A stretch of DNA of 64,000 bases, taken from positions 372,001-436,000 of the forward strand of contig NC_018691.1 of the NCBI RefSeq assembly GCF_000300005.1. The letters run 5' to 3'. Below the pieces are notes generated by a model. That model saw nothing but the letters and a program-made list of their open reading frames with translations. It was not told where the DNA came from and searched no databases. Below are positions 1-64,000 of this stretch, one piece after another. The position numbers were made by a program, and so were the translations under genes. The stretch comes from Alloalcanivorax dieselolei B5 (lineage in GTDB: Bacteria; Pseudomonadota; Gammaproteobacteria; Pseudomonadales; Alcanivoracaceae). Each line of letters begins with the position of its first letter. Position 1 is the stretch's first letter.

Positions 1-435
1 ATTCTGGCCACGGATGTTTCTCCCAGGATGCTGGAGATCGCGGAACGGAAAGCTCGTGAGGCGGGAATCGGAAATATCCGCTTCCAGGAGGGGAGTCTGG
101 AGACGCTGGACCTGGCGCCATCCAGCTTTGATGCGGTGCTGGGGTTGAATATCCTCCACTTATTGGAGGACGCCGAGGGCGCGATCCACCGTGTTCATGC
201 CCTGCTTAAGCCTGGAGGGGTCTTTGTCTCCAGTACCGCGCTGGTGGCCGAGATGGCGTTCTATTGACGATGGGTGATTCCTGTCATGCAGCGTCTGGGA
301 TTTGCTCCTCATGTCAGCCCGTTGAGCCAGAAGGGGCTGGTGACGTTGCTGACCAATGCGGGGTTCTACATCGATCACGAATGGCGGGCAACAAGAGAGT
401 CGGTTTTCATCATCGCCGGGAAGCCGTTGATATGA
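1..435 (+). pseudogene. Class I SAM-dependent methyltransferase, 5'-truncated by the window and interrupted by an in-frame TGA
   Basis: The window opens inside a Rossmann-fold methyltransferase. The visible part has the post-motif-I strand (ATDVSPRMLEIAERKA), the acidic motif region (SFDAVLGLNILHLLED) and the motif III loop (LLKPGGVFVSST). At 265-267 a TGA follows AEMAFY. The same frame then continues without interruption to a second TGA at 433-435 and encodes a normal family C-terminus (RWVIPVMQRLGFAPHVSPLS, then a helix and a final beta strand ESVFIIAGKPLI). This is a nonsense change (from TGG or CGA), not a frameshift. The next gene's ATG overlaps the final stop (ATGA), the layout expected of an intact two-gene unit. 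Probably a recent pseudogene; a sequencing error is possible. Confidence 0.75.
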
Positions 436-794
436 ACTACGAGGAATTCAATGCATTTTGCCGCTCCCTGCCCGCGACCTCCCATGTCGTGCAGTGGGGC
501 GGTTCCCATGTCTGGAAGGTCGGAGGCAAGGTTTTCGCTATCGGAGGGTGGCAAAAGGACGGCCAGCCGGCTTTCACTTTCAAGGCTTCGGATCTGAACT
601 TCCATATTCTAAGTGAGGAGCCCGGATTCCGGCCGGCGCCCTATCTGGCTTCCCGCGGCATGAAGTGGATACAGCAATACGATGCTCCCGTCGAGTCGGA
701 TGAGCAGCTCAGGTACTACATCAAGGAATCCCACCGTATTGTTGCCTCGGGACTGACCAAGAAGAAGCAGAGGGAGCTGGGCCTAGCGGAGTAA
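432..794 (+). CDS. MmcQ/YjbR family DNA-binding-like protein
   Basis: A 120-residue protein starting MNYEEFNAFCRSLPATSHVVQWG. This is the MmcQ/YjbR pattern: a short helix, then V.QWG..HVWKVGGKVFAIG, a conserved K-[AS]-S/D-L segment, P[AG]PYLASRGMKWI, and a C-terminal helix around YYIKESHRIVASGLTKK. The fold is a double-wing motif thought to bind DNA, but no precise role is established. The start at 432 is chosen because it overlaps the TGA of the methyltransferase gene as ATGA and gives the usual family length. It is the last intact gene before the IS3 element. Confidence 0.8.
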   Translation: MNYEEFNAFCRSLPATSHVVQWGGSHVWKVGGKVFAIGGWQKDGQPAFTFKASDLNFHILSEEPGFRPAPYLASRGMKWIQQYDAPVESDEQLRYYIKESHRIVASGLTKKKQRELGLAE

Positions 795-809
795 AAAGAG
801 CGGAATCCT

Positions 810-857
810 TTACCCGCCCTGTCGCTCCGATAGCCGTTCTTCCAGCGTGCCCAGGCG
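810..857 (-). pseudogene. Displaced 3' end of the sodium channel gene
   Basis: Read on the minus strand directly across the IS3 element, the channel frame (GAA AAA) continues at 857 with CGC CTG GGC and runs 15 codons (RLGTLEERLSERQGG) to TAA at 810-812. Leucines at heptad spacing continue the coiled coil of the channel's C-terminus. These are therefore the original last codons, now separated from the gene by 1.3 kb of inserted DNA. Confidence 0.85.
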
Positions 858-899
858 TTTTGAACCGCCCCGTGTTACGCGGAGGCTGTTTGGTTTAAG

Positions 900-1751
900 T
901 CAGGCTGCGATGGCGGCCTGACTATTGAGTTGCCTGTAGTAGTTTGCCTCAGCTTCCGCCGGCGGGATATATCCCAGTGGCCCCATCAGTCGCTGATGGT
1001 TGAACCAGGACACCCACTCCAGCGTGGCCAGTTCCACGGATTCCATGGATTTCCAGGGGCCGCGCCGATGGATTACCTCAGCCTTGTAAAGCCCGTTGAT
1101 GGTCTCGGCCAGGGCGTTATCGTAGCTGTCGCCCTTGCTGCCCACCGACGGGTCGATGCCCGCCTCGACCAGACGTTCCGTGTAGCGCACCGACACATAT
1201 TGCGCGCCTCTGTCGGAGTGGTGAATCAAGTTCTCCGAGTCACTGGGCCGGCGGGCGTAAAGCGCCTGCTCCAATGCGTCGAGTACGAAGTCAGTGGTCA
1301 TGGTGCGGCTAACGCGCCAGCCCACGATACATCGCGCGAAAACATCGATAACGAAGGCCACATACAACCAGCCCTGCCAGGTGGAGACGTAGGTAAAGTC
1401 CGAGACCCAGAGCTGATTGGGGCGATCCGCGGTGAACTGGCGGTTGACCCGATCCAGCGGACACGGCAGCGACCGATCCGCAACGGTGGTGCGCACCGTC
1501 TTGCCACGGCCGGCGCCTCGCAAGCCCAGGCGGCGCATGAGCCGCTCCACCGTGCAGCGCGCCACCGGAATGGCTTCCCGGTTCATCTGCTTCCAGACCT
1601 TATCGGCGCCATAGACCCGCAGATTGGTATCCCAGACACGCTCGATGTGCGGAACCAGTTGCTCATCCCGCTTGGCCCGGCCGCTACGCAATTCTGGATG
1701 GCGCTGTCGGGCCGCATGGCGCCGGTAGGCCGAAGGGGCAACCCGCAGCAC
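900..1751 (-). CDS. IS3-family transposase OrfB (DDE catalytic subunit)
   Basis: The catalytic half of the transposase. It has the HTH_21-like region (RVWDTNLRVYGADKVWKQMN), the rve integrase core and a DDE triad: D in QLWVSDFTYV, D in IHHSDRGAQYVS, and E in NALAETINGLYK followed by K/E as usual for IS3. The start given is the first ATG-type start in frame. The frame is open further upstream to a T6 run at 1842-1847, where a -1 slip from orfA would give the fused OrfAB ([13 protein letters not shown]...). Intact, so the element may be mobile. Confidence 0.9.
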   Translation of the reverse strand: MLRVAPSAYRRHAARQRHPELRSGRAKRDEQLVPHIERVWDTNLRVYGADKVWKQMNREAIPVARCTVERLMRRLGLRGAGRGKTVRTTVADRSLPCPLDRVNRQFTADRPNQLWVSDFTYVSTWQGWLYVAFVIDVFARCIVGWRVSRTMTTDFVLDALEQALYARRPSDSENLIHHSDRGAQYVSVRYTERLVEAGIDPSVGSKGDSYDNALAETINGLYKAEVIHRRGPWKSMESVELATLEWVSWFNHQRLMGPLGYIPPAEAEANYYRQLNSQAAIAA

Positions 1752-1804
1752 TCTGCAGATCGGCTCGACCCCGTAGGTATCCCGGTGCTGATCGATGTAG
1801 GCGT

Positions 1805-2128
1805 TCAGGACTTCAGTTTGCGGTCGAGCTCCGCCTGGGCGAAAAAAGCGCTGGCCGTGCGCAGAATGTCATTGGCGCGCCGTAATTCCTTGTTCTCGCG
1901 CTCCAACTCCTTGAGGCGCTGGGCCTCGGCCGTGGTCGTGCCGGGCCGTTCACCCGCATCAACCTCGGCTCGCTTCACCCATTCCAGCAGCGTCTGTGGC
2001 ACGCAGCCAATCTTGGGGGCAATGGACTCTACCGCCGCCCACAGCGACGGGTATTCGCCACGGTGCTCCTGCACCAGACGTACCGCTCGCTCTCGAACCT
2101 CAGGGGAAAACTTATTGGATTTGGTCAT
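1805..2128 (-). CDS. IS3-family transposase OrfA
   Basis: A 107-residue protein with an N-terminal helix-turn-helix ([44 protein letters not shown]) and a C-terminal leucine-zipper-like helix ([30 protein letters not shown]), the standard IS3 OrfA. It binds the terminal repeats. The slippery GCTTTTTTC near its end (T6 at 1842-1847 on the minus strand) allows -1 frameshifting into orfB to make OrfAB, the active transposase; OrfA alone usually acts as a regulator. Confidence 0.92.
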
Positions 2129-2175
2129 GGCTCCATTCTCTCAGATACTGGAGCCTCCTCGATACCCGGGGCGGT

Positions 2176-2970
2176 TCATTTTTCCATTGTCCTCAGAAGG
2201 TCCAGCATCTCCTGCCGTTCATCATGAGCGCGCTGGTTCTCCCGCTCCCTTTCCTCCCGCAGTTCCATGTCGTGCACCTCCTGGGTGGCGTTGACAATGA
2301 TGGCGATGAACAGGTTCAACACCATGAAGCTGGAGATAAGAATGAAGGGGACGAAGAAGATCCAGGCATGGGGGAACTGCTCGATCACCGGACGGGCGAT
2401 CCCCATGGACCAGCTTTCCAGGGTCATGATCTGGAACAGGGTATAGATGCTGGCGCCCAGAGTGCCAAACCATTCCGGGAAAGCCTCGCCGAACAGTTCC
2501 GTACCCATTACCCCGAAGATGTAGAACATCATCAGTAGCAAGGCCGCGGTCCAGCCGATGCCGGGCAGGGAGTGCATAAGGGATTCCACCAGCATGCGCA
2601 GCCGTTTTACCGTGGACAGGAGCCGAAGTACCCGGAGAATGCGAAGGCTGCGCAGAATCGCCAACTGACCGGAAGTGGGAGCCAGGGAGAGGCCGACGAT
2701 GAGAAAATCGAAGAGATTCCAGCCGGAGCGGAAGAAGCGGGGGCCGAAGGCGGTCAGCTTGATCAGGATCTCCGCCACGAACACCGCCAGGATGACACTG
2801 TTGAGCAACGCCAGTAACCCGCCGGCGGCTTCTTTCGCGGTGGCGGAAGTCTCCACCCCCAGCACGATGGCATTGAGGAGGATCAGGCCGGTAATCAGGT
2901 GCCGTACAGGCGGTGACTCGATCCACTCTCCAAGCCGTTGGCGCCAACTTTTCAAAACCAGCGTTGTCAT
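2176..2970 (-). CDS. Bacterial voltage-gated sodium channel (NaChBac/NavAb family), C-terminus cut by an IS
   Basis: A 264-residue inner-membrane channel with S1-S4 voltage sensor, S5-pore-S6 and a cytoplasmic tail. S4 has arginines every third residue (R107, R110, R113, R116 in LAILRSLRILRVLRLL). The selectivity filter TLESWSM (183-189) is identical to NavAb and marks Na+ selectivity. S6 (AWIFFVPFILISSFMVLNLFIAIIV) leads into a charged neck and a coiled coil. The family assembles as homotetramers. Here the last heptads are missing: TGA at 2176-2178 consists of the first three bases of the IS3 end, and 15 original codons lie at 810-857. Transmembrane parts are intact, so the protein may still conduct but with weakened tail assembly. 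Confidence 0.92.
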   Translation of the reverse strand: MTTLVLKSWRQRLGEWIESPPVRHLITGLILLNAIVLGVETSATAKEAAGGLLALLNSVILAVFVAEILIKLTAFGPRFFRSGWNLFDFLIVGLSLAPTSGQLAILRSLRILRVLRLLSTVKRLRMLVESLMHSLPGIGWTAALLLMMFYIFGVMGTELFGEAFPEWFGTLGASIYTLFQIMTLESWSMGIARPVIEQFPHAWIFFVPFILISSFMVLNLFIAIIVNATQEVHDMELREERERENQRAHDERQEMLDLLRTMEK

Positions 2971-3277
2971 GCCTGTCTCCGTTTGAAATCCTCTGGCGCC
3001 GGCTTGGCTGGCGTATTCGGCGCGCAGTATACATGGTGTGAGCGGTGGAGCCGACAGCGGAATAAACCGCTATCTTCCCGGTCGCCCCGGTCCCAAAGGA
3101 ACTCCCGGGTACTAGAGACCAGGGGAGGGAGAAATAATTCCGTTTTAGGGTCGGCTTTGGCGTGTACTCTGCTATCAACATCATGACCGTCGAGCTACGA
3201 CGTCGCTGGGGGAGGCGAGCTCGCTCGCGAATTTCTGTAACATCCATGCTGTAGCAAGCAAGGGATTGAGCCGGGTA
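2971..3277. other. Intergenic region, about 307 bp, no gene seen
   Basis: Lies between the sodium channel start (minus) and the first islet gene (plus), so it should hold both promoters. I see a self-complementary GCGAGCTCGC stretch near 3215 and an AT-rich stretch near 3136-3150, but no convincing promoter pair or small gene. Base composition shifts here from GC-rich to the AT-richer islet. Confidence 0.4.
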
Positions 3278-4105
3278 ATGGACAAGAAAGCCAAGAGAAT
3301 ACTGCTTTCCACCTTTTGGAAGAACGGTTGGATTGACAGAAAGGACAGGGTTCTGACAGGGCCGGACTTCGAGTATGCGAAATCAAAGGGGTTGATGTTT
3401 GATCCGATTTCGATTTCACATGATGACTGCGTGGCTGCCATTGTCAGATTGGTGAACGAGACCCCTGTGGAGGCGGTGGCCAAAGGGTTTGTCAGTAGTC
3501 TGAGTCGTCGCCGTCTGGATTGGCGCTCCGCCCTGTCTTCTTATGTGATTGCCAGGAGCATCCCCGACCATCACTACACTCCTGTTGTCTCCGGAACTCA
3601 CTATGTGGACGGAAAGCCGGCCGCGCACTCTTATGTTTGCGGTATTTGCAAAGACTGCCGGTATGGGGTGATAGGGCATGAGTCTTATGAGGAAAGTGAT
3701 CTTAATGTATTGAATTTCGAGCGGATAAAATGGGGCGGTGTTCGCCATGGTGACATTCTCTACACCCTTTTTGACTTGAGGGAGTTTAAGCGGTGCGAGA
3801 TTCCCGAGCCGACGGCTGATGATGTCGATTGTCTGAACGGCATACTGAGTGTAATTGAAAGCTCCCAGCCCGATGATTATCCAGGTGCACTTGAGAAGCG
3901 GCTGGCCTCGGTTGTAAAGTCCAGCAAGGCGGAGCGGCAGGTTATCATCGAGATTCTGGCAAGCATCGGTGTGTTAAAGCCCGGCAGCTACGACCGGCCG
4001 GTAAAGGGAAGAAACGACTGGGTGTTTGCCGAGTACTGGCGGGGTGAAGATGGCTACTGCCGTCAGGCGGTCGAAGAGTATTTCGGGCCGTACTTGTCGC
4101 GCTGA
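3278..4105 (+). CDS. Hypothetical protein with a CxxCxxC motif
   Basis: A 275-residue protein I do not recognise, soluble, with no signal peptide. C121, C124 and C127 (VCGICKDCRYG) could bind a metal. The central part is aromatic and acidic (YEESDLNVLNFERIKWGGVRHG) and the C-terminus contains a helix-rich KSSKAERQVIIEILASIGVLKPG and NDWVFAEYWRGEDGY. The start at ATG 3278 is preferred; a TTG at 3266 would add four residues. Codon use is AT-richer than in flanking genes, and it heads a run of four orphan genes that includes a SUFU-domain protein. An immunity or other accessory role is conceivable but unproven. Confidence 0.65.
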   Translation: MDKKAKRILLSTFWKNGWIDRKDRVLTGPDFEYAKSKGLMFDPISISHDDCVAAIVRLVNETPVEAVAKGFVSSLSRRRLDWRSALSSYVIARSIPDHHYTPVVSGTHYVDGKPAAHSYVCGICKDCRYGVIGHESYEESDLNVLNFERIKWGGVRHGDILYTLFDLREFKRCEIPEPTADDVDCLNGILSVIESSQPDDYPGALEKRLASVVKSSKAERQVIIEILASIGVLKPGSYDRPVKGRNDWVFAEYWRGEDGYCRQAVEEYFGPYLSR

Positions 4106-4250
4106 CGGGAGCGGACTGTCAAACGACTGATTGGGCCACCTCTTGACCTGCTGGTATTGCCCAGCGAGATTTCAAAAGGATGGCGGTTCCGCGGGGCCGT
4201 TGAGAAGTGATAGGGTGAATTCTTGCCTGCGAGAGTGAAGGACGTGGACC

Positions 4251-5042
4251 ATGAAAAGGATTTTGAAGAAATTGTTCGGTTCGAAATCAGCCATGAAGAG
4301 CGCTGATGGAGCCATTCCAATTAAGAAAACCTCGAAAGATGCCGAGGCTTTTTGGCAGAGTGTCTATGATGCCAGAACGACATACTACGAAGAACATATC
4401 GGATCGTTTCCCGAGGATATACTGAAGCTGCCCAGCATGATCGGGGTTTGGCCAGGTGGTGGGCTTTATGTCATGTCGGCGGACAAGCTGGGGCAGGATC
4501 TGTGGGTGTACACCACTTTTGGCATGACCAATTCGGATATGCCAGCGAATGCTACGATGACGGATTCCGAGGTGGAAACCGATGACCAGGGCCGTGTGGT
4601 GCGCCAGACAGGTATCTTGAAGGCGAAAGAGCAGGCGGAAAGTCCGGGTGGAGCGGCTGGTTATGGCTATGAGATGCTGGTGATCACCAGAGAAAATGTG
4701 GATTGGCCGCTGGGTTTCATGCAATGGACGGTCAATGCCGAGATTCTGAATGATGTGGGTATCCTGAAGCGGGTGGAGGATTATAACGGTCTCACGGTTC
4801 AGGAAATTCAGGTCGCCGAAGGCGACCTTGTCAATGTGCTGATCAGCAAGGCACGGCAGCCTCTGCCTTTGGGAGTCGACCTGCCCAACGGGCGGATGGA
4901 TCTTCTTGTCGCCACCGTTATAACCGATGACGAGATGGAATGGTCCATGGAAAACGGTCGGGATGCGCTGCTGGACAAGTTGATCGCCGCGGGAGTGGGG
5001 CAAGTCAGCGAGCGGGGCAGAAAATCAATCCTGCAGGGATAA
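4251..5042 (+). CDS. Suppressor-of-fused (SUFU) domain protein
   Basis: A 263-residue cytoplasmic protein. Residues about 60-260 match the SUFU layout: LWVYTTFGMTNSDMP, then GYGYEMLVITRENVDWPLGFMQWTV, then GVDLPNGRMDLLVATVITDDEMEWSMENGRDALLDKL. Bacterial SUFU-fold proteins are often immunity proteins paired with polymorphic toxins, but no toxin gene adjoins this one, so any immunity role is inference. The ATG at 4251 follows a GAAGGAC ribosome site. The HD-domain gene starts 7 bp after its stop, suggesting cotranscription. Confidence 0.7.
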   Translation: MKRILKKLFGSKSAMKSADGAIPIKKTSKDAEAFWQSVYDARTTYYEEHIGSFPEDILKLPSMIGVWPGGGLYVMSADKLGQDLWVYTTFGMTNSDMPANATMTDSEVETDDQGRVVRQTGILKAKEQAESPGGAAGYGYEMLVITRENVDWPLGFMQWTVNAEILNDVGILKRVEDYNGLTVQEIQVAEGDLVNVLISKARQPLPLGVDLPNGRMDLLVATVITDDEMEWSMENGRDALLDKLIAAGVGQVSERGRKSILQG

Positions 5043-5049
5043 TGACACG

Positions 5050-5682
5050 ATGCTCGACGAATCAGCGATGAATCCGGACCGCTGGGCCCGACTTATGGCG
5101 CTGTGGGACTTCGGCGAAAATACCGAGACGTATCGCTCCCTGGTGTCTTCCTACTCGGATAAGGGGCGCTACTATCACTCTCGGGAGCATGTTTCCGCCT
5201 GTCTACGGCATCTGGACAGATGTGTTTCGGATATACAGTCCCCCCGCGAAGTGGAGCTGGCCTTATGGTTTCATGATGCCATCTATAAGCCGCTTTCAGG
5301 AAAGAACGAGAAGAAGAGTGCTGACTGGGCAGAATATTTCGTGCTGGAGAATGGAGCATCCAAAGATATCGCCGATAGGGTGCACCGTCTCATTATGGTG
5401 ACCGAGCACAATGCTCCTGCGAAGACGAATGATGAATTGCTGTTAGTGGATATCGATCTGGCTGTATTGGGTGCGGATCCCGCAACTTACCAAGTCTTCG
5501 AAGAAGGAGTGCGCAGCGAATACAATATGGTGCCATGGCCCTTATACCGAAAGAAGAGGGTGGAGGTGCTCAAGGGCTTTCTTGATCGTCCCAGAATCTT
5601 TCAGAACGAGCCTTTCCTGACGGAGCGCGAGCAGCAGGCCAGGAAGAATCTGGCGGCTGCCATATCGAAACTGGGCGGATAA
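5050..5682 (+). CDS. HD-domain protein, predicted metal-dependent phosphohydrolase
   Basis: A 210-residue protein with HD-superfamily metal ligands: H43 and H47 in RYYHSREHV, H75-D76 in LALWFHDAIY, and a later Asp in LLLVDIDLAVLG. This is the COG4339-type family, whose substrate is unknown. A downstream ATG at 5068 is an alternative start. It follows the SUFU gene by 7 bp and precedes the lipoprotein gene by 7 bp, so the three probably form one transcript. Confidence 0.75.
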   Translation: MLDESAMNPDRWARLMALWDFGENTETYRSLVSSYSDKGRYYHSREHVSACLRHLDRCVSDIQSPREVELALWFHDAIYKPLSGKNEKKSADWAEYFVLENGASKDIADRVHRLIMVTEHNAPAKTNDELLLVDIDLAVLGADPATYQVFEEGVRSEYNMVPWPLYRKKRVEVLKGFLDRPRIFQNEPFLTEREQQARKNLAAAISKLGG

Positions 5683-5689
5683 CTAATTT

Positions 5690-6211
5690 TTGGAGGCTAG
5701 GATCAGAATTCTGATATTGATGAGTTGTCTTCTTTTTTTTGGTTGCAGTGTAGTAACCATTGAAGACTATAGAAATCCGGAGACTCATGAGCTTCGGCAA
5801 GCAATTATCTACGGTCGCGGTATCGATAAGCTGGAAAATGAAGTTGTTCTGGTTCCGAATTTCAGGACGTTTACTTCTTCTTTTCCTGTGCGCTACTCGT
5901 CGCTGTTTATCATATCTGAGACGCCGGCTCATGTTGTCATTAAAAGTGTCACGCTGACTGATCCCGCGACGGATCTGAAAAGGACTGTAGAAGTTAATGA
6001 GAGTTTTGAATTGGACAGAGAGTTGAGAGATACGGGGGTTATGTCCCGGAGTGCTGGATTGTTTGGTTCCTTGTCAGAGAGTTATCCTCACTTTGAGGGG
6101 GCGAAGAATTTGGACTTAACTGTAAAAGTATCAATAAATGGCGGGCCGGAGAAATTACATACGTTTTCTTTGGAGCTGGTCGAATACACGGATATGGCCT
6201 GGCCAACCTGA
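5690..6211 (+). CDS. Putative lipoprotein, unknown function
   Basis: The N-terminus reads as a lipoprotein signal: charged MEARIR, hydrophobic ILILMSCLLFFG, then Cys19, followed by a beta-rich exported domain of about 150 residues that I do not recognise. The start is uncertain. TTG 5690 gives a full signal, but GGAGG lies at 5692-5696, inside it, so initiation at a nearby non-ATG codon (ATC 5702 or ATT 5708) is possible; the first ATG (5720) would leave a very short signal. The gene is the most AT-rich in the area, supporting horizontal acquisition. Confidence 0.6.
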   Translation: MEARIRILILMSCLLFFGCSVVTIEDYRNPETHELRQAIIYGRGIDKLENEVVLVPNFRTFTSSFPVRYSSLFIISETPAHVVIKSVTLTDPATDLKRTVEVNESFELDRELRDTGVMSRSAGLFGSLSESYPHFEGAKNLDLTVKVSINGGPEKLHTFSLELVEYTDMAWPT

Positions 6212-6261
6212 TACACAAAGCGGTAAGAAACGGCGTCCCCTGGAAAATAAGAAGGTGAAAA

Positions 6262-6729
6262 ATGCACATTGAGCGTGCGGAAGGTAAAGATCATCGGGTG
6301 TTGATAGGAATCTGGGAGGCGTCCGTCAGGGCCACTCATGACTTTCTTAAGGAAGGCGACATTGAGGCGCTCAGGCCGCTTATACTTGAGCAATACTTTG
6401 ACGCGGTTGAGCTTACCTGTGCCCGGGATGAAACTGGCCAGATTCAAGGCTTCTGTGGCGTGGCCGAAGGGAACATAGAGATGTTGTTCATTGCACCGGA
6501 GGCACGAGGAACCGGTGTCGGGTCTTTACTGGCGGCGCATGCCGTGGAACGGCAAGGCGCGACAAAAGTGGACGTTAATGAACAGAACAAACAGGCTCTG
6601 GGCTTCTATAAGCACATCGGTTTTTCGGTAGTGGGCCGCTCGCCGTTGGATGGGCAGGGTAAGCCCTACCCGCTACTGCATATGGAACTGGTTCAGGGCA
6701 GATCGGGAAAGGCAAGCACACCCGCATGA
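6262..6729 (+). CDS. GNAT N-acetyltransferase, YjaB-like
   Basis: A 155-residue acetyl-CoA-dependent acyltransferase. The N-terminus has the YjaB signature W-E-A-S-V-R-A-T-H-D-F-L. The acetyl-CoA loop is APEARGTGVGSLL (R/Q-x-x-G-x-G/A type), and the C-terminal part VDVNEQNKQALGFYKHIGFSVVGRS followed by GKPYPLLHMEL closely follows E. coli YjaB. Substrate unknown. AAGGTG precedes the ATG. Composition returns to the genome norm here, marking the end of the islet. Confidence 0.88.
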   Translation: MHIERAEGKDHRVLIGIWEASVRATHDFLKEGDIEALRPLILEQYFDAVELTCARDETGQIQGFCGVAEGNIEMLFIAPEARGTGVGSLLAAHAVERQGATKVDVNEQNKQALGFYKHIGFSVVGRSPLDGQGKPYPLLHMELVQGRSGKASTPA

Positions 6730-6753
6730 GGTGTGCTTTGACCGCCCGGAAGC

Positions 6754-7827
6754 CTACTCCGCCCCCAAGTAACGGGTCACCACTCCACGCCATTCTTCAT
6801 CGTTTAAAATACCCAGCAAGGCACGGTCCAATGGCTCGCGCAGCTGGGATCCATTGGCCACGGCAATGGCATAGCTTTCTTCCCGGGCCAACTGGGGCAG
6901 AACCAGTACATCGCTATCCTGGTTCTGGCGCAGCATGTAACGCATCACCGGAGCGTCATAGACCACTGCATCCACCCGGCCTTGTGCCACGCCCTGCATT
7001 ACCTGCTCGATATTCTGATAGGGTCGGTAAGCAATACCCTGATTATCGAGCCAGTGAGATGCGCTGGTGCCGTCGACGGTTCCGACTTTAACTCGTGGCA
7101 GATCCGCGACGCCGGAAACCCGGGTTTGCAGTTGATTGACGGTAACGCTGGAGGCAATGGCGGCGGTAAAGCCGGATATGGTGATGATGCTGGCGAACAT
7201 CCAGATTAAACCGATGGCCCGGCCGGCCGGGGTGACCGGCGCTTTATCACCGTAGCCCACGGTGGTCATGGTAACCGCCGACCACCAGAATCCGCTGCCA
7301 ATGCCTTCACGGATGCTGCCGCCAAATTGTTCGGGATTACGGCGGCGCTCCAACAGCCAGACCGCCAATCCAACCGCCAGCAGCACCAGGACCAGTGCGG
7401 TGACGGCGGAGAGGAACTTCCAGCTGAACAGGCCTTGCAGAGTAGTCAGCCAGCCAGAGGGGCTGCTGGGCGTGGCAATGCCAAGGCCGGCACGGAACAT
7501 GGGCTGGGTGAAGTCCAGTCGCCGTTCCCGGTCGGCGGTCACACTGATGGCCCCAATAGCCACATCGGCCTGGCCGTGTTCCACGGCTTCGAGCATCTCC
7601 GATACGCTTTGGTAAGAGCGCAATTGATAGTCCTGCTCCAGTTGGCCCGCCAGCTGATCCCATAAATCGATGCTGATGCCCGTCCATTTGCCTTCTTCCT
7701 GATAGCTGAACGGGGGCGCTGATTTGACCGCCACGGTAAGTGGTTCGGCGTGCGCCAGGCCGGTGATCAGCAGGCAAAGAAAGGTGATCAAAAGACGTGA
7801 TGGTGGGCTGCGGTCTGCGTATGGCAT
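6754..7827 (-). CDS. Glutamate-receptor-like potassium channel (GluR0 type)
   Basis: A 357-residue exported receptor-channel. A signal peptide (RLLITFLCLLITGLAHA) is followed by lobe 1 of a periplasmic amino-acid-binding fold (PLTVAVKSAPPFSY, then IGAISVTADRERRLDFTQP with the ligand-binding Arg), a membrane helix (about 138-158), a re-entrant pore loop with the K+ filter TVGYGD (189-194), a second helix (about 204-228), and lobe 2 (ADLPRVKVGTVDGTSA to the C-terminus). A pore inserted in a bilobed binding domain is the arrangement of cyanobacterial GluR0. Ligand not predictable. It is divergent from yghU. Confidence 0.9.
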   Translation of the reverse strand: MPYADRSPPSRLLITFLCLLITGLAHAEPLTVAVKSAPPFSYQEEGKWTGISIDLWDQLAGQLEQDYQLRSYQSVSEMLEAVEHGQADVAIGAISVTADRERRLDFTQPMFRAGLGIATPSSPSGWLTTLQGLFSWKFLSAVTALVLVLLAVGLAVWLLERRRNPEQFGGSIREGIGSGFWWSAVTMTTVGYGDKAPVTPAGRAIGLIWMFASIITISGFTAAIASSVTVNQLQTRVSGVADLPRVKVGTVDGTSASHWLDNQGIAYRPYQNIEQVMQGVAQGRVDAVVYDAPVMRYMLRQNQDSDVLVLPQLAREESYAIAVANGSQLREPLDRALLGILNDEEWRGVVTRYLGAE

Positions 7828-8189
7828 CCTTTCCTCCTGGTTGTCGCCAGCGGATGCTGGTGAGGGACGGCGGGCACCGTATCTTTTTTGGATAGAGCCC
7901 AGGGTAGCGGCACCCTGATCAATACGCCAGTGAGCCGATAATGGTGTGATATAAAGCAGGGGGCCGTATGGCCCTTATTTTATCGGGCCACGGGGAAGAC
8001 TGCTCCAGGCCGTTTTTTCTGTAATTGAAAAACAATCTGAACGGCCGGAACTGGGGTGACGCTGTCTGGTGGCGTTGACACGGCAAAGGAACGGGCAGGA
8101 TCAGGCAAGGGGAGTACCTTGCCGTTCGCCAGGGTTTATGTTGGCATGCTACACGTCAACCGACTTTGGCTAATCGTGAGAGCATTCCA
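7828..8189. other. Divergent intergenic region with several hairpins
   Basis: A 362-bp gap between the K+ channel gene (minus) and yghU (plus) with no gene. It holds GGGCC-gtat-GGCCC followed by TTATTTTAT at 7961-7982 (terminator-like on the plus strand), a 7-bp inverted repeat GGCCGTT/AACGGCC around 8011-8047 with pairing T and A runs inside, and GGCAAGG-ggagta-CCTTGCC at 8104-8123. A TTGACA lies at 8074-8079 without a clear -10. Function unknown. Confidence 0.5.
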
Positions 8190-9059
8190 ATGACCGACGA
8201 CACCTATACGCCTCCGCAAGTCTGGCAATGGGAGCCCGGCAACGGCGGCAAGTTCGCCAACATCAACCGGCCCATCGCCGGTGCCACCCATGACAAAGAG
8301 TTGCCGGTGGGCAAGCATCCATTGCAGCTTTACTCCCTGGCCACGCCCAATGGCGTCAAGGTCACGGTAATGCTGGAGGAGTTGCTGGCTCTGGGCCACA
8401 CTGGCGCTGAGTATGACGCCTGGCTGGTCAATATCGGCGAAGGCGATCAGTTCGGCAGCGGCTTCGTGGAAATCAATCCCAACTCCAAGATCCCCGCCAT
8501 GATGGATCACAGCGTGGATCCGCCGCGGCGTGTGTTTGAAACCGCCTCCATTGTCCTGTATCTGGCGGAGAAATTTGGCGCTCTGATACCCAAGGAGCAC
8601 GGGGCTCGCACCGAGTGTATGAACTGGCTGTTCTGGCAGCAGGGCGCGGCGCCTTTCCTGGGCGGTGGTTTTGGCCACTTCTATGCCTATGCTCCGGAGA
8701 AGTATCGCTATCCCATCGACCGCTACACCATGGAAGTAAAACGCCAGCTTGATGTACTGGACCGCCATCTGGCGAAGAATGCTTATCTGGCCGGTGATGA
8801 ATATTCCATTGCCGATGTGAGCACCTGGCCCTGGTATGGACAGCTGGTATTGGGACGTTTGTACGACGCCGCTGAATTCCTGGATGTGGAGTCCTACAAG
8901 AACGTGACCCGTTGGGCCAAGCAAATTGACGCCCGCCCGGCGGTAAGTCGTGGCCGCATGGTGAACCGGACCTTCGGCAAACCCGAAACCCAGCTCCGTG
9001 AACGTCACGACGCCAGCGATTTCGACACCCGCACCCAGGACAAGCTCGAGGCGTCCTGA
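8190..9059 (+). CDS. yghU: Glutathione S-transferase YghU (disulfide-bond reductase type)
   Basis: A 289-residue protein collinear with E. coli YghU: MTDDTYTPPQVWQW at the start, then FANINRPIAG, LPVGKHPLQLYSLATPNG, EYDAWLVNIGEGDQF, NPNSKIPAMMDH, MNWLFWQQGAAPFLGGGFGHFY and a C-terminal RHDASDF. YghU is a Nu-class GST-like enzyme that binds two glutathiones and reduces disulfides. The start at 8190 is fixed by the family N-terminus; an in-frame upstream start at 8166 is unlikely. Confidence 0.95.
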   Translation: MTDDTYTPPQVWQWEPGNGGKFANINRPIAGATHDKELPVGKHPLQLYSLATPNGVKVTVMLEELLALGHTGAEYDAWLVNIGEGDQFGSGFVEINPNSKIPAMMDHSVDPPRRVFETASIVLYLAEKFGALIPKEHGARTECMNWLFWQQGAAPFLGGGFGHFYAYAPEKYRYPIDRYTMEVKRQLDVLDRHLAKNAYLAGDEYSIADVSTWPWYGQLVLGRLYDAAEFLDVESYKNVTRWAKQIDARPAVSRGRMVNRTFGKPETQLRERHDASDFDTRTQDKLEAS

Positions 9060-9080
9060 CCACTGATGGTATGAACAGGG

Positions 9081-9398
9081 ATGAGTACACTCTTTCACAA
9101 CGGAAGGTACAGGCTGGATACCGTGCCTCGTGAGATGAGGATGTCTCACTGGGTCCATGCTCCGGTGCTCACGGATACGGAGACGGCCGAGGTCCTGCTG
9201 GATCTCAGAGATGGGCTGTGGGATTTGCGAGGCGCGAAGGAGGAAGGGCAGGCTATCCTGCTGACACTGGCGCGTTACCCGAATGGTAATAAGGAATACC
9301 AGCTGCTTTTGCATCCTCATGCGCGAACGGTTGCCGTTGATGGTTGTGAGTATCCGTTGCCCCGAGCCGTGGAGATATTGAAAGCCTGCACGCCATAA
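9081..9398 (+). CDS. Hypothetical protein
   Basis: A 105-residue soluble protein, not recognised. Mixed alpha/beta appearance (ETAEVLLDLRDGLWDLRGAKEEG; YQLLLHPHARTVAVDG). It starts 21 bp after yghU and ends 25 bp before the kinase-like gene, with the same strand and normal codon use, so it is likely translated. Confidence 0.6.
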   Translation: MSTLFHNGRYRLDTVPREMRMSHWVHAPVLTDTETAEVLLDLRDGLWDLRGAKEEGQAILLTLARYPNGNKEYQLLLHPHARTVAVDGCEYPLPRAVEILKACTP

Positions 9399-9423
9399 AG
9401 TTGATGGCAATGAGCATGGGGAC

Positions 9424-10095
9424 ATGGAACAACGAAAGGCATTGCTCCAGAGAATCGCAACAGCCATTGCCAACAGGGTGAACAGCGCGACCCTGTGTGT
9501 GGCCGTTGACGGCGTGGACGGGGCGGGCAAGAGCACCTTTGCGGATGAGTTGTGGGGGGTGTTGCACGGCGATGGAATCAAGGTAATCCGCGCATCCGTC
9601 GATGGCTTCCATAACCCTAAGGTCATTCGCTACCGTAAAGGGCGTTATTCCCCGGAAGGCTTTTATTACGATTCCTATGATTACGAGGCACTAAAGCGGC
9701 TTCTTCTGGATCCATTGGCGCCTGCTGGAAGCGGGGTTTACACCACTGCTGTATTCAATCATGTCATGGATAGACCGGTGGTCGTCTCCCCGCGGGAGGC
9801 GACTCGGGGGCATGTGCTTCTCTTTGATGGTATTTTCCTGCAGCGGCCGGAGTTGAGCGGGTATTGGGATCTATCCCTCTATCTGGATATCCGCAGTGAT
9901 ACTTCCGTATCCCGTTTGCAGCTGCGGGATAGCGGCCCCTGTTCCCCGGATCACCCTCTGAACCGCCGCTATACGGGTGGGCAGGCTTTTTATAGGCAGC
10001 GATGTCATCCCATGGAAAAGGCGCATATCATCGTGGACAACAATGAGCTGGCCAGGCCGTTTATCGTTAAGTGGGATGATCGTTCACCGAATTGA
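9424..10095 (+). CDS. Uridine-kinase-like P-loop NTPase
   Basis: A 223-residue cytoplasmic protein with Walker A GVDGAGKST (30-38), the uridine kinase acceptor motif ASVDGFHNPK and strand-2 segment YDSYDYEALKRLLLDPL, an Asp-containing strand LLFDGIFLQRPEL, and a C-terminal GQAFYRQRCHPMEKAHIIVDN. It belongs to the uridine kinase/phosphoribulokinase superfamily, but true Udk features are not all present and the substrate is unknown. Confidence 0.8.
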   Translation: MEQRKALLQRIATAIANRVNSATLCVAVDGVDGAGKSTFADELWGVLHGDGIKVIRASVDGFHNPKVIRYRKGRYSPEGFYYDSYDYEALKRLLLDPLAPAGSGVYTTAVFNHVMDRPVVVSPREATRGHVLLFDGIFLQRPELSGYWDLSLYLDIRSDTSVSRLQLRDSGPCSPDHPLNRRYTGGQAFYRQRCHPMEKAHIIVDNNELARPFIVKWDDRSPN

Positions 10096-10181
10096 AAGGG
10101 TAATGTATGACCCTGGTAAGGCAAAAACTCTAACCTCCACGTCGCATGGCGTGGCCAATCGCTCCCGAGGAGGGAACGAAG

Positions 10182-10745
10182 ATGTCTCTTTCAGTGGATA
10201 CGCTGGGTGAAATACGGGCCTTGGTGCGCGGCGGGTTCGATGAGCGTGATGACATCATCGAGATCCTGTGTGAGGAGATGTATGAACCGGGAGAACTGGA
10301 CGAACAAGCGGTGGAGCAGGCCGTGGACGCCGCTTTCAGTGAATTGGAACGGGAAAAGCGCCAATGGCCGGCGGTAACGGATTGCGACCGTTTGGAGCAG
10401 GCGTTCCTGGCGCTCAATAAGCGGGGTGTGATTGCCTTGCACAATGCCGGGTACACGCAGGATGACGGCTATGCCGACGTTCAGGAGGTGTTCTCTGAAC
10501 ACCCTGAGCAGGACAGCGTTAGCGGCTACTGCTTTTACCATGGTCAGGATCTGGAATGCGTGGTATCCGGCGGTGGTCTATATCTGGCCTTCGGCCCCAT
10601 GGACCCGGTGCATGAAGAGACGGAGGGGCCAGTGGTGGGCACGCTGATTGTCGAGGAACTCACCAAGGCCGGCCTGGATGTGCAATGGGATGGTACCTTC
10701 GCCCATCGTATCTTCATTCCCGATATGGATTGGCAGCGTCGCTAA
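10182..10745 (+). CDS. DUF6891-like hypothetical protein
   Basis: A 187-residue acidic soluble protein. The recognisable core is CDRLEQAFLALNKRGVIALHNAGYTQDDGYADV and GYCFYHGQDLECVVSGGGLYLAFGP, which I associate with DUF6891; no biochemical role is known. The ATG at 10182 follows GGAGG, so it is preferred to the in-frame start at 10146. It converges with osmC, whose stop is 11 bp away. Confidence 0.7.
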   Translation: MSLSVDTLGEIRALVRGGFDERDDIIEILCEEMYEPGELDEQAVEQAVDAAFSELEREKRQWPAVTDCDRLEQAFLALNKRGVIALHNAGYTQDDGYADVQEVFSEHPEQDSVSGYCFYHGQDLECVVSGGGLYLAFGPMDPVHEETEGPVVGTLIVEELTKAGLDVQWDGTFAHRIFIPDMDWQRR

Positions 10746-10756
10746 GCCAGCGCGTG

Positions 10757-11143
10757 TTACTGCCATTTGCTTTCGATGGGAGTGCCCCGTCCCACAGTCT
10801 TGGTCACCGGGGTCTTGGCGGCGATCTCCAGCAGCCGCTGTCGTTGCTCGTCGGTCAGATCCCTGCTGCAGGAAAGTGTCCGGTCGATGAACTCGTTGCC
10901 GCCTTCGTCGCGACGGAAGTGCAGGTACACGCTGATCTCTCCCAGCTCCCAGCCCTTGCGCTCGGCGTACATACGCAGGGTAATGGAGGTGCAGGCGCCG
11001 AGACCGGAGAGCAGCAATTCGTAGGGGTTGGGGCCGCTGTCCTCGCCGCCCAGATCGGCGCCTTCATCGGCTTCAAAGCGGTGGTGGCGGGCGTGGATAT
11101 GTTGCTGATAGTGAGTGTCGCTGTATACCGATACCTTGGCCAT
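10757..11143 (-). CDS. OsmC family protein
   Basis: A 128-residue protein of the OsmC/Ohr peroxide-reductase superfamily. It has the domain-swapped dimer helix with the first reactive cysteine ([27 protein letters not shown]) and strand pair [13 protein letters not shown]. The second cysteine candidate is in RTLSCSRDL, nearer than in classic Ohr, and the C-terminal [15 protein letters not shown] fits the YhfA/OsmC branch. Probable role: thiol-based reduction of organic hydroperoxides. Confidence 0.9.
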
Positions 11144-11267
11144 TGCGGTCTCCTTGACGGTGGGCGAACAGTGCTCTTACTGTGCCACAGCCGTGCCGGT
11201 ATCGGGAATGCCCCTCTCCGTTGGAATGTTTTTCCCGGTGAGATTCCGGAGAGAGGGGCGCTCTGAA

Positions 11268-11900
11268 TCAGACCGCGTGGGAGGCCAGGTCATTGTCGAT
11301 TTGCTGTGCCTTGATGGCCGCGGGGCGTTCGATCAGATTGGCGCAGTAGCGTTCGAACACCGGCCGCTTTTCAATGGCCCCGATGGCCATCTCGTAACCC
11401 AGGTACGCGCCGGCGAGCAGGTCGGCGGCGGTGAACTGTTTGCCGACCAGGTAATCGCGCCAGCGTAACTCGTTTTCCAGCGTGTTCAGTACCCGCTCCA
11501 GCGTGCCGTATCCGGCGGTGGCCGCCTTCTTGGCATCGTTGCCGATCTCGAAACCCAACACATGATTGGTGCAGGCGGCATCGAACGGGCCGGCGATGAA
11601 AAACAGCCAGCGATAGTAAGCGCCCCGCTCCCGACTGGTCGGAGCCGGTGCCAGCCCGGCTTGCGGGAAGGCGTCGGCCAGATAAGTGCAGATCGCCGAG
11701 ACTTCGGTAATGACGGTATCGCCATGCACCAGGGCGGGTACTTTCCCCATCGGGTTGATCGCCAGATAGTCCGCGTCTCTCATCCCCAAACCGAACGACA
11801 AAACATGGGTGCGGTAGGGCTGGTTCACTTCTTCAAGCATCCACCGCGCCACCCGCGCCCGAGACATGGGATTGGTATAGAAGACCAGATCCTGACTCAT
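11268..11900 (-). CDS. Glutathione S-transferase family protein
   Basis: A 210-residue cytosolic GST. The thioredoxin-like N-domain has FYTNPMSRARVARWMLEEV (candidate catalytic Ser near residue 13), the cis-Pro glutathione site GKVPALVHGDTVITEVSAICTYLAD, and a helical C-domain with DYLVGKQFTAADLLAGAYLGYEM carrying the N-capping motif. An inverted repeat of GCCCCTCTCCG type (about 11210-11261) lies between its stop and osmC. Confidence 0.92.
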   Translation of the reverse strand: MSQDLVFYTNPMSRARVARWMLEEVNQPYRTHVLSFGLGMRDADYLAINPMGKVPALVHGDTVITEVSAICTYLADAFPQAGLAPAPTSRERGAYYRWLFFIAGPFDAACTNHVLGFEIGNDAKKAATAGYGTLERVLNTLENELRWRDYLVGKQFTAADLLAGAYLGYEMAIGAIEKRPVFERYCANLIERPAAIKAQQIDNDLASHAV

Positions 11901-11988
11901 GCAATCCTCTCCGTGTCGTTATTGATTGGAAGAGGAGTGTAAGAGCGTCTCCTGTCAGATAATGGCAGCAGTGTTGCCGGGCGGGACG

Positions 11989-12732
11989 TCAGCCCTTCTT
12001 CGCCACCTTCTCCAGCGCCAACAGGGTGTCCATGTAACTGACGAAGTGGTTCAGATAGTCCGGTGACAGGCCGCGCAGGGTCTCCACGCTGCGAGTGACC
12101 AGGCGGTGTGCATTGAGCGGGCCGGCGTCGCCGGGTGTCTGGGCGATGGCGTGGTCGATGCGCTTTTGGGTATGCAGGCGGGCGCGGGTGGCGCGCAGTT
12201 GGCGCAGGGCCTTGAGTTCCCGTGGTGATGCCAGCGGGCGGGTGTTGCGACGCCCCTTGCTGGCGGTTTTCTGAAACAGGTTGGGGTGGTTTCTTAGCAG
12301 AGAATCCAAAGGTGTGTTGTCGGCGCCTTCGTCTTCGACATCACTGTTCTGCAGTGCTTCCAGCAAGGCCACCAGCGGTGAGGGGGAATGCCGTGCCTGC
12401 TGTTCGGCGAGGCGCTGGAATGCGCGCAAGTCACCGCTTTCGAACAGGTGATCCAACTGTGCCTGTGTCGCGTCGTCGAGAGTGTCATAAGGCAAAGCGG
12501 CGCGCCGTACCCGGGCCGCCTCCCGCGCTTCTTCGAAGCGTGCTTGATAGTCCGTCAGCGCCTGCTGCCATTTGTCCTGTTGCGCCAGTGTTGGCGCCCG
12601 GCGGCTTTCCGCCAGCCGTCGCGCCAGAGCTTCCAGATACCGGAAACGCACCGGGTCGTAGCGGTCGGCGTGGTCGTCACGCAGCCGGGCAAGACGTTCC
12701 AGCGGTGTGGGTGAACCGGTGGCGTCACTCAT
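11989..12732 (-). CDS. DUF2894 domain protein, fourth gene of the motor-like operon
   Basis: A 247-residue, Arg/Ala/Leu-rich, mostly helical soluble protein. The N-terminal third (PLERLARLRDDHADRYDPVRFRYLEALARRLAE) and the C-terminal helix (VTRSVETLRGLSPDYLNHFVSYMDTLLALEKV) are the most conserved-looking parts. I assign DUF2894 from the sequence and from its usual company with DUF3348, DUF802 and OmpA genes. It overlaps the OmpA-like gene by 8 bp, implying translational coupling. Possibly a cytoplasmic partner of the long tail of the membrane protein. Confidence 0.75.
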   Translation of the reverse strand: MSDATGSPTPLERLARLRDDHADRYDPVRFRYLEALARRLAESRRAPTLAQQDKWQQALTDYQARFEEAREAARVRRAALPYDTLDDATQAQLDHLFESGDLRAFQRLAEQQARHSPSPLVALLEALQNSDVEDEGADNTPLDSLLRNHPNLFQKTASKGRRNTRPLASPRELKALRQLRATRARLHTQKRIDHAIAQTPGDAGPLNAHRLVTRSVETLRGLSPDYLNHFVSYMDTLLALEKVAKKG

Positions 12733-13366
12733 CGTTCTCTGCCTGATTGCTCTGGCGCGGTACGGTAGTGATCTCCACCCGACGGTTCTGGGCGCGGGAG
12801 GCTTCGCTCTGGTTTGGAACCACCGGCTGGTTGTCGCCGAAAGCGGCGGCGAAAATGCGATCCGCCGGCATGCCCTGGGCGATCAGGGTGCGGGTGACGG
12901 TAAGCGCCCTTTGCGCCGAAAGCCCCCAGTTGTCCTGATAACGCGAATTCCCTTTCTGGATCGCCAGATCGTCGGTGAAGCCACTCACCATCAGCAATTC
13001 ATCATGTTCGCTGAGATAATTCCGCAGCGGTTCCACCAGGCTGCTCAGCAACTTTTCGCCCTGGGGTTGCAGGACATCGGAATTGAGCGCGAACAACACA
13101 CTGCCACTAATGCCGATGCGGCCGTTATGGAAAGTGATGCGGCCGCTGGAGAGGGGATCCCGCAGGGCGTCTTCCAGCGCGATCCGGCGCTGTTCCTCCA
13201 CCTGGCGGCGGGCTTTTTCCTGTTGCAGGGACTGGCTCAGCTCCAGTTGGATGCCGATCACCCACACCGTGATCAGCACAAAAATGCCCACCAGCGCCGC
13301 CATCAGGTCGGAGAAGATGGCCCAGACCGGCGTGGCCTGGGCCTGGCTGTCGTGCAGCTCGTCCAT
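12725..13366 (-). CDS. MotB/ZorB-like OmpA-domain stator protein
   Basis: A 213-residue protein with one N-terminal membrane helix and a periplasmic peptidoglycan-binding OmpA domain. The helix WAIFSDLMAALVGIFVLITV carries an Asp (D20) near its start, the position of the ion-binding Asp in MotB, TolR, ExbD and ZorB. After a short helical linker, the OmpA core has SGFTDDLAI, NWGLSAQRALTV, and NRRVEI, the usual peptidoglycan motif residues. Its start overlaps the stop of the preceding gene (ATGA). Together the two genes form a candidate proton- or sodium-driven unit. Confidence 0.88.
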   Translation of the reverse strand: MDELHDSQAQATPVWAIFSDLMAALVGIFVLITVWVIGIQLELSQSLQQEKARRQVEEQRRIALEDALRDPLSSGRITFHNGRIGISGSVLFALNSDVLQPQGEKLLSSLVEPLRNYLSEHDELLMVSGFTDDLAIQKGNSRYQDNWGLSAQRALTVTRTLIAQGMPADRIFAAAFGDNQPVVPNQSEASRAQNRRVEITTVPRQSNQAENDE

Positions 13367-15666
13367 CAGCCGGCTCCGTTGCCGTTGGTGGCCGACTGCT
13401 GGCGCACCGCGCCAAGCGCTTCAAGCACATCCTTCTGTGAGGTCATGCTCAGGTCGATGACTTCCCGGGCTTGCTCCACGTAGTAAGCCAACTGTTCGTC
13501 GTTGCGTGTGGTGGCCTGCTCCAACGCGGTTTCCACCCGTTGCAGATGGTCCACCAGCTTGTCATTGGCGTCGCTGAACAGCTGCACGGCGACGGAGAAC
13601 GCCTCGCTGAGGCTGGCCACTTCATGGGCGCCGCCGGTGACGTCGGACGTCACTTCATCCAGCTTGCGGCTTTGTTCGTCCACCTGCTGCGAGAAGGCGT
13701 CGCTGACGGTCTTGAGAACATCGGCGGAATCACGGATCAGGCTTTCCACGGCCTCGCGCTGGGCGGTGGCGGCTTCACGCTGGGCGGCCAGCAGGGTTTC
13801 CAGCTCCGCCATGATGCGTCGGCGCTCCTCCAGCATGTCGTTGTCGCGTTCACTGCCGCGAGCCATCTCCTCGCGCAGCTGGCTGATTACCTCGGCGGCG
13901 GCCTTGGGCGTCTCCGAAGCGGTTTCGATCAGACGCGTCATGGGCGCTTCCAGGGCCGCGCCCAGGTCGCCGAGGTGACGGGTAACCGTGGTTTCCAGTT
14001 CCGCCAGCCGCGCGGTGGCGGTTTCGCCACGCCGGGCTTCTTCATCACGCAGCGCGGACAGGGCCTCGCCAGTATCCGCTATCAGTTTCTCCAGGCCGTT
14101 GCGCTGTTGCGCTATAAGCGTCTCGGCGGCGCTCTGGAATTGCTCGTTATGGCTTTGCAGGGTCTGGGTGATGTTTTCAATCAGACCCGCGGCGGAGCGC
14201 TGCTGTTGATCCAGACCATGGCGCCAATGTTCAGCAGTTTGTTCGGTGGTGGCCTGGAAGCGCTCGGCCAGTGTCGCCAACTGACGTTCGCCGGTGCTGT
14301 GCAGTTGCTGGTGGTGTTCGCGAGTCTGGTCCAGCAACGCCTTGCTGTGTTGGTGGAAGGTGTCGTTGTGGTCCTTCAGGGTGGCGCCAAGGCTATCCGC
14401 CAGTTGGACGTTGGCTTGCTGCTGTTCGCTCAGGCCACCGCGCCACAGTTCCGCCGTATGCTCGGTGGTGGTCTGGAAGCGCTCAGCCAGGGCCGACAAT
14501 TGCGCCTCGCTGGCCTGCTGCAAGTGTTGATGATGCTCCCGCGCCTGAGTCAGCAGGCGATCGCTTTGTTCACGGAAGCGTTCGCTGTGCGCCTGCAGTG
14601 CTTCGGCTACCTGTTCCGTCAGCTGACGGCTGTATTGTTGCTGCTCGCCAAGACCGGATTGCCAGGCCCGGGCGGCGTGCTCGGTGGTGCTCTGGAAGCG
14701 TTCCGCCAGGGCGCCGAGTTGGCGCTCGCTGATCTCGCTGAGCGCCTGGTGGGTGCTTTCCGCCTGTTGTCCCAGACGGGCCATGGCCGCTTCCACGATC
14801 GGGCGGGTGCTCTCCGCCGCGATGCGGCCGCTGTCCGCCAGGCTCTGTTTCAGGGTATCGCTGACCGAGCGGGCCAGTTGCTGGTAGTGGCCGCTGACGT
14901 CGTCATGGAATTGTTGCTGGTTTTGCGTCAAAGCACCGCTGACCTGCTCGCTCATGTGTTCCATGCGTTCGGCAAGATGACCGAGTTGGGCAACCACTTC
15001 GGGGAAGGCGGCGGACTGCTCTCGCAACGCCTGGTAAGTATCGCGCTGTTGCTGGCCGATCGAGAACGCACGCAGTTCCGTGGCGATATGACCGTCCAGC
15101 TCGCGGCCGGTCACAATCCGGTCCCGGCGGCTCAGGGCGGCGGCCAGGCCCAGCATGGCGGAGCTGGCGACACCGGCGATGGAGGTGCCGAACGCCAGGC
15201 TCATGCCGCTGATCGGCGCGGCCAGGGCATTACGGATGGCGTGCAGTTCGCTGCCGCCCTCCAGAGCGGTAACGGCACCGCGCAGAGTCACGATCATGCC
15301 GATGAAGGTGCCGAGCAGGCCGAGCATGACCAGCAGACCGGAGAGGTAGGGGGTTAGCATCGGGCCGGGCAGGGCGGCCGGCTCGCCTTCCACCCGACGG
15401 CGCACCGCGTTACGCAGGGAAGCGGGCAGGTCGGAGAGCCATTGGCCCAGGCTGTCCGGGCTGCCCGGCAGTTGTCCCAGGCTCTGGCGCAATTGATCGG
15501 TGGCGCGGCGGAACTGCCGCAGCTCCAGGAAGCCCAGGCCGTACACCAGTGCGATCAGCAGGATGGCGGTCAGCGCCACCAGATCGGTGCCGAGAAAGCC
15601 CAGGCCCACCCAGATCACCGTGATGGCGCCCAGAATGAAGGTCAGCGCGAAAAGAAAACGTGTCAT
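13366..15666 (-). CDS. MotA/ExbB/ZorA-like channel protein with long DUF802 repeat tail
   Basis: A 766-residue inner-membrane protein. Four helices are visible: about 5-22, 28-46, 106-130 (YLSGLLVMLGLLGTFIGMIV) and 153-177 (SGMSLAFGTSIAGVASSAMLG). The last two are the MotA/TolQ/ExbB pore signature. From about residue 200 onward it is one long cytoplasmic coiled coil with three exact-length 73-residue repeats (320-538), matching the repeat nature of DUF802. ATG at 15666 overlaps the DUF3348 stop and is preferred to upstream in-frame starts. The plan equals ZorA (motor domain plus long tail), but the tail sequence is its own family. Confidence 0.88.
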   Translation of the reverse strand: MTRFLFALTFILGAITVIWVGLGFLGTDLVALTAILLIALVYGLGFLELRQFRRATDQLRQSLGQLPGSPDSLGQWLSDLPASLRNAVRRRVEGEPAALPGPMLTPYLSGLLVMLGLLGTFIGMIVTLRGAVTALEGGSELHAIRNALAAPISGMSLAFGTSIAGVASSAMLGLAAALSRRDRIVTGRELDGHIATELRAFSIGQQQRDTYQALREQSAAFPEVVAQLGHLAERMEHMSEQVSGALTQNQQQFHDDVSGHYQQLARSVSDTLKQSLADSGRIAAESTRPIVEAAMARLGQQAESTHQALSEISERQLGALAERFQSTTEHAARAWQSGLGEQQQYSRQLTEQVAEALQAHSERFREQSDRLLTQAREHHQHLQQASEAQLSALAERFQTTTEHTAELWRGGLSEQQQANVQLADSLGATLKDHNDTFHQHSKALLDQTREHHQQLHSTGERQLATLAERFQATTEQTAEHWRHGLDQQQRSAAGLIENITQTLQSHNEQFQSAAETLIAQQRNGLEKLIADTGEALSALRDEEARRGETATARLAELETTVTRHLGDLGAALEAPMTRLIETASETPKAAAEVISQLREEMARGSERDNDMLEERRRIMAELETLLAAQREAATAQREAVESLIRDSADVLKTVSDAFSQQVDEQSRKLDEVTSDVTGGAHEVASLSEAFSVAVQLFSDANDKLVDHLQRVETALEQATTRNDEQLAYYVEQAREVIDLSMTSQKDVLEALGAVRQQSATNGNGAG
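14053..14709 (-). repeat. Three tandem 219-bp repeats (73 residues each) inside the motor tail gene
   Basis: Units run 14709-14491, 14490-14272 and 14271-14053. Each begins LAERFQ-x-TTE and contains W-x-x-GL-x-x-QQQ at about unit residue 16-25. Units 1 and 2 keep a further REHHQ-x-L block near residue 57, which has decayed in unit 3. All three are exactly 73 residues long without gaps. Confidence 0.9.
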
Positions 15667-16424
15667 TGCGGGAGTGGTTCCTCGTGATTCAATGCGTCCA
15701 GCAGGCCCTGCACCGGCTCCAAACGGGTTTCCAGCTCGGCCAGCAGCAGCGTCTGCATTTCCTGCCGAAACTGGTGTAACCAGCCCCCCGGCGCCACCCA
15801 GGCGTCGGTCGGATCGGGCTGATCTTCCTGTTGTTGATTGCGGTGCGCCCGCCAAAGGGAGCGAAAGCGTTTGCCCAGCACCATCGGTATGGCGCCGAAG
15901 CAGTAACGGCCGTAGCTGGCCAGGGTGTTGTCGAACACCGTGTCGAGCACGGCGAGCTGGGCGAGAGCGTGATTCTGGGCGGCGAAGCCGTCGCGGAGAC
16001 GTTGCCGAAGATACTGGATAGCGGTGATCAGCTGCCTCTGATGGGACAGGTAAAAACGTTCATAGGGTTTGAACACCGGTGGCGTTTCGATGGTCTCCGG
16101 CAGTCGCAGCTTCACCTTGACGTCGCCGGGGTCGAAACTCAGCGTGATGCCGTTGAGGAGCGTGTCCCGGGTCTGGTTGAAGTCCGCCCGCAGACGCTCC
16201 GTCAGACCTTCTTCGGGGCGGAATGGCCCCATGGACTGGTACTTATAGGCGGCGTCCAGCGCAATGGTATCGGACAGATCGAACAACCGGCCCATGCGCT
16301 CCGCGAAGCAGGCGTGAGCATCAAGGCCGGTGCCGTTGCCCAGTGCGGCCACCAGCTGTACCAATCTGGCGCTGGGAGGGGCCGGTTGCGCTTTTTTTTG
16401 CGTCCTGTGCGTGTTGTTGCTCAT
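15663..16424 (-). CDS. DUF3348 domain protein, first gene of the motor-like operon
   Basis: A 253-residue soluble protein. A basic, low-complexity start precedes a helical domain: SARLVQLVAALGNGTGLDAHACFAERMGRLFDLSDTIALDAAY, then YERFYLSHQRQLITAIQYLRQRLRDG and LGKRFRSLWRAHRNQQQ, ending in WLHQFRQEMQTLLLAELETRLEPVQGLLDAL. I assign DUF3348 from the sequence and its neighbours; function unknown. Its TGA overlaps the ATG of the MotA-like gene. It is the first gene of the operon, 121 bp from the CoA-transferase stop. Confidence 0.78.
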   Translation of the reverse strand: MSNNTHRTQKKAQPAPPSARLVQLVAALGNGTGLDAHACFAERMGRLFDLSDTIALDAAYKYQSMGPFRPEEGLTERLRADFNQTRDTLLNGITLSFDPGDVKVKLRLPETIETPPVFKPYERFYLSHQRQLITAIQYLRQRLRDGFAAQNHALAQLAVLDTVFDNTLASYGRYCFGAIPMVLGKRFRSLWRAHRNQQQEDQPDPTDAWVAPGGWLHQFRQEMQTLLLAELETRLEPVQGLLDALNHEEPLPQ

Positions 16425-16458
16425 GGGCCGCCGTGGCTAGGAAAAAGGTATGACCATG

Positions 16459-16477
16459 CCGTCGCCTGACGCGACGG
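16459..16477. terminator. Short hairpin between CoA-transferase and motor operon
   Basis: CCGTCGC-ctgac-GCGACGG, a perfect 7-bp stem. On the minus strand it follows the CoA-transferase stop and precedes the DUF3348 start; a T5 run comes only about 12 nt later. It may be a weak terminator separating the two units. Confidence 0.4.
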
Positions 16478-16545
16478 GAAACCGCCCATTCTAATCAACT
16501 GCGGCGGCCCCACCAATCCTGCGGATGCCTGAGTCGGTTTGGCGG

Positions 16546-17757
16546 TCAGCCGGGATCGTTGGCGGCGGGAACGCCCACCACGGCTCTGGCCCGCAAAGCA
16601 CGGATCTCAGCGTCGCTGAATCCGGCTTCGGCCAGCACGCTTTGACTGTCTTCCCCGAGTCGTGGCGCCGGTTGGTCGGGGTGGGTGATGGCTCCGGTGA
16701 AGCGCAGCGGGTGCCGGGTACCCAGTAGTTTGCCTTCGCTGGGATGGTCGATTTCCTGAAAGAAATCCACCGCCCGCAGGTGTGGATCGTCGAGCAGATC
16801 TTCCAGGGTGTTCACCGGGCCGCAGGGAATGTCCTGCTCCCTGAGCGCGGCAAGCCAGCAGGCGGTGGTCTGTGCCGGCATGCATTCCGCTGCCACTTGA
16901 TACAGTTCGCCAATGCGCTCGCTGCGACGTGGCGGATCCAGCACCCAGTCCGCGTTTGCCAGATCGTGACGGCCGACCAGACCGAGGAAGCGCTGCCAGT
17001 GACGTGAGGTGTAGGGCAGCACGGCGAGATAGCCATCGGCGGTGCGATAGGGGCGGCGGTAAGGCGTCATCAGCCGGTCGTAACGCAGTGAACCCAACGG
17101 CGGCTGAAACACGTGGCCGCTGAGATGCTCCGCCAATAGAAAAGACACCAGACTCTCGAACATGGGGGCTTCCACCGACCCTCCCTGGCCGGTGCGCTCG
17201 CGGTGCAGCAGCGCGGCGGCGATGCCGATGGTGGCGTAAAGGCCGGCCACTTTATCGGCCAGGACAGTGGGGGCGAAGGCCGGTGGTGAATCGGGAGTGT
17301 GGTTGAGAGAGGCCAGTCCGCTGATCGCTTGCATGATGTCGTCGTAGGCCGGGTCGTCGGCATAGGGCCCGTCGCCGCCAAACCCCACTGCCGCGCAGTA
17401 CACCAGGCGGGGATTAAGGCTCCGTACGGTGGCGTCGTCGATACCCAGTTTTTGTGCGGCGGCCGGACGCACGTTGTGCAGCAGCACGTCGGCGTCCTTG
17501 ATCAGCTTGTGCAGTGTGGCCTGGCCTTCGGTGGTTTTCAGATCGATGACCAGAGAGCGTTTGTTGCGATTCAGATTGAGAAAGCCGGCGCCCATGCCGG
17601 TGTGCCGGGCTGGCGCCGCGGCGCGAAAGATGTCCCCCTCCGGTGCCTCCACTTTGATCACGTCGGCGCCCAGGTCGGCAAGAAGCTGGGAAGCGAACGG
17701 GCCCAGTACCACGGTGCTCAGGTCCAGCACCCGGATGCCCTTCAATAATTCGAACAT
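16546..17757 (-). CDS. CaiB/BaiF (family III) CoA-transferase
   Basis: A 403-residue enzyme that moves CoA between carboxylic acids without a covalent ping-pong intermediate. The family start is clear (LLKGIRVLDLSTVVLGPFASQLLADLGADVIKVEAPEGD), with NRNKRSLVIDLKTTEGQ, DVLLHNVRPAAAQKLGIDDATVR, GFGGDGPYADDPAYDDIMQAISGL (catalytic Asp region) and GPVNTLEDLLDDPHLRAVDFFQEI. It is divergent from an IclR regulator and an acyl-CoA dehydrogenase, the same trio seen again at 41.8-49.3 kb. Substrate unknown. Confidence 0.93.
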   Translation of the reverse strand: MFELLKGIRVLDLSTVVLGPFASQLLADLGADVIKVEAPEGDIFRAAAPARHTGMGAGFLNLNRNKRSLVIDLKTTEGQATLHKLIKDADVLLHNVRPAAAQKLGIDDATVRSLNPRLVYCAAVGFGGDGPYADDPAYDDIMQAISGLASLNHTPDSPPAFAPTVLADKVAGLYATIGIAAALLHRERTGQGGSVEAPMFESLVSFLLAEHLSGHVFQPPLGSLRYDRLMTPYRRPYRTADGYLAVLPYTSRHWQRFLGLVGRHDLANADWVLDPPRRSERIGELYQVAAECMPAQTTACWLAALREQDIPCGPVNTLEDLLDDPHLRAVDFFQEIDHPSEGKLLGTRHPLRFTGAITHPDQPAPRLGEDSQSVLAEAGFSDAEIRALRARAVVGVPAANDPG

Positions 17758-17852
17758 GACCTCTCCTCAAGGCACGGCGCCGGGCGCCGACGATATTGTT
17801 TTTTTCAGTCTTGCATGGGGCCGCTTCTTTGTGCAACGCTATTTTGAATCAA

Positions 17853-17871
17853 AGGTTCATTTAGTGAACCT
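17853..17871. promoter_or_regulatory. Palindrome AGGTTCA-N5-TGAACCT, probable IclR operator
   Basis: A perfect 7-bp inverted repeat with a 5-bp spacer, 24 bp before the IclR gene and inside the divergent region with the CoA-transferase. It is well placed for autoregulation and control of the divergent gene. Confidence 0.65.
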
Positions 17872-17895
17872 ACAGGGAAACCATGAGAGAGGAAG

Positions 17896-18654
17896 ATGGC
17901 ATACGCACCGGTGTCCGCGGTTCTGAAAGGGTTGAAAGTGTTGGAAGCGGTCAACCGGTTGGGGCCGGCGAGTCTGCGAGAGATTACCGAGGCCACCGGA
18001 TTGCCAAAGGCATCCACGGTACGGTTGCTGGAAACCCTGATGCATGCCGGCTACATCTCGGTAATGAACGACGCCCGGCGTTACATCGTTACCGCGCGGG
18101 TGTTGTCCCTGTCCAACAACTTCCGCCCTGATCAGGCGTTATTGGCGGTGGCCGCGCCGGTTCTCAAGACACTGCGGGAAAAAACCGGCTGGCCTTCGGA
18201 TCTGGCCCTTTATCAGCACGGCAAGATGGTGATCGCCGACACCAATCGTCAGCCCGGTACGTTCTCGATCAACCGCTCGGTGGGGTCACGGGTACCGATG
18301 ACAAGTACGGCTCTGGGGCGGGCCCATCTGGCGTTCTGCCCGGACGCGGAGAGGGAGGTGATTCTTGATCTCCTGGCCCCGCTGCAGGAGCCGGATGAGG
18401 CCTTGGCGGGCAGCCGTGACAAGCTGGAGAAGCTGATTAAAAAGGTGCGTAAACAAGGTTACGCCACCAGTAATCAGGAGTTGATGAAAACCATTCGGGC
18501 GGCGGCGGTGCCGGTACGGCATGACGATCAGGTGGTGTGCTGCTTCAACATCATTGTGCCCGCCCAGGTCATGTCTCTGACGGAACTGGAGCAGAAATAC
18601 GTCCCGCTGCTTACCGCCGCCGCGCGGGATATAGAACAACGCCATCGGGGCTGA
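17896..18654 (+). CDS. IclR family transcriptional regulator
   Basis: A 252-residue regulator. The N-terminal winged helix (VLKGLKVLEAVNRLGPASLREITEATGLPKASTVRLLETLMHAGYI) binds DNA. The C-terminal effector domain (APVLKTLREKTGWPSDLALY, GSRVPMTSTALGRAHLAF, IRAAAVPVRHDDQVVCCFNIIVPA) is the IclR GAF-like fold that senses small organic acids. It sits between a divergent CoA-transferase and a downstream acyl-CoA dehydrogenase, 53 bp away, which are its likely targets. Confidence 0.95.
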   Translation: MAYAPVSAVLKGLKVLEAVNRLGPASLREITEATGLPKASTVRLLETLMHAGYISVMNDARRYIVTARVLSLSNNFRPDQALLAVAAPVLKTLREKTGWPSDLALYQHGKMVIADTNRQPGTFSINRSVGSRVPMTSTALGRAHLAFCPDAEREVILDLLAPLQEPDEALAGSRDKLEKLIKKVRKQGYATSNQELMKTIRAAAVPVRHDDQVVCCFNIIVPAQVMSLTELEQKYVPLLTAAARDIEQRHRG

Positions 18655-18707
18655 AGCCGATGGCTGACCGTCACCGTGCGTATGACGACTCAATATAGGA
18701 AGACACC

Positions 18708-19910
18708 ATGAATTTCGATCTGCCTGAAGAACTGGTGACACTGCGTGACGCGGTCACCGACGTTTGTGAAAAGCACCTGATTACCGGCATCAAGAGTTTC
18801 GAGGAGCGGCAAGAGTTCGCTTACCCGCTGATCCGGGAGATGGGAAAGGCCGGCCTGTTCGGCGCGCCCTTTCCTGAGGAATTGGGAGGTAGTGCCGCCG
18901 GCTTTCTGGCGGTGTCGGTGATCGCCGAGGAAATTTCCCGGCTGGCGCCGGAATTCGGTTACGCCATGAACATGCAATCGATGACCTGCCCTTACACCAT
19001 CTATAACTGGGGCACGGAAGAGCAGGCGCGGCGATTCGTGCCAGGGTTGATTGCCGGTGAACAGATCGGCATGTTCGCCTTGTCCGAAGAAGGCAGTGGC
19101 TCCGATCCGGCGGGTTCCATGCGCACCGTGGCCAGGCGTGATGGCGACGTGTACCGCCTGAACGGCTCGAAAATGTGGATTACTTTTTCCCATGCCACTG
19201 ATGTGGGCGTGTTGTTTGCCAAAACCGATCCGCATGCCGATCCGGCACATACCGGTATCACCGCGTTCATCGTGCAGCCGAAACACTTCGAGGGCTACAG
19301 CGCGCAGCCCATCGAATTGCCCGGCCTGTCCAGATCGCTGCGCAGTTGCACCGTGTTTCTGGATGACTTCGTGGTGCCGGTGGAGAACCGTCTGGGTGAA
19401 GAGGGTGAGGGGTTCCGTATCGCCATGAACGCTCTGGAGTACGGCCGTCTGACCGTCAGTGGACGGTTGACCGGCCTGGCGCAATCCGCTCTGGATGTGG
19501 CACGGAATTACGCCAACGAGCGCATCATTGGCGGTAAACCGATCGCCCGCTTCCAATTGATTCAGGAGCGTATCGCCGATGCCACGGTGGCAGTGGAGGC
19601 GGCGCGATTAATGTCGCACAGGGTGGGTTGGACCATGGACCAGGGGCGGGTGTCGACGCGGGTGGCGTCCCGTGCCAAATACTTCGCCACTCAGGCGGCG
19701 CGTCTGGCCGGAGATGTAGCGCGGGAAGTCCTGGGTGGCAATGCCCTGACCGCGGAATACCCGGTCAAGAAGATTAACGCCTACATTGACATGCTGACGG
19801 TGGGGGAGGGCTCCGAGAACGTGCAGCGGGTGCTGATTGGTGAGGATTCCCTGGGTATCAAGGACGCCACCCGGCACGCCATGCGTAACCGGTTCGTGGG
19901 AATGTTGTAG
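18708..19910 (+). CDS. Acyl-CoA dehydrogenase
   Basis: A 400-residue flavoprotein that forms the alpha,beta double bond of an acyl-CoA. All three domains are present: N-terminal helical (FDLPEELVTLRDAVTDV), middle beta with FALSEEGSGSDPAGSM and KMWITFSHATDVGVLFAKTD, and C-terminal helical with EYGRLTVSGRLTGLAQSALD, VLGGNALTAEYPV and TVGEGSENVQRVLIG, where the catalytic Glu position lies. Fatty-acid length or substrate is not predictable; pairing with a CoA-transferase suggests an unusual carboxylic acid. Confidence 0.93.
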   Translation: MNFDLPEELVTLRDAVTDVCEKHLITGIKSFEERQEFAYPLIREMGKAGLFGAPFPEELGGSAAGFLAVSVIAEEISRLAPEFGYAMNMQSMTCPYTIYNWGTEEQARRFVPGLIAGEQIGMFALSEEGSGSDPAGSMRTVARRDGDVYRLNGSKMWITFSHATDVGVLFAKTDPHADPAHTGITAFIVQPKHFEGYSAQPIELPGLSRSLRSCTVFLDDFVVPVENRLGEEGEGFRIAMNALEYGRLTVSGRLTGLAQSALDVARNYANERIIGGKPIARFQLIQERIADATVAVEAARLMSHRVGWTMDQGRVSTRVASRAKYFATQAARLAGDVAREVLGGNALTAEYPVKKINAYIDMLTVGEGSENVQRVLIGEDSLGIKDATRHAMRNRFVGML

Positions 19911-19927
19911 CGCCGGTGGTATGGAAG

Positions 19928-19966
19928 GCCGCGGTAGGCGCTTGCCTTGCAAGCGCCTACCGCGGC
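19928..19966. repeat. REP-like long perfect hairpin
   Basis: A perfect 17-bp inverted repeat with a 5-nt loop (CCTTG); the arms begin GCCGCGGTAGGCGCTTG. It lies between the acyl-CoA dehydrogenase stop and the convergent DUF2780 gene. There is no T run, so it looks more like a repetitive extragenic palindrome than an intrinsic terminator, though it could stop RNA decay or transcription. Confidence 0.7.
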
Positions 19967-20038
19967 TTCGTAGTCCCGTTTTATGGAACGCAATGGCCCT
20001 TTAACGAAGGCGTGTGCGTATTACCGGAGCCTGTTGTC

Positions 20039-20425
20039 TCAGAACGGCAATGCTTTCTGAATCAGACCGGCGATATCGCCTTGTCCTTGTTTCTGGAAAT
20101 ACTGCAGGATCACCGGGATAAACTGCACCAGAGTATCCTTGTCCAGCCCCAGCTTTTGCATGCCGCCGGCGATTTGTGTCAGACCCGCCAGTTTGTCACT
20201 GCCCAGGCTGGAGAGCAGGCCTCCGGCCATGCCCAGCAGGGAGTCTCCGCCACTTTCCGGGGCTTGCGACATCATCCCTTCCAGTTTGGGTTCAGCGCCG
20301 AGCACGCGGCCGAAGTCGGTGCCGGAAAGGTTGTCTTTCACCAGTTTCATCAGCAGGCCGGTACCACCTTCGGCTTGTTGGCCGCTGACCCCGAGAGTGG
20401 ATACGAGCTGGTTGATCAGGTCCAT
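20039..20425 (-). CDS. DUF2780-like small helical protein
   Basis: A 128-residue protein of the type MDLINQLVSTLGVSGQQAEGGTGLLMKLVKDNL, with Gly/Leu-rich amphipathic helices (GDSLLGMAGGLLSSLGSDKLAGLTQIAGGMQKLGL) and a C-terminal LVQFIPVILQYFQKQGQGDIAGLIQKAL. This fits DUF2780 and is reminiscent of DUF937/YidB proteins; function unknown. It follows the LysM gene by 22 bp on the same strand and is probably cotranscribed. Confidence 0.75.
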   Translation of the reverse strand: MDLINQLVSTLGVSGQQAEGGTGLLMKLVKDNLSGTDFGRVLGAEPKLEGMMSQAPESGGDSLLGMAGGLLSSLGSDKLAGLTQIAGGMQKLGLDKDTLVQFIPVILQYFQKQGQGDIAGLIQKALPF

Positions 20426-20447
20426 GGCCTTGTCTCCTTGCCAGTGT

Positions 20448-20885
20448 TTATTTTGGAATACGGATTTTCTGGCCCGGGTAGATCAGGTCAGGATCCTTGA
20501 TCACTTCACGGTTGGCTTCGAAGATGGCGGTGTATTTGTTGCCGTCGCCGTAAAACTGGCTGGCCACTTTCCACAGCGTGTCGCCTTTCTGAATTTCGTA
20601 GTACTCCACTTCTTCCACCGCCGCTTCCGCCGGCAGGGTGAGGGCGTCACCTTCCACTTTCTCCACGTTTTCCACGTTGCCGGCCAGCAGCACGGCTTTT
20701 TCCTTGGCGGCTTGGTTTTCGCAATCGCCACTGAGAGCGGCGCAGCCGTCGGCGAATTTCACCTCCAGGTTCGACACGCCGGGATTGTCCTCCAGAATGT
20801 GCGCTTTGATTTTGTCGGCTGCGTCCGTGTCATCGCTACCGAACAGTTTCTTACCGATGTTTTTCGCAAAGCTGAACAGATCCAT
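20448..20885 (-). CDS. lysM: BON-LysM potassium-binding protein Kbp (YgaU)
   Basis: A 145-residue protein collinear with E. coli Kbp/YgaU: N-terminal MDLFSFAKNIGKKLFG, a BON domain (VSNLEVKFADGCAALSGDC...KEKAVLLAGNVENVEKVEG) and a C-terminal LysM domain (EIQKGDTLWKVASQFYGDGNKYTAIFEAN...YPGQKIRIPK). E. coli Kbp is a cytoplasmic K+-binding protein. The start at 20885 matches the family; GAGGAA precedes it by about 9 nt. Confidence 0.9.
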   Translation of the reverse strand: MDLFSFAKNIGKKLFGSDDTDAADKIKAHILEDNPGVSNLEVKFADGCAALSGDCENQAAKEKAVLLAGNVENVEKVEGDALTLPAEAAVEEVEYYEIQKGDTLWKVASQFYGDGNKYTAIFEANREVIKDPDLIYPGQKIRIPK

Positions 20886-21189
20886 GTTGCATTCCTCATA
20901 CATTAGGGTGGGTCAGGCTCGGGGCCAGGGCTTGATTATTTCCCTATTGGCACGGCAAACACCATGCCGGATGATCTTTTCTTACCGTAATTCAACACTA
21001 TTTTGTGATTGTCCCGTGGCCGTGCTTCAGGTTATGCAACTGTTGGGTTATGGTCAGCGGATCGATGGAGCCTGAATTGCAATGATTGCTGATGCCGGTG
21101 GCAGAGGAGATCAGGGACGCGACCATCGCAAAGAGGCTGCGGGTTTTCATTAGACGTGGAGAACCCCCGGAGATTAAAAGGAGGAGACT
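20886..21189. other. Intergenic region, about 304 bp
   Basis: Between lysM (minus) and the UPF0158 gene (plus). A possible 50-residue minus-strand reading frame (20998-21150) starts MKTRSLFAMVASLISSATG, which looks like a signal peptide, but no ribosome site precedes it and the rest is unrecognisable, so I do not call it. GGAGG at 21181-21185 belongs to the next gene. No other signal seen. Confidence 0.4.
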
Positions 21190-21639
21190 ATGACCGTATC
21201 GCTTAAAGCTGTTGCCAGAGAATGGCAAACCGGTGATGAGTTTCAGTGCTATATGCATAGAGAAACCGGGGAGGTCTTCCCGGTTATGAATGAGGAGGCC
21301 CAGAAAGCGGAAGAGCCGGATCCCGACGGCCCTGACTGGCTCAAGGAGATACTGCCCAAGATCCGCGAAGTGTTGTCCTCGGACCAATACGTGCCAATGC
21401 CGGATCAATGGGAATTTGATGAGTATCATGTCATGGAGAAGTTCTGTTGGTCGGTGACGTCTGGCAGGGACAGCGAGGCGCTTGAGGATGCGATCAGAGG
21501 CCGCGGTGCCTTTCGCCGCTTCAAGTCGCTGGTCTTTGATCTCGGCCTGGAGGACGCATGGCACCGGTTCAGGGACGAGGCGTTGGAGGAGATGTTGGGC
21601 GCTTGGATGGACTCGGAGGGGATCGAATACGAGGATTAA
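21190..21639 (+). CDS. UPF0158 family protein
   Basis: A 149-residue acidic protein with the UPF0158 pattern: FQCYMHRETGEVFPV near the start, then a middle FDEYHVMEKFCWSV, GRGAFRRFKSLVFDLGLEDAWHRFRDEALEEMLGAWMDSEGIEYED. Function unknown. GGAGG stands 4 nt before the ATG. Confidence 0.78.
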   Translation: MTVSLKAVAREWQTGDEFQCYMHRETGEVFPVMNEEAQKAEEPDPDGPDWLKEILPKIREVLSSDQYVPMPDQWEFDEYHVMEKFCWSVTSGRDSEALEDAIRGRGAFRRFKSLVFDLGLEDAWHRFRDEALEEMLGAWMDSEGIEYED

Positions 21640-21696
21640 GCGGAGGTTGATCCTCGTTCCGGTGATAACGACAATCCTGTTTCCCAAGGCGACCCC

Positions 21697-22710
21697 GTGA
21701 GATTGGCACCGTTGCGTCTATCCTGTTTTTTTGCGGCTCTCATGTTTCTCAGTGCTGGCGCTATGGGCGACACCGTCTGGTTGAAGAATGGTGACCGGCT
21801 CACCGGCGAGATCGTGCTGATGGACAGTACCAAGTTGCTGCTGGAGACGTCCTACGCCGGCTCGGTGCCCATTGATCGGGAGATGATCAGCACGCTGCAG
21901 AGTGACCACGAACTGCTGGTGAAGTGGCCAGGGGGTAATGGCGAGGCCAGTAAGGCAGTGGCGGCGGGGCAGCCCGGTCGGATCGTGGTCAGCAATGGCG
22001 AAGAAACCACCGTGGAACTGGCCAGTGTCACCCGTATGCTGCGCCCCAAGCCCTTCCTCCAGGACCTGGAATGGAGCGGGGATCTGGAATTCGACATCAA
22101 CTACGAGCGGGCCGAGCGGGACACCGACGACTTCGACCTGGCCCTGAACAATCAAGCCCGGCACGGGCCCTGGCGGCATAATCTGAAGGCGGACTACAAC
22201 CGCAAGTTCCGTGACGATGTGCGTATCGAGCAGGACTGGAGCGCCAAGTACGCGTTGGACCGCTTCGTTACCGAGAGCCGGTTCTGGCAGACCCGCTACG
22301 AATACCAGCGTGACTGGTTCGAGAATGTCCGTCGGCGCCGCTCCCTGGGAGCGGGACCGGGTTACCAGTTCTGGGACAATGAACTGGGGGCTTTTTCCCT
22401 GGCGTGGCTGCTCAGTTACAACCAGTTCTCCTACGCGGAAAGGAGCGACAAGGCGTTCTACGCGCTGGGCATGCAATGGGACTACACCCGATATCTGGTG
22501 GGCAAGACCTTCGAGCTGTTCAGCCGCGGCAGTGTCGGCAAGGCCTTGAGTGGTGTGGAAGGATATTCCGTGGATGCGGAATTCGGGGTGCGCTACCGGC
22601 TCACCGACTGGGCTTCGCTGAGCATGAAAGTGGAAACCGATCTGGTGAAGGATTTCTCCGAGGACCTGGATGAAACCGATTACAGTCTTGGACTCGGTAT
22701 CGGTTGGTGA
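21697..22710 (+). CDS. DUF481 outer-membrane beta-barrel protein
   Basis: A 337-residue exported protein with a signal peptide (LRLSCFFAALMFLSAGAMG). A small N-terminal domain (DTVWLKNGDRLTGEIVLMDSTKLLLET...VPIDREMISTL) is followed by a C-terminal barrel of alternating strands with aromatic girdles (DLALNNQARHGPWRHNLKADYNRKF, RFWQTRYEYQRDWFENVRRRRSLGAGPGYQFWDNE) ending in SLGLGIGW, an outer-membrane sorting Trp. This is the YdiY/DUF481 family. It starts with GTG. Confidence 0.82.
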   Translation: MRLAPLRLSCFFAALMFLSAGAMGDTVWLKNGDRLTGEIVLMDSTKLLLETSYAGSVPIDREMISTLQSDHELLVKWPGGNGEASKAVAAGQPGRIVVSNGEETTVELASVTRMLRPKPFLQDLEWSGDLEFDINYERAERDTDDFDLALNNQARHGPWRHNLKADYNRKFRDDVRIEQDWSAKYALDRFVTESRFWQTRYEYQRDWFENVRRRRSLGAGPGYQFWDNELGAFSLAWLLSYNQFSYAERSDKAFYALGMQWDYTRYLVGKTFELFSRGSVGKALSGVEGYSVDAEFGVRYRLTDWASLSMKVETDLVKDFSEDLDETDYSLGLGIGW

Positions 22711-22728
22711 GTGGGCCGTCGCGGTAGT

Positions 22729-23889
22729 CTAGGGCCAGCTCCACATCGGCGTATCCAGCAGCCCCTGGCCCAGGATGCGGGTTTCCCCAAGTTCTTTCTC
22801 CAGTTCCACGCCATGGCAGTCCGGTGCCTGATTCAATGCCGCCACCAGGCGGCTGGCATGGCTGATCACCCACACCTGACTGTGGCGGCTGGCGCGGGCA
22901 ATCAGTCGCGCCAGGGCCGGAAGCAGATCCGGATGCAGGCTGTTTTCCGGCTCGTTCAGAACCATCAGTGAGGGCGGCCGTGGTGTCAGCAAGGCCGCGA
23001 TCAGCAGCAGATAACGCAGCGTGCCATCGGACAGCTCCGCCGCTGTCAGCGGACGCAGCAGGCCGTACTGGTGGAAGGCGATCTTGAGCCGGCCGTCGTC
23101 CAGGGGAACGATGGCCAGGCGCGCGCCGGGAAAGGCATCCTCGATGGCACTGTCGAGCGCCCGGGCATCGCCGATTTCCCGAATGGTTTGCAGGGCCGCC
23201 GCCAGATCGCGTCCGTCGTGATGCAGCACGGGGGTACGGGTGCCCAGTTGGACCTGCCGGGCGGGGGCGCCCTGATCGGTGCGAAAGTGGTCGTAGAAGC
23301 GCCAACCGCGAATCCGCTCGCGCAGGGTGACCACCTCTGGTGTGGTGCGGGCGTCGGCCACCTGACTGAACAGGCTGTCGAAGCTGTTGAGGTGGTCGCT
23401 GATAACCTGCCAGGGGCCTTCACCCCGGGTTTTCACCAGCGGGCCGCAGCGATCCACCAGCACCGTGGCCGGACGATAGCCGGAGCCGGCCCAGATCAGT
23501 TCCCGTTTGATCTCCGGGTCCAGATTGAAGGCGGTGGTGGCGTCCGGTTTCGGCAGACCCAGCTCGATCAGATAGCCATAGTCCTCATCGTTGAATCCGA
23601 GACGCAGGCGGCGGCTGTGCTGGCGAGGCCCGCCCTGCACCGGCACCGAGCCGTTGCGCATGCCTTTGGTGAGGGTCTCCGGTCCGGCCCAGAACGTGGA
23701 TTCCAGCCCGCCTTCGGCGGCCAGGGCGGCGATCACGTCATCACGCGCGGTGGCGGCCAGCAATCGCAGGGCGCGGTACAGATTGGATTTACCGCTGCCA
23801 TTGGCTCCGGTGACCACATTGAGGGGCCCCAGCGGCACGGTCAGATTCAGAACGGAACGGTAGTTGCCAATGGCCAGCGTGGTCAGCAT
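22729..23889 (-). CDS. AAA family ATPase (RecF/SMC-like, AAA_21)
   Basis: A 386-residue single-chain ABC/SMC-type ATPase. It begins LTTLAIGNYRSVLNLTVPLGPLNVVTGANGSGKSN, with Walker A at 28-36. The signature-like ELSDGTLRYLLLIAALL and Walker B PSLMVLNEPENSLHPDLLPAL are followed by the H-loop region VWVISHASRLVAAL. It is of full length for stand-alone ATPases often annotated as predicted ATPase. No nuclease (OLD/TOPRIM) domain is attached. The ATG at 23889 is preferred because the family starts at the first beta strand. Confidence 0.85.
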   Translation of the reverse strand: MLTTLAIGNYRSVLNLTVPLGPLNVVTGANGSGKSNLYRALRLLAATARDDVIAALAAEGGLESTFWAGPETLTKGMRNGSVPVQGGPRQHSRRLRLGFNDEDYGYLIELGLPKPDATTAFNLDPEIKRELIWAGSGYRPATVLVDRCGPLVKTRGEGPWQVISDHLNSFDSLFSQVADARTTPEVVTLRERIRGWRFYDHFRTDQGAPARQVQLGTRTPVLHHDGRDLAAALQTIREIGDARALDSAIEDAFPGARLAIVPLDDGRLKIAFHQYGLLRPLTAAELSDGTLRYLLLIAALLTPRPPSLMVLNEPENSLHPDLLPALARLIARASRHSQVWVISHASRLVAALNQAPDCHGVELEKELGETRILGQGLLDTPMWSWP

Positions 23890-24001
23890 GCGGGACGGTT
23901 CCTGGTGGCGGAGAGGGGCCAGTAAAAGGGAATCCCGGCGCTGTTTCAAGGCGGTGGAAGCGGGCCTTCCGCGTCATCGGCGCCGTGCTATGCTGGCGCC
24001 C

Positions 24002-24637
24002 ATGAAAGCCGTTGCCATCATTGTGAGTGTCCTGTTGGGGGCGATGCCGTTGTCGATAGTGGCTCAACCCTCGACGGAGTCCGCCTTCGTGACCGCCCTG
24101 GTCGATGCCGCCATGGCACGCACCCGGGTGTCCGTCACCTATGACGGCGGCTATCGCCGTATCGACTATCCCAACGGTGATGTGCCCGACAATATCGGCG
24201 TGTGCACGGATGTGGTGATTCGCTCCTATCGCAAGGCCGGGGTGGATCTGCAGCGTCTGGTGCATGAGGACATGACGCGAGCTTTCGACGCCTATCCGAA
24301 CCACTGGGGATTGCGCCGTCCCGATCCCAATATCGATCACCGGCGAGTGCCCAATCTGCAAACGTTCTTCGAACGTCAGGGGGCGGCGCTGCCGGTCTCT
24401 GACCGGGCCGACGCCTACCGCGCCGGTGATCTGGTCACCTGGATGCTGCCCGGTAATCTTCCGCATATCGGCGTGGTGACCGGGCAACGTTCGGCCGATA
24501 GCGGTCGTCCGTTGATCGTTCATAACATCGGGCGCGGACCGGAATTGGAGGATCTGCTGTTCTCTTATCCCATTACCGGGCATTACCGTTATATCCGGCT
24601 TCCCAGCCAGGAGGCATCGAACGGCGATACCCGCTGA
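24002..24637 (+). CDS. DUF1287 (YijF-like) periplasmic protein
   Basis: A 211-residue exported protein (signal MKAVAIIVSVLLGAMPLSIVA). The core TRVSVTYDGGYRRIDYPNGDVPDNIGVCTDVVIRSYRKAGVDLQRLVHEDM, with a Cys-Thr-Asp, and GDLVTWMLPGNLPHIGVVTG plus LIVHNIGRGPELEDLLF are typical DUF1287 blocks. The fold resembles NlpC/P60 cysteine peptidases (Cys plus His in HIGVV), so peptidoglycan processing is possible but inferred. Divergent from the ATPase gene. Confidence 0.85.
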   Translation: MKAVAIIVSVLLGAMPLSIVAQPSTESAFVTALVDAAMARTRVSVTYDGGYRRIDYPNGDVPDNIGVCTDVVIRSYRKAGVDLQRLVHEDMTRAFDAYPNHWGLRRPDPNIDHRRVPNLQTFFERQGAALPVSDRADAYRAGDLVTWMLPGNLPHIGVVTGQRSADSGRPLIVHNIGRGPELEDLLFSYPITGHYRYIRLPSQEASNGDTR

Positions 24638-24646
24638 GGTGCCGTC

Positions 24647-25252
24647 TCAGCGGCCCTGTCGCCGTTCAATGGCGGCCTGAATCAACGGCATCCGATCATT
24701 GCCGAAGTACATGTCATCACCATCGACGAAAATCGTCGGTGAACCGAAGCCACCCCGCCGCATGACGGCCTCCGTATTCTCGCGCAGCTGGTCCTTGATG
24801 CCGGGTTCCTTGATGCCGGCGAAGAAGGCATCCCGGTCCACGCCCAGCTGGTCCAGAATCGGAATCAACGGGTCGTCCTGAGCGATGTCCTTGCCGTCAC
24901 GCCAATAGCTCTGGAACATAGCCCGGGCGAACGGCACCAGCTTGCCCTGAGGGGCGAGCCAGAGGCAGCCGCGCATGGCCTTGACGCTGTTCACTGGAAA
25001 GACCTCCGGCCAATTGATCTCCAGCCCCTGATAGCGCGCCCAGTCCTGCAGATCCTTACGCATATAGCTCGCTTTCTGCGGTACCGGTTTTTCCCGCGAA
25101 GCGTACACGGACGGATTGATGGTATTGAAGATGCCGCCCACCAGTATGGGTTTCCATTCGATGCTGGTGCCGGTGTCCTCGGCGATTTTCTGAATGCTCT
25201 CGAAGCCCAGGTAAGTCCAGGGGCTGGAGCAGTCGAAGTAAAACTCGATCAT
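24647..25252 (-). CDS. DsbA-family / 2-hydroxychromene-2-carboxylate isomerase-like (kappa GST) protein
   Basis: A 201-residue thioredoxin-fold protein. It starts MIEFYFDCSSPWTYLGFESIQKIAEDTG, with the Ser that activates glutathione in place of DsbA's CxxC; IEWKPILVGGIFNTINP and GFGSPTIFVDGDDMYFGNDRMPLI match HCCA isomerases. These enzymes use glutathione to isomerise aromatic ring-cleavage intermediates such as those of naphthalene. It lies 18 bp after a GST gene on the same strand, so a glutathione-dependent pathway is likely. Confidence 0.88.
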   Translation of the reverse strand: MIEFYFDCSSPWTYLGFESIQKIAEDTGTSIEWKPILVGGIFNTINPSVYASREKPVPQKASYMRKDLQDWARYQGLEINWPEVFPVNSVKAMRGCLWLAPQGKLVPFARAMFQSYWRDGKDIAQDDPLIPILDQLGVDRDAFFAGIKEPGIKDQLRENTEAVMRRGGFGSPTIFVDGDDMYFGNDRMPLIQAAIERRQGR

Positions 25253-25270
25253 GGCGAAATCCTTGTGCTG

Positions 25271-25966
25271 TTATTCGTTGGTCGCGGTTTGGTTCTGGCC
25301 GAACAGGACTCGTTTGGCGTCGTCGGACATGGTGCTCTGGCGCAACGCCTTGCCCACCGCCAGGCCTTTTTGCAGAGCTTCGCGGCTCCGCAATTGCGAG
25401 AACCAGCGTGCTACGTGGGGAAAGTCGTCCAGTGTGATGCCTTGGGCCTTGTGGGTCATCACCCAGGGGAAGATGGCCATGTCGGCGATGGAATAGTCCC
25501 CGGCCACGCAAGGGGCGTCAGCAAGGGTCTGATCCAGCACGCCGTAGAGGCGCCGGGCTTCGCGGCCGTAGCGGTCAATGGCATAGGGAACTTTTTCCGG
25601 TGCGTATAACAGAAAATGGCCGTTTTGACCCAGCATCGGGCCCAAACCGCCCATTTGCCACATCAGCCACTGCTTGACCCGATAGCGTCCACGCAGGTCC
25701 GTGGGCAGGAAGCCGCCGCTCTTCTCGGCCAGATACTCCAGGATGGCTCCGCTTTCGAAAAGGGAAACCGGTTCGCCGCCATCCTCCGGAGCGTGATCCA
25801 CCAGCGCCGGCATCCGGCCATTGGGGCTGAGGGCGAGAAACGCGGGATCGAATTGCTCTCCCGCGCCGATATTGACCGGCACGATGCGGTAGGGCAGTCC
25901 GCACTCCTCCAGCATGATGGTGATTTTCCAGCCATTGGGGGTGGGCCAGTAGTACAGATCAAGCAC
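25271..25966 (-). CDS. Glutathione S-transferase, YfcG/Ure2-like (Nu class)
   Basis: A 231-residue GST. TPNGWKITIMLEECGLPYRIVPVNIGAGEQFDPAFLALSPNGRMPALVD matches the Nu-class N-domain, in which Thr-Pro-Asn-Gly contacts glutathione, and LFESGAILEYLAEKSGGFLP is the gamma-glutamyl site. The C-domain has QWLMWQMGGLGPMLGQNGHFLLYAPEKVPYAI. It starts with GTG (GGGAG 6 nt upstream). First gene of a two-gene unit, divergent from a TetR regulator. Confidence 0.92.
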   Translation of the reverse strand: MLDLYYWPTPNGWKITIMLEECGLPYRIVPVNIGAGEQFDPAFLALSPNGRMPALVDHAPEDGGEPVSLFESGAILEYLAEKSGGFLPTDLRGRYRVKQWLMWQMGGLGPMLGQNGHFLLYAPEKVPYAIDRYGREARRLYGVLDQTLADAPCVAGDYSIADMAIFPWVMTHKAQGITLDDFPHVARWFSQLRSREALQKGLAVGKALRQSTMSDDAKRVLFGQNQTATNE

Positions 25967-26065
25967 GAGCGTCTCCCGCAGTTGTTGTCATCGTTATGGG
26001 CGGCATGCCGCCGGGCCAAACCAATCTAAAACATTCCCACCGGTTTCGCGAAAGCAACGGACCGA

Positions 26066-26079
26066 ATGATGGTCGTCAT
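26066..26079. promoter_or_regulatory. Imperfect palindrome in the GST/TetR divergent region
   Basis: ATGATGGTCGTCAT: ATGA/TCAT arms with 10 of 14 symmetric positions. It lies upstream of the tetR promoter and downstream of the probable GST promoter region. It could be a second operator; weak alone. Confidence 0.35.
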
Positions 26080-26091
26080 GATAGGCGCGGG

Positions 26092-26120
26092 TTGACGATG
26101 GAGAATGATCGTTCTACTCT
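26092..26120 (+). promoter_or_regulatory. tetR promoter with operator in the spacer
   Basis: TTGACG (26092-26097), a 17-bp spacer, then TACTCT (26115-26120). The palindrome AGAATGATCGTTCT (26102-26115) fills the spacer, with only one unmatched pair between arms, so a bound repressor would block polymerase. Transcription would begin close to the ATG at 26128, giving a very short or absent leader. Confidence 0.65.
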
Positions 26121-26127
26121 CTTGATC

Positions 26128-26718
26128 ATGATCACTTCAGCACGACAATCCGCCACGGAGTCTCCGCAAACAGTGAGAGCAAAGCTGCTCGCTGTCACCG
26201 AACAGCTGATCTATAGCGGCGGAATTCACGCCACTGGCATGGATCGCATCGTTCGTGAATCCGGCGTGGCCAGGAAAAGCATTTACCGGTACTTCCCCAC
26301 CAAGGAAGCTTTGGTGGCGGAGGCGCTGCGTGAGCGGGACGAGCGTTGGATGCGCTGGCTCATCTCGGAATGCGAAGCGGTACCGCCGGGGCCGCCGCGT
26401 TTGCAGGCGATCTTCGATGCGTTGGCGAGCTGGTTCGCCCGGGATGATTTCAATGGCTGTGCTTTTATTAACGCCGCCGGCGAAGTCGCCGCCGGCCCCA
26501 TTCATGACGTGGCTCGGGCCCACAAGCAGCGATTGCGGGATTATCTTTGTTCGGTGCTGGCGGAATGCAGTGTGGCCGATGTGGAAACCGTGGCGGCGGA
26601 TCTCTCGATTCTGATCGACGGCGCGATCACCAGCGCCCGCGTCGGAGGCGATTCCCGGGCGGCGGAGCGGGCCGCGCGCATGGCGCGCCTCCTGATTCAG
26701 GACAGCGACGTTTTATAA
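26128..26718 (+). CDS. TetR/AcrR family transcriptional regulator
   Basis: A 196-residue repressor. The N-terminal HTH is [52 protein letters not shown]. The ligand domain includes [26 protein letters not shown], the TetR_C_33-like F.GC.F.N block. The ATG at 26128 is favoured because the promoter -10 ends at 26120; an in-frame ATG at 26098 lies inside the promoter. It probably represses itself and the divergent glutathione genes, and may cotranscribe the DUF1348 gene 16 bp downstream. Confidence 0.9.
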
Positions 26719-26734
26719 ACCACCGGAGACGGTC

Positions 26735-27208
26735 ATGACCACTGCTACACGCCCACCCTTGCCCCCCTTTACCCGTGACAGCGCCATCGAGAAGGTGCGT
26801 TTGGCGGAAGACGGCTGGAACAGCCGGGATGCCGATAAGGTCGCGATGGCCTACAGCCTGGATACCCGTTGGCGAAATCGGGCCGAGTTCGTGCATGGCC
26901 GGGATGAGGCGCGCGCTTTCCTTGAGCGCAAATGGAGCAAAGAGCTGGAATACCGTCTGATCAAGGAGCTATGGGCGTTCTCGGAGAGTCGCATCGCCGT
27001 GCGCTATGCCTATGAATGGCGGGATGATTCCGGCAACTGGTTCAGATCCTACGGTAACGAGAATTGGGAGTTCGACGATGATGGTCTGATGCGCCATCGA
27101 TACTCCAGTATCAACGACCTGCCGATTGGCGAGCAGGAGCGTAAATTCCACTGGCCATTGGGACGGCGCCCGGACGACCATCCCGGCTTGTCGGATCTGG
27201 GCCTGTAG
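26735..27208 (+). CDS. DUF1348 (SnoaL/NTF2-like) protein
   Basis: A 157-residue cone-fold protein with the highly conserved DUF1348 sequence: [76 protein letters not shown] and [13 protein letters not shown]. Function unknown, but the family is widespread and often next to TetR regulators, as here. Confidence 0.9.
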
Positions 27209-27216
27209 CCGACCGG

Positions 27217-27612
27217 TCAGGGCAGATTGAGTTGCCAGGACACACCGAAGCGGTCGGCGACCCAGGCAAAACGAGTACTGAATCCATAATCGTCCAAAGG
27301 CATCATGACCTCACCTTGTTCGGACAAACGGTTATAAAGGGAGGTCAGCTCTTCTTCGCTGTCGCAGTCGATGAAGAAGGAAAACGACGGCGTGAAATCG
27401 AAATCATGGGGAACTGGTGAGTCGATGCAACGGACCACCTGCTGTCCCAGACGAAACATGGCCTGATACACCCTTCCGGCGGCCTCCGGCTGTGTCTCGT
27501 CATAATGTGACAGGCTGATGATCTCGCTATCCTCGATCAGAGAGACATAAAAGCGCAACGCCGCTTCGGCATTGCCCTGAAACATCAAAAAGGGAGTGAT
27601 TGCCTGTGCCAT
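27217..27612 (-). CDS. VOC family protein, PhnB-like
   Basis: A 131-residue glyoxalase-fold protein of the PhnB/3-demethylubiquinone-like group: ITPFLMFQGNAEAALRFYVSLIEDSEIISL, then FTPSFSFFIDCDSEEELTSLYNRLSEQGEVMMPLDDYGFSTRFAWVADRFGVSWQLNL. PhnB-type proteins lack an established activity. Convergent with the DUF1348 gene. Confidence 0.88.
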   Translation of the reverse strand: MAQAITPFLMFQGNAEAALRFYVSLIEDSEIISLSHYDETQPEAAGRVYQAMFRLGQQVVRCIDSPVPHDFDFTPSFSFFIDCDSEEELTSLYNRLSEQGEVMMPLDDYGFSTRFAWVADRFGVSWQLNLP

Positions 27613-27679
27613 GGCGCGCTCCGATCAAAAAGGCAAAAATCAGGAGCATCAGTCTAGTCATCATTGAAGGATGGAGACA

Positions 27680-28195
27680 ATGCCGGAGACCGTGATTCGA
27701 GATGCTCGCCCCGCTGATGCCGAAGCCATGGCGTCCTTGTACAACCATTACGTTCGCGAAAGCATCGCGACCTTTGAAACGGAACCGGTAGCGGCGGTGG
27801 AAATGGCCCGGCGCATCCAGAAAGTAAAGGCATCGTCATTGCCCTAGCGGGTGGCGGAAATCGCGGGCGGATTGTCGGGATACGCTTACGCCACCCGTTG
27901 GCATGATCGCCACGCCTACCGGTTCAGCGTTGAATCCACGGTATACATTGATGCCGGGGTGGTTGGCCAGGGCCTGGGAGAGCGTCTGTACCTGTCTTTA
28001 CTGTCGCAACTTCGTCATCAGGGGCTGCATGCGGTGATGGCGGTTATCGCCTTGCCGAACGCCGCCAGTGTGGCGCTGCACGAGAAAGTCGGGTTCCGGC
28101 AAAGCGGCTGTTTGCGTGCGGTGGGCCGCAAATTCGAGCGCTGGATCGATGTCGGATACTGGCAGTGTTTCCTGACGGACGCGCCGGAGCCATAG
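27680..28195 (+). pseudogene. GNAT acetyltransferase (phosphinothricin-acetyltransferase-like) with in-frame amber codon
   Basis: One frame encodes a complete Pat-type GNAT of about 171 residues. It begins TVIRDARPADAEAMASLYNHYV, then SIATFETEPV, the break, then VAEIAGGLSGYAYATRW, RHAYRFSVESTVYIDAGVVGQGLGERLY and LPNAASVALHEKVGFRQSGCLRAVGRKF. Codon 56 is TAG (27845-27847) in the conserved LP-W-x-VAE segment, so TGG to TAG is the likely change. Both flanking halves keep good codon use, implying a recent inactivation. Reinitiation at GTG 27851 could make only the C-terminal part. Confidence 0.82.
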
Positions 28196-28271
28196 TCGCC
28201 GCTCATGACAGGGGCGGCGCAAATAGTATGTGTCCCCTTTGACTGACGAGACGCCGTTCCCTTTCCGGTTG

Positions 28272-28300
28272 TTGACACCAGCCTGGTGGCTGCTTAAAAG
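28272..28300 (+). promoter_or_regulatory. Predicted sigma-70 promoter
   Basis: TTGACA (28272-28277), a 17-bp spacer and TAAAAG (28295-28300), about 55 bp before the next gene. The -35 is perfect; the -10 is a moderate match. Confidence 0.5.
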
Positions 28301-28362
28301 GGGAAGGGGAAACAGTCTGTTTCTTGATGATGGAACAACAGAATAACTAAGGGATGAGAACC

Positions 28363-28785
28363 ATGGAATTCAGTGATGAGCAAGACCCCTATACCCGCGA
28401 CGATTTCAAAACGGAAATTGAAGAAGCCATTACCCGTCTGGAAAAGGCCAATGATGTGGCGCAGGAGGCGGTGAGTTTTCATCTGGCTCGCGCCTCCGGT
28501 TTGTTCTTCAGCCGCTTCGGCACCATGGATGAGTTCATGATGGCCTCGGAAGAGGTGAAGATGGGGTATATCGAAGAACTGAACCGCCGCGAGGATGAAT
28601 ACGCGGAAACGGACCGCTTTGCTTCCTACGCTTTTGCTCTGTTCAAGATGTGGGTGGGAACGGTGATCGAATGCGACCGCGAATTAATGGTTCTTTTCGT
28701 GGAACGACTGGGACCGTTCATGAACCGGGGGGAGAAGCTCATCCTGGAGTTGCTGGATGAGGAGGAGAACGAGAAGACGCACTAA
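28363..28785 (+). CDS. Hypothetical acidic helical protein
   Basis: A 140-residue soluble, acidic protein, unrecognised. Mostly helical (YTRDDFKTEIEEAITRLEKANDVAQEAVSFHLARASGLFF; RGEKLILELLDEEENEKTH). The start is either ATG 28354 or ATG 28363; I use the latter arbitrarily. A plausible promoter lies upstream at 28272-28300, supporting an independent gene. Confidence 0.55.
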   Translation: MEFSDEQDPYTRDDFKTEIEEAITRLEKANDVAQEAVSFHLARASGLFFSRFGTMDEFMMASEEVKMGYIEELNRREDEYAETDRFASYAFALFKMWVGTVIECDRELMVLFVERLGPFMNRGEKLILELLDEEENEKTH

Positions 28786-28811
28786 CCCCCGGCCGCCGGG
28801 CTTTGACGGTG

Positions 28812-29387
28812 TCACGACACGCGGGCATACGCCTCTTCCTGCCTTGCCTGGCGCAGGGCACTCGCCCACCACCACAACTGTGCCAGCAGTTTACTGAGAT
28901 TGCGTGATGCCCGCTCCGGGTCTCGCGGATGTCCCTGTTTATCGAATTGCTCCGGCGCATTGGGGAAGCTCACCACCTGACGAATGGTGGTGGCGTGCAG
29001 TTCGGCGAACACCAATCGCAATTGCTCCACGGCCCGCAAGCCGCCGGATACGCCGCCATAGCTGATGAACGCTACCGGTTTGGCCTGCCAGACGCCATAA
29101 ATACTGTCCAGCAAGTGCTTCAGAGGCGCGCTGAAGCTGTGATTGTACTCCGGGGTGGCTACCACAAAGGCGTCGGCACGATGCAGGCGCTGCTGCAGAT
29201 CATTGGCGGCGGAGTCGTTTGGAGGCGCGTTGGTCGGGGCCGGAAACAAAGGCGAGGGGTCGATGACGTCCAGCTCGAAGGCTTCGTGGCCGTCGATCTC
29301 GCGGGCTGCCCAGCGAACGATCGTGTCGCAGAATCGGCCTTCCCGAATGCTGCCGTAGATCAAGGCGATGCGAATTGGTTTGGCCAT
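28812..29387 (-). CDS. NADPH-dependent FMN reductase family protein (azoreductase/ChrR-like)
   Basis: A 191-residue flavodoxin-fold enzyme: PIRIALIYGSIREGRFCDTIVRWAA (FMN phosphate loop), ADAFVVATPEYNHSFSAPLKHLLDSIY (the family PEYN-x-S motif) and PVAFISYGGVSGGLRAVEQLRLVFAEL. Such enzymes reduce FMN, quinones, azo dyes or chromate. The ATG at 29387 fits the family start. A MerR-type promoter stands 44-74 bp upstream, pointing to stress- or metal-induced expression. Confidence 0.9.
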   Translation of the reverse strand: MAKPIRIALIYGSIREGRFCDTIVRWAAREIDGHEAFELDVIDPSPLFPAPTNAPPNDSAANDLQQRLHRADAFVVATPEYNHSFSAPLKHLLDSIYGVWQAKPVAFISYGGVSGGLRAVEQLRLVFAELHATTIRQVVSFPNAPEQFDKQGHPRDPERASRNLSKLLAQLWWWASALRQARQEEAYARVS

Positions 29388-29430
29388 GTTGTTACTCCAG
29401 TGGGTTGGTGTGATGGGTATCGTGGTTGTG

Positions 29431-29461
29431 ACTCTAAAACCTGAAGCAAGGTTTAGATCAA
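29431..29461 (-). promoter_or_regulatory. MerR/SoxR-type promoter with 19-bp spacer and dyad
   Basis: On the minus strand: TTGATC (29461-29456), a 19-bp spacer and TAGAGT (29436-29431). The spacer contains the dyad AAACCT-N6-AGGTTT (29437-29454). A 19-bp spacer with a central dyad is the hallmark of promoters activated by MerR-family regulators. It drives the FMN reductase gene. No merR-like gene is in this window. Confidence 0.65.
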
Positions 29462-29627
29462 GGCAGGCCTCGCCTCTTGTAGTGATAGGCGCAAAAAATC
29501 GCGGTGTTGGAGTGGCATGACAGCGGTGAATGAAGACAAGGGATGCCGATGCCTTCGATGGTACTGGCATGCAACTTGCCTTCACTGATTCATGCTTTGG
29601 ACAGTGGAATTCAACAAAGGGGGGGAG

Positions 29628-30080
29628 ATGGGATATCAAAATACCATGCAAGAAAGGGTGGAAGCGGTCCGCCAGGCGTTGGCCGTGGACGTTTGTAGTC
29701 TATATCTGGCTTTCCCGGAAACGGATGAGCTGGAATTGGTGGCCAGCGGCGGGCTGGACCCACAGGCCCTGGGGGCGCGGATGACGTTTTCGCAGGGACT
29801 GACCGGCAAGGTGGCGCGTACCGGTCAGCCGGTGGTGGCAAGGCACGTCGCTGATCATCCGGATTATCATCATGTGGCCAACTCCGGCGAAGAGCGCTTC
29901 AAGAGCTATCTGGGGATCCCTTTGCGTAATGGCGATCACCTGATCGGAGTGCTGGTGATCCAGACAGTGATCGCCAAGAGCTTTTTCCATAATGATATCC
30001 GCGAGTTACATCGGGCCGGCAGGGATGTTCGCGAGGCGCTGCTGGCGCGGCAGGGAATAGCGGGGATAAGGACGGGTTGA
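29628..30080 (+). CDS. GAF domain protein
   Basis: A 150-residue stand-alone GAF domain, cytoplasmic: RVEAVRQALAVDVCSLYLAFPETDELELVASGGLDPQALGARMTFSQGLTGKVARTGQPVVARHVADHPDY, then FKSYLGIPLRNGDHLIGVLVIQ. It is most like the GAF domain at the N-terminus of PtsP/EI-Ntr, without the rest of that enzyme. ATG 29628 follows a G-rich ribosome site. It may be a small-molecule sensor acting in trans. Confidence 0.82.
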   Translation: MGYQNTMQERVEAVRQALAVDVCSLYLAFPETDELELVASGGLDPQALGARMTFSQGLTGKVARTGQPVVARHVADHPDYHHVANSGEERFKSYLGIPLRNGDHLIGVLVIQTVIAKSFFHNDIRELHRAGRDVREALLARQGIAGIRTG

Positions 30081-30145
30081 GTACCTTGGGAGGGCGGAGG
30101 AGAATGTGGGGCCGTTGTCATCAATAACCATAACAGGAGGACATC

Positions 30146-31033
30146 ATGCTCAGAGAACAACTCCCCTATCCGAAGCACGAAAAGGTTATCCACGGCAAAC
30201 GCCTGGCCTATGTGGATGAAGGCGAGGGCGACCCGATTGTCTTCCTCCACGGTAACCCGACATCATCCTTCCTGTGGCGTAATGTCATGCCGGAATTGGC
30301 CGGACAGGGCCGCCTGATCGCCCCGGATCTGATCGGGCAGGGCGACTCGGAAAAGCTGCCCGCCGGAGAAGGGGCCAACGCCTACGGCTTTGACACCGCC
30401 TATCACTATCTGGAAGGCCTGCTGGAGGCACTGGGGTGTCATCATCAGGTCACGTTGGTGGTGCACGATTGGGGCAGTGCACTGGGGTTTCATTGGGCCC
30501 GCTGTCATCCGGATGCGGTGAAAGGCATTGCCTATATGGAAGCCATCGTCATGCCGGTGACCTGGGAGGACTGGCCGGAGTCGGCACGGGGCATTTTCAA
30601 GGGGTTTCGCTCCGACAAGGGCGAGGATCTGATCCTTAATCGGAACCTGTTTGTCGAGGCGGTGTTGCCGGGCTCGGTCATTCGTGACCTGAGTGAGGCG
30701 GAAATGGCGGAATATCGGCGGCCTTTCCAGAAAGCCGAAGACCGCCAGCCCACACTGAACTGGCCCCGGGATATTCCTATTGATGGTGAACCCGCGGAGA
30801 TGGTTCGCGTGGTGCGGGATTACGCCGACTGGCTGGCGGCATCGCCGCTACCGAAGCTGTTCGTCAACGCGGATCCGGGCTCCATTCTGATTGGTCGGCA
30901 GCGTGAGTTTTGCCGCACCTGGCCGAATCAGACCGAAGTGACGGTGCGCGGCAATCACTTTCTTCAGGAAGACTCGCCGGTGGAGATCGGGCAGGCGGTG
31001 GCTCGCTGGCTGGAGGCCCTATCCAATTCGTAA
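30146..31033 (+). CDS. Haloalkane dehalogenase (LinB-like, subfamily II)
   Basis: A 295-residue alpha/beta-hydrolase that cleaves carbon-halogen bonds, giving alcohol and halide. The catalytic pentad is complete and near LinB numbering: N37 (HGNPTSS) and W109 for halide binding, nucleophile D108 (VVHDWGSALGFHWA), acid E132 (IAYMEAIVMPVTW) and base H271 (GNHFLQEDSP). The cap domain and C-terminal FCRTWPNQTEV are typical. It has its own AGGAGG ribosome site. Possible substrates are marine or pollutant haloalkanes. Confidence 0.94.
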   Translation: MLREQLPYPKHEKVIHGKRLAYVDEGEGDPIVFLHGNPTSSFLWRNVMPELAGQGRLIAPDLIGQGDSEKLPAGEGANAYGFDTAYHYLEGLLEALGCHHQVTLVVHDWGSALGFHWARCHPDAVKGIAYMEAIVMPVTWEDWPESARGIFKGFRSDKGEDLILNRNLFVEAVLPGSVIRDLSEAEMAEYRRPFQKAEDRQPTLNWPRDIPIDGEPAEMVRVVRDYADWLAASPLPKLFVNADPGSILIGRQREFCRTWPNQTEVTVRGNHFLQEDSPVEIGQAVARWLEALSNS

Positions 31034-31157
31034 ACGGCGCTCGCCGGTACGGGCCCGACATGCCGTTTTATGGTGATCGGAGTATGATGGCCCTCCCGGG
31101 AAGCATGCCGGCTGATCATAATCCGCCGTTCCCTTCAGACTTAAACAGGATGCGCCA

Positions 31158-31493
31158 GTGAGTACGTTACCTTCCTGCCCCCAATGTGGCTCCGAATACA
31201 CTTATGAGGACGGTGCGTTTTTCGTCTGTCCGGAATGCGCTTATGAATGGAATAACGAGAGCGAAAGCGCGGATGTGGAATCCATGGTCCGGGATGCCAA
31301 TGGAACGGTCCTGGAGGACGGTGACACCGTGACCGTGATCAAGGATCTCAAGATCAAGGGCTCCTCCTCGGTGGTGAAGGTTGGTACCAAGGTGAAGAAT
31401 ATTCGCCTGGTGGACGGTGATCACAATATTGATTGCAAGATCGACGGCATCGGGGCAATGAAACTGAAGTCCGGGTTCGTCAAGAAAGTCTGA
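31158..31493 (+). CDS. yjdM: PhnA/YjdM family protein
   Basis: A 111-residue protein with an N-terminal zinc ribbon ([25 protein letters not shown]) and a C-terminal SH3-like PhnA domain ([54 protein letters not shown]). Despite the old name alkylphosphonate uptake protein, its role is not established. GTG start at 31158 with ACAGGA upstream. Confidence 0.93.
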
Positions 31494-31642
31494 TTTCTTT
31501 GTTCACGCCTCTCCCCATCCAGGGGGGCGTTTCCATTTTTCTAGTCAAATGGTCGAATTGAGGTAGGCGGTCGTTTGGAGGTTCCCTATTCTGTTGTTTA
31601 ATCCGCCGTTGGTGGAATAACGATAACAACTGGGAGACCCTC

Positions 31643-32950
31643 ATGTTGAATACCATCGCCAAACCCTTCGTGCGTCTGGTGGAACGCTATCTGCCAGATC
31701 CTTATATCTTTGTATTGATTCTGACGCTGGTGGCGTTCGCCGCCGCGATGCTGGTGGAAGGCAACTCCCCGCAGGCCGTTATGGTGATGTGGGGAGACGG
31801 TTTCTGGGGCCTGCTGACGTTCTCCATGCAGATGTTGCTGGTGCTGGTCACCGGTTTCATGCTCGCCAGTACCCCGCTGGTGAAAGGCATTCTCAATCGA
31901 CTGGCATCGCTGGCCCGCACACCGGGACAGGCCATCTTGTTGGTGACCTACGTGGCACTGGCGGCCAGCTGGATCAACTGGGGCTTTGGTCTGGTGGTGG
32001 GCGGATTGTTCGCCAAGGCATTGGCCCGGCAGGTCCGGGTGCATTACCCCTTGTTGATTGCCGCCGCCTATTCCGGCTTTGTCGTCTGGCATGGTGGTCT
32101 GGCGGGATCCATTCCCCTGACCATCGCCACCGAAGGGCACTTCACCCAGGAGCAGATCGGTATCATCGGCACCGGCCAGACGATTTTCTCCTTCTTCAAT
32201 CTGGCGATCGTGGTGATGTTGTTTATCGCGGTACCGCTGGTGAATCGATGGATGTTGCCGCCGGAGGAGGACAGCCATTATGTCGACGCTGAAACCCTGA
32301 AGGACGGTACCGAGGTGGACGTGGCGGTGACGCGGCCAGCCGAGCATCTGGAGAACAGCCGGATTCTGGCCTGGCTGATCGGCTTCAGCGGTATTGCCTA
32401 CGCCATCAACTACTTCGCCGGTGGCGGTGGCCTTAACCTGAATATCGTCAACTTCATGTTCCTGTTCCTGGCTATCGTGTTGCACCAGACACCGCGGCGC
32501 CTGCTCAACAGCCTCCACGAAGCGATCAAGGGCGGTGCCGGTATTGTCATTCAGTTCCCGTTTTACGCCGGCATCATGGCGGTGATGACGCAATCCGGGT
32601 TGGCCGCCACTATCTCCAACGGTTTCGTTTCCATCGCCAGCGCCGACTCCCTGCCGTTCTGGAGCTTTATCAGTGCCGGCGTGGTGAATATCTTCGTGCC
32701 TTCCGGTGGTGGGCAGTGGGCGGTACAGGCCCCGGTGATGATCCCCGCCGCCCTGGAATTGGGCGCTGACCTGCCCCGGGTGGCCATGGCGGTGGGTTGG
32801 GGTGACGCCTGGACCAACCTGCTGCAGCCGTTCTGGGCTTTGCCGGTGTTGGCTATCGCCGGTCTCAAGGCGAAGGACATTATGGGCTTCTGTCTGGTGC
32901 AACTGATCATTACCGGGGCACTGATCAGTATTGGTCTGACCTGGTTCTAG
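31643..32950 (+). CDS. atoE: AtoE-type short-chain fatty acid transporter
   Basis: A 435-residue polytopic inner-membrane protein of the AtoE family, which imports short-chain fatty acids such as acetoacetate and butyrate. Hallmarks: FVRLVERYLPDPYIFVLILTL at the start, AASWINWGFGLVVGGLFAK, GFVVWHGGLAGSIPLTIATEGHF, FPFYAGIMAVM, FVPSGGGQWAVQAPVMIPAALELGADLPRVAMAVGWGDAWTNLLQPFWALP. It stands alone, without an ato operon. GCCCGT/ACGGGC hairpin at 32950-32971 follows the stop. Confidence 0.93.
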   Translation: MLNTIAKPFVRLVERYLPDPYIFVLILTLVAFAAAMLVEGNSPQAVMVMWGDGFWGLLTFSMQMLLVLVTGFMLASTPLVKGILNRLASLARTPGQAILLVTYVALAASWINWGFGLVVGGLFAKALARQVRVHYPLLIAAAYSGFVVWHGGLAGSIPLTIATEGHFTQEQIGIIGTGQTIFSFFNLAIVVMLFIAVPLVNRWMLPPEEDSHYVDAETLKDGTEVDVAVTRPAEHLENSRILAWLIGFSGIAYAINYFAGGGGLNLNIVNFMFLFLAIVLHQTPRRLLNSLHEAIKGGAGIVIQFPFYAGIMAVMTQSGLAATISNGFVSIASADSLPFWSFISAGVVNIFVPSGGGQWAVQAPVMIPAALELGADLPRVAMAVGWGDAWTNLLQPFWALPVLAIAGLKAKDIMGFCLVQLIITGALISIGLTWF

Positions 32951-32990
32951 CCCGTCCCTTTCGGCACGGGCTGTCACGGCCATGACCCGG

Positions 32991-34064
32991 TCAGGCCGAC
33001 CGGGCGTGCCGGTGCGCTGCCGCCGCCGAGCTCTGAGACGCTTCGTCGCCAAGGTTGTATTCAATCACACCGAACCAGCCCAGACCCCGGTAGGTTTCGT
33101 AGCCCGGGGTCAGGGCAAAGGCGACCAGCCGTTGTGTGTCCGCCAGGTAATAGCCGTTGGACAGATCGTTATTCGCCAGCGGATAGGCGTCCCCCAACTC
33201 GCCCTGGCCACTGGAGTCGGCCAGTATCCGATGGCGGGCATCCAGCAGCATGACCCGGCACCGCTCTCGTTCCTCGTCGCTGAGGCCAACACCTTGCACT
33301 ACCGCCCTGGCCTGGGGAGTCCAGTCGAAGAAGATACCGAGCACCCCCACCGGGGAGTCTCTCTCATCCCGGATGGCGGTGGCGTAGGTGGCCACCGCGG
33401 CGTTATCCAGGCAGGCATTGCGGGCCACATCGGCGACGGTGAAGTCATCGCCACTGGCGGTGGCCATGGCGTTCCGGAACCAGCCTGTCTGAGAGACATT
33501 TTCGCCGGTAACACCGGGATAGCGGTCAGGACGTCCGTTGGCGATGACATTCCCGTTGGCATCGGCGATCCACAGGTCCAGATATACGGTGTAGGAACGC
33601 AGAATGGTGGCCAGCCGGCTGCTGGCATAGTCGCTTAGTTGGCGGTCGTCGGGCGCGCGCGCTGCCGCTACCACGGCACTGTCAGTGGCCCACCAGCGCA
33701 CATCGCAGGAACGCTCGAACAGATTGCGATCGATAATATCGATGGCATTGAGTGACAAGTCGGTCAGACGCTGACCGCGGAATTCGGTAAGCATGCGGCC
33801 ACCGACGTCCTCGATTTCCCGGGTATGGGCTTCCACCGCCTGGCGGAAATCGGCGGCGATATGGTTGATCTCCGAAGACACTTGGCCGATTTCCTCCGCC
33901 ACCACGCCGAAGGCCGCGCCAGCGCTACCGGCACGCGCTGCTTCGATACGAGCGTTGAGAGCAAGTATGCGGGTGGCGTGCATGATCGATTCGATCGCTC
34001 CGACCTTGTCGTGGGTGATCCTGGAAATATCGTAGGCCAGTTGAAGCAATGTGGTGTCTTGCAT
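32991..34064 (-). CDS. Soluble MCP-like protein with C-terminal Cache domain
   Basis: A 357-residue protein with no evident membrane helix. Residues about 10-70 hold a shortened chemoreceptor hairpin (ILALNARIEAARAGSAGAAFGVVAEEIGQVSSEI, like the receptor tip that contacts CheA/CheW). Residues about 110-330 form a Cache-type ligand domain (LRSYTVYLDLWIADANGNVIANG, WFRNAMATASGDDFTVADV, ATAIRDERDSPVGVLGIFFDW). This reverses the usual order, and the domain would face the cytoplasm. Its helical bundle is much shorter than in normal receptors. Confidence 0.78.
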   Translation of the reverse strand: MQDTTLLQLAYDISRITHDKVGAIESIMHATRILALNARIEAARAGSAGAAFGVVAEEIGQVSSEINHIAADFRQAVEAHTREIEDVGGRMLTEFRGQRLTDLSLNAIDIIDRNLFERSCDVRWWATDSAVVAAARAPDDRQLSDYASSRLATILRSYTVYLDLWIADANGNVIANGRPDRYPGVTGENVSQTGWFRNAMATASGDDFTVADVARNACLDNAAVATYATAIRDERDSPVGVLGIFFDWTPQARAVVQGVGLSDEERERCRVMLLDARHRILADSSGQGELGDAYPLANNDLSNGYYLADTQRLVAFALTPGYETYRGLGWFGVIEYNLGDEASQSSAAAAHRHARSA

Positions 34065-34309
34065 GGATGAGCCCTCTTATTGCGTGACATCTCCCGTTGA
34101 CCGCCGGCTTCGTGCGGGAAGGGGCGGAGAGAGAACTGGAACTTGCAATAAGCGCGCCGATTTCTTTCCATGCCATTGTTTTAAAAGGATAAAATGTGGA
34201 TGGGCGTTAATATCGGCAAAGGCCGGAAAAGCTTTAATGGCGACGCGCCGACGTCAGCGTGGCGCCGGTAATCCGCGCCGCCAGATCACGGACGATGGTA
34301 GTCGGCGGG

Positions 34310-35263
34310 TCACTCGTCCCAGAGGTTCTCAAGGGTATAAGGGCTGCCCGGCTGCGCCCAATTGGCGCCGGATACGTAACGGCGGTGTTTATCCAGGGCG
34401 GCGATGCGATCCATATCACCGTCGTCCAGTTCCAGGTCGGCGGCGGCCAGGTTCTGGCGCAGGCGTTCGGGATTCACCGATTTGGGAATCACCGCGGTAC
34501 CGCGTTGCGTGGCCCAGCGAATCAACACCTGAGCGGGGCTGGCCTGATGCCGTTCGGCGATCTCCACGATCACCGGATCTTCCAGCAACACCGGCTCATC
34601 GGCGGCTTTGAATGCCGCGGGCCGGTCAAAGGAGCCCAGTGGCGAATAGGCGGTCAGGTGCACGCCGTTGGCGTGGCAAAACTCCAGCATGCTGTTCTGC
34701 TGCAGGTAGGGGTGCAGTTCGATCTGGTTCATGGCCGGTTTGATCCGCGCCGTCTCGAGCAGCGTTTGCAGTTTGCTGATGCTGAAGTTGGACACGCCGA
34801 TGTGACGTGTCAGGCCATCATCGACCAGGGCTTCCAGGGCGGCCCAGGTGGCGGCTATCGGACGCTCTTCCAGCGACAACAGGTCTTCTCCGCTATTGGG
34901 GAAAACCACGCCGGGTTTATGCGCCACCGGCCAGTGGATCAGGTACAGATCCAGATAATCCAACCCCAGGTCGGATAGGGTTTGCCGCAACGCCGGAGCC
35001 ACGTCTTCCGGAGCATGTGCGCTGTTCCATAATTTCGAGGTGATCCATAATTCCTCGCGGCGCACTTCGCCGGCGCCCAGCGCCTCGTTCAGTGCCTGGC
35101 CTACTTCTTTTTCATTGCCATAAATGTGGGCGCAATCGATATGGCGATAACCGGCACGGATGGCTTCGCGCACCGCCTGATGGACCTCTCCGGGCTGGGA
35201 CTTCCAGGTACCCAGACCGATAATGGGCAGGGTGTCGCCGTTCTCAAAAGCAAGCGTTTGCAT
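34310..35263 (-). CDS. Aldo/keto reductase
   Basis: A 317-residue NADPH-dependent TIM-barrel reductase. The catalytic tetrad is visible: D43 and Y48 in HIDCAHIYGNEKEVG, K77 in WITSKLW, H110 in YLIHWP. The cofactor segment IPKSVNPERLRQNL also matches. Good similarity to eukaryote-like AKR1/AKR4 types, acting on aldehydes or sugars. The ATG at 35263 follows AAGGAG; the in-frame upstream start adds an unlikely extension. Confidence 0.93.
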   Translation of the reverse strand: MQTLAFENGDTLPIIGLGTWKSQPGEVHQAVREAIRAGYRHIDCAHIYGNEKEVGQALNEALGAGEVRREELWITSKLWNSAHAPEDVAPALRQTLSDLGLDYLDLYLIHWPVAHKPGVVFPNSGEDLLSLEERPIAATWAALEALVDDGLTRHIGVSNFSISKLQTLLETARIKPAMNQIELHPYLQQNSMLEFCHANGVHLTAYSPLGSFDRPAAFKAADEPVLLEDPVIVEIAERHQASPAQVLIRWATQRGTAVIPKSVNPERLRQNLAAADLELDDGDMDRIAALDKHRRYVSGANWAQPGSPYTLENLWDE

Positions 35264-35460
35264 GGAGTGACTCCTTGGCCTGTGTGTTGTCGTCCCGTTG
35301 GTTGGGAGCACGCCCGTCGCTGGCGGGTGGTGAAAGGTAAAAAAGGAAGGTGTTCCAGGTTAGACCAGAGACGTTGGTTTTTGAATGTGGCTTTATGGGG
35401 AATCGTTGCCTGATTCTGCTTGATGGCGTCCGGCCGATTGTGATGCGAGGAGAATGACCT

Positions 35461-37038
35461 TTGACCAGATTTACGGGGCCCGGAGTGATGGCGGGTCATT
35501 GGCTACGGGGCCTGATGCTGATCACTATGTTGTCGGCCCTGAGCGGGTGTGCCGGTTTGCCTTCCCTGGAAGGGCGCACCGTCACCGTGGCGCTGTCACC
35601 GGAATATGCGCGAACTTCCGCCATGGGGAAGGTTGTGACGCCGCTGGCGGACGCCCACCCTGGCGAAAGCGGTATCCATGCCCTGGTTGATGCGAAGGAG
35701 GCCTTTGCCGCCCGCATGCTGCTGGCGGACGCCGCCGAGCACACCCTGGATATCCAGTATTACATCTGGCACGCCGACATCACCGGGACACTGCTGTTCG
35801 AGGCGCTGCACCGGGCCGCCGACCGTGGCGTGCGGGTCCGTTTACTGCTGGATGACAATAACACCGCCGGGCTGGATGATATTCTGTCGGCTCTGGACGC
35901 CCACCCCAACATCGAGGTGCGGTTGTTCAACCCCTTTGTTTTGCGTTGGCCCCGGGCTTTGGGGTTTATGACGGACTTCTCCAGGGCCAACCGGCGCATG
36001 CACAACAAATCCTTCACGGTGGACAATCAGGTGACGGTGGTGGGCGGGCGCAATGTGGGTGACGAGTACTTCGGTGCCGCCGATGGCCCGCTATTCGCGG
36101 ATCTGGACGTGCTCGCCATTGGGTCGGTGGTAAACGACGTCTCCGTTGACTTTGACCGTTACTGGGCCAGCCGTTCCTCCTATCCCGCCGACCGTATTCT
36201 GCCGGATAAGCCGGTCCCCGATCTGCAGGTGCTGACGGCATCGGCGGCGCGCATGGAACAAACCCGTAAGGCCGGCGCCTACGTGCGCGCTTTGAAGCAA
36301 TCCGAACTGGTTACACAGCTGCGTAACGGCAATCTGCCGTTCGAGTGGGCGGCAACCCGGATGGTCTCGGACGATCCCGCCAAGGGGCTGGGTGAGGCGG
36401 CGCCAGAGGGACTGTTGATGGCACAACTGTCGGAGATCATTGGCACACCCGCCGCCAACCTGGAACTGGTTTCGCCGTATTTCGTACCCACCGCCGCCGG
36501 GGTGGAGGCGTTTACCGCTCTGGCCGAGAGCGGCGTTGATGTCCGGGTGCTTACCAACTCTCTGGAAGCCACGGACGTATCGGCGGTGCACGCCGGGTAC
36601 GCCAAGAGGCGCAAGGACTTGTTGTCCGCCGGTATTCAGCTGTATGAGATGCGGGCCGCGGTTAACGCCGTGGAGCGCAATAAAAGCGCGGGACTGTTTG
36701 GCAGTTCCGGCTCCAGTCTGCATGCCAAGACCTTCGCCGTGGACCAGGAACGGGTGTTCGTCGGCTCCTTTAACTTCGATCCGCGCTCCGCCAATCTCAA
36801 CACCGAGCTGGGGTTTGTCATTGAAAGCCCGGCACTGGCCAAAACGGTAGCGCACGTTTTTGAAACACGGGTGCCGGAAGGCGCCTACCGGGTCAAACTG
36901 GATGAAAGCGGTGATCTGTACTGGGTGGAAAAATTCGCCGACGGTGAACGGCGTTATCGCAAGGAGCCCGGGGTCGGGGCGATCAAACGCTGGGGGGTGT
37001 CGTTGCTGTCCTGGCTGCCGATCGAATGGCTGCTATAA
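35461..37038 (+). CDS. Phospholipase D-family lipoprotein (cardiolipin synthase-like)
   Basis: A 525-residue protein with two PLD motifs: H181-x-K-x4-D in RMHNKSFTVDNQVTVVGGRN and H421-x-K-x4-D in LHAKTFAVDQERVFVGSFNFDPRS. The N-terminus (LRGLMLITMLSALSGC, Cys30) is a lipoprotein signal, so the enzyme is probably envelope-anchored. It belongs to the ClsC/YmdC-like group that acts on phosphatidyl groups. A TTG start at 35461 is preceded by GAGGAG; ATG 35488 is an alternative. Confidence 0.88.
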   Translation: MTRFTGPGVMAGHWLRGLMLITMLSALSGCAGLPSLEGRTVTVALSPEYARTSAMGKVVTPLADAHPGESGIHALVDAKEAFAARMLLADAAEHTLDIQYYIWHADITGTLLFEALHRAADRGVRVRLLLDDNNTAGLDDILSALDAHPNIEVRLFNPFVLRWPRALGFMTDFSRANRRMHNKSFTVDNQVTVVGGRNVGDEYFGAADGPLFADLDVLAIGSVVNDVSVDFDRYWASRSSYPADRILPDKPVPDLQVLTASAARMEQTRKAGAYVRALKQSELVTQLRNGNLPFEWAATRMVSDDPAKGLGEAAPEGLLMAQLSEIIGTPAANLELVSPYFVPTAAGVEAFTALAESGVDVRVLTNSLEATDVSAVHAGYAKRRKDLLSAGIQLYEMRAAVNAVERNKSAGLFGSSGSSLHAKTFAVDQERVFVGSFNFDPRSANLNTELGFVIESPALAKTVAHVFETRVPEGAYRVKLDESGDLYWVEKFADGERRYRKEPGVGAIKRWGVSLLSWLPIEWLL

Positions 37039-37299
37039 CAACGGTAGTGCTGTTTGCCATAGGCCGAAATAAGACACGCCAAAGAAGGACGTACCAAAAA
37101 AAGACGTACCAACAAAAGAGGGGCCATCGGGCCCCTCTTTGTTCTCCTCTTCCTGTTGCCAATCGTCGTAGTCCTCCAGGACATCCCGCCAGTCCAGGCG
37201 CGGGCGCACCGTCTGCCGGCCGGGCTGGTGGGGACCGCCCTTGCGCATCAGCGGATTGCAGGCCGCCGGATTGCGCATCGGTTTACGCATCTTCTTCAT
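37033..37299 (-). CDS. Small basic/acidic protein whose frame reads through a terminator hairpin
   Basis: ATG 37299 has an excellent ribosome site (AGGAG, 6 nt spacing). The first 53 residues (MKKMRKPMRNPAACNPLMRK..., then an acidic segment DVLEDYDDWQQEEEN) look like a real small protein. From codon 54 the frame enters the 11-bp hairpin at 37115-37140, and the rest (repeated FVGTSFFG) is unlikely to be functional. No stop codon occurs before the hairpin; the first is at 37033. Terminated transcripts would therefore lack a stop. This arrangement is known for arfA, but sequence similarity to ArfA is not clear. Confidence 0.55.
   Translation of the reverse strand: MKKMRKPMRNPAACNPLMRKGGPHQPGRQTVRPRLDWRDVLEDYDDWQQEEENKEGPDGPSFVGTSFFGTSFFGVSYFGLWQTALPLL
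37115..37140. terminator. Bidirectional intrinsic terminator, 11-bp stem
   Basis: AAAGAGGGGCC, a 4-nt loop, then GGCCCCTCTTT. On the minus strand TTTTGTT follows directly; on the plus strand TTTGTTCTCCTCTT follows. It serves the PLD-family gene (stop at 37038) on the plus strand and lies within the minus-strand small gene. Confidence 0.85.
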
Positions 37300-37335
37300 A
37301 TCGTTCTCCTGTCGCGTCTTCCACCATGCCATAAC

Positions 37336-37373
37336 GAAAAAACCCTGATGAACAGGGTCCACCAGGGTTTTCG
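37336..37373 (-). terminator. Leader terminator (attenuator-like)
   Basis: On the minus strand ACCCTG-TTCAT-CAGGGT (37358-37342) is followed by a T run to 37337. A second upstream arm AAAACCCTG (37371-37363) can pair with the same CAGGGTTTT, giving alternative folds. It stands before the small gene at 37299 and behind a short reading frame at 37458-37426, the order of an attenuator. Confidence 0.65.
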
Positions 37374-37425
37374 GCAGGCCGCTGGAAGACATTGTTGTGC
37401 CTTCCAGTGGTCTCAGGAAGGCGTA

Positions 37426-37458
37426 TTAGCGCTGTGAGCTCTTAAGCTGTGATTTCAT
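37426..37458 (-). CDS. Possible 10-residue leader peptide
   Basis: ATG at 37458 is preceded by GGGAGG with 4-nt spacing and encodes MKSQLKSSQR then TAA. Downstream come mutually exclusive stems: 37400-37405 can pair with 37416-37421 or, shifted by one base, with 37382-37388. The leader terminator follows. No run of a single amino acid's codons points to a regulator. It could also be part of a small RNA. Confidence 0.35.
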   Translation of the reverse strand: MKSQLKSSQR

Positions 37459-37481
37459 GGGGCCTCCCTGTTAATGTCGGG

Positions 37482-37530
37482 TTGATAGCAATGAGGTTGC
37501 GAATAATACGCCGCCTGGGCGGCGACGCAA
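37482..37530. promoter_or_regulatory. Overlapping divergent promoters with a palindrome
   Basis: Plus strand: TTGATA (37482-37487), 16 bp, TAATAC (37504-37509), for paiB. Minus strand: TTGCGT (37530-37525), 16 bp, TATTAT (37508-37503), for the leader transcript. The two -10 boxes overlap. CGCCGCC-TG-GGCGGCG (37509-37524), a perfect 7-bp inverted repeat, exactly fills the minus-strand spacer and is a likely operator. Confidence 0.6.
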
Positions 37531-37568
37531 CCCCCCCCTTATCCTTGATTCGTGAAGAGGCCCCAAAA

Positions 37569-38198
37569 GTGTACCAGCCCCGTGCCTTCCGGCAGACCGA
37601 AGCCGCCGCCCTGGACGATCTGATCCGGGACTTTCCGTTCGCTACCCTGGTGATTGAACAGGAGGGGCTGGCCGCCAACCATCTGCCGCTATTGTTACGG
37701 CGGCGTGGTGATGGCCGGGCCACGCTGGTGGGACATTTGGCTCGAGCCAATCCAATGTGCGATGAAGGATTCGAGCCGGTTTCGGCTCTGGCGATCTTTC
37801 ATGGCCCACAAGGTTATGTTTCTCCCAACTGGTACCCCAGCAAGGCCCGGGACGGCCGGGTGGCGCCGACGTGGAACTACGCGGTGGTACATGTGCGTGG
37901 CACCCTGACGCTGGAGCACGATCCGCGCTGGTTGCGGGCCCTGTTGAGTCAACTGACCGATCATATGGAATCAGGCTCCGAGATGCCCTGGCGATTGCGG
38001 GATGCGCCGGAGGATTACCTGGACCGGATGATCGCCGCCACTGTGGGCGTACGTCTGGAGGTGCGGGAGATCGAGGGCAAATGGAAGCTCAGTCAGAACC
38101 AGCCGGAGGAGAACCAGAACGGGGTGATCTCCGGGCTCAAGCGGGACCGCCAGCTGGAGCTGTCGGCCTGGGTGGAGAAGGCGACGGCTCGTTGCTAA
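37569..38198 (+). CDS. PaiB-type FMN-binding negative transcriptional regulator
   Basis: A 209-residue protein of the PaiB family: MYQPRAFRQTEAAALDDLIRDFPFATLV, NHLPLLLRR, VGHLARANP, ALAIFHGPQGYVSPNWYPSK, VAPTWNYAVVHVRGTL, and a C-terminal IEGKWKLSQNQPEENQNGVISGL, the flavin-binding split-barrel signature. In Bacillus PaiB represses sporulation and degradative enzyme genes, but most relatives are uncharacterised. GTG start at 37569 with AAGAGG upstream. Confidence 0.9.
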   Translation: MYQPRAFRQTEAAALDDLIRDFPFATLVIEQEGLAANHLPLLLRRRGDGRATLVGHLARANPMCDEGFEPVSALAIFHGPQGYVSPNWYPSKARDGRVAPTWNYAVVHVRGTLTLEHDPRWLRALLSQLTDHMESGSEMPWRLRDAPEDYLDRMIAATVGVRLEVREIEGKWKLSQNQPEENQNGVISGLKRDRQLELSAWVEKATARC

Positions 38199-38335
38199 AC
38201 CGTTTTCCAAGGCCGTTTCCCAAGACTGTCGGGCAGCGAAAAGGTTTCGGTCAACTGACCCAGCATACCATAAGGTTTGTCCGCGATTGAATTTTGCCGA
38301 GCTCGGGTTCTCGGTATAAGCTGGGTGGACAAAAG

Positions 38336-38361
38336 TTGAATGCTATTTCGCTATGCGGAAT
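38336..38361 (+). promoter_or_regulatory. IclR-type operator upstream of the TAXI-TRAP genes
   Basis: ATTTCGCTATGCGGAAT (38345-38361) is a palindrome of the form TTyCGC-TAT-GCGrAA. TTGAAT (38336-38341) could be a -35 box immediately upstream, so bound protein would overlap the promoter. The identical 17-mer occurs at 55715-55731 before the DctP gene. Confidence 0.7.
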
Positions 38362-38408
38362 GCATAAGCCGTTTTATTACAACAACAGCGAAACGGGAGA
38401 GCACACTG

Positions 38409-39578
38409 ATGGGTTTTTTGAAGTCGAGTTCCATTCTTTTTTCCGCCCTCGTCACAGGTTCCTTGATGATTTCCGGCAGCGCTTTGGCCGCCGAGAACGT
38501 CAATCTACCCAAAACCATCGCCATGACCGCCTACGGTACCGGTTCCGGTGGTTACACACAGATGGTGTCAATCGGTAATCTGCTGAAGAACGAGTACGGT
38601 GTTTCCGTCCGTATCCTGCCTGGTGAGAACGATGTATCACGCATGACGCCGTTGCGCACCGGCCGCGTGCCGATGTGCGCCTGTGGTATCGCCAGCTACT
38701 ATGGCTCGGAAGGCGTGCTGATGTTCGCCGGTAAGGAATGGGGGCCGCAGCCGATCCGGGTGATTGCGACCTCCACAGCCAGTTTCGGTCTGGGGTTGGC
38801 GGTGGCCGGCGACCTGGATGTAAAAACGCCGGCGGATCTGAAAGGTAAAAAGGTGTCCTACATACGCGGTGATGATGCAAACAATCTGGGCACCGAGGCG
38901 TATCTGGCGTTCGGTGGCCTTACCTGGGATGACGTTAAAAAGGTGGAGTTCCCCGGTTACGCTCGTACTTTTGACGGGGTCGTCGCTGGACAAAGTGATA
39001 CCGCTTTCACCATGACGGTAACTCCGGTAGCGCAGCAGTTAGCTGCCAGCCCACGTGGTGTTACCTGGCCGACTTTGGATCCCGATGATAAAGAAGGCTG
39101 GGAACGCCTGAGGGCGGTCGCGCCGTACTTCCAGTCCCACCAAGTGACCTCCGCTGCTGGCCTTGGGGAAGGAGAGATGTGGCAGGGCGCCACCTATCCC
39201 TACCCGATTCTGGTTAGTAATGCGGATGAGAAATCCGGCTTGGCCGGTTCTTTGGTCAAGGTGTTGATCGAAGATTACGACAAGTTCAAGGATGCGGCGC
39301 CAGGCAATGCCGGCTATGCCTTGGAAAATCAGAATATGCAGTGGGTTATTCCGTTCCATGACGAGGTAGTGGCTTACTACAAAGAGATTGGTCACTGGAC
39401 TGAGCAGATGCAGACTCACCAGGATCGATTGGTGGAACGTCAGGATATTCTGCAAAAGACCTGGAAAGCTTACACCGCCGGTAACCCCCCGGAAGATGAT
39501 GACGCATTCCGCAAAGGATGGATGGAAGCCCGGGCCAAGGCACTGGAAGCGGCAGGTATGAACCCGGTATTCCGTTAA
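38409..39578 (+). CDS. TAXI family TRAP transporter solute-binding protein
   Basis: A 389-residue periplasmic binding protein with signal peptide (FLKSSSILFSALVTGSLMISGSALA). TIAMTAYGTGSGGYTQMVSIGNLLKNEYGVSVRILPGENDVSRMTPLRTGRVPMCACG fits the TAXI group, as do VKTPADLKGKKVSYIRG and the late PFHDEVVAYYKEIG. It hands its ligand (organic acids or amino acids in known cases) to the fused permease encoded 21 bp downstream. ATG 38409 is chosen for the signal peptide. Confidence 0.88.
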   Translation: MGFLKSSSILFSALVTGSLMISGSALAAENVNLPKTIAMTAYGTGSGGYTQMVSIGNLLKNEYGVSVRILPGENDVSRMTPLRTGRVPMCACGIASYYGSEGVLMFAGKEWGPQPIRVIATSTASFGLGLAVAGDLDVKTPADLKGKKVSYIRGDDANNLGTEAYLAFGGLTWDDVKKVEFPGYARTFDGVVAGQSDTAFTMTVTPVAQQLAASPRGVTWPTLDPDDKEGWERLRAVAPYFQSHQVTSAAGLGEGEMWQGATYPYPILVSNADEKSGLAGSLVKVLIEDYDKFKDAAPGNAGYALENQNMQWVIPFHDEVVAYYKEIGHWTEQMQTHQDRLVERQDILQKTWKAYTAGNPPEDDDAFRKGWMEARAKALEAAGMNPVFR

Positions 39579-39599
39579 CCGACGCATAGGTAGTAAACG

Positions 39600-41597
39600 G
39601 TGAAATTCGAAGCGGAAACCGAATCCTCCAGGGGCCAGGTATCCGGTGTGCGGGACTTGCCAGGGCTGTGGCCCTGGCTGCCGCGACTGGCGACGCTGGT
39701 TCTGACTCTCTTGACCTTGGATTACGTGCTTAATCTCGGGTTTTTCAAACTGATCACCGCGCTGGAAAGCCAGTTCCTCTACACCGTGGTGGCGTTGATG
39801 TTACCTCTGGTCTTCATTCTCTGGCCGATCAAAACCGGCATCGCCTCCAAGCGTGTTCCCTGGTACGACCTGCTGCTGTTTCTACTGGCGGCGGCGGTTT
39901 GCGGATACTTCGTCTACAACGCGGAGCGGATTCTCGATAACGGCTGGGAATACGCCGCACCGCAAACCGCCATGGTGATGAGTTTCCTGCTATGGGTGGT
40001 CGTGGTGGAGGCGGTGCGGCGCGCCGGTGGCTGGCCGCTGGCTCTGATCTGCGGTCTCGCCAGTGTCTACCCGATAGTGGCGGACAAGATGCCGGGGCCG
40101 ATTCAGGGCTTTCCATCGTCACCGGATCAGACCGCGATTTATCACGCCATGAGCCGGGAAAGCATGTTGGGGATTCCCTTGCAGGCGTTCGCCAACCTGG
40201 TGATCGGCTTTTTGCTGTTCGGTGTGGCATTGCAGAAGACCGGCGGCGGCAAGTTCTTCATCAATCTGGCGTTCGCCCTGCTCGGTCACGTTCGCGGTGG
40301 CCCGGCCAAGGTATCGATCTTTTCCAGCGGCCTGATGGGTTCCATGAGCGGCAGTGTGATCACCAACGTGCTCACCACCGGGGTGCTGACCATTCCGGCC
40401 ATGCGCCGGGTCGGCATTGGCCGATCCTATGCGGCGGGTGTGGAGGCGTGCGCTTCCACTGGCGGGGTTTTGATGCCGCCGGTGATGGGGGCCACGGCGT
40501 TCGTGATGGCCAGCTTCCTGAACATTCCCTACGCCACCATCGCGTTGGCGGCGGTGGTGCCGTCGCTGCTGTTTTATCTGGGCCTGTTCGTGCAGATCGA
40601 CGCTTACGCCGCCAAGTATCAGCTCAAGGGATTGCCCCAGGAAGAGTTGCCATCCCTGCGCCAGACCTTGAAGGAAGGCTGGTACTTCATCTTTGTTTTC
40701 GCGCTGCTGATCTGGATGCTGTTTTATCTGCGCCGTGAAGCCATCGCGCCGTTTTATGCCACGGCTTTGCTGTTGGTGATCAATCAGATCCTGCCATATC
40801 AACGCTGGGGCTGGGCCGAATGCAAGGACTTCTTTTCCAGCGCGGGCAAGCTGTTCGCCGAGCTGATCACGATCCTGGCCGGGGTCGGGCTGCTGGTGGG
40901 CGCTTTGTCGGTAACCGGTCTGTCCGGCACCATCGCCAACGATCTGATCTACATCGCTGGCGGTAATCCGCTGGTGTTGCTGATCATGGGAGCGGTGACC
41001 AGCTTCATTCTCGGTATCGGCATGACCGTGACCGCCGCTTACATCTTCCTGGCGGTGGCATTGGCCCCGGCTTTGGTGCAGGGCGGCGGTATGAATCCAT
41101 TGGCGGTGCACCTGTTCATCCTCTACTGGGGCATGCTCAGTTTCATTACGCCACCGGTGGCTCTGGGGGCTTTCGCGGCGGCCACCGTGGCTGGCTCCCG
41201 GCCGATGGAAACCGGCTTGAAGGCGATGCGACTGGGTAGCGTGATTTACTTCATTCCGTTCCTGTTCGTGCTGAATCCGGCGCTGATTCTGCAGGGCCAG
41301 TGGCAGGATATCGTGATCGTGCTGTGCCAGGCGCTGGTGGGCGTGGTGTTGATCGCCGGAGCCATGCAGGGCTACCTGATCGGCATTGGGGATCTGACCG
41401 TGCACCGGGTGTTGCAATGGCCGATCCGGGGGATGCTGGTGATCGGTGGTCTGGCCTTCGCCATCCCTGGCGGCGGCGCCATGCCGCTGGATCATGGTGA
41501 ACTGTTCATGCTCAGTCTTGCCCTCACTCTGCCGGCGCTGATTGTCGCCTGGCTTCTGGTCCGCGGCGGTCAGCGGACGCGCCCGCACGAGGCATAG
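39600..41597 (+). CDS. TAXI-TRAP transporter fused permease (DctQM)
   Basis: A 665-residue inner-membrane protein: an N-terminal four-helix DctQ-like part (to about residue 130), then the large DctM part with KTGGGKFFINLAFALLGHVRGGPAKVSIFSSGLMGSMSGSVITNVLTTGVLTIPAMRRVGIGRSYAAGVEACASTGGVLMPPVMGATAF, the DctM signature, and LGIGMTVTAAYIFLAVALAPALVQGG. These carriers use a sodium or proton gradient. GTG start, 21 bp after the binding-protein gene. Confidence 0.93.
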   Translation: MKFEAETESSRGQVSGVRDLPGLWPWLPRLATLVLTLLTLDYVLNLGFFKLITALESQFLYTVVALMLPLVFILWPIKTGIASKRVPWYDLLLFLLAAAVCGYFVYNAERILDNGWEYAAPQTAMVMSFLLWVVVVEAVRRAGGWPLALICGLASVYPIVADKMPGPIQGFPSSPDQTAIYHAMSRESMLGIPLQAFANLVIGFLLFGVALQKTGGGKFFINLAFALLGHVRGGPAKVSIFSSGLMGSMSGSVITNVLTTGVLTIPAMRRVGIGRSYAAGVEACASTGGVLMPPVMGATAFVMASFLNIPYATIALAAVVPSLLFYLGLFVQIDAYAAKYQLKGLPQEELPSLRQTLKEGWYFIFVFALLIWMLFYLRREAIAPFYATALLLVINQILPYQRWGWAECKDFFSSAGKLFAELITILAGVGLLVGALSVTGLSGTIANDLIYIAGGNPLVLLIMGAVTSFILGIGMTVTAAYIFLAVALAPALVQGGGMNPLAVHLFILYWGMLSFITPPVALGAFAAATVAGSRPMETGLKAMRLGSVIYFIPFLFVLNPALILQGQWQDIVIVLCQALVGVVLIAGAMQGYLIGIGDLTVHRVLQWPIRGMLVIGGLAFAIPGGGAMPLDHGELFMLSLALTLPALIVAWLLVRGGQRTRPHEA

Positions 41598-41607
41598 TAG
41601 TACCTGT

Positions 41608-41629
41608 CACCGGGCCTCCCGGCCCGGTG
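41608..41629 (+). terminator. Hairpin after the TAXI-TRAP operon
   Basis: CACCGGGCC-tccc-GGCCCGGTG, a perfect 9-bp GC-rich stem just after the permease stop, followed by the pyrimidine-rich ATTCCTCTCCTGTTCTT. Probable terminator with an imperfect T tract. Confidence 0.6.
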
Positions 41630-41764
41630 ATTCCTCTCCTGTTCTTACCCTGTCGCCGTCAGTGATCCACTGAAAGCCGGTGCTTCGTTGTTATGCTCTT
41701 GATTGCATATATTTCTCCATGATTCCGGACTGGTGAGTCACGAAGCTTGACGCCGTGTCTTTGT

Positions 41765-41781
41765 TTTTCTTAAATAGAAAA
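41765..41781. promoter_or_regulatory. Palindrome TTTTCT-TAAAT-AGAAAA before the second IclR gene
   Basis: A 17-bp perfect inverted repeat centred 29 bp before the IclR start, suited to autoregulation. It differs from the palindromes at 17853 and 38345. Confidence 0.5.
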
Positions 41782-41801
41782 GACTTTCGGAGAAAGAAAA
41801 A

Positions 41802-42791
41802 ATGGCGAACAGCTATCAGCTACAAACATTGGCCCGTGCTCTGGATGTCCTGGAACTGCTGGAGCGGACCTCCAAGCCGATGTCTCTGACCGAGATCGCC
41901 GAGGTTCTGGGGGAAGCGACCGCCATTGTCTATCGGATCCTGCATACCCTTGAAAACAGGGGGTATCTCTACCGGCGCCCGGAGGACAAGCGATACAGCT
42001 ATACCGGACGTTCCACCGGAGCCGGAGCGGTGTCCCGGGCGGTGGATTTGCTGCTGGCCGCGGCCGAAAACGTGCCTGGAGGGGCGCCGGCGGAGCAACT
42101 GGCGCGGCGAGTGGGCCTGGATTCGAGAGTGACTGAAGAGATTTTGATTCCGCTGAGAGAAAAAGGCTGGGTCCAACAGGAGGAAGACAGCGACCAATGG
42201 CACTTGTCCCATACGGTGATGGCGTTGAGCCGGCCGTTTCTGAATAGCGACGATGTGCTGTTGCGTATCCGTCCGCTGATGGAGCGGCTCCACGTCGACA
42301 CTGGGGAAACCGTGTCCCTGTTTCACCGGGCCGGCGACAGCCAGGTTGTCACCTCCGTTTTGCCCAGCCCTCACCCGGTCCGCTATGCGCTGGATATGGG
42401 TAGCACCCTTCCGCTTTATCTGGGTGCCGCGGGTAAGGCGATGATGGCATTTCTGCCGGAGTCCGAGGTGGAAGCGTTGATCAAGAACCACCAGATCACC
42501 GCGCTGACCCGCTATGTCCCCAAAACCGGTGCCTTACGAAAGGAACTCAAAACCATTCGCCGTAGAGGCTATGCCATTTCCAATGGCGAAAGGGTGGAAG
42601 GCGCCAGCGCCGCGGCGGTGCCAGTACTGCGCGAGGACGGCTATCCGGTCGCCGTGCTGGGTCTGATGATGCCCAGCTTCCGCACTTCCGACGGTGCACT
42701 GCATGGTCTCGGTGAGCGGTTGGTGAAGGAACTCAATCTGTTACGGATTCCCCCGGTCCAGCCGCAAAGCTCGTGCTCCAACGCTAACTAG
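41802..42791 (+). CDS. IclR family transcriptional regulator (long form)
   Basis: A 329-residue regulator, longer than usual. The winged helix is QLQTLARALDVLELLERTSKPMSLTEIAEVLGEATAIVYRILHTLENRGYLYRR. An inserted region of about 70 residues (VSRAVDLLLAAAENVPGGAPAEQLARRVGLDSRVTEEILIPLREKGWVQQEED) resembles a second, degenerate winged helix. The effector domain follows (SLFHRAGDSQVVTSVLPSPHPVRYALDMGSTLPLYLGAAGKAMMAFL). It heads an operon-like run of catabolic genes and is the best local candidate to bind the operators at 38345 and 55715. Confidence 0.92.
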   Translation: MANSYQLQTLARALDVLELLERTSKPMSLTEIAEVLGEATAIVYRILHTLENRGYLYRRPEDKRYSYTGRSTGAGAVSRAVDLLLAAAENVPGGAPAEQLARRVGLDSRVTEEILIPLREKGWVQQEEDSDQWHLSHTVMALSRPFLNSDDVLLRIRPLMERLHVDTGETVSLFHRAGDSQVVTSVLPSPHPVRYALDMGSTLPLYLGAAGKAMMAFLPESEVEALIKNHQITALTRYVPKTGALRKELKTIRRRGYAISNGERVEGASAAAVPVLREDGYPVAVLGLMMPSFRTSDGALHGLGERLVKELNLLRIPPVQPQSSCSNAN

Positions 42792-42833
42792 ATCAAAAGT
42801 GAATGGCCGGGCAACCGGCATAAGGAGAACAAG

Positions 42834-43988
42834 ATGATTCGTGACCCAGAGGGTTTCCAGGCGTTTCTGAATGAAACCCGTCAGTGGGTGAAGGAAGTGG
42901 CGATCCCCGCCGAGGAGCGGGTGGAAGCCACCGATGAGATTCCCGAGGAACTGGTGGAGGAAATGCGCCGCCGTGGCTTTTTCGGCTGGAGCATTCCCGA
43001 ACAGTTCGGTGGCACGGGCCTGACCACCGAGGAACTGGTGCTGGCGGCCATGGAGCTGTCGCAATGCGCCACCGCCTTCCGCGCCAGGGTGGGTACCAAT
43101 ACCGGTATCGGCTCCGAAGCTCTGGTGGCCGATGGCACGCAAGAGCAGAAAGCAAAGTATCTCCCGGCTTTGGCCCGAGGTGATGTGACCGGCTGTTTCG
43201 CACTGACCGAGCCGGATGCCGGCTCCGACGCCACCGCCTTGCGCGCCAGCGCGGTACGTGACGGCGACGACTACGTGCTCAACGGCACCAAGTGCTTTAT
43301 CACCAATGCGCCCATCGCCGGGCTGTTCACCGTCATGGCGAGGACCGACGCGGACGACCTCTCCGCCAAGGGAATCAGCGCCTTCGTGGTGGAAGGGGAC
43401 ACGCCAGGACTGATAGTGGGCAAGGCCTATAAAAAAATGGGGCAGGCCGGATCGCCGGTATCGGAAGTGTATTTCCAGGATTGTCGGGTGCCCGCGGCCA
43501 ATCTGATCGGCGGGGTGGAAGGTAAAGGATTCGTCACCGCCATGAAGGTGTTGAACAAACAACGCCTTCATCTGAGCGCCTTATGCACGGGGCCGGCCAT
43601 GCGTATGCGTGACGAAGCTCTGGCCCATGCGTTGAAACGCCGCCAGTTCGGCCAGCCGATCGCGGATTTCCAGTTGGTGCAGGCGATGATCGCCGACATA
43701 CAGACGGAGATTCACGCGGCCCGTGCACTCATTCTGGAGACCGCTCGCAAGCGTGACCAGGGAGAGGACATAAAGCTTGAAGCGTCGATGTGTAAATACT
43801 TCGCGTCGGAAATGTGTGGACGGGTGGCGGACAAGGCCGTGCAGATTTTCGGCGGCGCCGGTTATGTGGCGGACTACAGCTGCATCGAGAGGCTCTACCG
43901 TGATGCCCGTCTGTTCCGCCTGTATGAAGGCACCAGCCAGATCCACCAGTTGAATATCGCCAAGCTGACTTTACGTGCTGCTTCTTGA
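42834..43988 (+). CDS. Acyl-CoA dehydrogenase
   Basis: A 384-residue FAD enzyme. Blocks seen: IPEELVEEMRRRGFFGWSIPEQFGGTGLTTEELVLAAMELSQC, GCFALTEPDAGSDATALRASAVRDGDDYVLNGTKCFITNAPIAGLFTVMART, QRLHLSALCTGPAMRMRDEALAHALKRRQFGQPIADFQLVQAMIAD, and the end LYEGTSQIHQLNIAKL, the active-site Glu region. First enzyme of the operon with TctCCBA and a CoA-transferase, so it likely oxidises the CoA ester of the imported acid. Confidence 0.94.
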   Translation: MIRDPEGFQAFLNETRQWVKEVAIPAEERVEATDEIPEELVEEMRRRGFFGWSIPEQFGGTGLTTEELVLAAMELSQCATAFRARVGTNTGIGSEALVADGTQEQKAKYLPALARGDVTGCFALTEPDAGSDATALRASAVRDGDDYVLNGTKCFITNAPIAGLFTVMARTDADDLSAKGISAFVVEGDTPGLIVGKAYKKMGQAGSPVSEVYFQDCRVPAANLIGGVEGKGFVTAMKVLNKQRLHLSALCTGPAMRMRDEALAHALKRRQFGQPIADFQLVQAMIADIQTEIHAARALILETARKRDQGEDIKLEASMCKYFASEMCGRVADKAVQIFGGAGYVADYSCIERLYRDARLFRLYEGTSQIHQLNIAKLTLRAAS

Positions 43989-44026
43989 AACCCTTTGACA
44001 TTCATTAGCCCGGAAGGAAAGACGAC

Positions 44027-44989
44027 ATGCTTACAACAACCACACGTCGAATCCTGAACCTGATCGCGCCCGTCCTGATTGTGGCGGCGACATCGTTGTC
44101 ACAGGCGGCGGACTATCCAGAGCGTCCCCTCACCGCCATGGTGCCGTTTCCCGCCGGCGGCAGTACTGATCTGATGGCTCGTGCCATTGCCAGAGAGCTG
44201 ACCGATTCACTCGGCACCAATGTGGTGGTGGACAACCGCGCCGGCGGGGCCGGCACGGTGGGAATGGCCGCTCTGGCCCGTGCTCGCAATGATGGCTATA
44301 CCATCGGTGTGGTGCCGGCCGCTCCCTTGGTGAATCAACCGCACATGCGGCGTACTCCCTACAGCCTCAATTCCTTTGACTACATTTGTCAGTTCTTTCT
44401 CAGCCCGCAGGCGCTGGCGGTAGAGCCGCAATCTCCATTCTCCAACCTTGAGGAAATGGTGGCCTATGCCAAGGCGCATCCCGGAGAACTCACCTATGGA
44501 AGCCCAGGGCCAGGCTCTCTGCCGAATCTGTCCATGGAGCAGTTCCTGGAAAAGGCTGGTGTAAAGGTTACCCATGTTCCGTTCGCCGGCGACGGGCCGG
44601 GCGTCACTGCTCTGATTGGCGGGCACGTGGACATGTATATGACCATGTCCAATGTGATTGCCGACCGGGAGCTGAAGGCCATCGGTATTTTCAGCGAGGC
44701 GCCTCTGGATACTTTGCCCGGCGTAAAAACGGCCATAAGCCAGGGCTATGACCTGACCGCGTTCTGGTGGGGAGGCGTGATCGCGCCCAAGGGTATTCCC
44801 GATGAGGCCAGGAATAGATTGGAAAATGCCTGCAAGGCAGCCACCGAGTCCGAGCGCCTTGATGAGGTCCTGGGGCGATTGGGAACCCAGGCCGCCTACC
44901 TGGGTTCGGGCGACTTCCTCAAACAAGTGAACCGCATTTCGGAAACCAACGGACGGTTGATCGAGAAGGTGCTGAAAAAAACGCAGTAA
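44027..44989 (+). CDS. Tripartite tricarboxylate transporter substrate-binding protein (TctC/Bug), copy 1
   Basis: A 320-residue periplasmic protein with signal peptide (LIAPVLIVAATSLSQA). Bug-family marks: YPERPLTAMVPFPAGGSTDLMARAIARELTDSLGTNVVVDNRAGGAGTVGMAALARARNDGYTIGV and LTYGSPGPGSLPNLSMEQFLEKAGVKVTHVPFAGDGPGVTALIGGHVDMY. It captures carboxylates for the TctAB permease. Clearly paralogous to the next gene. Confidence 0.93.
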   Translation: MLTTTTRRILNLIAPVLIVAATSLSQAADYPERPLTAMVPFPAGGSTDLMARAIARELTDSLGTNVVVDNRAGGAGTVGMAALARARNDGYTIGVVPAAPLVNQPHMRRTPYSLNSFDYICQFFLSPQALAVEPQSPFSNLEEMVAYAKAHPGELTYGSPGPGSLPNLSMEQFLEKAGVKVTHVPFAGDGPGVTALIGGHVDMYMTMSNVIADRELKAIGIFSEAPLDTLPGVKTAISQGYDLTAFWWGGVIAPKGIPDEARNRLENACKAATESERLDEVLGRLGTQAAYLGSGDFLKQVNRISETNGRLIEKVLKKTQ

Positions 44990-45047
44990 TCCGATGGCTT
45001 CGGCAATCGGAGCCAAACCGTGCTTATCTGATATTCGGGAGAACAAC

Positions 45048-46013
45048 ATGAAGATAACAAAAGTCTTATCTCTTGCTCTGGCCGCCACACTGCCGGCGAT
45101 GCTGATGTCTCCGCTGGCGTCGGCGGAGGATTTTCCCTCCAGACCGATAACGGAAATCGTGCCGTACCCCGCCGGTGGCAGTAGTGATTTGGCCGGCCGC
45201 GCGCTTGCCAATGCCCTTTCCGGTCATCTCGGTGTCAATGTGGTTGTCGATAACCGTTCCGGCGGTGGTGGCAGTGTCGGTATCAGTGCTCTGGCCCGGG
45301 CCCGGGCGGACGGCTACACCATTGGCGTGGCACCAATAGGCACCATTGCCAATCAGCCTCACATGCACCGGACTCCCTACAACGCGGAATCGTTCGATTA
45401 CTTGTGCCAGTTCTACTACGGCCCCGAGGTCCTGGTGGTGAAACCGGACTCGCCATTCAGCACTTTGAAGGAGGTGATCGACTACGCCAAGGCCCATCCC
45501 GGCAAGTTGTCCTTTGGCAGCCCTGGGCCGGGCACTTTGCCGCACCTGGACATGCTCAGATTCCAGCAGGTCACGGGCATCGAACTGACTCATGTTCCCT
45601 TTGCCGGGGATGGCCCGGGTTTGACCGCGCTGATGGGGGGGCACGTGGATCTGTATATGGCGATGCCGAACACGGTTACCGACCGCAATCTTGATGCGGT
45701 GGCGGTGTTCAGTGAGGAGCCCATGAGCTCCCTGCCCGGTATCCAGACCGTAATGGAACAGGGCCACGATATGACCGCTTCCGTTTCCGGCGGTCTGGTG
45801 GCGCCCAAAGGGCTGCCGTCGGCCATCAAGCAGAAACTGGTGGAGGGCTGTGAACAGGCCACCCAGTCCGAGGAATTGAAAACGGTACTGGGTCGCGTCG
45901 GCTTCGAAGCGCGTTATCAGGGCCCGGATGAGTTCCGTCAATTGGTGGAGCGCACGTCCGAGGTGAACGGTCGTCTGATCAAGGAAGTGATCAAGAAAGG
46001 CGGAGGCCGGTGA
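45048..46013 (+). CDS. Tripartite tricarboxylate transporter substrate-binding protein (TctC/Bug), copy 2
   Basis: A 321-residue paralogue of the preceding protein, aligned end to end without long gaps: signal MKITKVLSLALAATLPAMLMSPLASA, then FPSRPITEIVPYPAGGSSDLAGRALANALSGHLGVNVVVDNRSGGGGSVGISALARARADGYTIGV and LTHVPFAGDGPGLTALMGGHVDLYMAMPN. The ATG at 45048 has GGGAG upstream and starts the signal peptide. Tandem copies suggest two related ligands through one permease. Confidence 0.93.
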   Translation: MKITKVLSLALAATLPAMLMSPLASAEDFPSRPITEIVPYPAGGSSDLAGRALANALSGHLGVNVVVDNRSGGGGSVGISALARARADGYTIGVAPIGTIANQPHMHRTPYNAESFDYLCQFYYGPEVLVVKPDSPFSTLKEVIDYAKAHPGKLSFGSPGPGTLPHLDMLRFQQVTGIELTHVPFAGDGPGLTALMGGHVDLYMAMPNTVTDRNLDAVAVFSEEPMSSLPGIQTVMEQGHDMTASVSGGLVAPKGLPSAIKQKLVEGCEQATQSEELKTVLGRVGFEARYQGPDEFRQLVERTSEVNGRLIKEVIKKGGGR

Positions 46014-46015
46014 TC

Positions 46016-46483
46016 ATGAAAGCACGTGTCCTTGACGCTGGCTATGGCGTTGCCGTGCTGGTCGCGGCATTGGCGGTGTATTTCGCCGGCGGTGGCGACG
46101 ACAGCGTGCAGCAGGTGGCCAATGATCCGTTCTGGTATCCGAAGGTGCTGCTGGTATTGATCGGCGTGTGTTCGGTATGGCTGCTGGTGAAAAGCGCGCT
46201 TGGCCGTTCAGGGACACCGCCTTCGAGCATTCAGTGGCGGGCTCTGGCGGCAACGGCGATGATCAGCGGTGCATACCTGCTGGCCTATGAGGCGCTGGGC
46301 TTCGTGCCCAGCACTCTGGCGCTGATGTTGGTGATGAGCGGGGTGCTGGGATTCCGGCGCCCGTTATGGCTGGTGGTCATCTCGATACTGTTCACCGCGA
46401 CGATCTGGTACGGCTTCGCCGATCTGCTGAATCGGACGCCTCCGGGGCCAGCGCTGCCTTCCATCACCTCACTGTTCCAATAA
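46016..46483 (+). CDS. Tripartite tricarboxylate transporter TctB small membrane subunit
   Basis: A 155-residue four-helix membrane protein: YGVAVLVAALAVYFAGG, FWYPKVLLVLIGVCSVWLLVKSALG, LAATAMISGAYLLAYEALGFVPSTLALMLVMSGVLGF, LWLVVISILFTATIWYGFADLL. The last is the typical TctB end. ATG 46016 is placed 9 nt after GGAGG, better than the in-frame GTG at 46010. Confidence 0.9.
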   Translation: MKARVLDAGYGVAVLVAALAVYFAGGGDDSVQQVANDPFWYPKVLLVLIGVCSVWLLVKSALGRSGTPPSSIQWRALAATAMISGAYLLAYEALGFVPSTLALMLVMSGVLGFRRPLWLVVISILFTATIWYGFADLLNRTPPGPALPSITSLFQ

Positions 46484-46525
46484 TTCTTCCAATAAATATA
46501 TACCGGATAACCGGAGGCTATCGAA

Positions 46526-48037
46526 ATGGATGCCTTTTTAAGCGCCCTCAGTATGCTCACCTCGATGGATGCCCTGCTGGCCGTGGTGGCGGGTACGCTG
46601 GTGGGTATCATCATCGGCGCCTTGCCCGGCCTCGGGTCGTTACTCGCGATCACCATGGCTCTGCCGTTGACTTTTGTTCTGGGGCAAGGCGCCAGTATCG
46701 CGTTGTTGCTCGGCATTTACTGCGGGTCGATCTACGGCGGCTCGCTATCCGCGATTCTCATCAATACACCCGGTACGCCGCAGTCCGCGGCGACGGTGCT
46801 GGATGGCTTTCCCATGGCGCGGCGTGGCGATGCCGGCCTCGCACTGGGCTGGTCGACCACGGCGTCCGCCTTCGGCGGCATCCTGGCCACGATCATTCTG
46901 GCGGTAGCCTCGCCGTTGCTGGCTAAGATCGGCATCCGCTTCGGGCCGGTTGAGTATTTCGCGCTGGGATTGTTCGCGTTGACCTGTATCGTGACGGTGT
47001 CACGGGACAACCTGGTGAAAGGGCTGCTTGCCGGTCTGCTCGGCTTGTTCGTGGCGGTGGTGGGGCAGGATCCCGTGACCGGCTATTTGCGTTATGACTT
47101 TGGCGTCTTCGACCTCTCCGCCGGTATCGGTCTGGTGCCGTTTCTGGTTGGGCTGTTCGCCTTGTCCGAGGTGTTCTGGCGTGCGGCGGAGAAAAAGGAG
47201 GAAGTCGGGCCGATTATCCGCTCCGCCTTCCAATTGCCGACGCTGTCGGAGCTGCGCCGACGTTCCGCCGTGTTGATCAAGTCATCACTGATCGGAACCT
47301 GGATTGGTACTTTGCCGGGTGTCGGGGCCGCCTCCGCTTCCATGGTCAGCTATGCGGAAGCCAAGCGAAGCTCACCGAACAAGGACAAATTTGGCACCGG
47401 TGAGCCGGATGGTCTGATCGCTTCCGAGGCAGCCAATAACGCGGTCAGCTCCGGTGCCATGGTGCCGACCTTGTCCCTCGGTGTGCCCGGTGATCCGATC
47501 ACCGCGGTGATGCTCGGTGCCCTGGTACTGCAGGGCGTCACGCCGGGTCCTCGTTTGTTCCTCGAGAATCAGTCGCTGGTGTTGTTCATCTTCATGATGC
47601 TGTTCGTGGCGAATATCTGCATGTTTCTCGGAGGGATGCTGATGTCACCACTGTTTTCCCGGATCCTGCGTCTCCCCGAGCCGCTGTTGATGGCCAGCGT
47701 GGTGGTGCTGGTCGCCACCGGCACCTACAGCATCAATGCCAATCCTTTTGATTTGCTGGTGGTGCTGATCGCGGGTATCGCCGGTTTTCTGCTGCGCTAC
47801 AACGGGTTCCCTTTGGCGCCCATGGTGATCGGGTTCGTGCTGAGTCCGATGATCGAACAAAGCCTGCGGCAAGGTCTGATTCTGAATCAGGGCAGTTTCA
47901 TTGCTTTTGCCGCCAGTCCGATTGCCGCGGTGCTGTTTGCGTTAACCGCGCTGTTTCTACTGTGGCCTGTGATCCGGCTTATTCAGAGGCGCGTGCTACA
48001 AGGGCGGAAGAGTCAGCCGTCGACTAATTCGAATTAA
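46526..48037 (+). CDS. Tripartite tricarboxylate transporter permease TctA
   Basis: A 503-residue, roughly 12-helix permease. Signature blocks: GTLVGIIIGALPGLGSLLAITMALPLTFVLGQGASIALLLGIYCGSIYGGSLSAILINTPGTPQSAATVLDGFPMARRG, IGTWIGTLPGVGAASASMVSYAEAKRSS, and ASEAANNAVSSGAMVPTLSLGVPGDPITAVMLGALVLQGV. Works with TctB and either binding protein, probably with sodium or protons. Confidence 0.95.
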   Translation: MDAFLSALSMLTSMDALLAVVAGTLVGIIIGALPGLGSLLAITMALPLTFVLGQGASIALLLGIYCGSIYGGSLSAILINTPGTPQSAATVLDGFPMARRGDAGLALGWSTTASAFGGILATIILAVASPLLAKIGIRFGPVEYFALGLFALTCIVTVSRDNLVKGLLAGLLGLFVAVVGQDPVTGYLRYDFGVFDLSAGIGLVPFLVGLFALSEVFWRAAEKKEEVGPIIRSAFQLPTLSELRRRSAVLIKSSLIGTWIGTLPGVGAASASMVSYAEAKRSSPNKDKFGTGEPDGLIASEAANNAVSSGAMVPTLSLGVPGDPITAVMLGALVLQGVTPGPRLFLENQSLVLFIFMMLFVANICMFLGGMLMSPLFSRILRLPEPLLMASVVVLVATGTYSINANPFDLLVVLIAGIAGFLLRYNGFPLAPMVIGFVLSPMIEQSLRQGLILNQGSFIAFAASPIAAVLFALTALFLLWPVIRLIQRRVLQGRKSQPSTNSN

Positions 48038-48064
48038 TCAGGAAGTGCAGGGAGAAGAATAGTT

Positions 48065-49285
48065 ATGACGGAGAATAAAAAAGCGCTGGATGGTGTCCGG
48101 GTGGTGGAGTTCGGCCAGTTCATCGCCGGCCCCGGCGCCACGCAGGTCCTGGCGGATCTGGGCGCCGACGTGATCAAGATTGAAAGCTTCAACGGCGATA
48201 ACAGCCGGAAGTTCGGTGTCAGCGAAAAAAGCGGCTATCGCAGCGGCATGTTCATGGCCTATAACCGGGGCAAGAAATCCATAACGCTGGATCTGCGCAA
48301 CCCCGAGGGTGTGGACATCGCCCGCAAGCTGGCCCTACGGGCCGATGTGGTGGTGCAAAACACCCGCGTTGGTGTGATGGAAAGTATCGGTCTGGACGCG
48401 GCCACGTTGCGCGCGGAAAAACCGAGCCTGATCTACGCCTCCATTTCCGGGTTCGGCACTCGCGGCCCGTCCCGGGAACGACCCGGGCTGGACATCGCCG
48501 CGCAAGCGGAAAGCGGCATGATGTCACTGACCGGCGAGCCGGGCGGCACGCCGTTGAAAACCGGGTTCGCCGTGGTCGACGCGGCCACCGGCACGGCCAC
48601 CGCCAACGCCGTGCTCGCCGCGTTGTTCCGCTGTGCCCGGACCGGCGAAGGGGAAACCATCGAAGCCTCCCTGTTGGCCACGGCGATCGGATTGCAGTCG
48701 CAGATCTGGGCGGAATACGCCTGCTCCGGCAGCTTGCCGCAACGGGCCGGCAACGCTCAGCCACTGGTGGCACCGGCGGCGGATCTGATCGCCGTGCAGG
48801 ACGGCTACATCGTCATCTCCGCCTATATGGAGGATCACTGGCAGCGGCTGTGCCGCGCCGTGGAGTTGCCGGATCTGGCGAAGGACAAACGCTTTGCCAC
48901 CAGCAACGACCGTGTCAGCAACCGGCCGGCGATGATCGATATTCTGAGTACCGCTCTAGGCGGCTACAAGGGTGAAGAGGCGCGTGCCCAACTGGAAAAG
49001 TTTGGTGTGGTTTGCGGGGTGGTACGGGATTACCGCCAGGTCCGGGCCAGTGCCGATGTCCAGGCGACCGGTATTTTCAAGCGCGTGAACGATGGCCGGG
49101 GCCAAGAGGTGGAGATCCCCGGGCTGCCTTTCACTTTCGCCGACGCCGGCGAGATGGAGAAACCTTATACGTTGCCCGAACTGGGGGAGCATACCCTGGA
49201 GGTTCTGGCGCAGGCCGGCTTTACGCCGGAACAATGCCAGGCGCTTCTGGACAGGAAGGTGATTTCGGCTGGTGGCATAGGGTAA
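48065..49285 (+). CDS. CaiB/BaiF (family III) CoA-transferase
   Basis: A 406-residue CoA-transferase: LDGVRVVEFGQFIAGPGATQVLADLGADVIKIESFNGDNSRKFG, AYNRGKKSITLDLRNPEGVDIARKLALRADVVVQNTRVGVMESIGLD, SISGFGTRGPSRERPGLDIAAQAESGMMSLTGEPGG. It lies 27 bp after tctA at the end of the operon and probably activates the imported acid to its CoA ester for the acyl-CoA dehydrogenase. Confidence 0.94.
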   Translation: MTENKKALDGVRVVEFGQFIAGPGATQVLADLGADVIKIESFNGDNSRKFGVSEKSGYRSGMFMAYNRGKKSITLDLRNPEGVDIARKLALRADVVVQNTRVGVMESIGLDAATLRAEKPSLIYASISGFGTRGPSRERPGLDIAAQAESGMMSLTGEPGGTPLKTGFAVVDAATGTATANAVLAALFRCARTGEGETIEASLLATAIGLQSQIWAEYACSGSLPQRAGNAQPLVAPAADLIAVQDGYIVISAYMEDHWQRLCRAVELPDLAKDKRFATSNDRVSNRPAMIDILSTALGGYKGEEARAQLEKFGVVCGVVRDYRQVRASADVQATGIFKRVNDGRGQEVEIPGLPFTFADAGEMEKPYTLPELGEHTLEVLAQAGFTPEQCQALLDRKVISAGGIG

Positions 49286-49398
49286 CAATCGCTGCATCGT
49301 GTTTGTGCTCGGCGGCAATCCGTTCGCGGGCCTCTGTTGTCTCTTGGTGAACCCGGGTATCGTCAAAGTATTCCAGCGGGGCCATCGGGGAGAACGAA

Positions 49399-50679
49399 GT
49401 GCGAGCACAGCCGGGCGTCAATCTGAATCTTAATGTGCGTGGTCTCGGTGTGTCCGCGACCCTGGCCATCAACGAGTTGAGCAACGATCTGCTGCGTCAG
49501 GGCAGGGAGGTGTTCAAGCTGGGGTTGGGGCAATCGCCGTTCCCGGTGCCCGAATGGGTGGTGGACGCACTGCGTCAACACGCCGCCGAGAAAGATTATC
49601 TGCCGGTGCTGGGACTGCCTGAACTGCGCCGGGCGGTGGCCGGCTATTGGCAGCGCTGGCAAGGCTCCGAATTCAGTGCGGACGATGTCATGATCGGTCC
49701 GGGTTCCAAGGAGCTGATGTTCATTCTGCAACTGGTGTTTTACGGCGACCTGGTCATCCCCACGCCGAGCTGGGTGTCCTATGCACCGCAGGCACGCATC
49801 GTTGGTCGCCCGGTACATTGGTTGCCGACCCGCCGGGAGGATCACTGGAAGCCCCGCGCCGAAGCTCTGGATGCGCTTTGCCGGCAGGATCCGGACCGGC
49901 CACGCCTGGTGATTCTCAACTCGCCGGCCAATCCCCATGGCTATGCGTTCACGGAGACGGAATTGCGGGCGCTGGCGGATGTGGCGCGCCGTTACCGTCT
50001 GATTCTGCTTAGCGACGAGATATACGGGCAATTGCAATTCAATGGCGGCCACCAGTCGATTTCCCGCTACTACCCGGAAGGCACCATAGTCAGTGGCGGT
50101 TTGAGTAAATGGTGCGGCGCCGGCGGCTGGCGGCTGGGCGTCTTCGCCTTTCCGGAGACCTTGCAGTGGTTGCGTCGTGCGATGGCCACCGTGGCCAGTG
50201 AAACCTATACCTCGGTGTCGGCGCCGATCCAGTACGCGGCGGTGACGGCGTTTCAGGGCGGGATGGCCATGGACGGTTACCTGCATCAATCCCGCCGGAT
50301 TCTGGCCGCTCTGGCCGAGCACCACGTCGATCTTTTAAGAGGCGCCGGTGTGCCGATGGCCTCCACCGATGGCGCTTTTTACCTGTTTCCGGACCTGTCG
50401 CCACTGACCGATACCCTGCGCCGACGTGGCATCGAGGGCAGCGTGGAATTGTGCGCGTCGTTGTTGGAGGACACCGGCGTGGCCACCTTGCCGGGAGAGG
50501 CGTTCGGCAGGCCGCCTTCGGAGCCGAGTCTGCGGCTGGCGTTCGTGGATTTCGACGGGGGGCAGGCCCTGGAGGCGGCGGCCGGGCTGGAGGGGCCCCT
50601 CGAGGATGCCTTTTTGCGCCGTTATTGCGGCCGTTGTGTTACCGCCATGGAAAAATTGGCGAACTGGATTGCCGCCTAG
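49399..50679 (+). CDS. PLP-dependent aminotransferase, class I/II
   Basis: A 426-residue fold-type I aminotransferase: FKLGLGQSPFPVPEWVVDALRQHAAEKDYLPVLGLPELRRAVAGYW, VMIGPGSKELMFILQLVFYG, VILNSPANPHGYAFTETELRALAD, LILLSDEIYGQLQF, and the PLP lysine in SGGLSKWCGAGGWRLG. The C-terminus is longer than usual (about 25 residues with two Cys). GTG start at 49399. Substrate unknown; 113 bp after the CoA-transferase. Confidence 0.9.
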   Translation: MRAQPGVNLNLNVRGLGVSATLAINELSNDLLRQGREVFKLGLGQSPFPVPEWVVDALRQHAAEKDYLPVLGLPELRRAVAGYWQRWQGSEFSADDVMIGPGSKELMFILQLVFYGDLVIPTPSWVSYAPQARIVGRPVHWLPTRREDHWKPRAEALDALCRQDPDRPRLVILNSPANPHGYAFTETELRALADVARRYRLILLSDEIYGQLQFNGGHQSISRYYPEGTIVSGGLSKWCGAGGWRLGVFAFPETLQWLRRAMATVASETYTSVSAPIQYAAVTAFQGGMAMDGYLHQSRRILAALAEHHVDLLRGAGVPMASTDGAFYLFPDLSPLTDTLRRRGIEGSVELCASLLEDTGVATLPGEAFGRPPSEPSLRLAFVDFDGGQALEAAAGLEGPLEDAFLRRYCGRCVTAMEKLANWIAA

Positions 50680-50828
50680 TCGCAAATAAAAGCAACGTGC
50701 TGTCACGCGTCTGCTGTGGACAGTTTCCGGTGAATTGGGTATTGCTGAATCCATAACCGAGCCGGTTTACCGTGAGCCCCGGGGCCGGCGAATCCGAAGA
50801 ATCACGACAAGAATAAGGATGCGACAAC

Positions 50829-51482
50829 TTGCCGAACCGGTCCGAGCCTCAGTCCCCGGTGGGGGCCCGCGTGCTGGCGATACTGCGGCGCCTGCCGCCG
50901 GTACGCCGTGCCGAAGCCCGTTTCCAGCATGTGGAAGAAGAAGTGCTCCGTGGTCTCAGGGAGCGCATGGATGCCCTGGACCCGGGGGCTTCCCATCACG
51001 CCGAATCGTTCCAGAACCGCCTGACCGTCAGCCTGGAGCAGGATACCGACACCCTTGAGCTGGAGATTGTCCAGGGCCTCGCCGGCCATCTGGTTTCCGA
51101 TGAATGGCGTCTGCTGGCGGCGCTGTCCGACGGTTCCGGTTATCCGCTGCTGACCCTGCGACGCGTCCGCTGGCGTGACAGCGGGGAAGCGCTGCACCGC
51201 TATTCCAGTATCGGCCGCAGTGCCGGCGTGTACGCCCAGGAATACGTACCGTTGTATCTGGCCCGTCTGATCAATAATGGTCTGGCGGGGGCGTTGCCGG
51301 AACGAGCATCGCTACGCATGGATTACGAGCTGTGCGAGGGCGATGCCACGTTCCGGGAAGCCCTGCGTCGCTGGGACGGGGAGCGGCCCCCGCTCAAGAG
51401 CTGCCGTGAGACCCTGGTGATCAGCCCTGCCGGCCAGCGCCTCTGGGATGCGGTGATGCAACTGGGTGAGGAGGAAAGGTGA
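50829..51482 (+). CDS. Hypothetical protein upstream of the DUF445 gene
   Basis: A 217-residue soluble protein, unrecognised. Arg/Glu-rich helical start (ARVLAILRRLPPVRRAEARFQHVEEEVLRGLRERMDALD) then an alpha/beta part. Starts with TTG 50829, preceded by AAGGA at 10 nt. Its TGA nearly touches the next gene's ATG (1 bp apart), so the two are probably functionally linked. Confidence 0.6.
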   Translation: MPNRSEPQSPVGARVLAILRRLPPVRRAEARFQHVEEEVLRGLRERMDALDPGASHHAESFQNRLTVSLEQDTDTLELEIVQGLAGHLVSDEWRLLAALSDGSGYPLLTLRRVRWRDSGEALHRYSSIGRSAGVYAQEYVPLYLARLINNGLAGALPERASLRMDYELCEGDATFREALRRWDGERPPLKSCRETLVISPAGQRLWDAVMQLGEEER

Positions 51483-51483
51483 G

Positions 51484-52737
51484 ATGGATTGGTCCCTGAT
51501 CCTTGCCGACGTACGCGCCAACTGGATTCTCTATCTCTCCATGCCGGTGGTGGCGGCCTTGATTGGCTATGTCACCAAGCTGGTGGCGATCCGTATGATG
51601 TTCCAGCCGCTGGAGTTCGTCGGTAAACCACCGTTGCTGGGCTGGCAGGGGATCGTGCCGCGCCGGGCCGCCACCATGGCCAGCATTGCCTGTGATCTGA
51701 TGATGGAACGGCTGTTGAAGCCGGAGGATGTGTTCGACCGTTTGGACCCGCAGCGGGTGGCGGCGGAAATCCGCGATCCGCTCATCGACGTGGTGGAAGA
51801 CATTACCCGCGAGGTGGCCGCGGAGTATCAGCCCGGCCTTTGGGAAACCCTGCCCGAGGGGATCAAGCGGCGGGTGATTCAGCGCATTCAGAAAGAAGCG
51901 CCGCACATGGTCGAGCAGATCATGGAGGACATAAAATCCAACATCCATCGGGTGTTCGATCTCAAGCACATGGTGGTGAACGCGCTGGTACGGGACAAGG
52001 AACTGCTCAACCGGGTGTTCCTGGAAGCGGGCCATGTGGAGTTCAAGTTCATTGCCCGCTCCGGCATTTATTTTGGTTTCGCCATCGGCTGTGTGCAGGC
52101 GGTGGTCTGGGCGTTTACCCACAATGTCTGGGTGATCCCCCTGTTCGGGCTGTTCACCGGCTGGTTCACTGACTGGCTGGCGCTGAAGATGATCTTCAAC
52201 CCGAAGCAGCCGGTGCGCTACTTCGGTATTTTCGAATGGCAGGGGTTGTTCCTGCGCCGGCGCAAACAGGTGGCGGCCCGCTATGGCGAACTGGTGGCCC
52301 AGGAAATCGTTACTCCGCAGGCGATCATCGAGGAAATCCTCAAGGGGCCGTTATCGGACCGTCTGTTCGCGCTGGTTCAGCGCCAGGTGCAACGCACCCT
52401 GGACGAACAGGCCGGGCTGGCCAAGCCCCTGGTGGTGTTCGCGGTGGGTACCAGCCGCTACCAACAGATGAAAAAAGTGGTGGCGGAAAAGGTGATGGCG
52501 GCTTTGCCGGAGGCGCTTGGCCATGTGGAAGCCTATGCGCAGGAAGCCATGGATCTGAAGAATCTGCTGGTCACCAAGATGCAGGAACTGACCGAGGAGG
52601 AATTCGAGGGTCTGTTGCGGCCGGCTTTCCAGCAGGACGAGTGGATTCTGATCGCGGTGGGTGCTCTGCTGGGCTTCCTGGTGGGGGAGGTCCAGGTGCA
52701 TGTCATGCTGCATTTCGCGGTGATGCCGGTGGGGTAG
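51484..52737 (+). CDS. DUF445 family membrane protein
   Basis: A 417-residue protein with membrane segments at both ends (WILYLSMPVVAALIGYVTKLVAIRMMFQPLEF; ILIAVGALLGFLVGEVQVHVML) and in the middle (SGIYFGFAIGCVQAVVWAF, VWVIPLFGLFTGWFTDWLALKMIFNPKQP), between long helical cytoplasmic parts. GYVTK-A--MF-P and GWFTDWLALKMIF-P are the internal repeat typical of DUF445 (YheB-like). Role unknown. Confidence 0.88.
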   Translation: MDWSLILADVRANWILYLSMPVVAALIGYVTKLVAIRMMFQPLEFVGKPPLLGWQGIVPRRAATMASIACDLMMERLLKPEDVFDRLDPQRVAAEIRDPLIDVVEDITREVAAEYQPGLWETLPEGIKRRVIQRIQKEAPHMVEQIMEDIKSNIHRVFDLKHMVVNALVRDKELLNRVFLEAGHVEFKFIARSGIYFGFAIGCVQAVVWAFTHNVWVIPLFGLFTGWFTDWLALKMIFNPKQPVRYFGIFEWQGLFLRRRKQVAARYGELVAQEIVTPQAIIEEILKGPLSDRLFALVQRQVQRTLDEQAGLAKPLVVFAVGTSRYQQMKKVVAEKVMAALPEALGHVEAYAQEAMDLKNLLVTKMQELTEEEFEGLLRPAFQQDEWILIAVGALLGFLVGEVQVHVMLHFAVMPVG

Positions 52738-52767
52738 CGGGCCGTGAGCGCACGGCCCGCCGGGGCC

Positions 52768-53418
52768 CTAATCCACCGCGCCGTCCTGTAACGGTGCCAG
52801 CGCCTCGTCCACACAGCCTTGCCAGCTGAGCGCGTCCTCGAAACGGCGATAGCCGCCGCCGGCGCCGAAAGCGCTGGAGATCACCAGATCCGGAGACAGA
52901 GTGCGCAGGAAATGCAGACTCTCGATCAACGCTTCACGGTCGCTCATGGAAGGCAGGAAACCGTTGCGGCCCTGGCCCCCTTCATCGAAGTACAGCGTAT
53001 CACCGGTGAACAGGTAGCGGTCGCCGGTGGGTGAGCGCACCCAAAAGCAGGTACTGCCGGGAGTGTGTCCCGGTGTCGGCAGGATTTCGATATCACGCGG
53101 GTGGAGTTCCCGTTGTGCCAGCACCACATCCACCGGGCAGTATTTCTGGATGTCCTCCAACTCCCGTTGGTGGCCGCACAGCTGACTGTTGAAGCGGGTC
53201 CGGATTACCGCCAGGCTGGCGCCGACCTCGTCGCGGTGACTCAGATACTGGCGATGCACGCCGCCGTGATCGGCGAAAGCGGATAACTCATCATCATGAC
53301 TGGTGTTGTAGAACAACACATTACCCGCCGGATGGGCATAGAGGTAGGCGTGGGTTTGCAAGCCGGGAGCCGGGTATTCCGGTTCGGTCTCCCACAAGTC
53401 CTTGGCGACTTGTTTCAT
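52768..53418 (-). CDS. MBL-fold metallo-hydrolase
   Basis: A 216-residue metallo-beta-lactamase-fold protein. The later metal and substrate motifs PTPGHTPGSTCFW and YLFTGDTLYFDEGG are normal, but the first motif is YLSHRDEVG rather than H-x-H-x-D-H, as in a known variant group with S/T-H-R-D. Metal content may therefore be reduced. The ATG at 53418 is preferred (GGAGCG upstream). Confidence 0.82.
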   Translation of the reverse strand: MKQVAKDLWETEPEYPAPGLQTHAYLYAHPAGNVLFYNTSHDDELSAFADHGGVHRQYLSHRDEVGASLAVIRTRFNSQLCGHQRELEDIQKYCPVDVVLAQRELHPRDIEILPTPGHTPGSTCFWVRSPTGDRYLFTGDTLYFDEGGQGRNGFLPSMSDREALIESLHFLRTLSPDLVISSAFGAGGGYRRFEDALSWQGCVDEALAPLQDGAVD

Positions 53419-53534
53419 GGTGGCGCTCCAGGAGTTGGCATGGGGGCCCATGCTAAGACCTCAACCACGGTGGAGGGCAACCCTTCGACACTGAAGATGT
53501 GACCTTGCTTTGGATCACCGGTGTCCCACGGTCC

Positions 53535-53957
53535 TTACCAACTGCCGGTATTCTCCATGGAAGCCCAGGGCTCCCGCGCCGGCAGGGCATCGCCTTTTTG
53601 CAGCAGTTCCACGGAAATCAGATCCGGTGAGCGGACGAACGCCATGTGGCCGTCCCGGGGCGGGCGGTTGATGGTGTAACCCATGTCCTGAAGGTGTTGG
53701 CATAACGCATAAATGTCATCCACCCGGAAGGCCAGATGGCCGAAGTTGCGCGCCGAGCCCATGTCCTCTTCCGGGTCCCAGTTCCAGGTCAGTTCGACTT
53801 CCGCTTCCGGGCTTTCCGGCGCGGCCAGGAATACCAGGGTGAAACGGCCGGCGGGCACTTCCTTGCGGCGGACTTCCTTCAGCCCCAGCCCCTCGCAATA
53901 GAAACGCAGGGAGGCATCCAGGTCAGTGATGCGGACCATGGTGTGCAGGTACTTCAT
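53535..53957 (-). CDS. gloA: Lactoylglutathione lyase (glyoxalase I)
   Basis: A 140-residue VOC enzyme that isomerises the methylglyoxal-glutathione hemithioacetal. MKYLHTMVRITDLDASLRFYCEGLGLKEVRR, VELTWNWDPEEDMGSARNFGHLAFRVDDIYALCQ and FVRSPDLISVELLQKGD carry the metal ligands (His6, Glu in VELTWN, His in GHLAF, Glu in SVELLQ). Confidence 0.92.
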   Translation of the reverse strand: MKYLHTMVRITDLDASLRFYCEGLGLKEVRRKEVPAGRFTLVFLAAPESPEAEVELTWNWDPEEDMGSARNFGHLAFRVDDIYALCQHLQDMGYTINRPPRDGHMAFVRSPDLISVELLQKGDALPAREPWASMENTGSW

Positions 53958-54133
53958 TGGCTGATCTCCGTGAATCAGGACACTTTGGCAGGCAGGGCGC
54001 CCATTTTGTCACGGTGGCCCGGCGGGCTCCAGGGAAGAGGTCCGGGTGAGTCACCGCTTGACCCGGCGCCATGGAGGGGGTTCGATTATGAAAATGAAAC
54101 CAGATTCCATAACAAAGATAGGGAGAAGCTGTG

Positions 54134-55594
54134 ATGGCGTTGCATCGTCTGAGCACCACCGAACTGGCCCGGCGTATCCGTGAGGGCGAACTGACTTCCA
54201 GCGAGGCGCTGGAATACTTCATAGCCCGTGTGGAGAAGCTGGACCCGCCGCTTAACGCGGTGGTGGTGCGGCGCTTCGACGAGGCGCGGCAGCGGGCACG
54301 GGAGGCGGACGAGGCGCTGGCACGGGGCGAACACTGGGGCCCGTTGCACGGGGTGCCGATGACGGTGAAGGAAACCTTCGAAGTGGCGGGTTGGCCCACC
54401 ACCGCCGGGGTGACGGATCTGGCCGGACATGTTCCACGGCAGGACGCCGATGCCATTGAGCGGTTGCGCGCCGCCGGCGCGGTGTTGTTCGGCAAGACCA
54501 ACATACCGGCCTACGCCGGCGATCTGCAGAGCTTCAACGAGATCTACGGTACCACCAACAATCCGTGGAACCCGGAATTGACCCCGGGCGGGTCCTCCGG
54601 CGGTGCCGCCGCCGCGCTGGCCGCCGGCATGACGCCGCTGGAACTGGGCAGTGATATCGGCGGCTCCATTCGTACTCCGGCGGCGTTCTGCGGCGTGGCC
54701 GGTCTGAAGCCGAGCTGGCGGCTGATTCCCACCCGCGGTCATATCCCCGGGCCACCGGGGGCCCTGTCCACCCGGGACATCTCCGTGGCCGGTCCGATGT
54801 CACGGCATGTGGAGGATCTGGAACTGGCCATGGAGATTCTGGCGGGGCCGGATCAGGACGAAGGTACCGGCTGGCGTTTGCAACTGCCGGAACCGCGCCA
54901 CCAGCAGCTCGAGTCGTTCCGGGTGGCGGCCTGGCTGGATGACCCCCGTTGCCCGGTGGACCGGCGTATCGTCGAGGCGCTGGAGCAATTAACCGGACAA
55001 TTGGGCCAATGGGGCGTGGCGGTGGACCATGAGGCGCGGCCGGAGGGGATCGGCCTCTCCGAGGCATACGATGTTTACTATCAGTTGCTTGCCGGCACCA
55101 TGGGGGTGGGGTTGCCGCCGTCGCTGTACCAGCAGATGGAAGAAGGGGCCACCGAGGCCGCTCCGGATGATCAAGGCTACCGGGCCCGTTTCGCCCGCGG
55201 CACCACTCAGAGCCATGCGGACTGGCTGCGCGCCAATGAGCGGAGGACGGTGATGCGGCGTCAATGGCGCCAGTTCTTCCAGGACCACGACGTGTTGCTG
55301 TGTCCGGTGGTACAGACGTTGCCGTTCAGCCACCGGCAGACGCCGGGCCCGGATCAGCGTACGCTGACCGTGAACGGAGTGGACCAGCCTTATATGGACA
55401 TCCTGGTCTGGGTGGGGTTGGCCGGGGCGGTCTATTTGCCGGCGGCGACGCTGCCCATCGGCGTTTCCGCGGAGGGGTTGCCGCTGGCCGTGCAGATCAT
55501 CGGCCCCTACCTGGAAGATCGTACCGTGCTGCGTTTCGCCCGGTTGCTGCAGGAACGGCTGGAAGCCTTGCCAGAACCGCCTTTGGGCGGCTAA
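54134..55594 (+). CDS. Amidase (amidase signature family)
   Basis: A 486-residue amidase with the Ser-cisSer-Lys triad: K79 in GVPMTVKETF, S154 in TPGGSSGGAAAALAAG and S178 in GSDIGGSIRTPA, with normal spacing of 24 between serines. It hydrolyses an amide to the acid and ammonia. ATG 54134 with GGGAG upstream; a GTG at 54131 is adjacent. It precedes a DctPQM transporter by 201 bp, so the acid formed or imported may feed the same pathway. Confidence 0.92.
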   Translation: MALHRLSTTELARRIREGELTSSEALEYFIARVEKLDPPLNAVVVRRFDEARQRAREADEALARGEHWGPLHGVPMTVKETFEVAGWPTTAGVTDLAGHVPRQDADAIERLRAAGAVLFGKTNIPAYAGDLQSFNEIYGTTNNPWNPELTPGGSSGGAAAALAAGMTPLELGSDIGGSIRTPAAFCGVAGLKPSWRLIPTRGHIPGPPGALSTRDISVAGPMSRHVEDLELAMEILAGPDQDEGTGWRLQLPEPRHQQLESFRVAAWLDDPRCPVDRRIVEALEQLTGQLGQWGVAVDHEARPEGIGLSEAYDVYYQLLAGTMGVGLPPSLYQQMEEGATEAAPDDQGYRARFARGTTQSHADWLRANERRTVMRRQWRQFFQDHDVLLCPVVQTLPFSHRQTPGPDQRTLTVNGVDQPYMDILVWVGLAGAVYLPAATLPIGVSAEGLPLAVQIIGPYLEDRTVLRFARLLQERLEALPEPPLGG

Positions 55595-55703
55595 ACCGGC
55601 CTGATTCCATTAAAAATGACCCAGTAGTCGTGGAAACGAAATAAGACAAAAGTGGGTATGGCGATGAGGGATCCTGTGTTAAATTTGCGCGGAATCTCAT
55701 TAT

Positions 55704-55735
55704 TTTGATCACCTATTTCGCTATGCGGAATAGGT
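55704..55735 (+). promoter_or_regulatory. IclR-type operator upstream of dctP
   Basis: The 17-mer ATTTCGCTATGCGGAAT (55715-55731), identical to the one before the TAXI gene, is extended here by flanking ACCT and AGGT into a 25-bp dyad (55711-55735). TTGATC (55704-55709) stands just upstream, as TTGAAT does at the first site, so promoter and operator overlap in the same geometry. Confidence 0.72.
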
Positions 55736-55795
55736 GTCGCTTTGACCCAAACCGGTGGCGCTCACCACCCGAGAACAAAAAGCAGGAGAACTAGA

Positions 55796-56839
55796 ATGGT
55801 TCTATTAGCACAACTCCGTAAGCATCTGGTCACGGCCGCCGCCGCGGTGGCGGTGGCGACCAGCGCTGTTTTGCCCTCCCTGGCCTCCGCCGACGATGTC
55901 ATCAAATGGAAGGTTCAATCCCACTGGCCCGGCGCCAGCAGTTCTTACAAGGACAGCCTGGAACGCATCAAGCGGGTGCTGGAAGAACGCACCGATGGCC
56001 GTCTGCAACTGCAATTGTTTGAGTCCGGCGCCCTGTTCAAGCCCAACGAGACCTTCAATGCGGTCAGCCGTGGCATTATTCAGATGGGCACCATCTCCCC
56101 GGGCTACGCTCAGGACAAGCTGAGCCTGGGCGGCATTGCCTCCGGCCTGCCCTTCGCCTTCCACAATGTGTGGGAAGCGGTGTACTTCCATAAAAACATG
56201 GGGTTCGAGGAGAAGCTGCGAGCGGAAGCCGCCAAGCACGGCGTGTACTACTCCACCGACAAGATCTACCCCACTGAAATGGTGATCAAGAAGCCGGTGG
56301 AAAGCTGGGACGACTTCACCAAGCTGAAGATCCGCTCTTCCGGCGCGTTGCAGAAGTTCCTCACCGAAGCCGGTGCCGCTGGCTCCTATATCCCTGGTGG
56401 TGAGCTGTACCAGGCGTTGTCCACCGGCGTGGTCGACGGTGCTCACTGGGGCGCTTCTCAGGGCGCGAAGAGCATGGGCCTGTATGAAGTGGCCAAGTAC
56501 CACGTCAAGCCGGCTCTGAACATCGCCGGCACCGACGTCTTCATCGTCAGCCAGAAAGCCCTGGACAAGCTGCCGGAAGGCATGGCCAAAATCGTCAAGG
56601 ACGCGTTGGAAGAGCAGTTCTGGCTGCGCACCAACGAGTATCTGTACCAGGAGCGCGTTTCCCTGGCCACGGCGATGCGTGACGAAGGCGTGCAGATCAA
56701 CACGCTGCCCGACGACGTACAGAAGCGCCTGACCGCCACCGCCCAGAAGACTTGGGATAAAGAAGCCGAGCGCAGCCCCGAGGCGAAAGCCATCGTGGAA
56801 GAACTGCGTGGCTTCCTGAAGGATCTCGGTTACCTGTAA
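55796..56839 (+). CDS. TRAP transporter DctP-type solute-binding protein
   Basis: A 347-residue periplasmic protein with signal peptide (LVTAAAAVAVATSAVLPSLASA). VIKWKVQSHWPGASSSYKDSLERIKRVLEERTDGRLQLQLFESGAL, TKLKIRSSGALQKFLTEAGAAGSYIPGGELYQALSTGVVDGAHWGASQGAKSMGL match the DctP/TakP group, including the ligand-carboxylate Arg (KIRSSG). Preceded by AGGAG and by the shared operator. Confidence 0.94.
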   Translation: MVLLAQLRKHLVTAAAAVAVATSAVLPSLASADDVIKWKVQSHWPGASSSYKDSLERIKRVLEERTDGRLQLQLFESGALFKPNETFNAVSRGIIQMGTISPGYAQDKLSLGGIASGLPFAFHNVWEAVYFHKNMGFEEKLRAEAAKHGVYYSTDKIYPTEMVIKKPVESWDDFTKLKIRSSGALQKFLTEAGAAGSYIPGGELYQALSTGVVDGAHWGASQGAKSMGLYEVAKYHVKPALNIAGTDVFIVSQKALDKLPEGMAKIVKDALEEQFWLRTNEYLYQERVSLATAMRDEGVQINTLPDDVQKRLTATAQKTWDKEAERSPEAKAIVEELRGFLKDLGYL

Positions 56840-56924
56840 CGGATGACCGTCAGGATGACGAGGGCGCCCACCGTGGCGCCCTTTTCTCGTTCCCGCCCTT
56901 CACTTGACCTCTTGGAGGAGTCCC

Positions 56925-57476
56925 ATGTCCGCGGTTCGAGCGTTTATTAATGGGATCACCTGGCTGAACGACCACGTCGGTCGCTGGGTTTCCTATCTGG
57001 TGTTCGCGATGTTCGCGTTCCTGATACTGGAGGTGTTCCTCCGCTACCTGTTCGGTGCGCCCACCGTATGGACCAACGAGCTGACGCAGATGCTGTTTGG
57101 TGTTTACGGCGTGCTCGCTGGCGGTTACGTCATGGCGCATAGAGGCCACGTCAACGTGGACCTGATCCATTCCGCGTTGCCGGTACGGGTGCGTGCGGGC
57201 CTGGATGTGATCACCTCCGCGGTGTTCTTTATTTTCGTCGGGGCGCTGCTGTATTTCGGCAGTTCCATGGCGCTGGAATCGATCGAGAGCCTGGAAACTT
57301 CCTATTCCGCCTGGAACCCGCCGATCTGGCCGATCAAGGCCTGTATTCCCCTGGGGGCCTTGCTGCTGTTGTTGCAGGGCCTGGCCAAGTTGCTGCAGGA
57401 CCTGGGGGTGGCCTTCAACCTGATTGATCCGGCGGAGATCAAGAATCTGGGTGATGAGGAGGAAGATCACCTATGA
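56925..57476 (+). CDS. TRAP transporter small permease DctQ
   Basis: A 183-residue four-helix protein: WVSYLVFAMFAFLILEVFLRYLFGAPTVWTNELTQMLFGVYGVLAGGYVMAHRGHVNVDLIHSALP is the DctQ signature. ATG 56925 follows GGAGGAG. Overlaps dctM by 4 bp (ATGA). Confidence 0.93.
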   Translation: MSAVRAFINGITWLNDHVGRWVSYLVFAMFAFLILEVFLRYLFGAPTVWTNELTQMLFGVYGVLAGGYVMAHRGHVNVDLIHSALPVRVRAGLDVITSAVFFIFVGALLYFGSSMALESIESLETSYSAWNPPIWPIKACIPLGALLLLLQGLAKLLQDLGVAFNLIDPAEIKNLGDEEEDHL

Positions 57477-58783
57477 GTATTGAAATGCTCACCCTGCTGT
57501 TCTTCGGCACCCTGCTGCTTTTCGTTTTTCTGGGTGTGCCGCTGACGTTCGTACTGGGCGGTGTCTCGGTGGTGTTCCTGTATTTCACCTGGGGTGCCGA
57601 CGCTTTCTATATGGTCGCCTCGCAGATCTGGGGCACGATGGAAAGTTCGACCCTGGTGGCGATCCCGCTGTTCGTGTTCATGGCCATGGTGCTGGAGCGC
57701 ACCGGGGTGGCCAAGGACCTCTATCATATGATGCACCTGTGGTGGGGCGGCCTGCGTGGCGGTCTGGCCATCGGCACCCTCGGCATCTGCGCCTTGTTCG
57801 CGGCCATGTGCGGTATCAGTGGTGCCGCGGTGGTGGCCATGGGCACGATCGCGCTGCCCTCGATGCTGGAGCGGGGTTACGACAAGAAACTGGCGCTGGG
57901 GGTCATCAACACTGGTGGTGGATGGGGGATTCTGATCCCGCCCAGCATCCTGATGATCCTGTACTCGCTGATCACCGGCGTGTCCGTGGGCCAGATGTTT
58001 GCCGCCGGGGTGTTGCCGGGCGTGTTGTTGATGGTGCTGACGGTGCTGTACATCGTTGTGCGGTGCGCCTTCCAGCCGAATCTGGCGCCGGCCTTGCCCA
58101 AGGAAGAGCGGGGCAATATGGCGGAGAAAATGCGCGCGTTGCGGGCGGTGATCCTGCCGATCCTGATCGTGGTGATGGTGCTGGGCTCCATCATCAAAGG
58201 CATCACCACCCCCACTGAAGCCGCCGCCGTGGGTGTGCTCGGCGCCCTGCTTTCCGCCATCGTCTACCGCAAGCTGACCTGGGGCTTGATGCGTGAAGCG
58301 TCCCTGCGCACCTTCAAGCTCACCGGCATGATCATGTGGATCCTGTTCGCCGCCCACGCCTTCAGCGCCGCCTATCAGAGCATGGGCGCCCAGGCCTTGA
58401 TCGAAGGGGTGATGATGTCGATCCCCGGTGGCCCCTGGGCGATCATTATTTCCATGATGGTGATCGTGTTCCTGCTGGCGATGGTGCTGGACCCGGTGGG
58501 CATCATGCTGATCACGCTGCCGGTGTTCATGCCGATCGTGCAAAGCCTGGGCTTCGATCCGATCTGGTTCGGCATTCTGTTCGTGATCAACATGGAAATC
58601 GGCTATATGACTCCGCCGTTCGGCTTCAACCTCTTCTATCTGAAAGGGGTGGCGCCGCCGGATGTGAGCATGCGTGATATCTACTCCTCGGTGATTCCGT
58701 TCGTGCTCGTGGAGATCGTCGGTCTGGCCCTGATCATGATCTTCCCGGAAATCGCCACCTACCTGCCCAAAGCCCTGTTCTGA
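57473..58783 (+). CDS. TRAP transporter large permease DctM
   Basis: A 436-residue permease: LLVFLGVPLTFVLGG-like start, VAIPLFVFMAMVLERTGVAKDLYHMMHLWWGGLRGGLAIGTLGICALFAAMCGISGAAVVAMGTIALPSMLERGYDKKLALGVINTGGGWGILIPPSILMILYS and the end IWFGILFVINMEIGYMTPPFGFNLFYLKGV. Forms the carrier with DctQ. Confidence 0.96.
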   Translation: MSIEMLTLLFFGTLLLFVFLGVPLTFVLGGVSVVFLYFTWGADAFYMVASQIWGTMESSTLVAIPLFVFMAMVLERTGVAKDLYHMMHLWWGGLRGGLAIGTLGICALFAAMCGISGAAVVAMGTIALPSMLERGYDKKLALGVINTGGGWGILIPPSILMILYSLITGVSVGQMFAAGVLPGVLLMVLTVLYIVVRCAFQPNLAPALPKEERGNMAEKMRALRAVILPILIVVMVLGSIIKGITTPTEAAAVGVLGALLSAIVYRKLTWGLMREASLRTFKLTGMIMWILFAAHAFSAAYQSMGAQALIEGVMMSIPGGPWAIIISMMVIVFLLAMVLDPVGIMLITLPVFMPIVQSLGFDPIWFGILFVINMEIGYMTPPFGFNLFYLKGVAPPDVSMRDIYSSVIPFVLVEIVGLALIMIFPEIATYLPKALF

Positions 58784-58897
58784 CGGCGGCTCCCGACCGG
58801 CTCCCGGCCCCGTCGAAGACGGAATGCCGGGGGCTTGTCGAATTACCCACTTCCCGAACGACTCTCTGGTGACGTTAACCCACAAGGAGAGTCACCC

Positions 58898-59320
58898 GTG
58901 AACGTAAATCCCTATCTTTTCTTCCAAGGACAGTGCGAGGAAGCGCTGCGCTTCTATGCCGACCTGCTGGGCGGCGAGATCCTGGCGCTGCTGCCGTACG
59001 GGCCCGAAGGCTGCCAGGACATGCCCGAGGCGAAGCAGGACTGGATCATGCACGGCTGTGTGAAACTGGACGGTACCGTGCTGATGGGCTCGGACAGCCC
59101 TCCGGACCGGTATCAGGCGCCCACCGGGCTGTCGGTATCACTGGAGGTGAACGACCCGGGGCAGGCCGAGAAAGTCTTCGAGGCGCTGTGCGACGGCGGC
59201 AGCGTGACCATGCCCATGGAAGAGACGTTCTGGGCGCTGCGCTTCGGTATGGCCACGGATCGCTTTGGCATCCCCTGGATGGTGAATTGCCCCAGCCCGG
59301 AGGCCGGCTGCCCGGAATAA
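58898..59320 (+). CDS. VOC family protein, PhnB-like
   Basis: A 140-residue glyoxalase-fold protein: VNPYLFFQGQCEEALRFYADLLGGEILALLPY, MHGCVKLDGTVLMGSDSPPDRYQAPTGLSVSLEVNDPGQAEKVFEALCDGGSVTMPMEETFWALRFGMATDRFGIPWMVNC. Same subfamily as the gene at 27217-27612. GTG start at 58898 after AAGGAGA. Confidence 0.88.
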   Translation: MNVNPYLFFQGQCEEALRFYADLLGGEILALLPYGPEGCQDMPEAKQDWIMHGCVKLDGTVLMGSDSPPDRYQAPTGLSVSLEVNDPGQAEKVFEALCDGGSVTMPMEETFWALRFGMATDRFGIPWMVNCPSPEAGCPE

Positions 59321-59340
59321 AGGCGGCCGGCGGCCGTTGC

Positions 59341-60579
59341 TCAGTCCCGCCCTTCGCTCTCCTTCCAGCGCGCCATCAGCGTGTTGGAAGGCAGTGACTC
59401 GTCCAGCAGCTTGCGGGCCGTCTCCACCCCCGTCACCGGCAGACCTTCCGGGTCCAACAGGCCGATCTGCACCAGCACGCTGGCCTGGTCCCAGTAGATG
59501 TGCTCGTGGCACAGCTTGTCTCCGCGGAAGCGCACCACGCCGAGCATGGGGATTTCCACTTTCTTGCCAGTGGGGGACACGCCGGGCAGCAGCCAGTCGA
59601 TTTCCCGGTCGTGGGTGAAGCTGAGTACGAACTCGTCGACGATCTGGCAGGCGCCGATGGTGCGGGAAATCGGCGTCAGCATCATGTCCTCGGGATTGCC
59701 GTGGACGAAGTGGTGCTGGTAGAAGCGGCTCAGTTGTTGATAGCCGACGCCGCCGGTCATGGTCGGAATGTGGTTCACATAGGGCTCGGACACCATGGTG
59801 GCCATGGTCGCCGGCACATCGCGCGCCTCGAATTCGTAGCGCACGTGTTCTTCCCACAGGGCGGACAGATCGTATTCGGGGCCGATCTCCCTTTTCAGGG
59901 CGGCGATGGTGCGTTCATGCGCCATTTGCGCGGAGGGTTTGTGATAATGGTCGCCGTTGGGCCGGGCAAAGGCGTGGTCCACGCCGGGATAGACGAAGGT
60001 TTCCAGACGTGACACGGTGCCGCCCAGGGTGGTGATGATGCGGTTGCGGGCCGCTTCGTCGCAGAAGCCGTCCAGTTCGGCGAAATGCAGCAGCAGCCGA
60101 CCCCGGATCGACCCGGCCTCTTCCAGATGGTTCTCGATACCGACCCCGTAGTAGCCCACGCTGCAGGCCACATCGGTGCGGCAGGCGGTCAGATAAGCCA
60201 GCTTGCCGCCCAGGCAATAGCCGACGAAACCCAAGCCGTCTCCGCTCACCTCCGGCCGTTGCCGCAGGGCATCCAGCGTGGCGGCGATGTCGTCGATGGC
60301 CAGATCCAGATCAATGGTCTGGAACAGTTCGAAAGCGCGACCGAAATCCTGCTCGGTGTAGCCCAGTTCGATGCCGGGTTCGATGCGCCAGAACAAATCC
60401 GGAACCAGGGTGACGTAGCCTTCCTCGGCGTAAGAGTCCGCCAACTCGCGCATGGTGCCGTTGACACCGAAAATCTCCTGGCCGAGCACCAGGCCCGGTC
60501 CCTTGCCGCCCTCCGGTACGGCCAGATAGGCGCGGAAATGGCCGCCGTCGCGGGCCTCGATATCAATGAACTGTCCCAT
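59341..60579 (-). CDS. Dienelactone hydrolase fused to a SnoaL/NTF2-like domain
   Basis: A 412-residue two-domain protein. Residues 1-235 are dienelactone hydrolase with catalytic C122 (GYCLGG), D170 and H202 (VDHAF), a normal triad. Residues about 255-400 are an NTF2-like ester-cyclase-type domain (VSEPYVNHIPTMTGGVGYQQLSRFYQHHFV, RTIGACQIVDEFVLSFTHDREIDWLLPGV, VPMLGVVRFRGDKLCHEHIYWDQAS type). The same frame joins both. Dienelactone hydrolases act in chloroaromatic breakdown; the added domain might tune substrate range. Confidence 0.88.
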   Translation of the reverse strand: MGQFIDIEARDGGHFRAYLAVPEGGKGPGLVLGQEIFGVNGTMRELADSYAEEGYVTLVPDLFWRIEPGIELGYTEQDFGRAFELFQTIDLDLAIDDIAATLDALRQRPEVSGDGLGFVGYCLGGKLAYLTACRTDVACSVGYYGVGIENHLEEAGSIRGRLLLHFAELDGFCDEAARNRIITTLGGTVSRLETFVYPGVDHAFARPNGDHYHKPSAQMAHERTIAALKREIGPEYDLSALWEEHVRYEFEARDVPATMATMVSEPYVNHIPTMTGGVGYQQLSRFYQHHFVHGNPEDMMLTPISRTIGACQIVDEFVLSFTHDREIDWLLPGVSPTGKKVEIPMLGVVRFRGDKLCHEHIYWDQASVLVQIGLLDPEGLPVTGVETARKLLDESLPSNTLMARWKESEGRD

Positions 60580-60685
60580 GCTATGCTCCCTGTCGGACCG
60601 GCCTGTCCGGCCCCTTTGATGATGTGAAGAACGCTACGAAATTCCGAATAGTATGAAACCGCAATCCACATAAGGAGAACAAGCC

Positions 60686-61249
60686 ATGGGGTTCATCGAT
60701 TCCCGCGCCAACATTCATGACAGTGCCTACGTTCACGAATCCGCTTACCTGTATGGCGACATCACCATCGCCGAAGGGGCATCGGTGTGGATCAACGCGG
60801 CGGCGCGGGCGGAGGCCTATGACATCCACATCGGCCGTTACAGCAACATTCAGGATTTCGTCATGATTCACATCGGCAGCGGCTGTGGTACCCGGGTGGG
60901 CGAGTACTGTTCCATTACCCACCATGTGACGCTGCATGGCTGCACCATTGGTGATAACTGCCTGATCGGCATCAACAGCACCATCATGGACGGTTGCGTG
61001 ATCGGCGATAATTGCATCATTGCCGGCCATACCTTCCTCAAGGAAAGCACCGTGATTCCCGATAATTCCATCGTCATGGGTTCCCCCGGCGAAGTGCGCC
61101 GCCAGCGCGACAATCGCATCGCCAACCGGGTCAACGCCCTGGCCTATCACCACAATGCCCGCGCCTACGCTGAAGGTAACCATCGCGCCTGGGAGGACAT
61201 GGCGTTGTTCCAGAGATTGGCCCGGGAAGTGGCAGAAGATGGGCGGTAG
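60686..61249 (+). CDS. Gamma-carbonic-anhydrase-like protein (PaaY/YrdA type)
   Basis: A 187-residue left-handed beta-helix: repeated hexapeptides (DSAYVHESAYLYGDITIAEGASVWINAAARAE), zinc ligands H62, H79 and H84 (MIHIGSG...SITHHVTLHGC), and a C-terminal helix. Trimeric enzymes of this family are zinc hydratases or thioesterases. ATG preceded by AAGGAG; the next gene starts 6 bp later. Confidence 0.88.
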   Translation: MGFIDSRANIHDSAYVHESAYLYGDITIAEGASVWINAAARAEAYDIHIGRYSNIQDFVMIHIGSGCGTRVGEYCSITHHVTLHGCTIGDNCLIGINSTIMDGCVIGDNCIIAGHTFLKESTVIPDNSIVMGSPGEVRRQRDNRIANRVNALAYHHNARAYAEGNHRAWEDMALFQRLAREVAEDGR

Positions 61250-61255
61250 CCGGAA

Positions 61256-61945
61256 ATGAAGCTGGTGCTGTTGCCGGGCATGGATGGAACCGGTCTGCTT
61301 TTTCGTGACGTGCTGGCGCATCTGACCTCGCTGGAATGCGAGGTGATTCCGTTGCCGCACACCGGGCCGCAGGATATCGACAGCCTCGCCCGGCATGTCG
61401 CCACCCGGTTGCCCCAAAGCGACTATGTGGTGCTGGCGGAGTCCTTTTCCGGGAAGATCGCGGAAACCCTCCTGTTGCGGGAGGACCCTAATCTCAAGGC
61501 GGTTATTTTCGTGGCGTCTTTTCTTTCCAGGCCTGGCCGGTTGCTTCCCGGGCTGGCGGCCGCCTTGCCGGTCAAGGCATTGCTGGCGTTGCCTGCTTCA
61601 TCGTTGGGAATCAGGTGGTTCCTGATGGGACGGGAGGCGTCCGATGAAACGATTGCGCGGTTCAGGCAGGCGGTAAGCTCGGTGCCGCAAAAGGTGCTTG
61701 GGCAAAGGCTCAGGCAGATAGCGGGCATGCGTTTTGAAAGTCACCGGTTCACGGTGCCGGCGCTGTACCTTCGACCCCGGAATGATGTTCTGGTAAACAA
61801 CGCGACGGGGCAGTTCAGGGCATCCTTTGCGAATCTGGACGTTGTCGAGCTCGGCGGACCTCACTTTATTCTTCAGGCGAGGCCGGAGCGGTGCGCGGAG
61901 ATCGTCACGAAGGCCATAAAGGTGTGGTTTCCGACTCGCGGTTAG
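61256..61945 (+). CDS. Alpha/beta hydrolase
   Basis: A 229-residue hydrolase: LVLLPGMDGTGLLFRDVLAHL (oxyanion segment), YVVLAESFSGKIAETLLL with nucleophile Ser in G/A-E-S-F-S-G, an Asp strand LYLRPRNDVLV, and catalytic His in GGPHFILQARPERCAEIV. Substrate unknown. Six bp after the carbonic-anhydrase-like gene; its end overlaps phoQ's end by 4 bp on the opposite strand. Confidence 0.85.
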   Translation: MKLVLLPGMDGTGLLFRDVLAHLTSLECEVIPLPHTGPQDIDSLARHVATRLPQSDYVVLAESFSGKIAETLLLREDPNLKAVIFVASFLSRPGRLLPGLAAALPVKALLALPASSLGIRWFLMGREASDETIARFRQAVSSVPQKVLGQRLRQIAGMRFESHRFTVPALYLRPRNDVLVNNATGQFRASFANLDVVELGGPHFILQARPERCAEIVTKAIKVWFPTRG

Positions 61946-63288
61946 CGAGGAAAGAACAACATGAAGCGGGCGCCGCCGAGGGGGGAGTCATCCAGGGTCA
62001 GGGTCGCCGAGTAGCTGTCGAGGATGTCCTTGACCACCGCCAGGCCCAGCCCCTGACCGGGATGGCGGGTATCCAGTCGCTCGCCCCGTCGGAGGATACG
62101 TTCGCGCTGGTCCTCGGCGATGCCGGGGCCGTCGTCTTCCACCACCAGGATGTCGCCGTCGCTGAGCCGCCGGGCGCTGACGCGTACCCGGCTGAGACAG
62201 AGGCGATAGCCGTTTTCCAGAAGATTGCCGAGGACTTCCAGCAAGGCGCCTTGCTCCAGGGGCAGAGTGAAGTGATCGGGAAGGGTTCGTTCCAGAGTGA
62301 CCTGTTTGCCGTGGTGCACTTTGTCCAGCGCGGTTTCCAGGGTATCCAGTAATGGCGCCAGCACCACCTGGTGACGAATCAGACCGCTGCGGCGCAGCGA
62401 GGCCCGCTGCAGTTGAAAACCGATCTGTTGATTCATGCGCTCGATCTGATTGCCCATGATTTCCACCTGCTCCCGGTTTTGCTGACGGGAGGACAGCGTT
62501 TCGCCCACCGCCTGGAGCAGGCTCAGCGGTGTTTTCAGGCCGTGCGCCAGATCCGCCAGGGAATCCCGATAGCGCTCCCGCTGCAGCCGTTCGCTGTCGA
62601 GCAAACGGTTCAGCGAGCGGGTCAAACGCAGCAACTCCCGGGGATGGTCCTCGCTGAGACGCTCCCGTTCGCCGTTTTCCACCTGGTCCAATTCCTTTTT
62701 CATGCCACGCAGAGTACGGAAACCCCAGGTCAGGCCCAGCCACAGCAACACCAGCAATACCAGCAGGCCGCCGCCGAGCCAGACGTAGAGCTGTTTGCGC
62801 AGGCCGGACAGCATGGCGTCGTAGTCCCGGGACGGTTGCACGGTGACGATGCTGTAAGCGGCGTCCTCGCCGCGCAGCAGATCGATTTCCATATCGTAGA
62901 CGAACAGTTTGACGCCGTTGGCGTCGCGAACGCGGTGCAATTCGCGGTTCTTGTCGCCGTCGTAGCGGGGCAGATAATCGATGTCCAGATCGTGGGTGGA
63001 GGCGGAGCGCCAGAGCAGATGGCCATCGCGGTCGTAGATATAGCCGAACAGTTTGTTGTCGAGGAGGGTGAATTCCTCGTCGGGCAGATGATCGGGCATG
63101 TGCAAGCGGCCATCTTCCACCCGGGCGGCGGAGATCAGGGTGCTGACGTCCGCGGCCAGCCGCTGTTCGATGGTGTCTTCCAGTGCCAGGCTGAACGCCT
63201 GCTGCAGAGCTTGTTGCAGGGCGAGGATGAACAGCACCGCCAGGGTGGCGGCGCCGAGCATCAATCGCAGGCGTAGCGACCGTTTCAC
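61942..63288 (-). CDS. phoQ: PhoQ-like sensor histidine kinase
   Basis: A 448-residue inner-membrane kinase: helix 1 about 10-33, a periplasmic sensor about 40-165 with a PhoQ-like PDC fold (LFGYIYDRDGHLLWRS), helix 2 about 168-190, a HAMP-like linker, phospho-acceptor H249 (LADLAHGLKTPLSLLQ), N-box NLLENGYRLC, G1 VVEDDGPGIAED and G2 GQGLGLAVVKDIL. PhoQ senses low Mg2+, acid and cationic peptides in enterics. The N-box has ENG where Asp-Asn-Ala is usual. Overlaps phoP by 4 bp. Confidence 0.9.
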   Translation of the reverse strand: MKRSLRLRLMLGAATLAVLFILALQQALQQAFSLALEDTIEQRLAADVSTLISAARVEDGRLHMPDHLPDEEFTLLDNKLFGYIYDRDGHLLWRSASTHDLDIDYLPRYDGDKNRELHRVRDANGVKLFVYDMEIDLLRGEDAAYSIVTVQPSRDYDAMLSGLRKQLYVWLGGGLLVLLVLLWLGLTWGFRTLRGMKKELDQVENGERERLSEDHPRELLRLTRSLNRLLDSERLQRERYRDSLADLAHGLKTPLSLLQAVGETLSSRQQNREQVEIMGNQIERMNQQIGFQLQRASLRRSGLIRHQVVLAPLLDTLETALDKVHHGKQVTLERTLPDHFTLPLEQGALLEVLGNLLENGYRLCLSRVRVSARRLSDGDILVVEDDGPGIAEDQRERILRRGERLDTRHPGQGLGLAVVKDILDSYSATLTLDDSPLGGARFMLFFPR

Positions 63289-63962
63289 CGGCAGCGCTCG
63301 ATGAACAGATAACCCTGGCCGCGCACCGTCTCGATCGGGCGGAAGTCGCCGGACTGGTCCAGCTTGCGTCGCAGGCGCCCGACCAGCACTTCGATCACAT
63401 TGGGGTCACGGTCCTGATCGTCCGGATATAACTGCTCCATCAGTTTGTCCTTGCTGACCACCTGCTGATGATGGCGCATCAGATATTCGAGAATCCGGTA
63501 TTCATAGGCGGTCAGACTCAAATTGTGCTCATCGACGCGGGCTTGGCGCCGATTCAGATCCAGCACCAACGGGCCGGCTTCGATGGTCGATTGCACAAAC
63601 CCGGAAGCGCGGCGCAACAAGGCGTTCAGACGTGCTTCCAGTTCCTCGAACTGGAAGGGTTTGACCACGTAATCGTCGGCGCCGGCGGCCAGCCCTTCCA
63701 CCTTGTCCTGCCAGTTGCCGCGGGCGGTAAGAATCAGAATGGGGAAATTCCAGCCCTGATTGCGAATCTCGCGAATCAGGTCCAGACCACCCATGCCGGG
63801 CAATCCGAGATCGACGATGGCCAGGTCATGATGGTATTCCCTGGCCCGATACAGCGCCTCTTCGGCGTCGGCCACCGCGTCCACCACGTGACCCTGCTCG
63901 CCCAGACGGCTGTACAGATGGTGGCGCAGTAACGCCTCGTCTTCCACCACCAGCAGTTTCAT
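63285..63962 (-). CDS. phoP: PhoP-like response regulator
   Basis: A 225-residue OmpR-type regulator. Receiver: MKLLVVEDEALLRHHL, phospho-acceptor D51 in LAIVDLGLPGMGGLDLI, LTARGNWQDKVEGLAAGADDYVVKPF. DNA-binding winged helix: LTAYEYRILEYLMRHHQQVVSKDKLMEQLYPDD, RLRRKLD, ETVRGQGYLF. The order and sequence match PhoP closely. First gene of phoPQ; its promoter lies beyond or at the window edge. Confidence 0.93.
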   Translation of the reverse strand: MKLLVVEDEALLRHHLYSRLGEQGHVVDAVADAEEALYRAREYHHDLAIVDLGLPGMGGLDLIREIRNQGWNFPILILTARGNWQDKVEGLAAGADDYVVKPFQFEELEARLNALLRRASGFVQSTIEAGPLVLDLNRRQARVDEHNLSLTAYEYRILEYLMRHHQQVVSKDKLMEQLYPDDQDRDPNVIEVLVGRLRRKLDQSGDFRPIETVRGQGYLFIERCR

Positions 63963-64000
63963 GGGGCCTCCGATAATGCCTCGCCGGCGCGGGGCCGGCG

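Follow-up and report, generated by a model that had tools for sequence, protein, structure and literature searches.

A Zorya type III operon of Alloalcanivorax dieselolei, as judged from sequence, and its lineage-core look in four genera

Introduction

Stator-type motors convert ion flow into movement at the cell envelope. In the window analysed here, a stretch of 64,000 nucleotides from Alloalcanivorax dieselolei B5 (NC_018691.1, positions 372,001 to 436,000), the genes for such a putative motor are joined in one operon to two genes of the DUF3348 and DUF2894 families. The locus raises a question in two parts. Is it a new system, as the earlier note on this DNA proposed in calling it a separate stator-type system, or one that already has a name? 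And does it serve phage defence or an everyday role in the lineages that carry it?

The operon and its assignment

The operon consists of four genes, all on the minus strand, and the coordinates of the open reading frames confirm that neighbouring genes overlap by 4, 1 and 8 nt. The first is the DUF3348 gene (15663..16424), encoding 253 aa (Pfam PF11828, 2.1e-85; PADLOC ZorG3, 3.4e-106). It is followed by zorA3 (13366..15666), whose product of 766 aa, counted from the ATG, carries a MotA-like channel and a cytoplasmic tail of about 536 residues. Next comes zorB3 (12725..13366), encoding a protein of 213 aa with one N-terminal membrane helix and an OmpA-type peptidoglycan domain (PADLOC ZorB3, 9e-106; NCBIfam PRK09040, 1.3e-103). 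The DUF2894 gene (11989..12732), encoding 247 aa (Pfam PF11445, 2.4e-63; PADLOC ZorF3, 1.5e-53), closes the operon; it fell outside the interval 12725-16424 that had been given for the four genes. The names ZorF and ZorG are interchanged between the text of Payne et al. 2021 and PADLOC-DB: the DUF3348 protein is ZorF in the former and ZorG3 in the latter, and the DUF2894 protein is ZorG and ZorF3, respectively.

The PADLOC models for Zorya type III match all four genes, and the features of this type are all present: a ZorA3 with a MotA-like channel and a long tail (PADLOC ZorA3, 1.7e-260), a ZorB3 with a membrane aspartate and an OmpA domain (Pfam, PADLOC and 88 aligned rows), and zorAB flanked by DUF3348 and DUF2894 genes (Pfam, PADLOC and 80 named loci). 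By these matches the operon is assigned to Zorya type III, which was named in 2021 by Payne et al. (PMC8565338), and the idea of a separate, unnamed system is given up. The same paper reports that the Zorya III operon of Stenotrophomonas nitritireducens lowers phage plaquing when placed in E. coli. ZorC and ZorD had been said to be absent, and the PADLOC scan agrees and extends this to ZorE: none of the three was matched in the four operon genes or in 9 of the 10 scanned window neighbours, these nine having no model at E<=1e-5. The tenth neighbour, at a distance of about 6 kb, encodes an AAA ATPase; it has matches to 50 models, with no ZorC, ZorD or ZorE among the best 25.

The ZorA channel, tail and tip

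The ZorAB-like core with its long ZorA tail is upheld by the ZorA3 and ZorB3 models together with a profile match to type I, in which the channel (residues 110-226) aligns with three ZorA1 at 96% probability and E=4e-9 (hhalign). A MotA/ExbB signature had also been claimed for the 766-aa protein. Here, Pfam MotA_ExbB is absent among the eight families matching at E<=1, and it is in the PADLOC ZorA models and the ZorA1 profile that the MotA kinship is seen. Among 81 homologues, the best-conserved part of the channel is residues 91-190 (15097..15396, minus strand), with mean top-residue frequencies of 0.83, 0.74 and 0.86 at residues 91-120, 121-150 and 151-180, and with P106, G116, G119-T120, T127, G154 and T161-S162 at 97% or above.

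The tail, three stretches of which are covered by DUF802 (Pfam, 1e-38), is a helical rod with a non-heptad periodicity. It contains three repeat units of 73 aa at residues 312-530 (14077..14733, minus strand; 219-nt spacing, seen as lag-73 identity), and in three sister species the repeat is longer by one unit, giving a ZorA of 839 aa. As a general feature of the tail the 73-residue unit was rejected: a lag of 73 gave the best self-match in just 6 of at most 83 tails, lag 40 being best in 7, and the unit is thus confined to the lineage of the window and its near relatives.

Two more conserved parts lie further along the rod. A distal block at residues 571-600 (13867..13956, minus strand) has a mean top-residue frequency of 0.77 in the 81 homologues, and the tip, residues 721-744 (13435..13506, minus strand), holds the motif R-x-D-E-Q-L-x-Y-Y-V-x-Q-A-R-E-x-I-x-x-S, which is near-invariant in the same set; R721, D723, Q725, Y729, Q732 and A733 each reach 100% (rounded). 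Of 194 genomes, 39 hold the tip region (searched with a query of 126 aa) or DUF3348, and 37 of these hold both.

ZorB and its conserved aspartate

The presumed ion-carrying residue of ZorB is Asp20 (codon 13307..13309, minus strand), which lies within FSDLMAALVGIFVLI and is invariant in 18/18 aligned relatives. A conserved aspartate had been expected among the homologues, and it is kept in 88/88 ZorB rows, among which a few genomes are represented twice, once from each of two sources. The OmpA domain occupies residues 91-195 (12782..13096, minus strand; Pfam PF00691, 9.9e-17). From residue 8 to about 200, the ZorB profile aligns with PDB chains 8vvn_B and 8qyd_F, which we take to be ZorB of Zorya type I. 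The structures of MotB and PomB align only from about residue 50 on, but with better E-values than these chains.

The two partner proteins

The DUF3348 protein is predicted to be all-helical (AlphaFold2, pLDDT 78, pTM 0.76), and no PDB fold was matched to it at E<=0.001. Neither it nor the DUF2894 protein matches a nuclease, helicase or other effector family in Pfam at E<=1. Both partners diverge far faster, at 46% identity, than ZorB (76-77%) or a neighbouring oxidoreductase (83%). In three close pairs, dN/dS is 0.015-0.20, pointing to purifying selection on all four genes; positive selection on the partners, at 0.15-0.20 in these pairs, is unsupported.

In other lineages, many DUF2894 proteins end in basic tails rich in Lys and Ala. 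After 11 of 88 rows without a recognised core end were dropped, a C-terminal tail of at least 8 residues was counted in 42 of the remaining 77, with a net charge of at least +4 in 36 of those 42. Since such tails are absent from the window's own DUF2894 protein, DNA binding by this family may be taken only as a lead.

Proposed mechanism

Gene order, family matches, Asp20, the repeat and periodicity of the tail, tip conservation with its DUF3348 co-occurrence, and occupancy among species are read directly from the sequences. The most likely mechanism to suit them is an ion motor anchored to peptidoglycan that acts on the two partners through the tip of its tail. In the inner membrane, ZorA and ZorB would assemble into a motor of stator type, driven by ions and tethered to peptidoglycan through the OmpA domain of ZorB. 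A change in the envelope, such as phage entry, would let ions pass over Asp20, and the ZorA ring would turn or shift. The tail would act as a helical rod of adjustable length, with an invariant tip at which the DUF3348 and DUF2894 proteins dock and by which they are moved or released, so that the phage is stopped. In several lineages, the system would have become fixed in the chromosome as a resident first-line defence. Zorya types I and II are described as 5:2 complexes in which defence needs the tail, ion flow and peptidoglycan binding (PMC11890865); the ZorA5:ZorB2 assembly, peptidoglycan binding and the requirement for the tail and the aspartate are carried over from them by analogy. The docking at the tip, the roles of the partners and native defence are what we infer.

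This account, taken in full, has about an even chance of being right. In its favour are the matches of every gene to PADLOC models, the ZorA1 profile match, the near full-length alignment of ZorB with the presumed type I chains, the conserved order, Asp20, the tip motif and its co-occurrence with DUF3348, the findings on types I and II and the reduced plaquing. Against it are the lack of a matched effector family in the partners and of a matched PDB fold for DUF3348, near-universal presence in four genera, few defence neighbours, no relatives on viral contigs or, at 80% query coverage, in phage records, and close relatives on large plasmids only. In a CRISPRi phage screen of B. cenocepacia, no predicted defence gene, Zorya III included, changed fitness, while the first one or two genes of Zorya III did change expression.

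The closest competitor, somewhat less probable but to be taken seriously, is a rotary machine of the lineage core that is not primarily a mobile defence. ZorB would read the peptidoglycan, the rod would carry motion to the tip, and the DUF3348 and DUF2894 proteins would give the cytoplasmic output, so that the state of the envelope is passed to the cytoplasm. The effect on phage in E. coli would then be a by-product of over-expression, or one of several outputs, and the kinship with Zorya structural only. The plaquing result of Payne et al. (PMC8565338) speaks against this, as does the fast divergence of the partners; purifying selection on the four genes favours it.

Spread, neighbourhood and history

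The order DUF3348-ZorA-ZorB-DUF2894 is kept in 74 of the 80 named loci; in the other six a contig end interrupts the locus. Such constancy far exceeds what chance would give. The same order is kept in 20/20 further loci fetched by their DUF3348. Thus the core is indeed locked to its two partner genes, by overlaps and by order, as the earlier note had it.

With one genome taken per species, so that the counts stand at the level between species and not strains, DUF3348 is present across four genera in 13/13, 17/17, 18/18 and 87/91 species, 135/139 together. The system looks lineage-core in these four genera, and the counts support the core-machine reading. No account of core-genome status was found in a literature search of limited reach. 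Occupancy is 5/6, 3/5 and 2/7 species in three other genera, the last being genus g3. Against a core role, Zorya III is present in only 2/16 species from other genera of the same family and in 38/194 genomes of the order; since most of these are without it, the system is not essential housekeeping.

The suggested survey for co-occurrence and defence islands gave a divided answer: the four genes do occur together, but hardly any defence genes lie alongside. The 138 nearest neighbours, drawn from 23 of the 80 named loci, match only three models, of RtcR/PspF type, at E<=1e-20, each in two members. As a control, four canonical Zorya loci supplied 43 neighbours, which match 113 families, including Dnd and restriction, though the flanks here were wider than in the Zorya III set and the families named come from the first 25 of the 113. 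One heterologous phage assay favours defence, while near-universal presence in four genera with so few defence genes nearby is unlike the usual pattern of a mobile defence system. No relative was found on viral contigs, and phage records held none with 80% coverage of the query; on plasmids, close relatives occur only on 27 records, each of at least 366 kb. The scarcity of defence neighbours favours the core machine, and so does the fact that no phage or small-plasmid carriage was seen.

ORF calls at the neighbour loci mislabel or miss some genes, above all at low-GC loci, and therefore only named gene clusters were used for neighbourhoods. A glutathione-dependent disulfide-bond oxidoreductase (NF008731; 8166..9059, plus strand), outside the operon, lies near it in 13/13 Alloalcanivorax as well as at 7 loci from other lineages, and the window's other flanking genes are shared with no more than about four Alloalcanivorax loci. 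In Marinobacter, 9/21 loci adjoin a fba-pgk-gap/epd-tkt cluster and 10/21 adjoin cbpA/cbpM (names assigned from sequence). These recurrent neighbours suit a core machine, as does the tree of ZorA and ZorB, in which 21 Marinobacter rows fall on one side of a branch. The location nevertheless varies from genus to genus and also inside a genus: roughly half the Marinobacter loci are placed elsewhere, and among 12 loci of genus g258 only subgroups have flanking families in common. In the same tree, the labels Alcanivorax, Candidatus Accumulibacter and Rhodoferax each need more than one change, and a Desulfobacteraceae bin falls among gammaproteobacterial rows. Together with genus g3 at 2/7, these placements count against a purely vertical history.

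Weaker alternatives

Abortive infection is improbable. Here, an opened ZorAB pore would leak ions and kill the infected cell, with the two partners merely gating it, which is close to the proposal of Payne et al. 2021 (PMC8565338) that the partners are regulators of ZorAB. However, the effector of type II is a protein apart, the ZorE nickase (PMC11890865), and the conserved site specific to type III is found away from the pore, where the tail ends. It is very improbable that the operon encodes an ordinary stator paralogue, flagellar or of Tol/Exb type, whose partners are there by accident. For this reading are the MotA/MotB-like parts and an OmpA domain that matches MotB and PomB structures with better E-values than the presumed ZorB chains; against it are the long tail, which carries a tip motif of its own, the constant DUF3348 and DUF2894 partners, the full-length ZorB3 match and the lack of a Pfam MotA_ExbB match at E<=1.

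Implications

The earlier interpretation is thus partly supported. Zorya III and its plaquing effect were already known; the lineage-core look is less expected. As nearly all species of several genera carry the system with hardly any defence genes beside it, an everyday role is worth testing. If the pattern holds, an annotated defence gene would be core genome in several proteobacterial genera, inflating defence counts there, and a stator-type motor would seem to have a role not yet described. The motif at the tail tip offers a precise site for testing the link between motor and partners.

Comparison with known systems

With Zorya III as described by Payne et al. 2021 (PMC8565338), the operon shares all four genes, their order and their domains, with very strong model matches. 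It differs in spread, since the paper describes its surveyed defence systems, taken together, as patchily distributed at genus level, whereas nearly all species of four genera carry it here, with few defence neighbours. Zorya I and II share the motor core, the membrane aspartate, the OmpA domain and a long tail with non-heptad periodicity, the peaks of three ZorA1 tails being 3.56, 3.65 and 3.65. They differ in having ZorC and ZorD, or ZorE, beside zorAB, none of which was matched at the operon studied here, and the ZorA3 tip motif gave no significant match in the three ZorA1 compared, a comparison with type I only. The type I marker EH_Signature is found in 5/194 genomes (four over the cut-off), one per genus, and Dnd and restriction genes are among the neighbours of four such loci. 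MotAB and PomAB have ion-driven stator parts and an OmpA-type peptidoglycan domain in common with ZorAB; they are without the ZorA tail and the partners, and their MotB and PomB structures match ZorB only past the membrane helix. Finally, ExbBD and TolQR share with ZorAB the general plan of an inner-membrane ion motor (PMC12505986), from which the present system is set apart by the OmpA-type domain on ZorB and the 536-residue tail on ZorA.

Operon and published background

The operon in the window is a member of an already named system, Zorya type III. It lies on the minus strand and encodes a DUF3348 protein (15663-16424), a 766-aa MotA-like protein whose tail carries DUF802 (13366-15666), a 213-aa MotB-like protein with an OmpA domain (12725-13366) and a DUF2894 protein (11989-12732). 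These domains were assigned by Pfam, the overlaps between the genes are 4, 1 and 8 nt, and PADLOC labels all four genes as Zorya type III. The genome is a single 4.9-Mb contig, and the best named match of its ZorB is from Alloalcanivorax xenomutans (99%). An earlier note had correctly seen a four-gene operon; it took the system to be a separate one, and the interval it gave leaves out the DUF2894 gene. The present analysis adds a lineage-core pattern and a tail-tip motif, through which the native function can be tested directly.

As described by Payne et al. 2021 (PMC8565338), zorAB-type pairs (printed as zorBC) with flanking DUF3348 and DUF2894 genes number 6,401 cases and were given the name Zorya type III. 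The same paper reports that, with the system of Stenotrophomonas nitritireducens, E. coli BL21-AI showed lower plaquing by at least one phage. A structural study of types I and II from 2025 restates the definition and describes ZorAB as forming 5:2 complexes in which the tail, the ion path and peptidoglycan binding all matter (PMC11890865). In the B. cenocepacia study, a predicted Zorya III showed altered expression of its first one or two genes upon infection, and the CRISPRi screen is reported to leave fitness unchanged for every predicted defence gene (PMC12584637). For Variovorax, Zorya III appears in the relevant passage merely as one entry among PADLOC predictions (PMC11953036). The names of the two partners, the DUF3348 and DUF2894 proteins, are swapped between sources: ZorF is DUF3348 and ZorG is DUF2894 in the papers (PMC8565338), and the reverse holds in PADLOC-DB (PDLC00652-00658).

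Conservation of the four-gene unit

A scan with ZorB found at least 564 relatives, and the 80 best loci among them were retained. The four genes occur in the same order and strand in 74 of these 80, and in the remaining six the unit is interrupted upstream by a contig end. When two loci (L056 and L057) were re-examined alongside 20 further ones fetched by DUF3348 from two genera, all 20 of the latter carried the tail tip along with all four genes. A 126-aa query covering the ZorA tip region was also searched against 194 genomes of the order; DUF3348 was found in 38, the tip region in 38 and both in 37. The exceptions are one genome with a DUF3348 match under the family cut-off (G115) and one fragmented genome with 6% contamination (G174).

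Motor core, tail and tip

Asp20 of ZorB is invariant in 88/88 rows. Over residues 8 to about 200, the ZorB profile can be aligned with the PDB chains 8vvn_B (E 7e-9) and 8qyd_F (E 4.5e-8), which we take to be type I ZorB; the scores of MotB and PomB chains are better, but over the periplasmic part only. Profile comparison aligned the ZorA channel with three type I ZorA proteins (ZorA1) at 96% probability.

Beyond residue 230, hydrophobicity in the tail of the window ZorA recurs with a period of 3.66; the power is 24.5, and 500 shuffles gave no more than 10.0. Among 81 homologues, the peak lies at 3.62-3.70 in 42, at 3.58-3.62 in 31 and elsewhere within 3.56-3.73 in eight, with none in the heptad range (3.45-3.55); the three ZorA1 tails give 3.56, 3.65 and 3.65. 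Since the period is not that of a heptad, the tail seems to form a straight or right-handed coil, as in the three ZorA1. Its 536 residues would extend for about 80 nm if fully helical, judging from the helix rise. It contains three units of 73 residues, and three sister species have one more, their ZorA being 839 aa long against 766, a gap of exactly one unit. As 73 residues make 20 turns at a period of 3.65, gain or loss of a unit could leave the helix face unchanged. This unit is no general feature: 73 is the best self-match lag in only six of at most 83 scanned tails.

The mid-tail is poorly conserved. The tip (residues 721-750) is comparable to the channel, with a mean top-residue frequency of 0.78 vs 0.74-0.86, and R721, D723, Q725, Y729, Q732 and A733 have a frequency of 1.0 in 81 homologues, two shorter rows of the 83 being left out. 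The tip model gave no significant match to the three ZorA1.

Partner proteins

DUF3348 is predicted to be an all-helical bundle (pLDDT 78, pTM 0.76), for which no clear PDB relative was found. The predicted structure of DUF2894 is poor (pTM 0.42); GPLN is invariant in its C-terminal part. In other lineages (for example at L139, L126, L146 and L150), some DUF2894 proteins end in Lys/Ala-rich, basic tails reminiscent of those of histone H1, and the window protein lacks such a tail.

Between the window and nine more distant members of the genus, identity is 46% for both partners, 54% for the ZorA tail, 70% for the channel, 76-77% for ZorB and 83% for a neighbouring oxidoreductase. In three close pairs, the operon genes are under purifying selection, with dN/dS of 0.15-0.20 for the partners, 0.13 for the tail, 0.04-0.12 for the channel and 0.015-0.05 for ZorB.

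Genomic place and mobility

This glutathione-dependent disulfide-bond oxidoreductase (NF008731; 8166-9059, plus strand) is a neighbour of the DUF2894 gene in 13/13 Alloalcanivorax, at a distance of 0.3 to 4.4 kb; other window flanking genes are common to few Alloalcanivorax loci. In Marinobacter, the operon adjoins the fba-pgk-gap/epd-tkt cluster in 9/21 loci and cbpM-cbpA in 10/21, the rest being placed elsewhere, and eight named Alcanivorax-type loci have a common flank of their own; the flank gene names in these two groups were assigned by us from the sequences. Flanking families are common to subgroups among 12 loci of genus g258, and to about half of the loci in genus g27. Thus, the place of the operon is constant inside lineages, not over whole genera. 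The oxidoreductase also recurs on the DUF2894 side in unrelated lineages, namely one Marinobacter, one Burkholderiales bin and 5/10 g27 loci (L079, L136, L186, L190, L191, L192 and L193), which may reflect shared ancestry, co-transfer or function.

In a ZorA+ZorB tree of 83 rows, one branch has the 21 Marinobacter rows all to the same side. The tree needs 27 label changes for 26 groups, vs a shuffled mean of 39.8. The labels Alcanivorax, Accumulibacter and Rhodoferax are split, and a Desulfobacteraceae bin sits among gammaproteobacteria. Thirty plasmid records have a region spanning 80% of ZorB; in 27, the identity is 55% or more and the record is at least 366 kb in size. Among phage records, none reaches 80% coverage of the query, and viral contigs gave no relative.

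Native role and proposed working

A native role in defence has family membership and one heterologous assay in its favour; both occupancy and neighbours count against it. With one genome per species, DUF3348 is present in 13/13 Alloalcanivorax species, 17/17 of genus g4 (called Alcanivorax), 18/18 of g27 and 87/91 of g258; among the loci compared, that of g258 comes closest to Pseudoxanthomonas. DUF3348 occurs in 5/6 of g57, 3/5 of g17, 2/7 of g3 and 0/9 across five other genera of the family, in 38/194 genomes (37 above cut-off) and 18/96 genera of the order, and in 8/369 of the class sample. As controls, the canonical Zorya marker EH_Signature was found in 5/194 genomes (four above cut-off), each of a different genus, and the restriction family HSDR_N in 8/13 Alloalcanivorax, with 0 to 4 matches.

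Twenty-three of the 80 named loci, hand-chosen to spread over lineages, supplied 138 nearest neighbours. At E<=1e-20, these matched only three RtcR/PspF-type PADLOC models, each in two members. For comparison, all called genes of 15-20 kb around four canonical Zorya loci, minus the Zorya genes, gave 43 neighbours, with type I restriction subunits, DndB, DndC, DndD, PbeC and a type II methyltransferase matched among the first 25 of 113 families. In the window, 9/10 neighbours have no PADLOC match at 1e-5. The tenth, an AAA_21 ATPase (22729-23949, minus strand) about 6 kb from the operon, matched 50 models at 1e-5, the best being HEC-01A (9e-51), and its match to MADS3 is far below the cut-off. 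A DUF6891 protein (10146-10745, plus strand; 1e-57) lies about 1.2 kb past the DUF2894 end.

Zorya III is most likely a peptidoglycan-anchored ion motor whose tail tip handles both partners. ZorAB would be the anchored motor, the tail would pass its movement to the fixed tip, and the tip would handle DUF3348 and DUF2894. We infer the docking of the partners at the tip and the resulting output; the motor parts, tail and tip can be read from the sequence, and the assembly of ZorAB and its ion flow would, by kinship, be those of types I and II.
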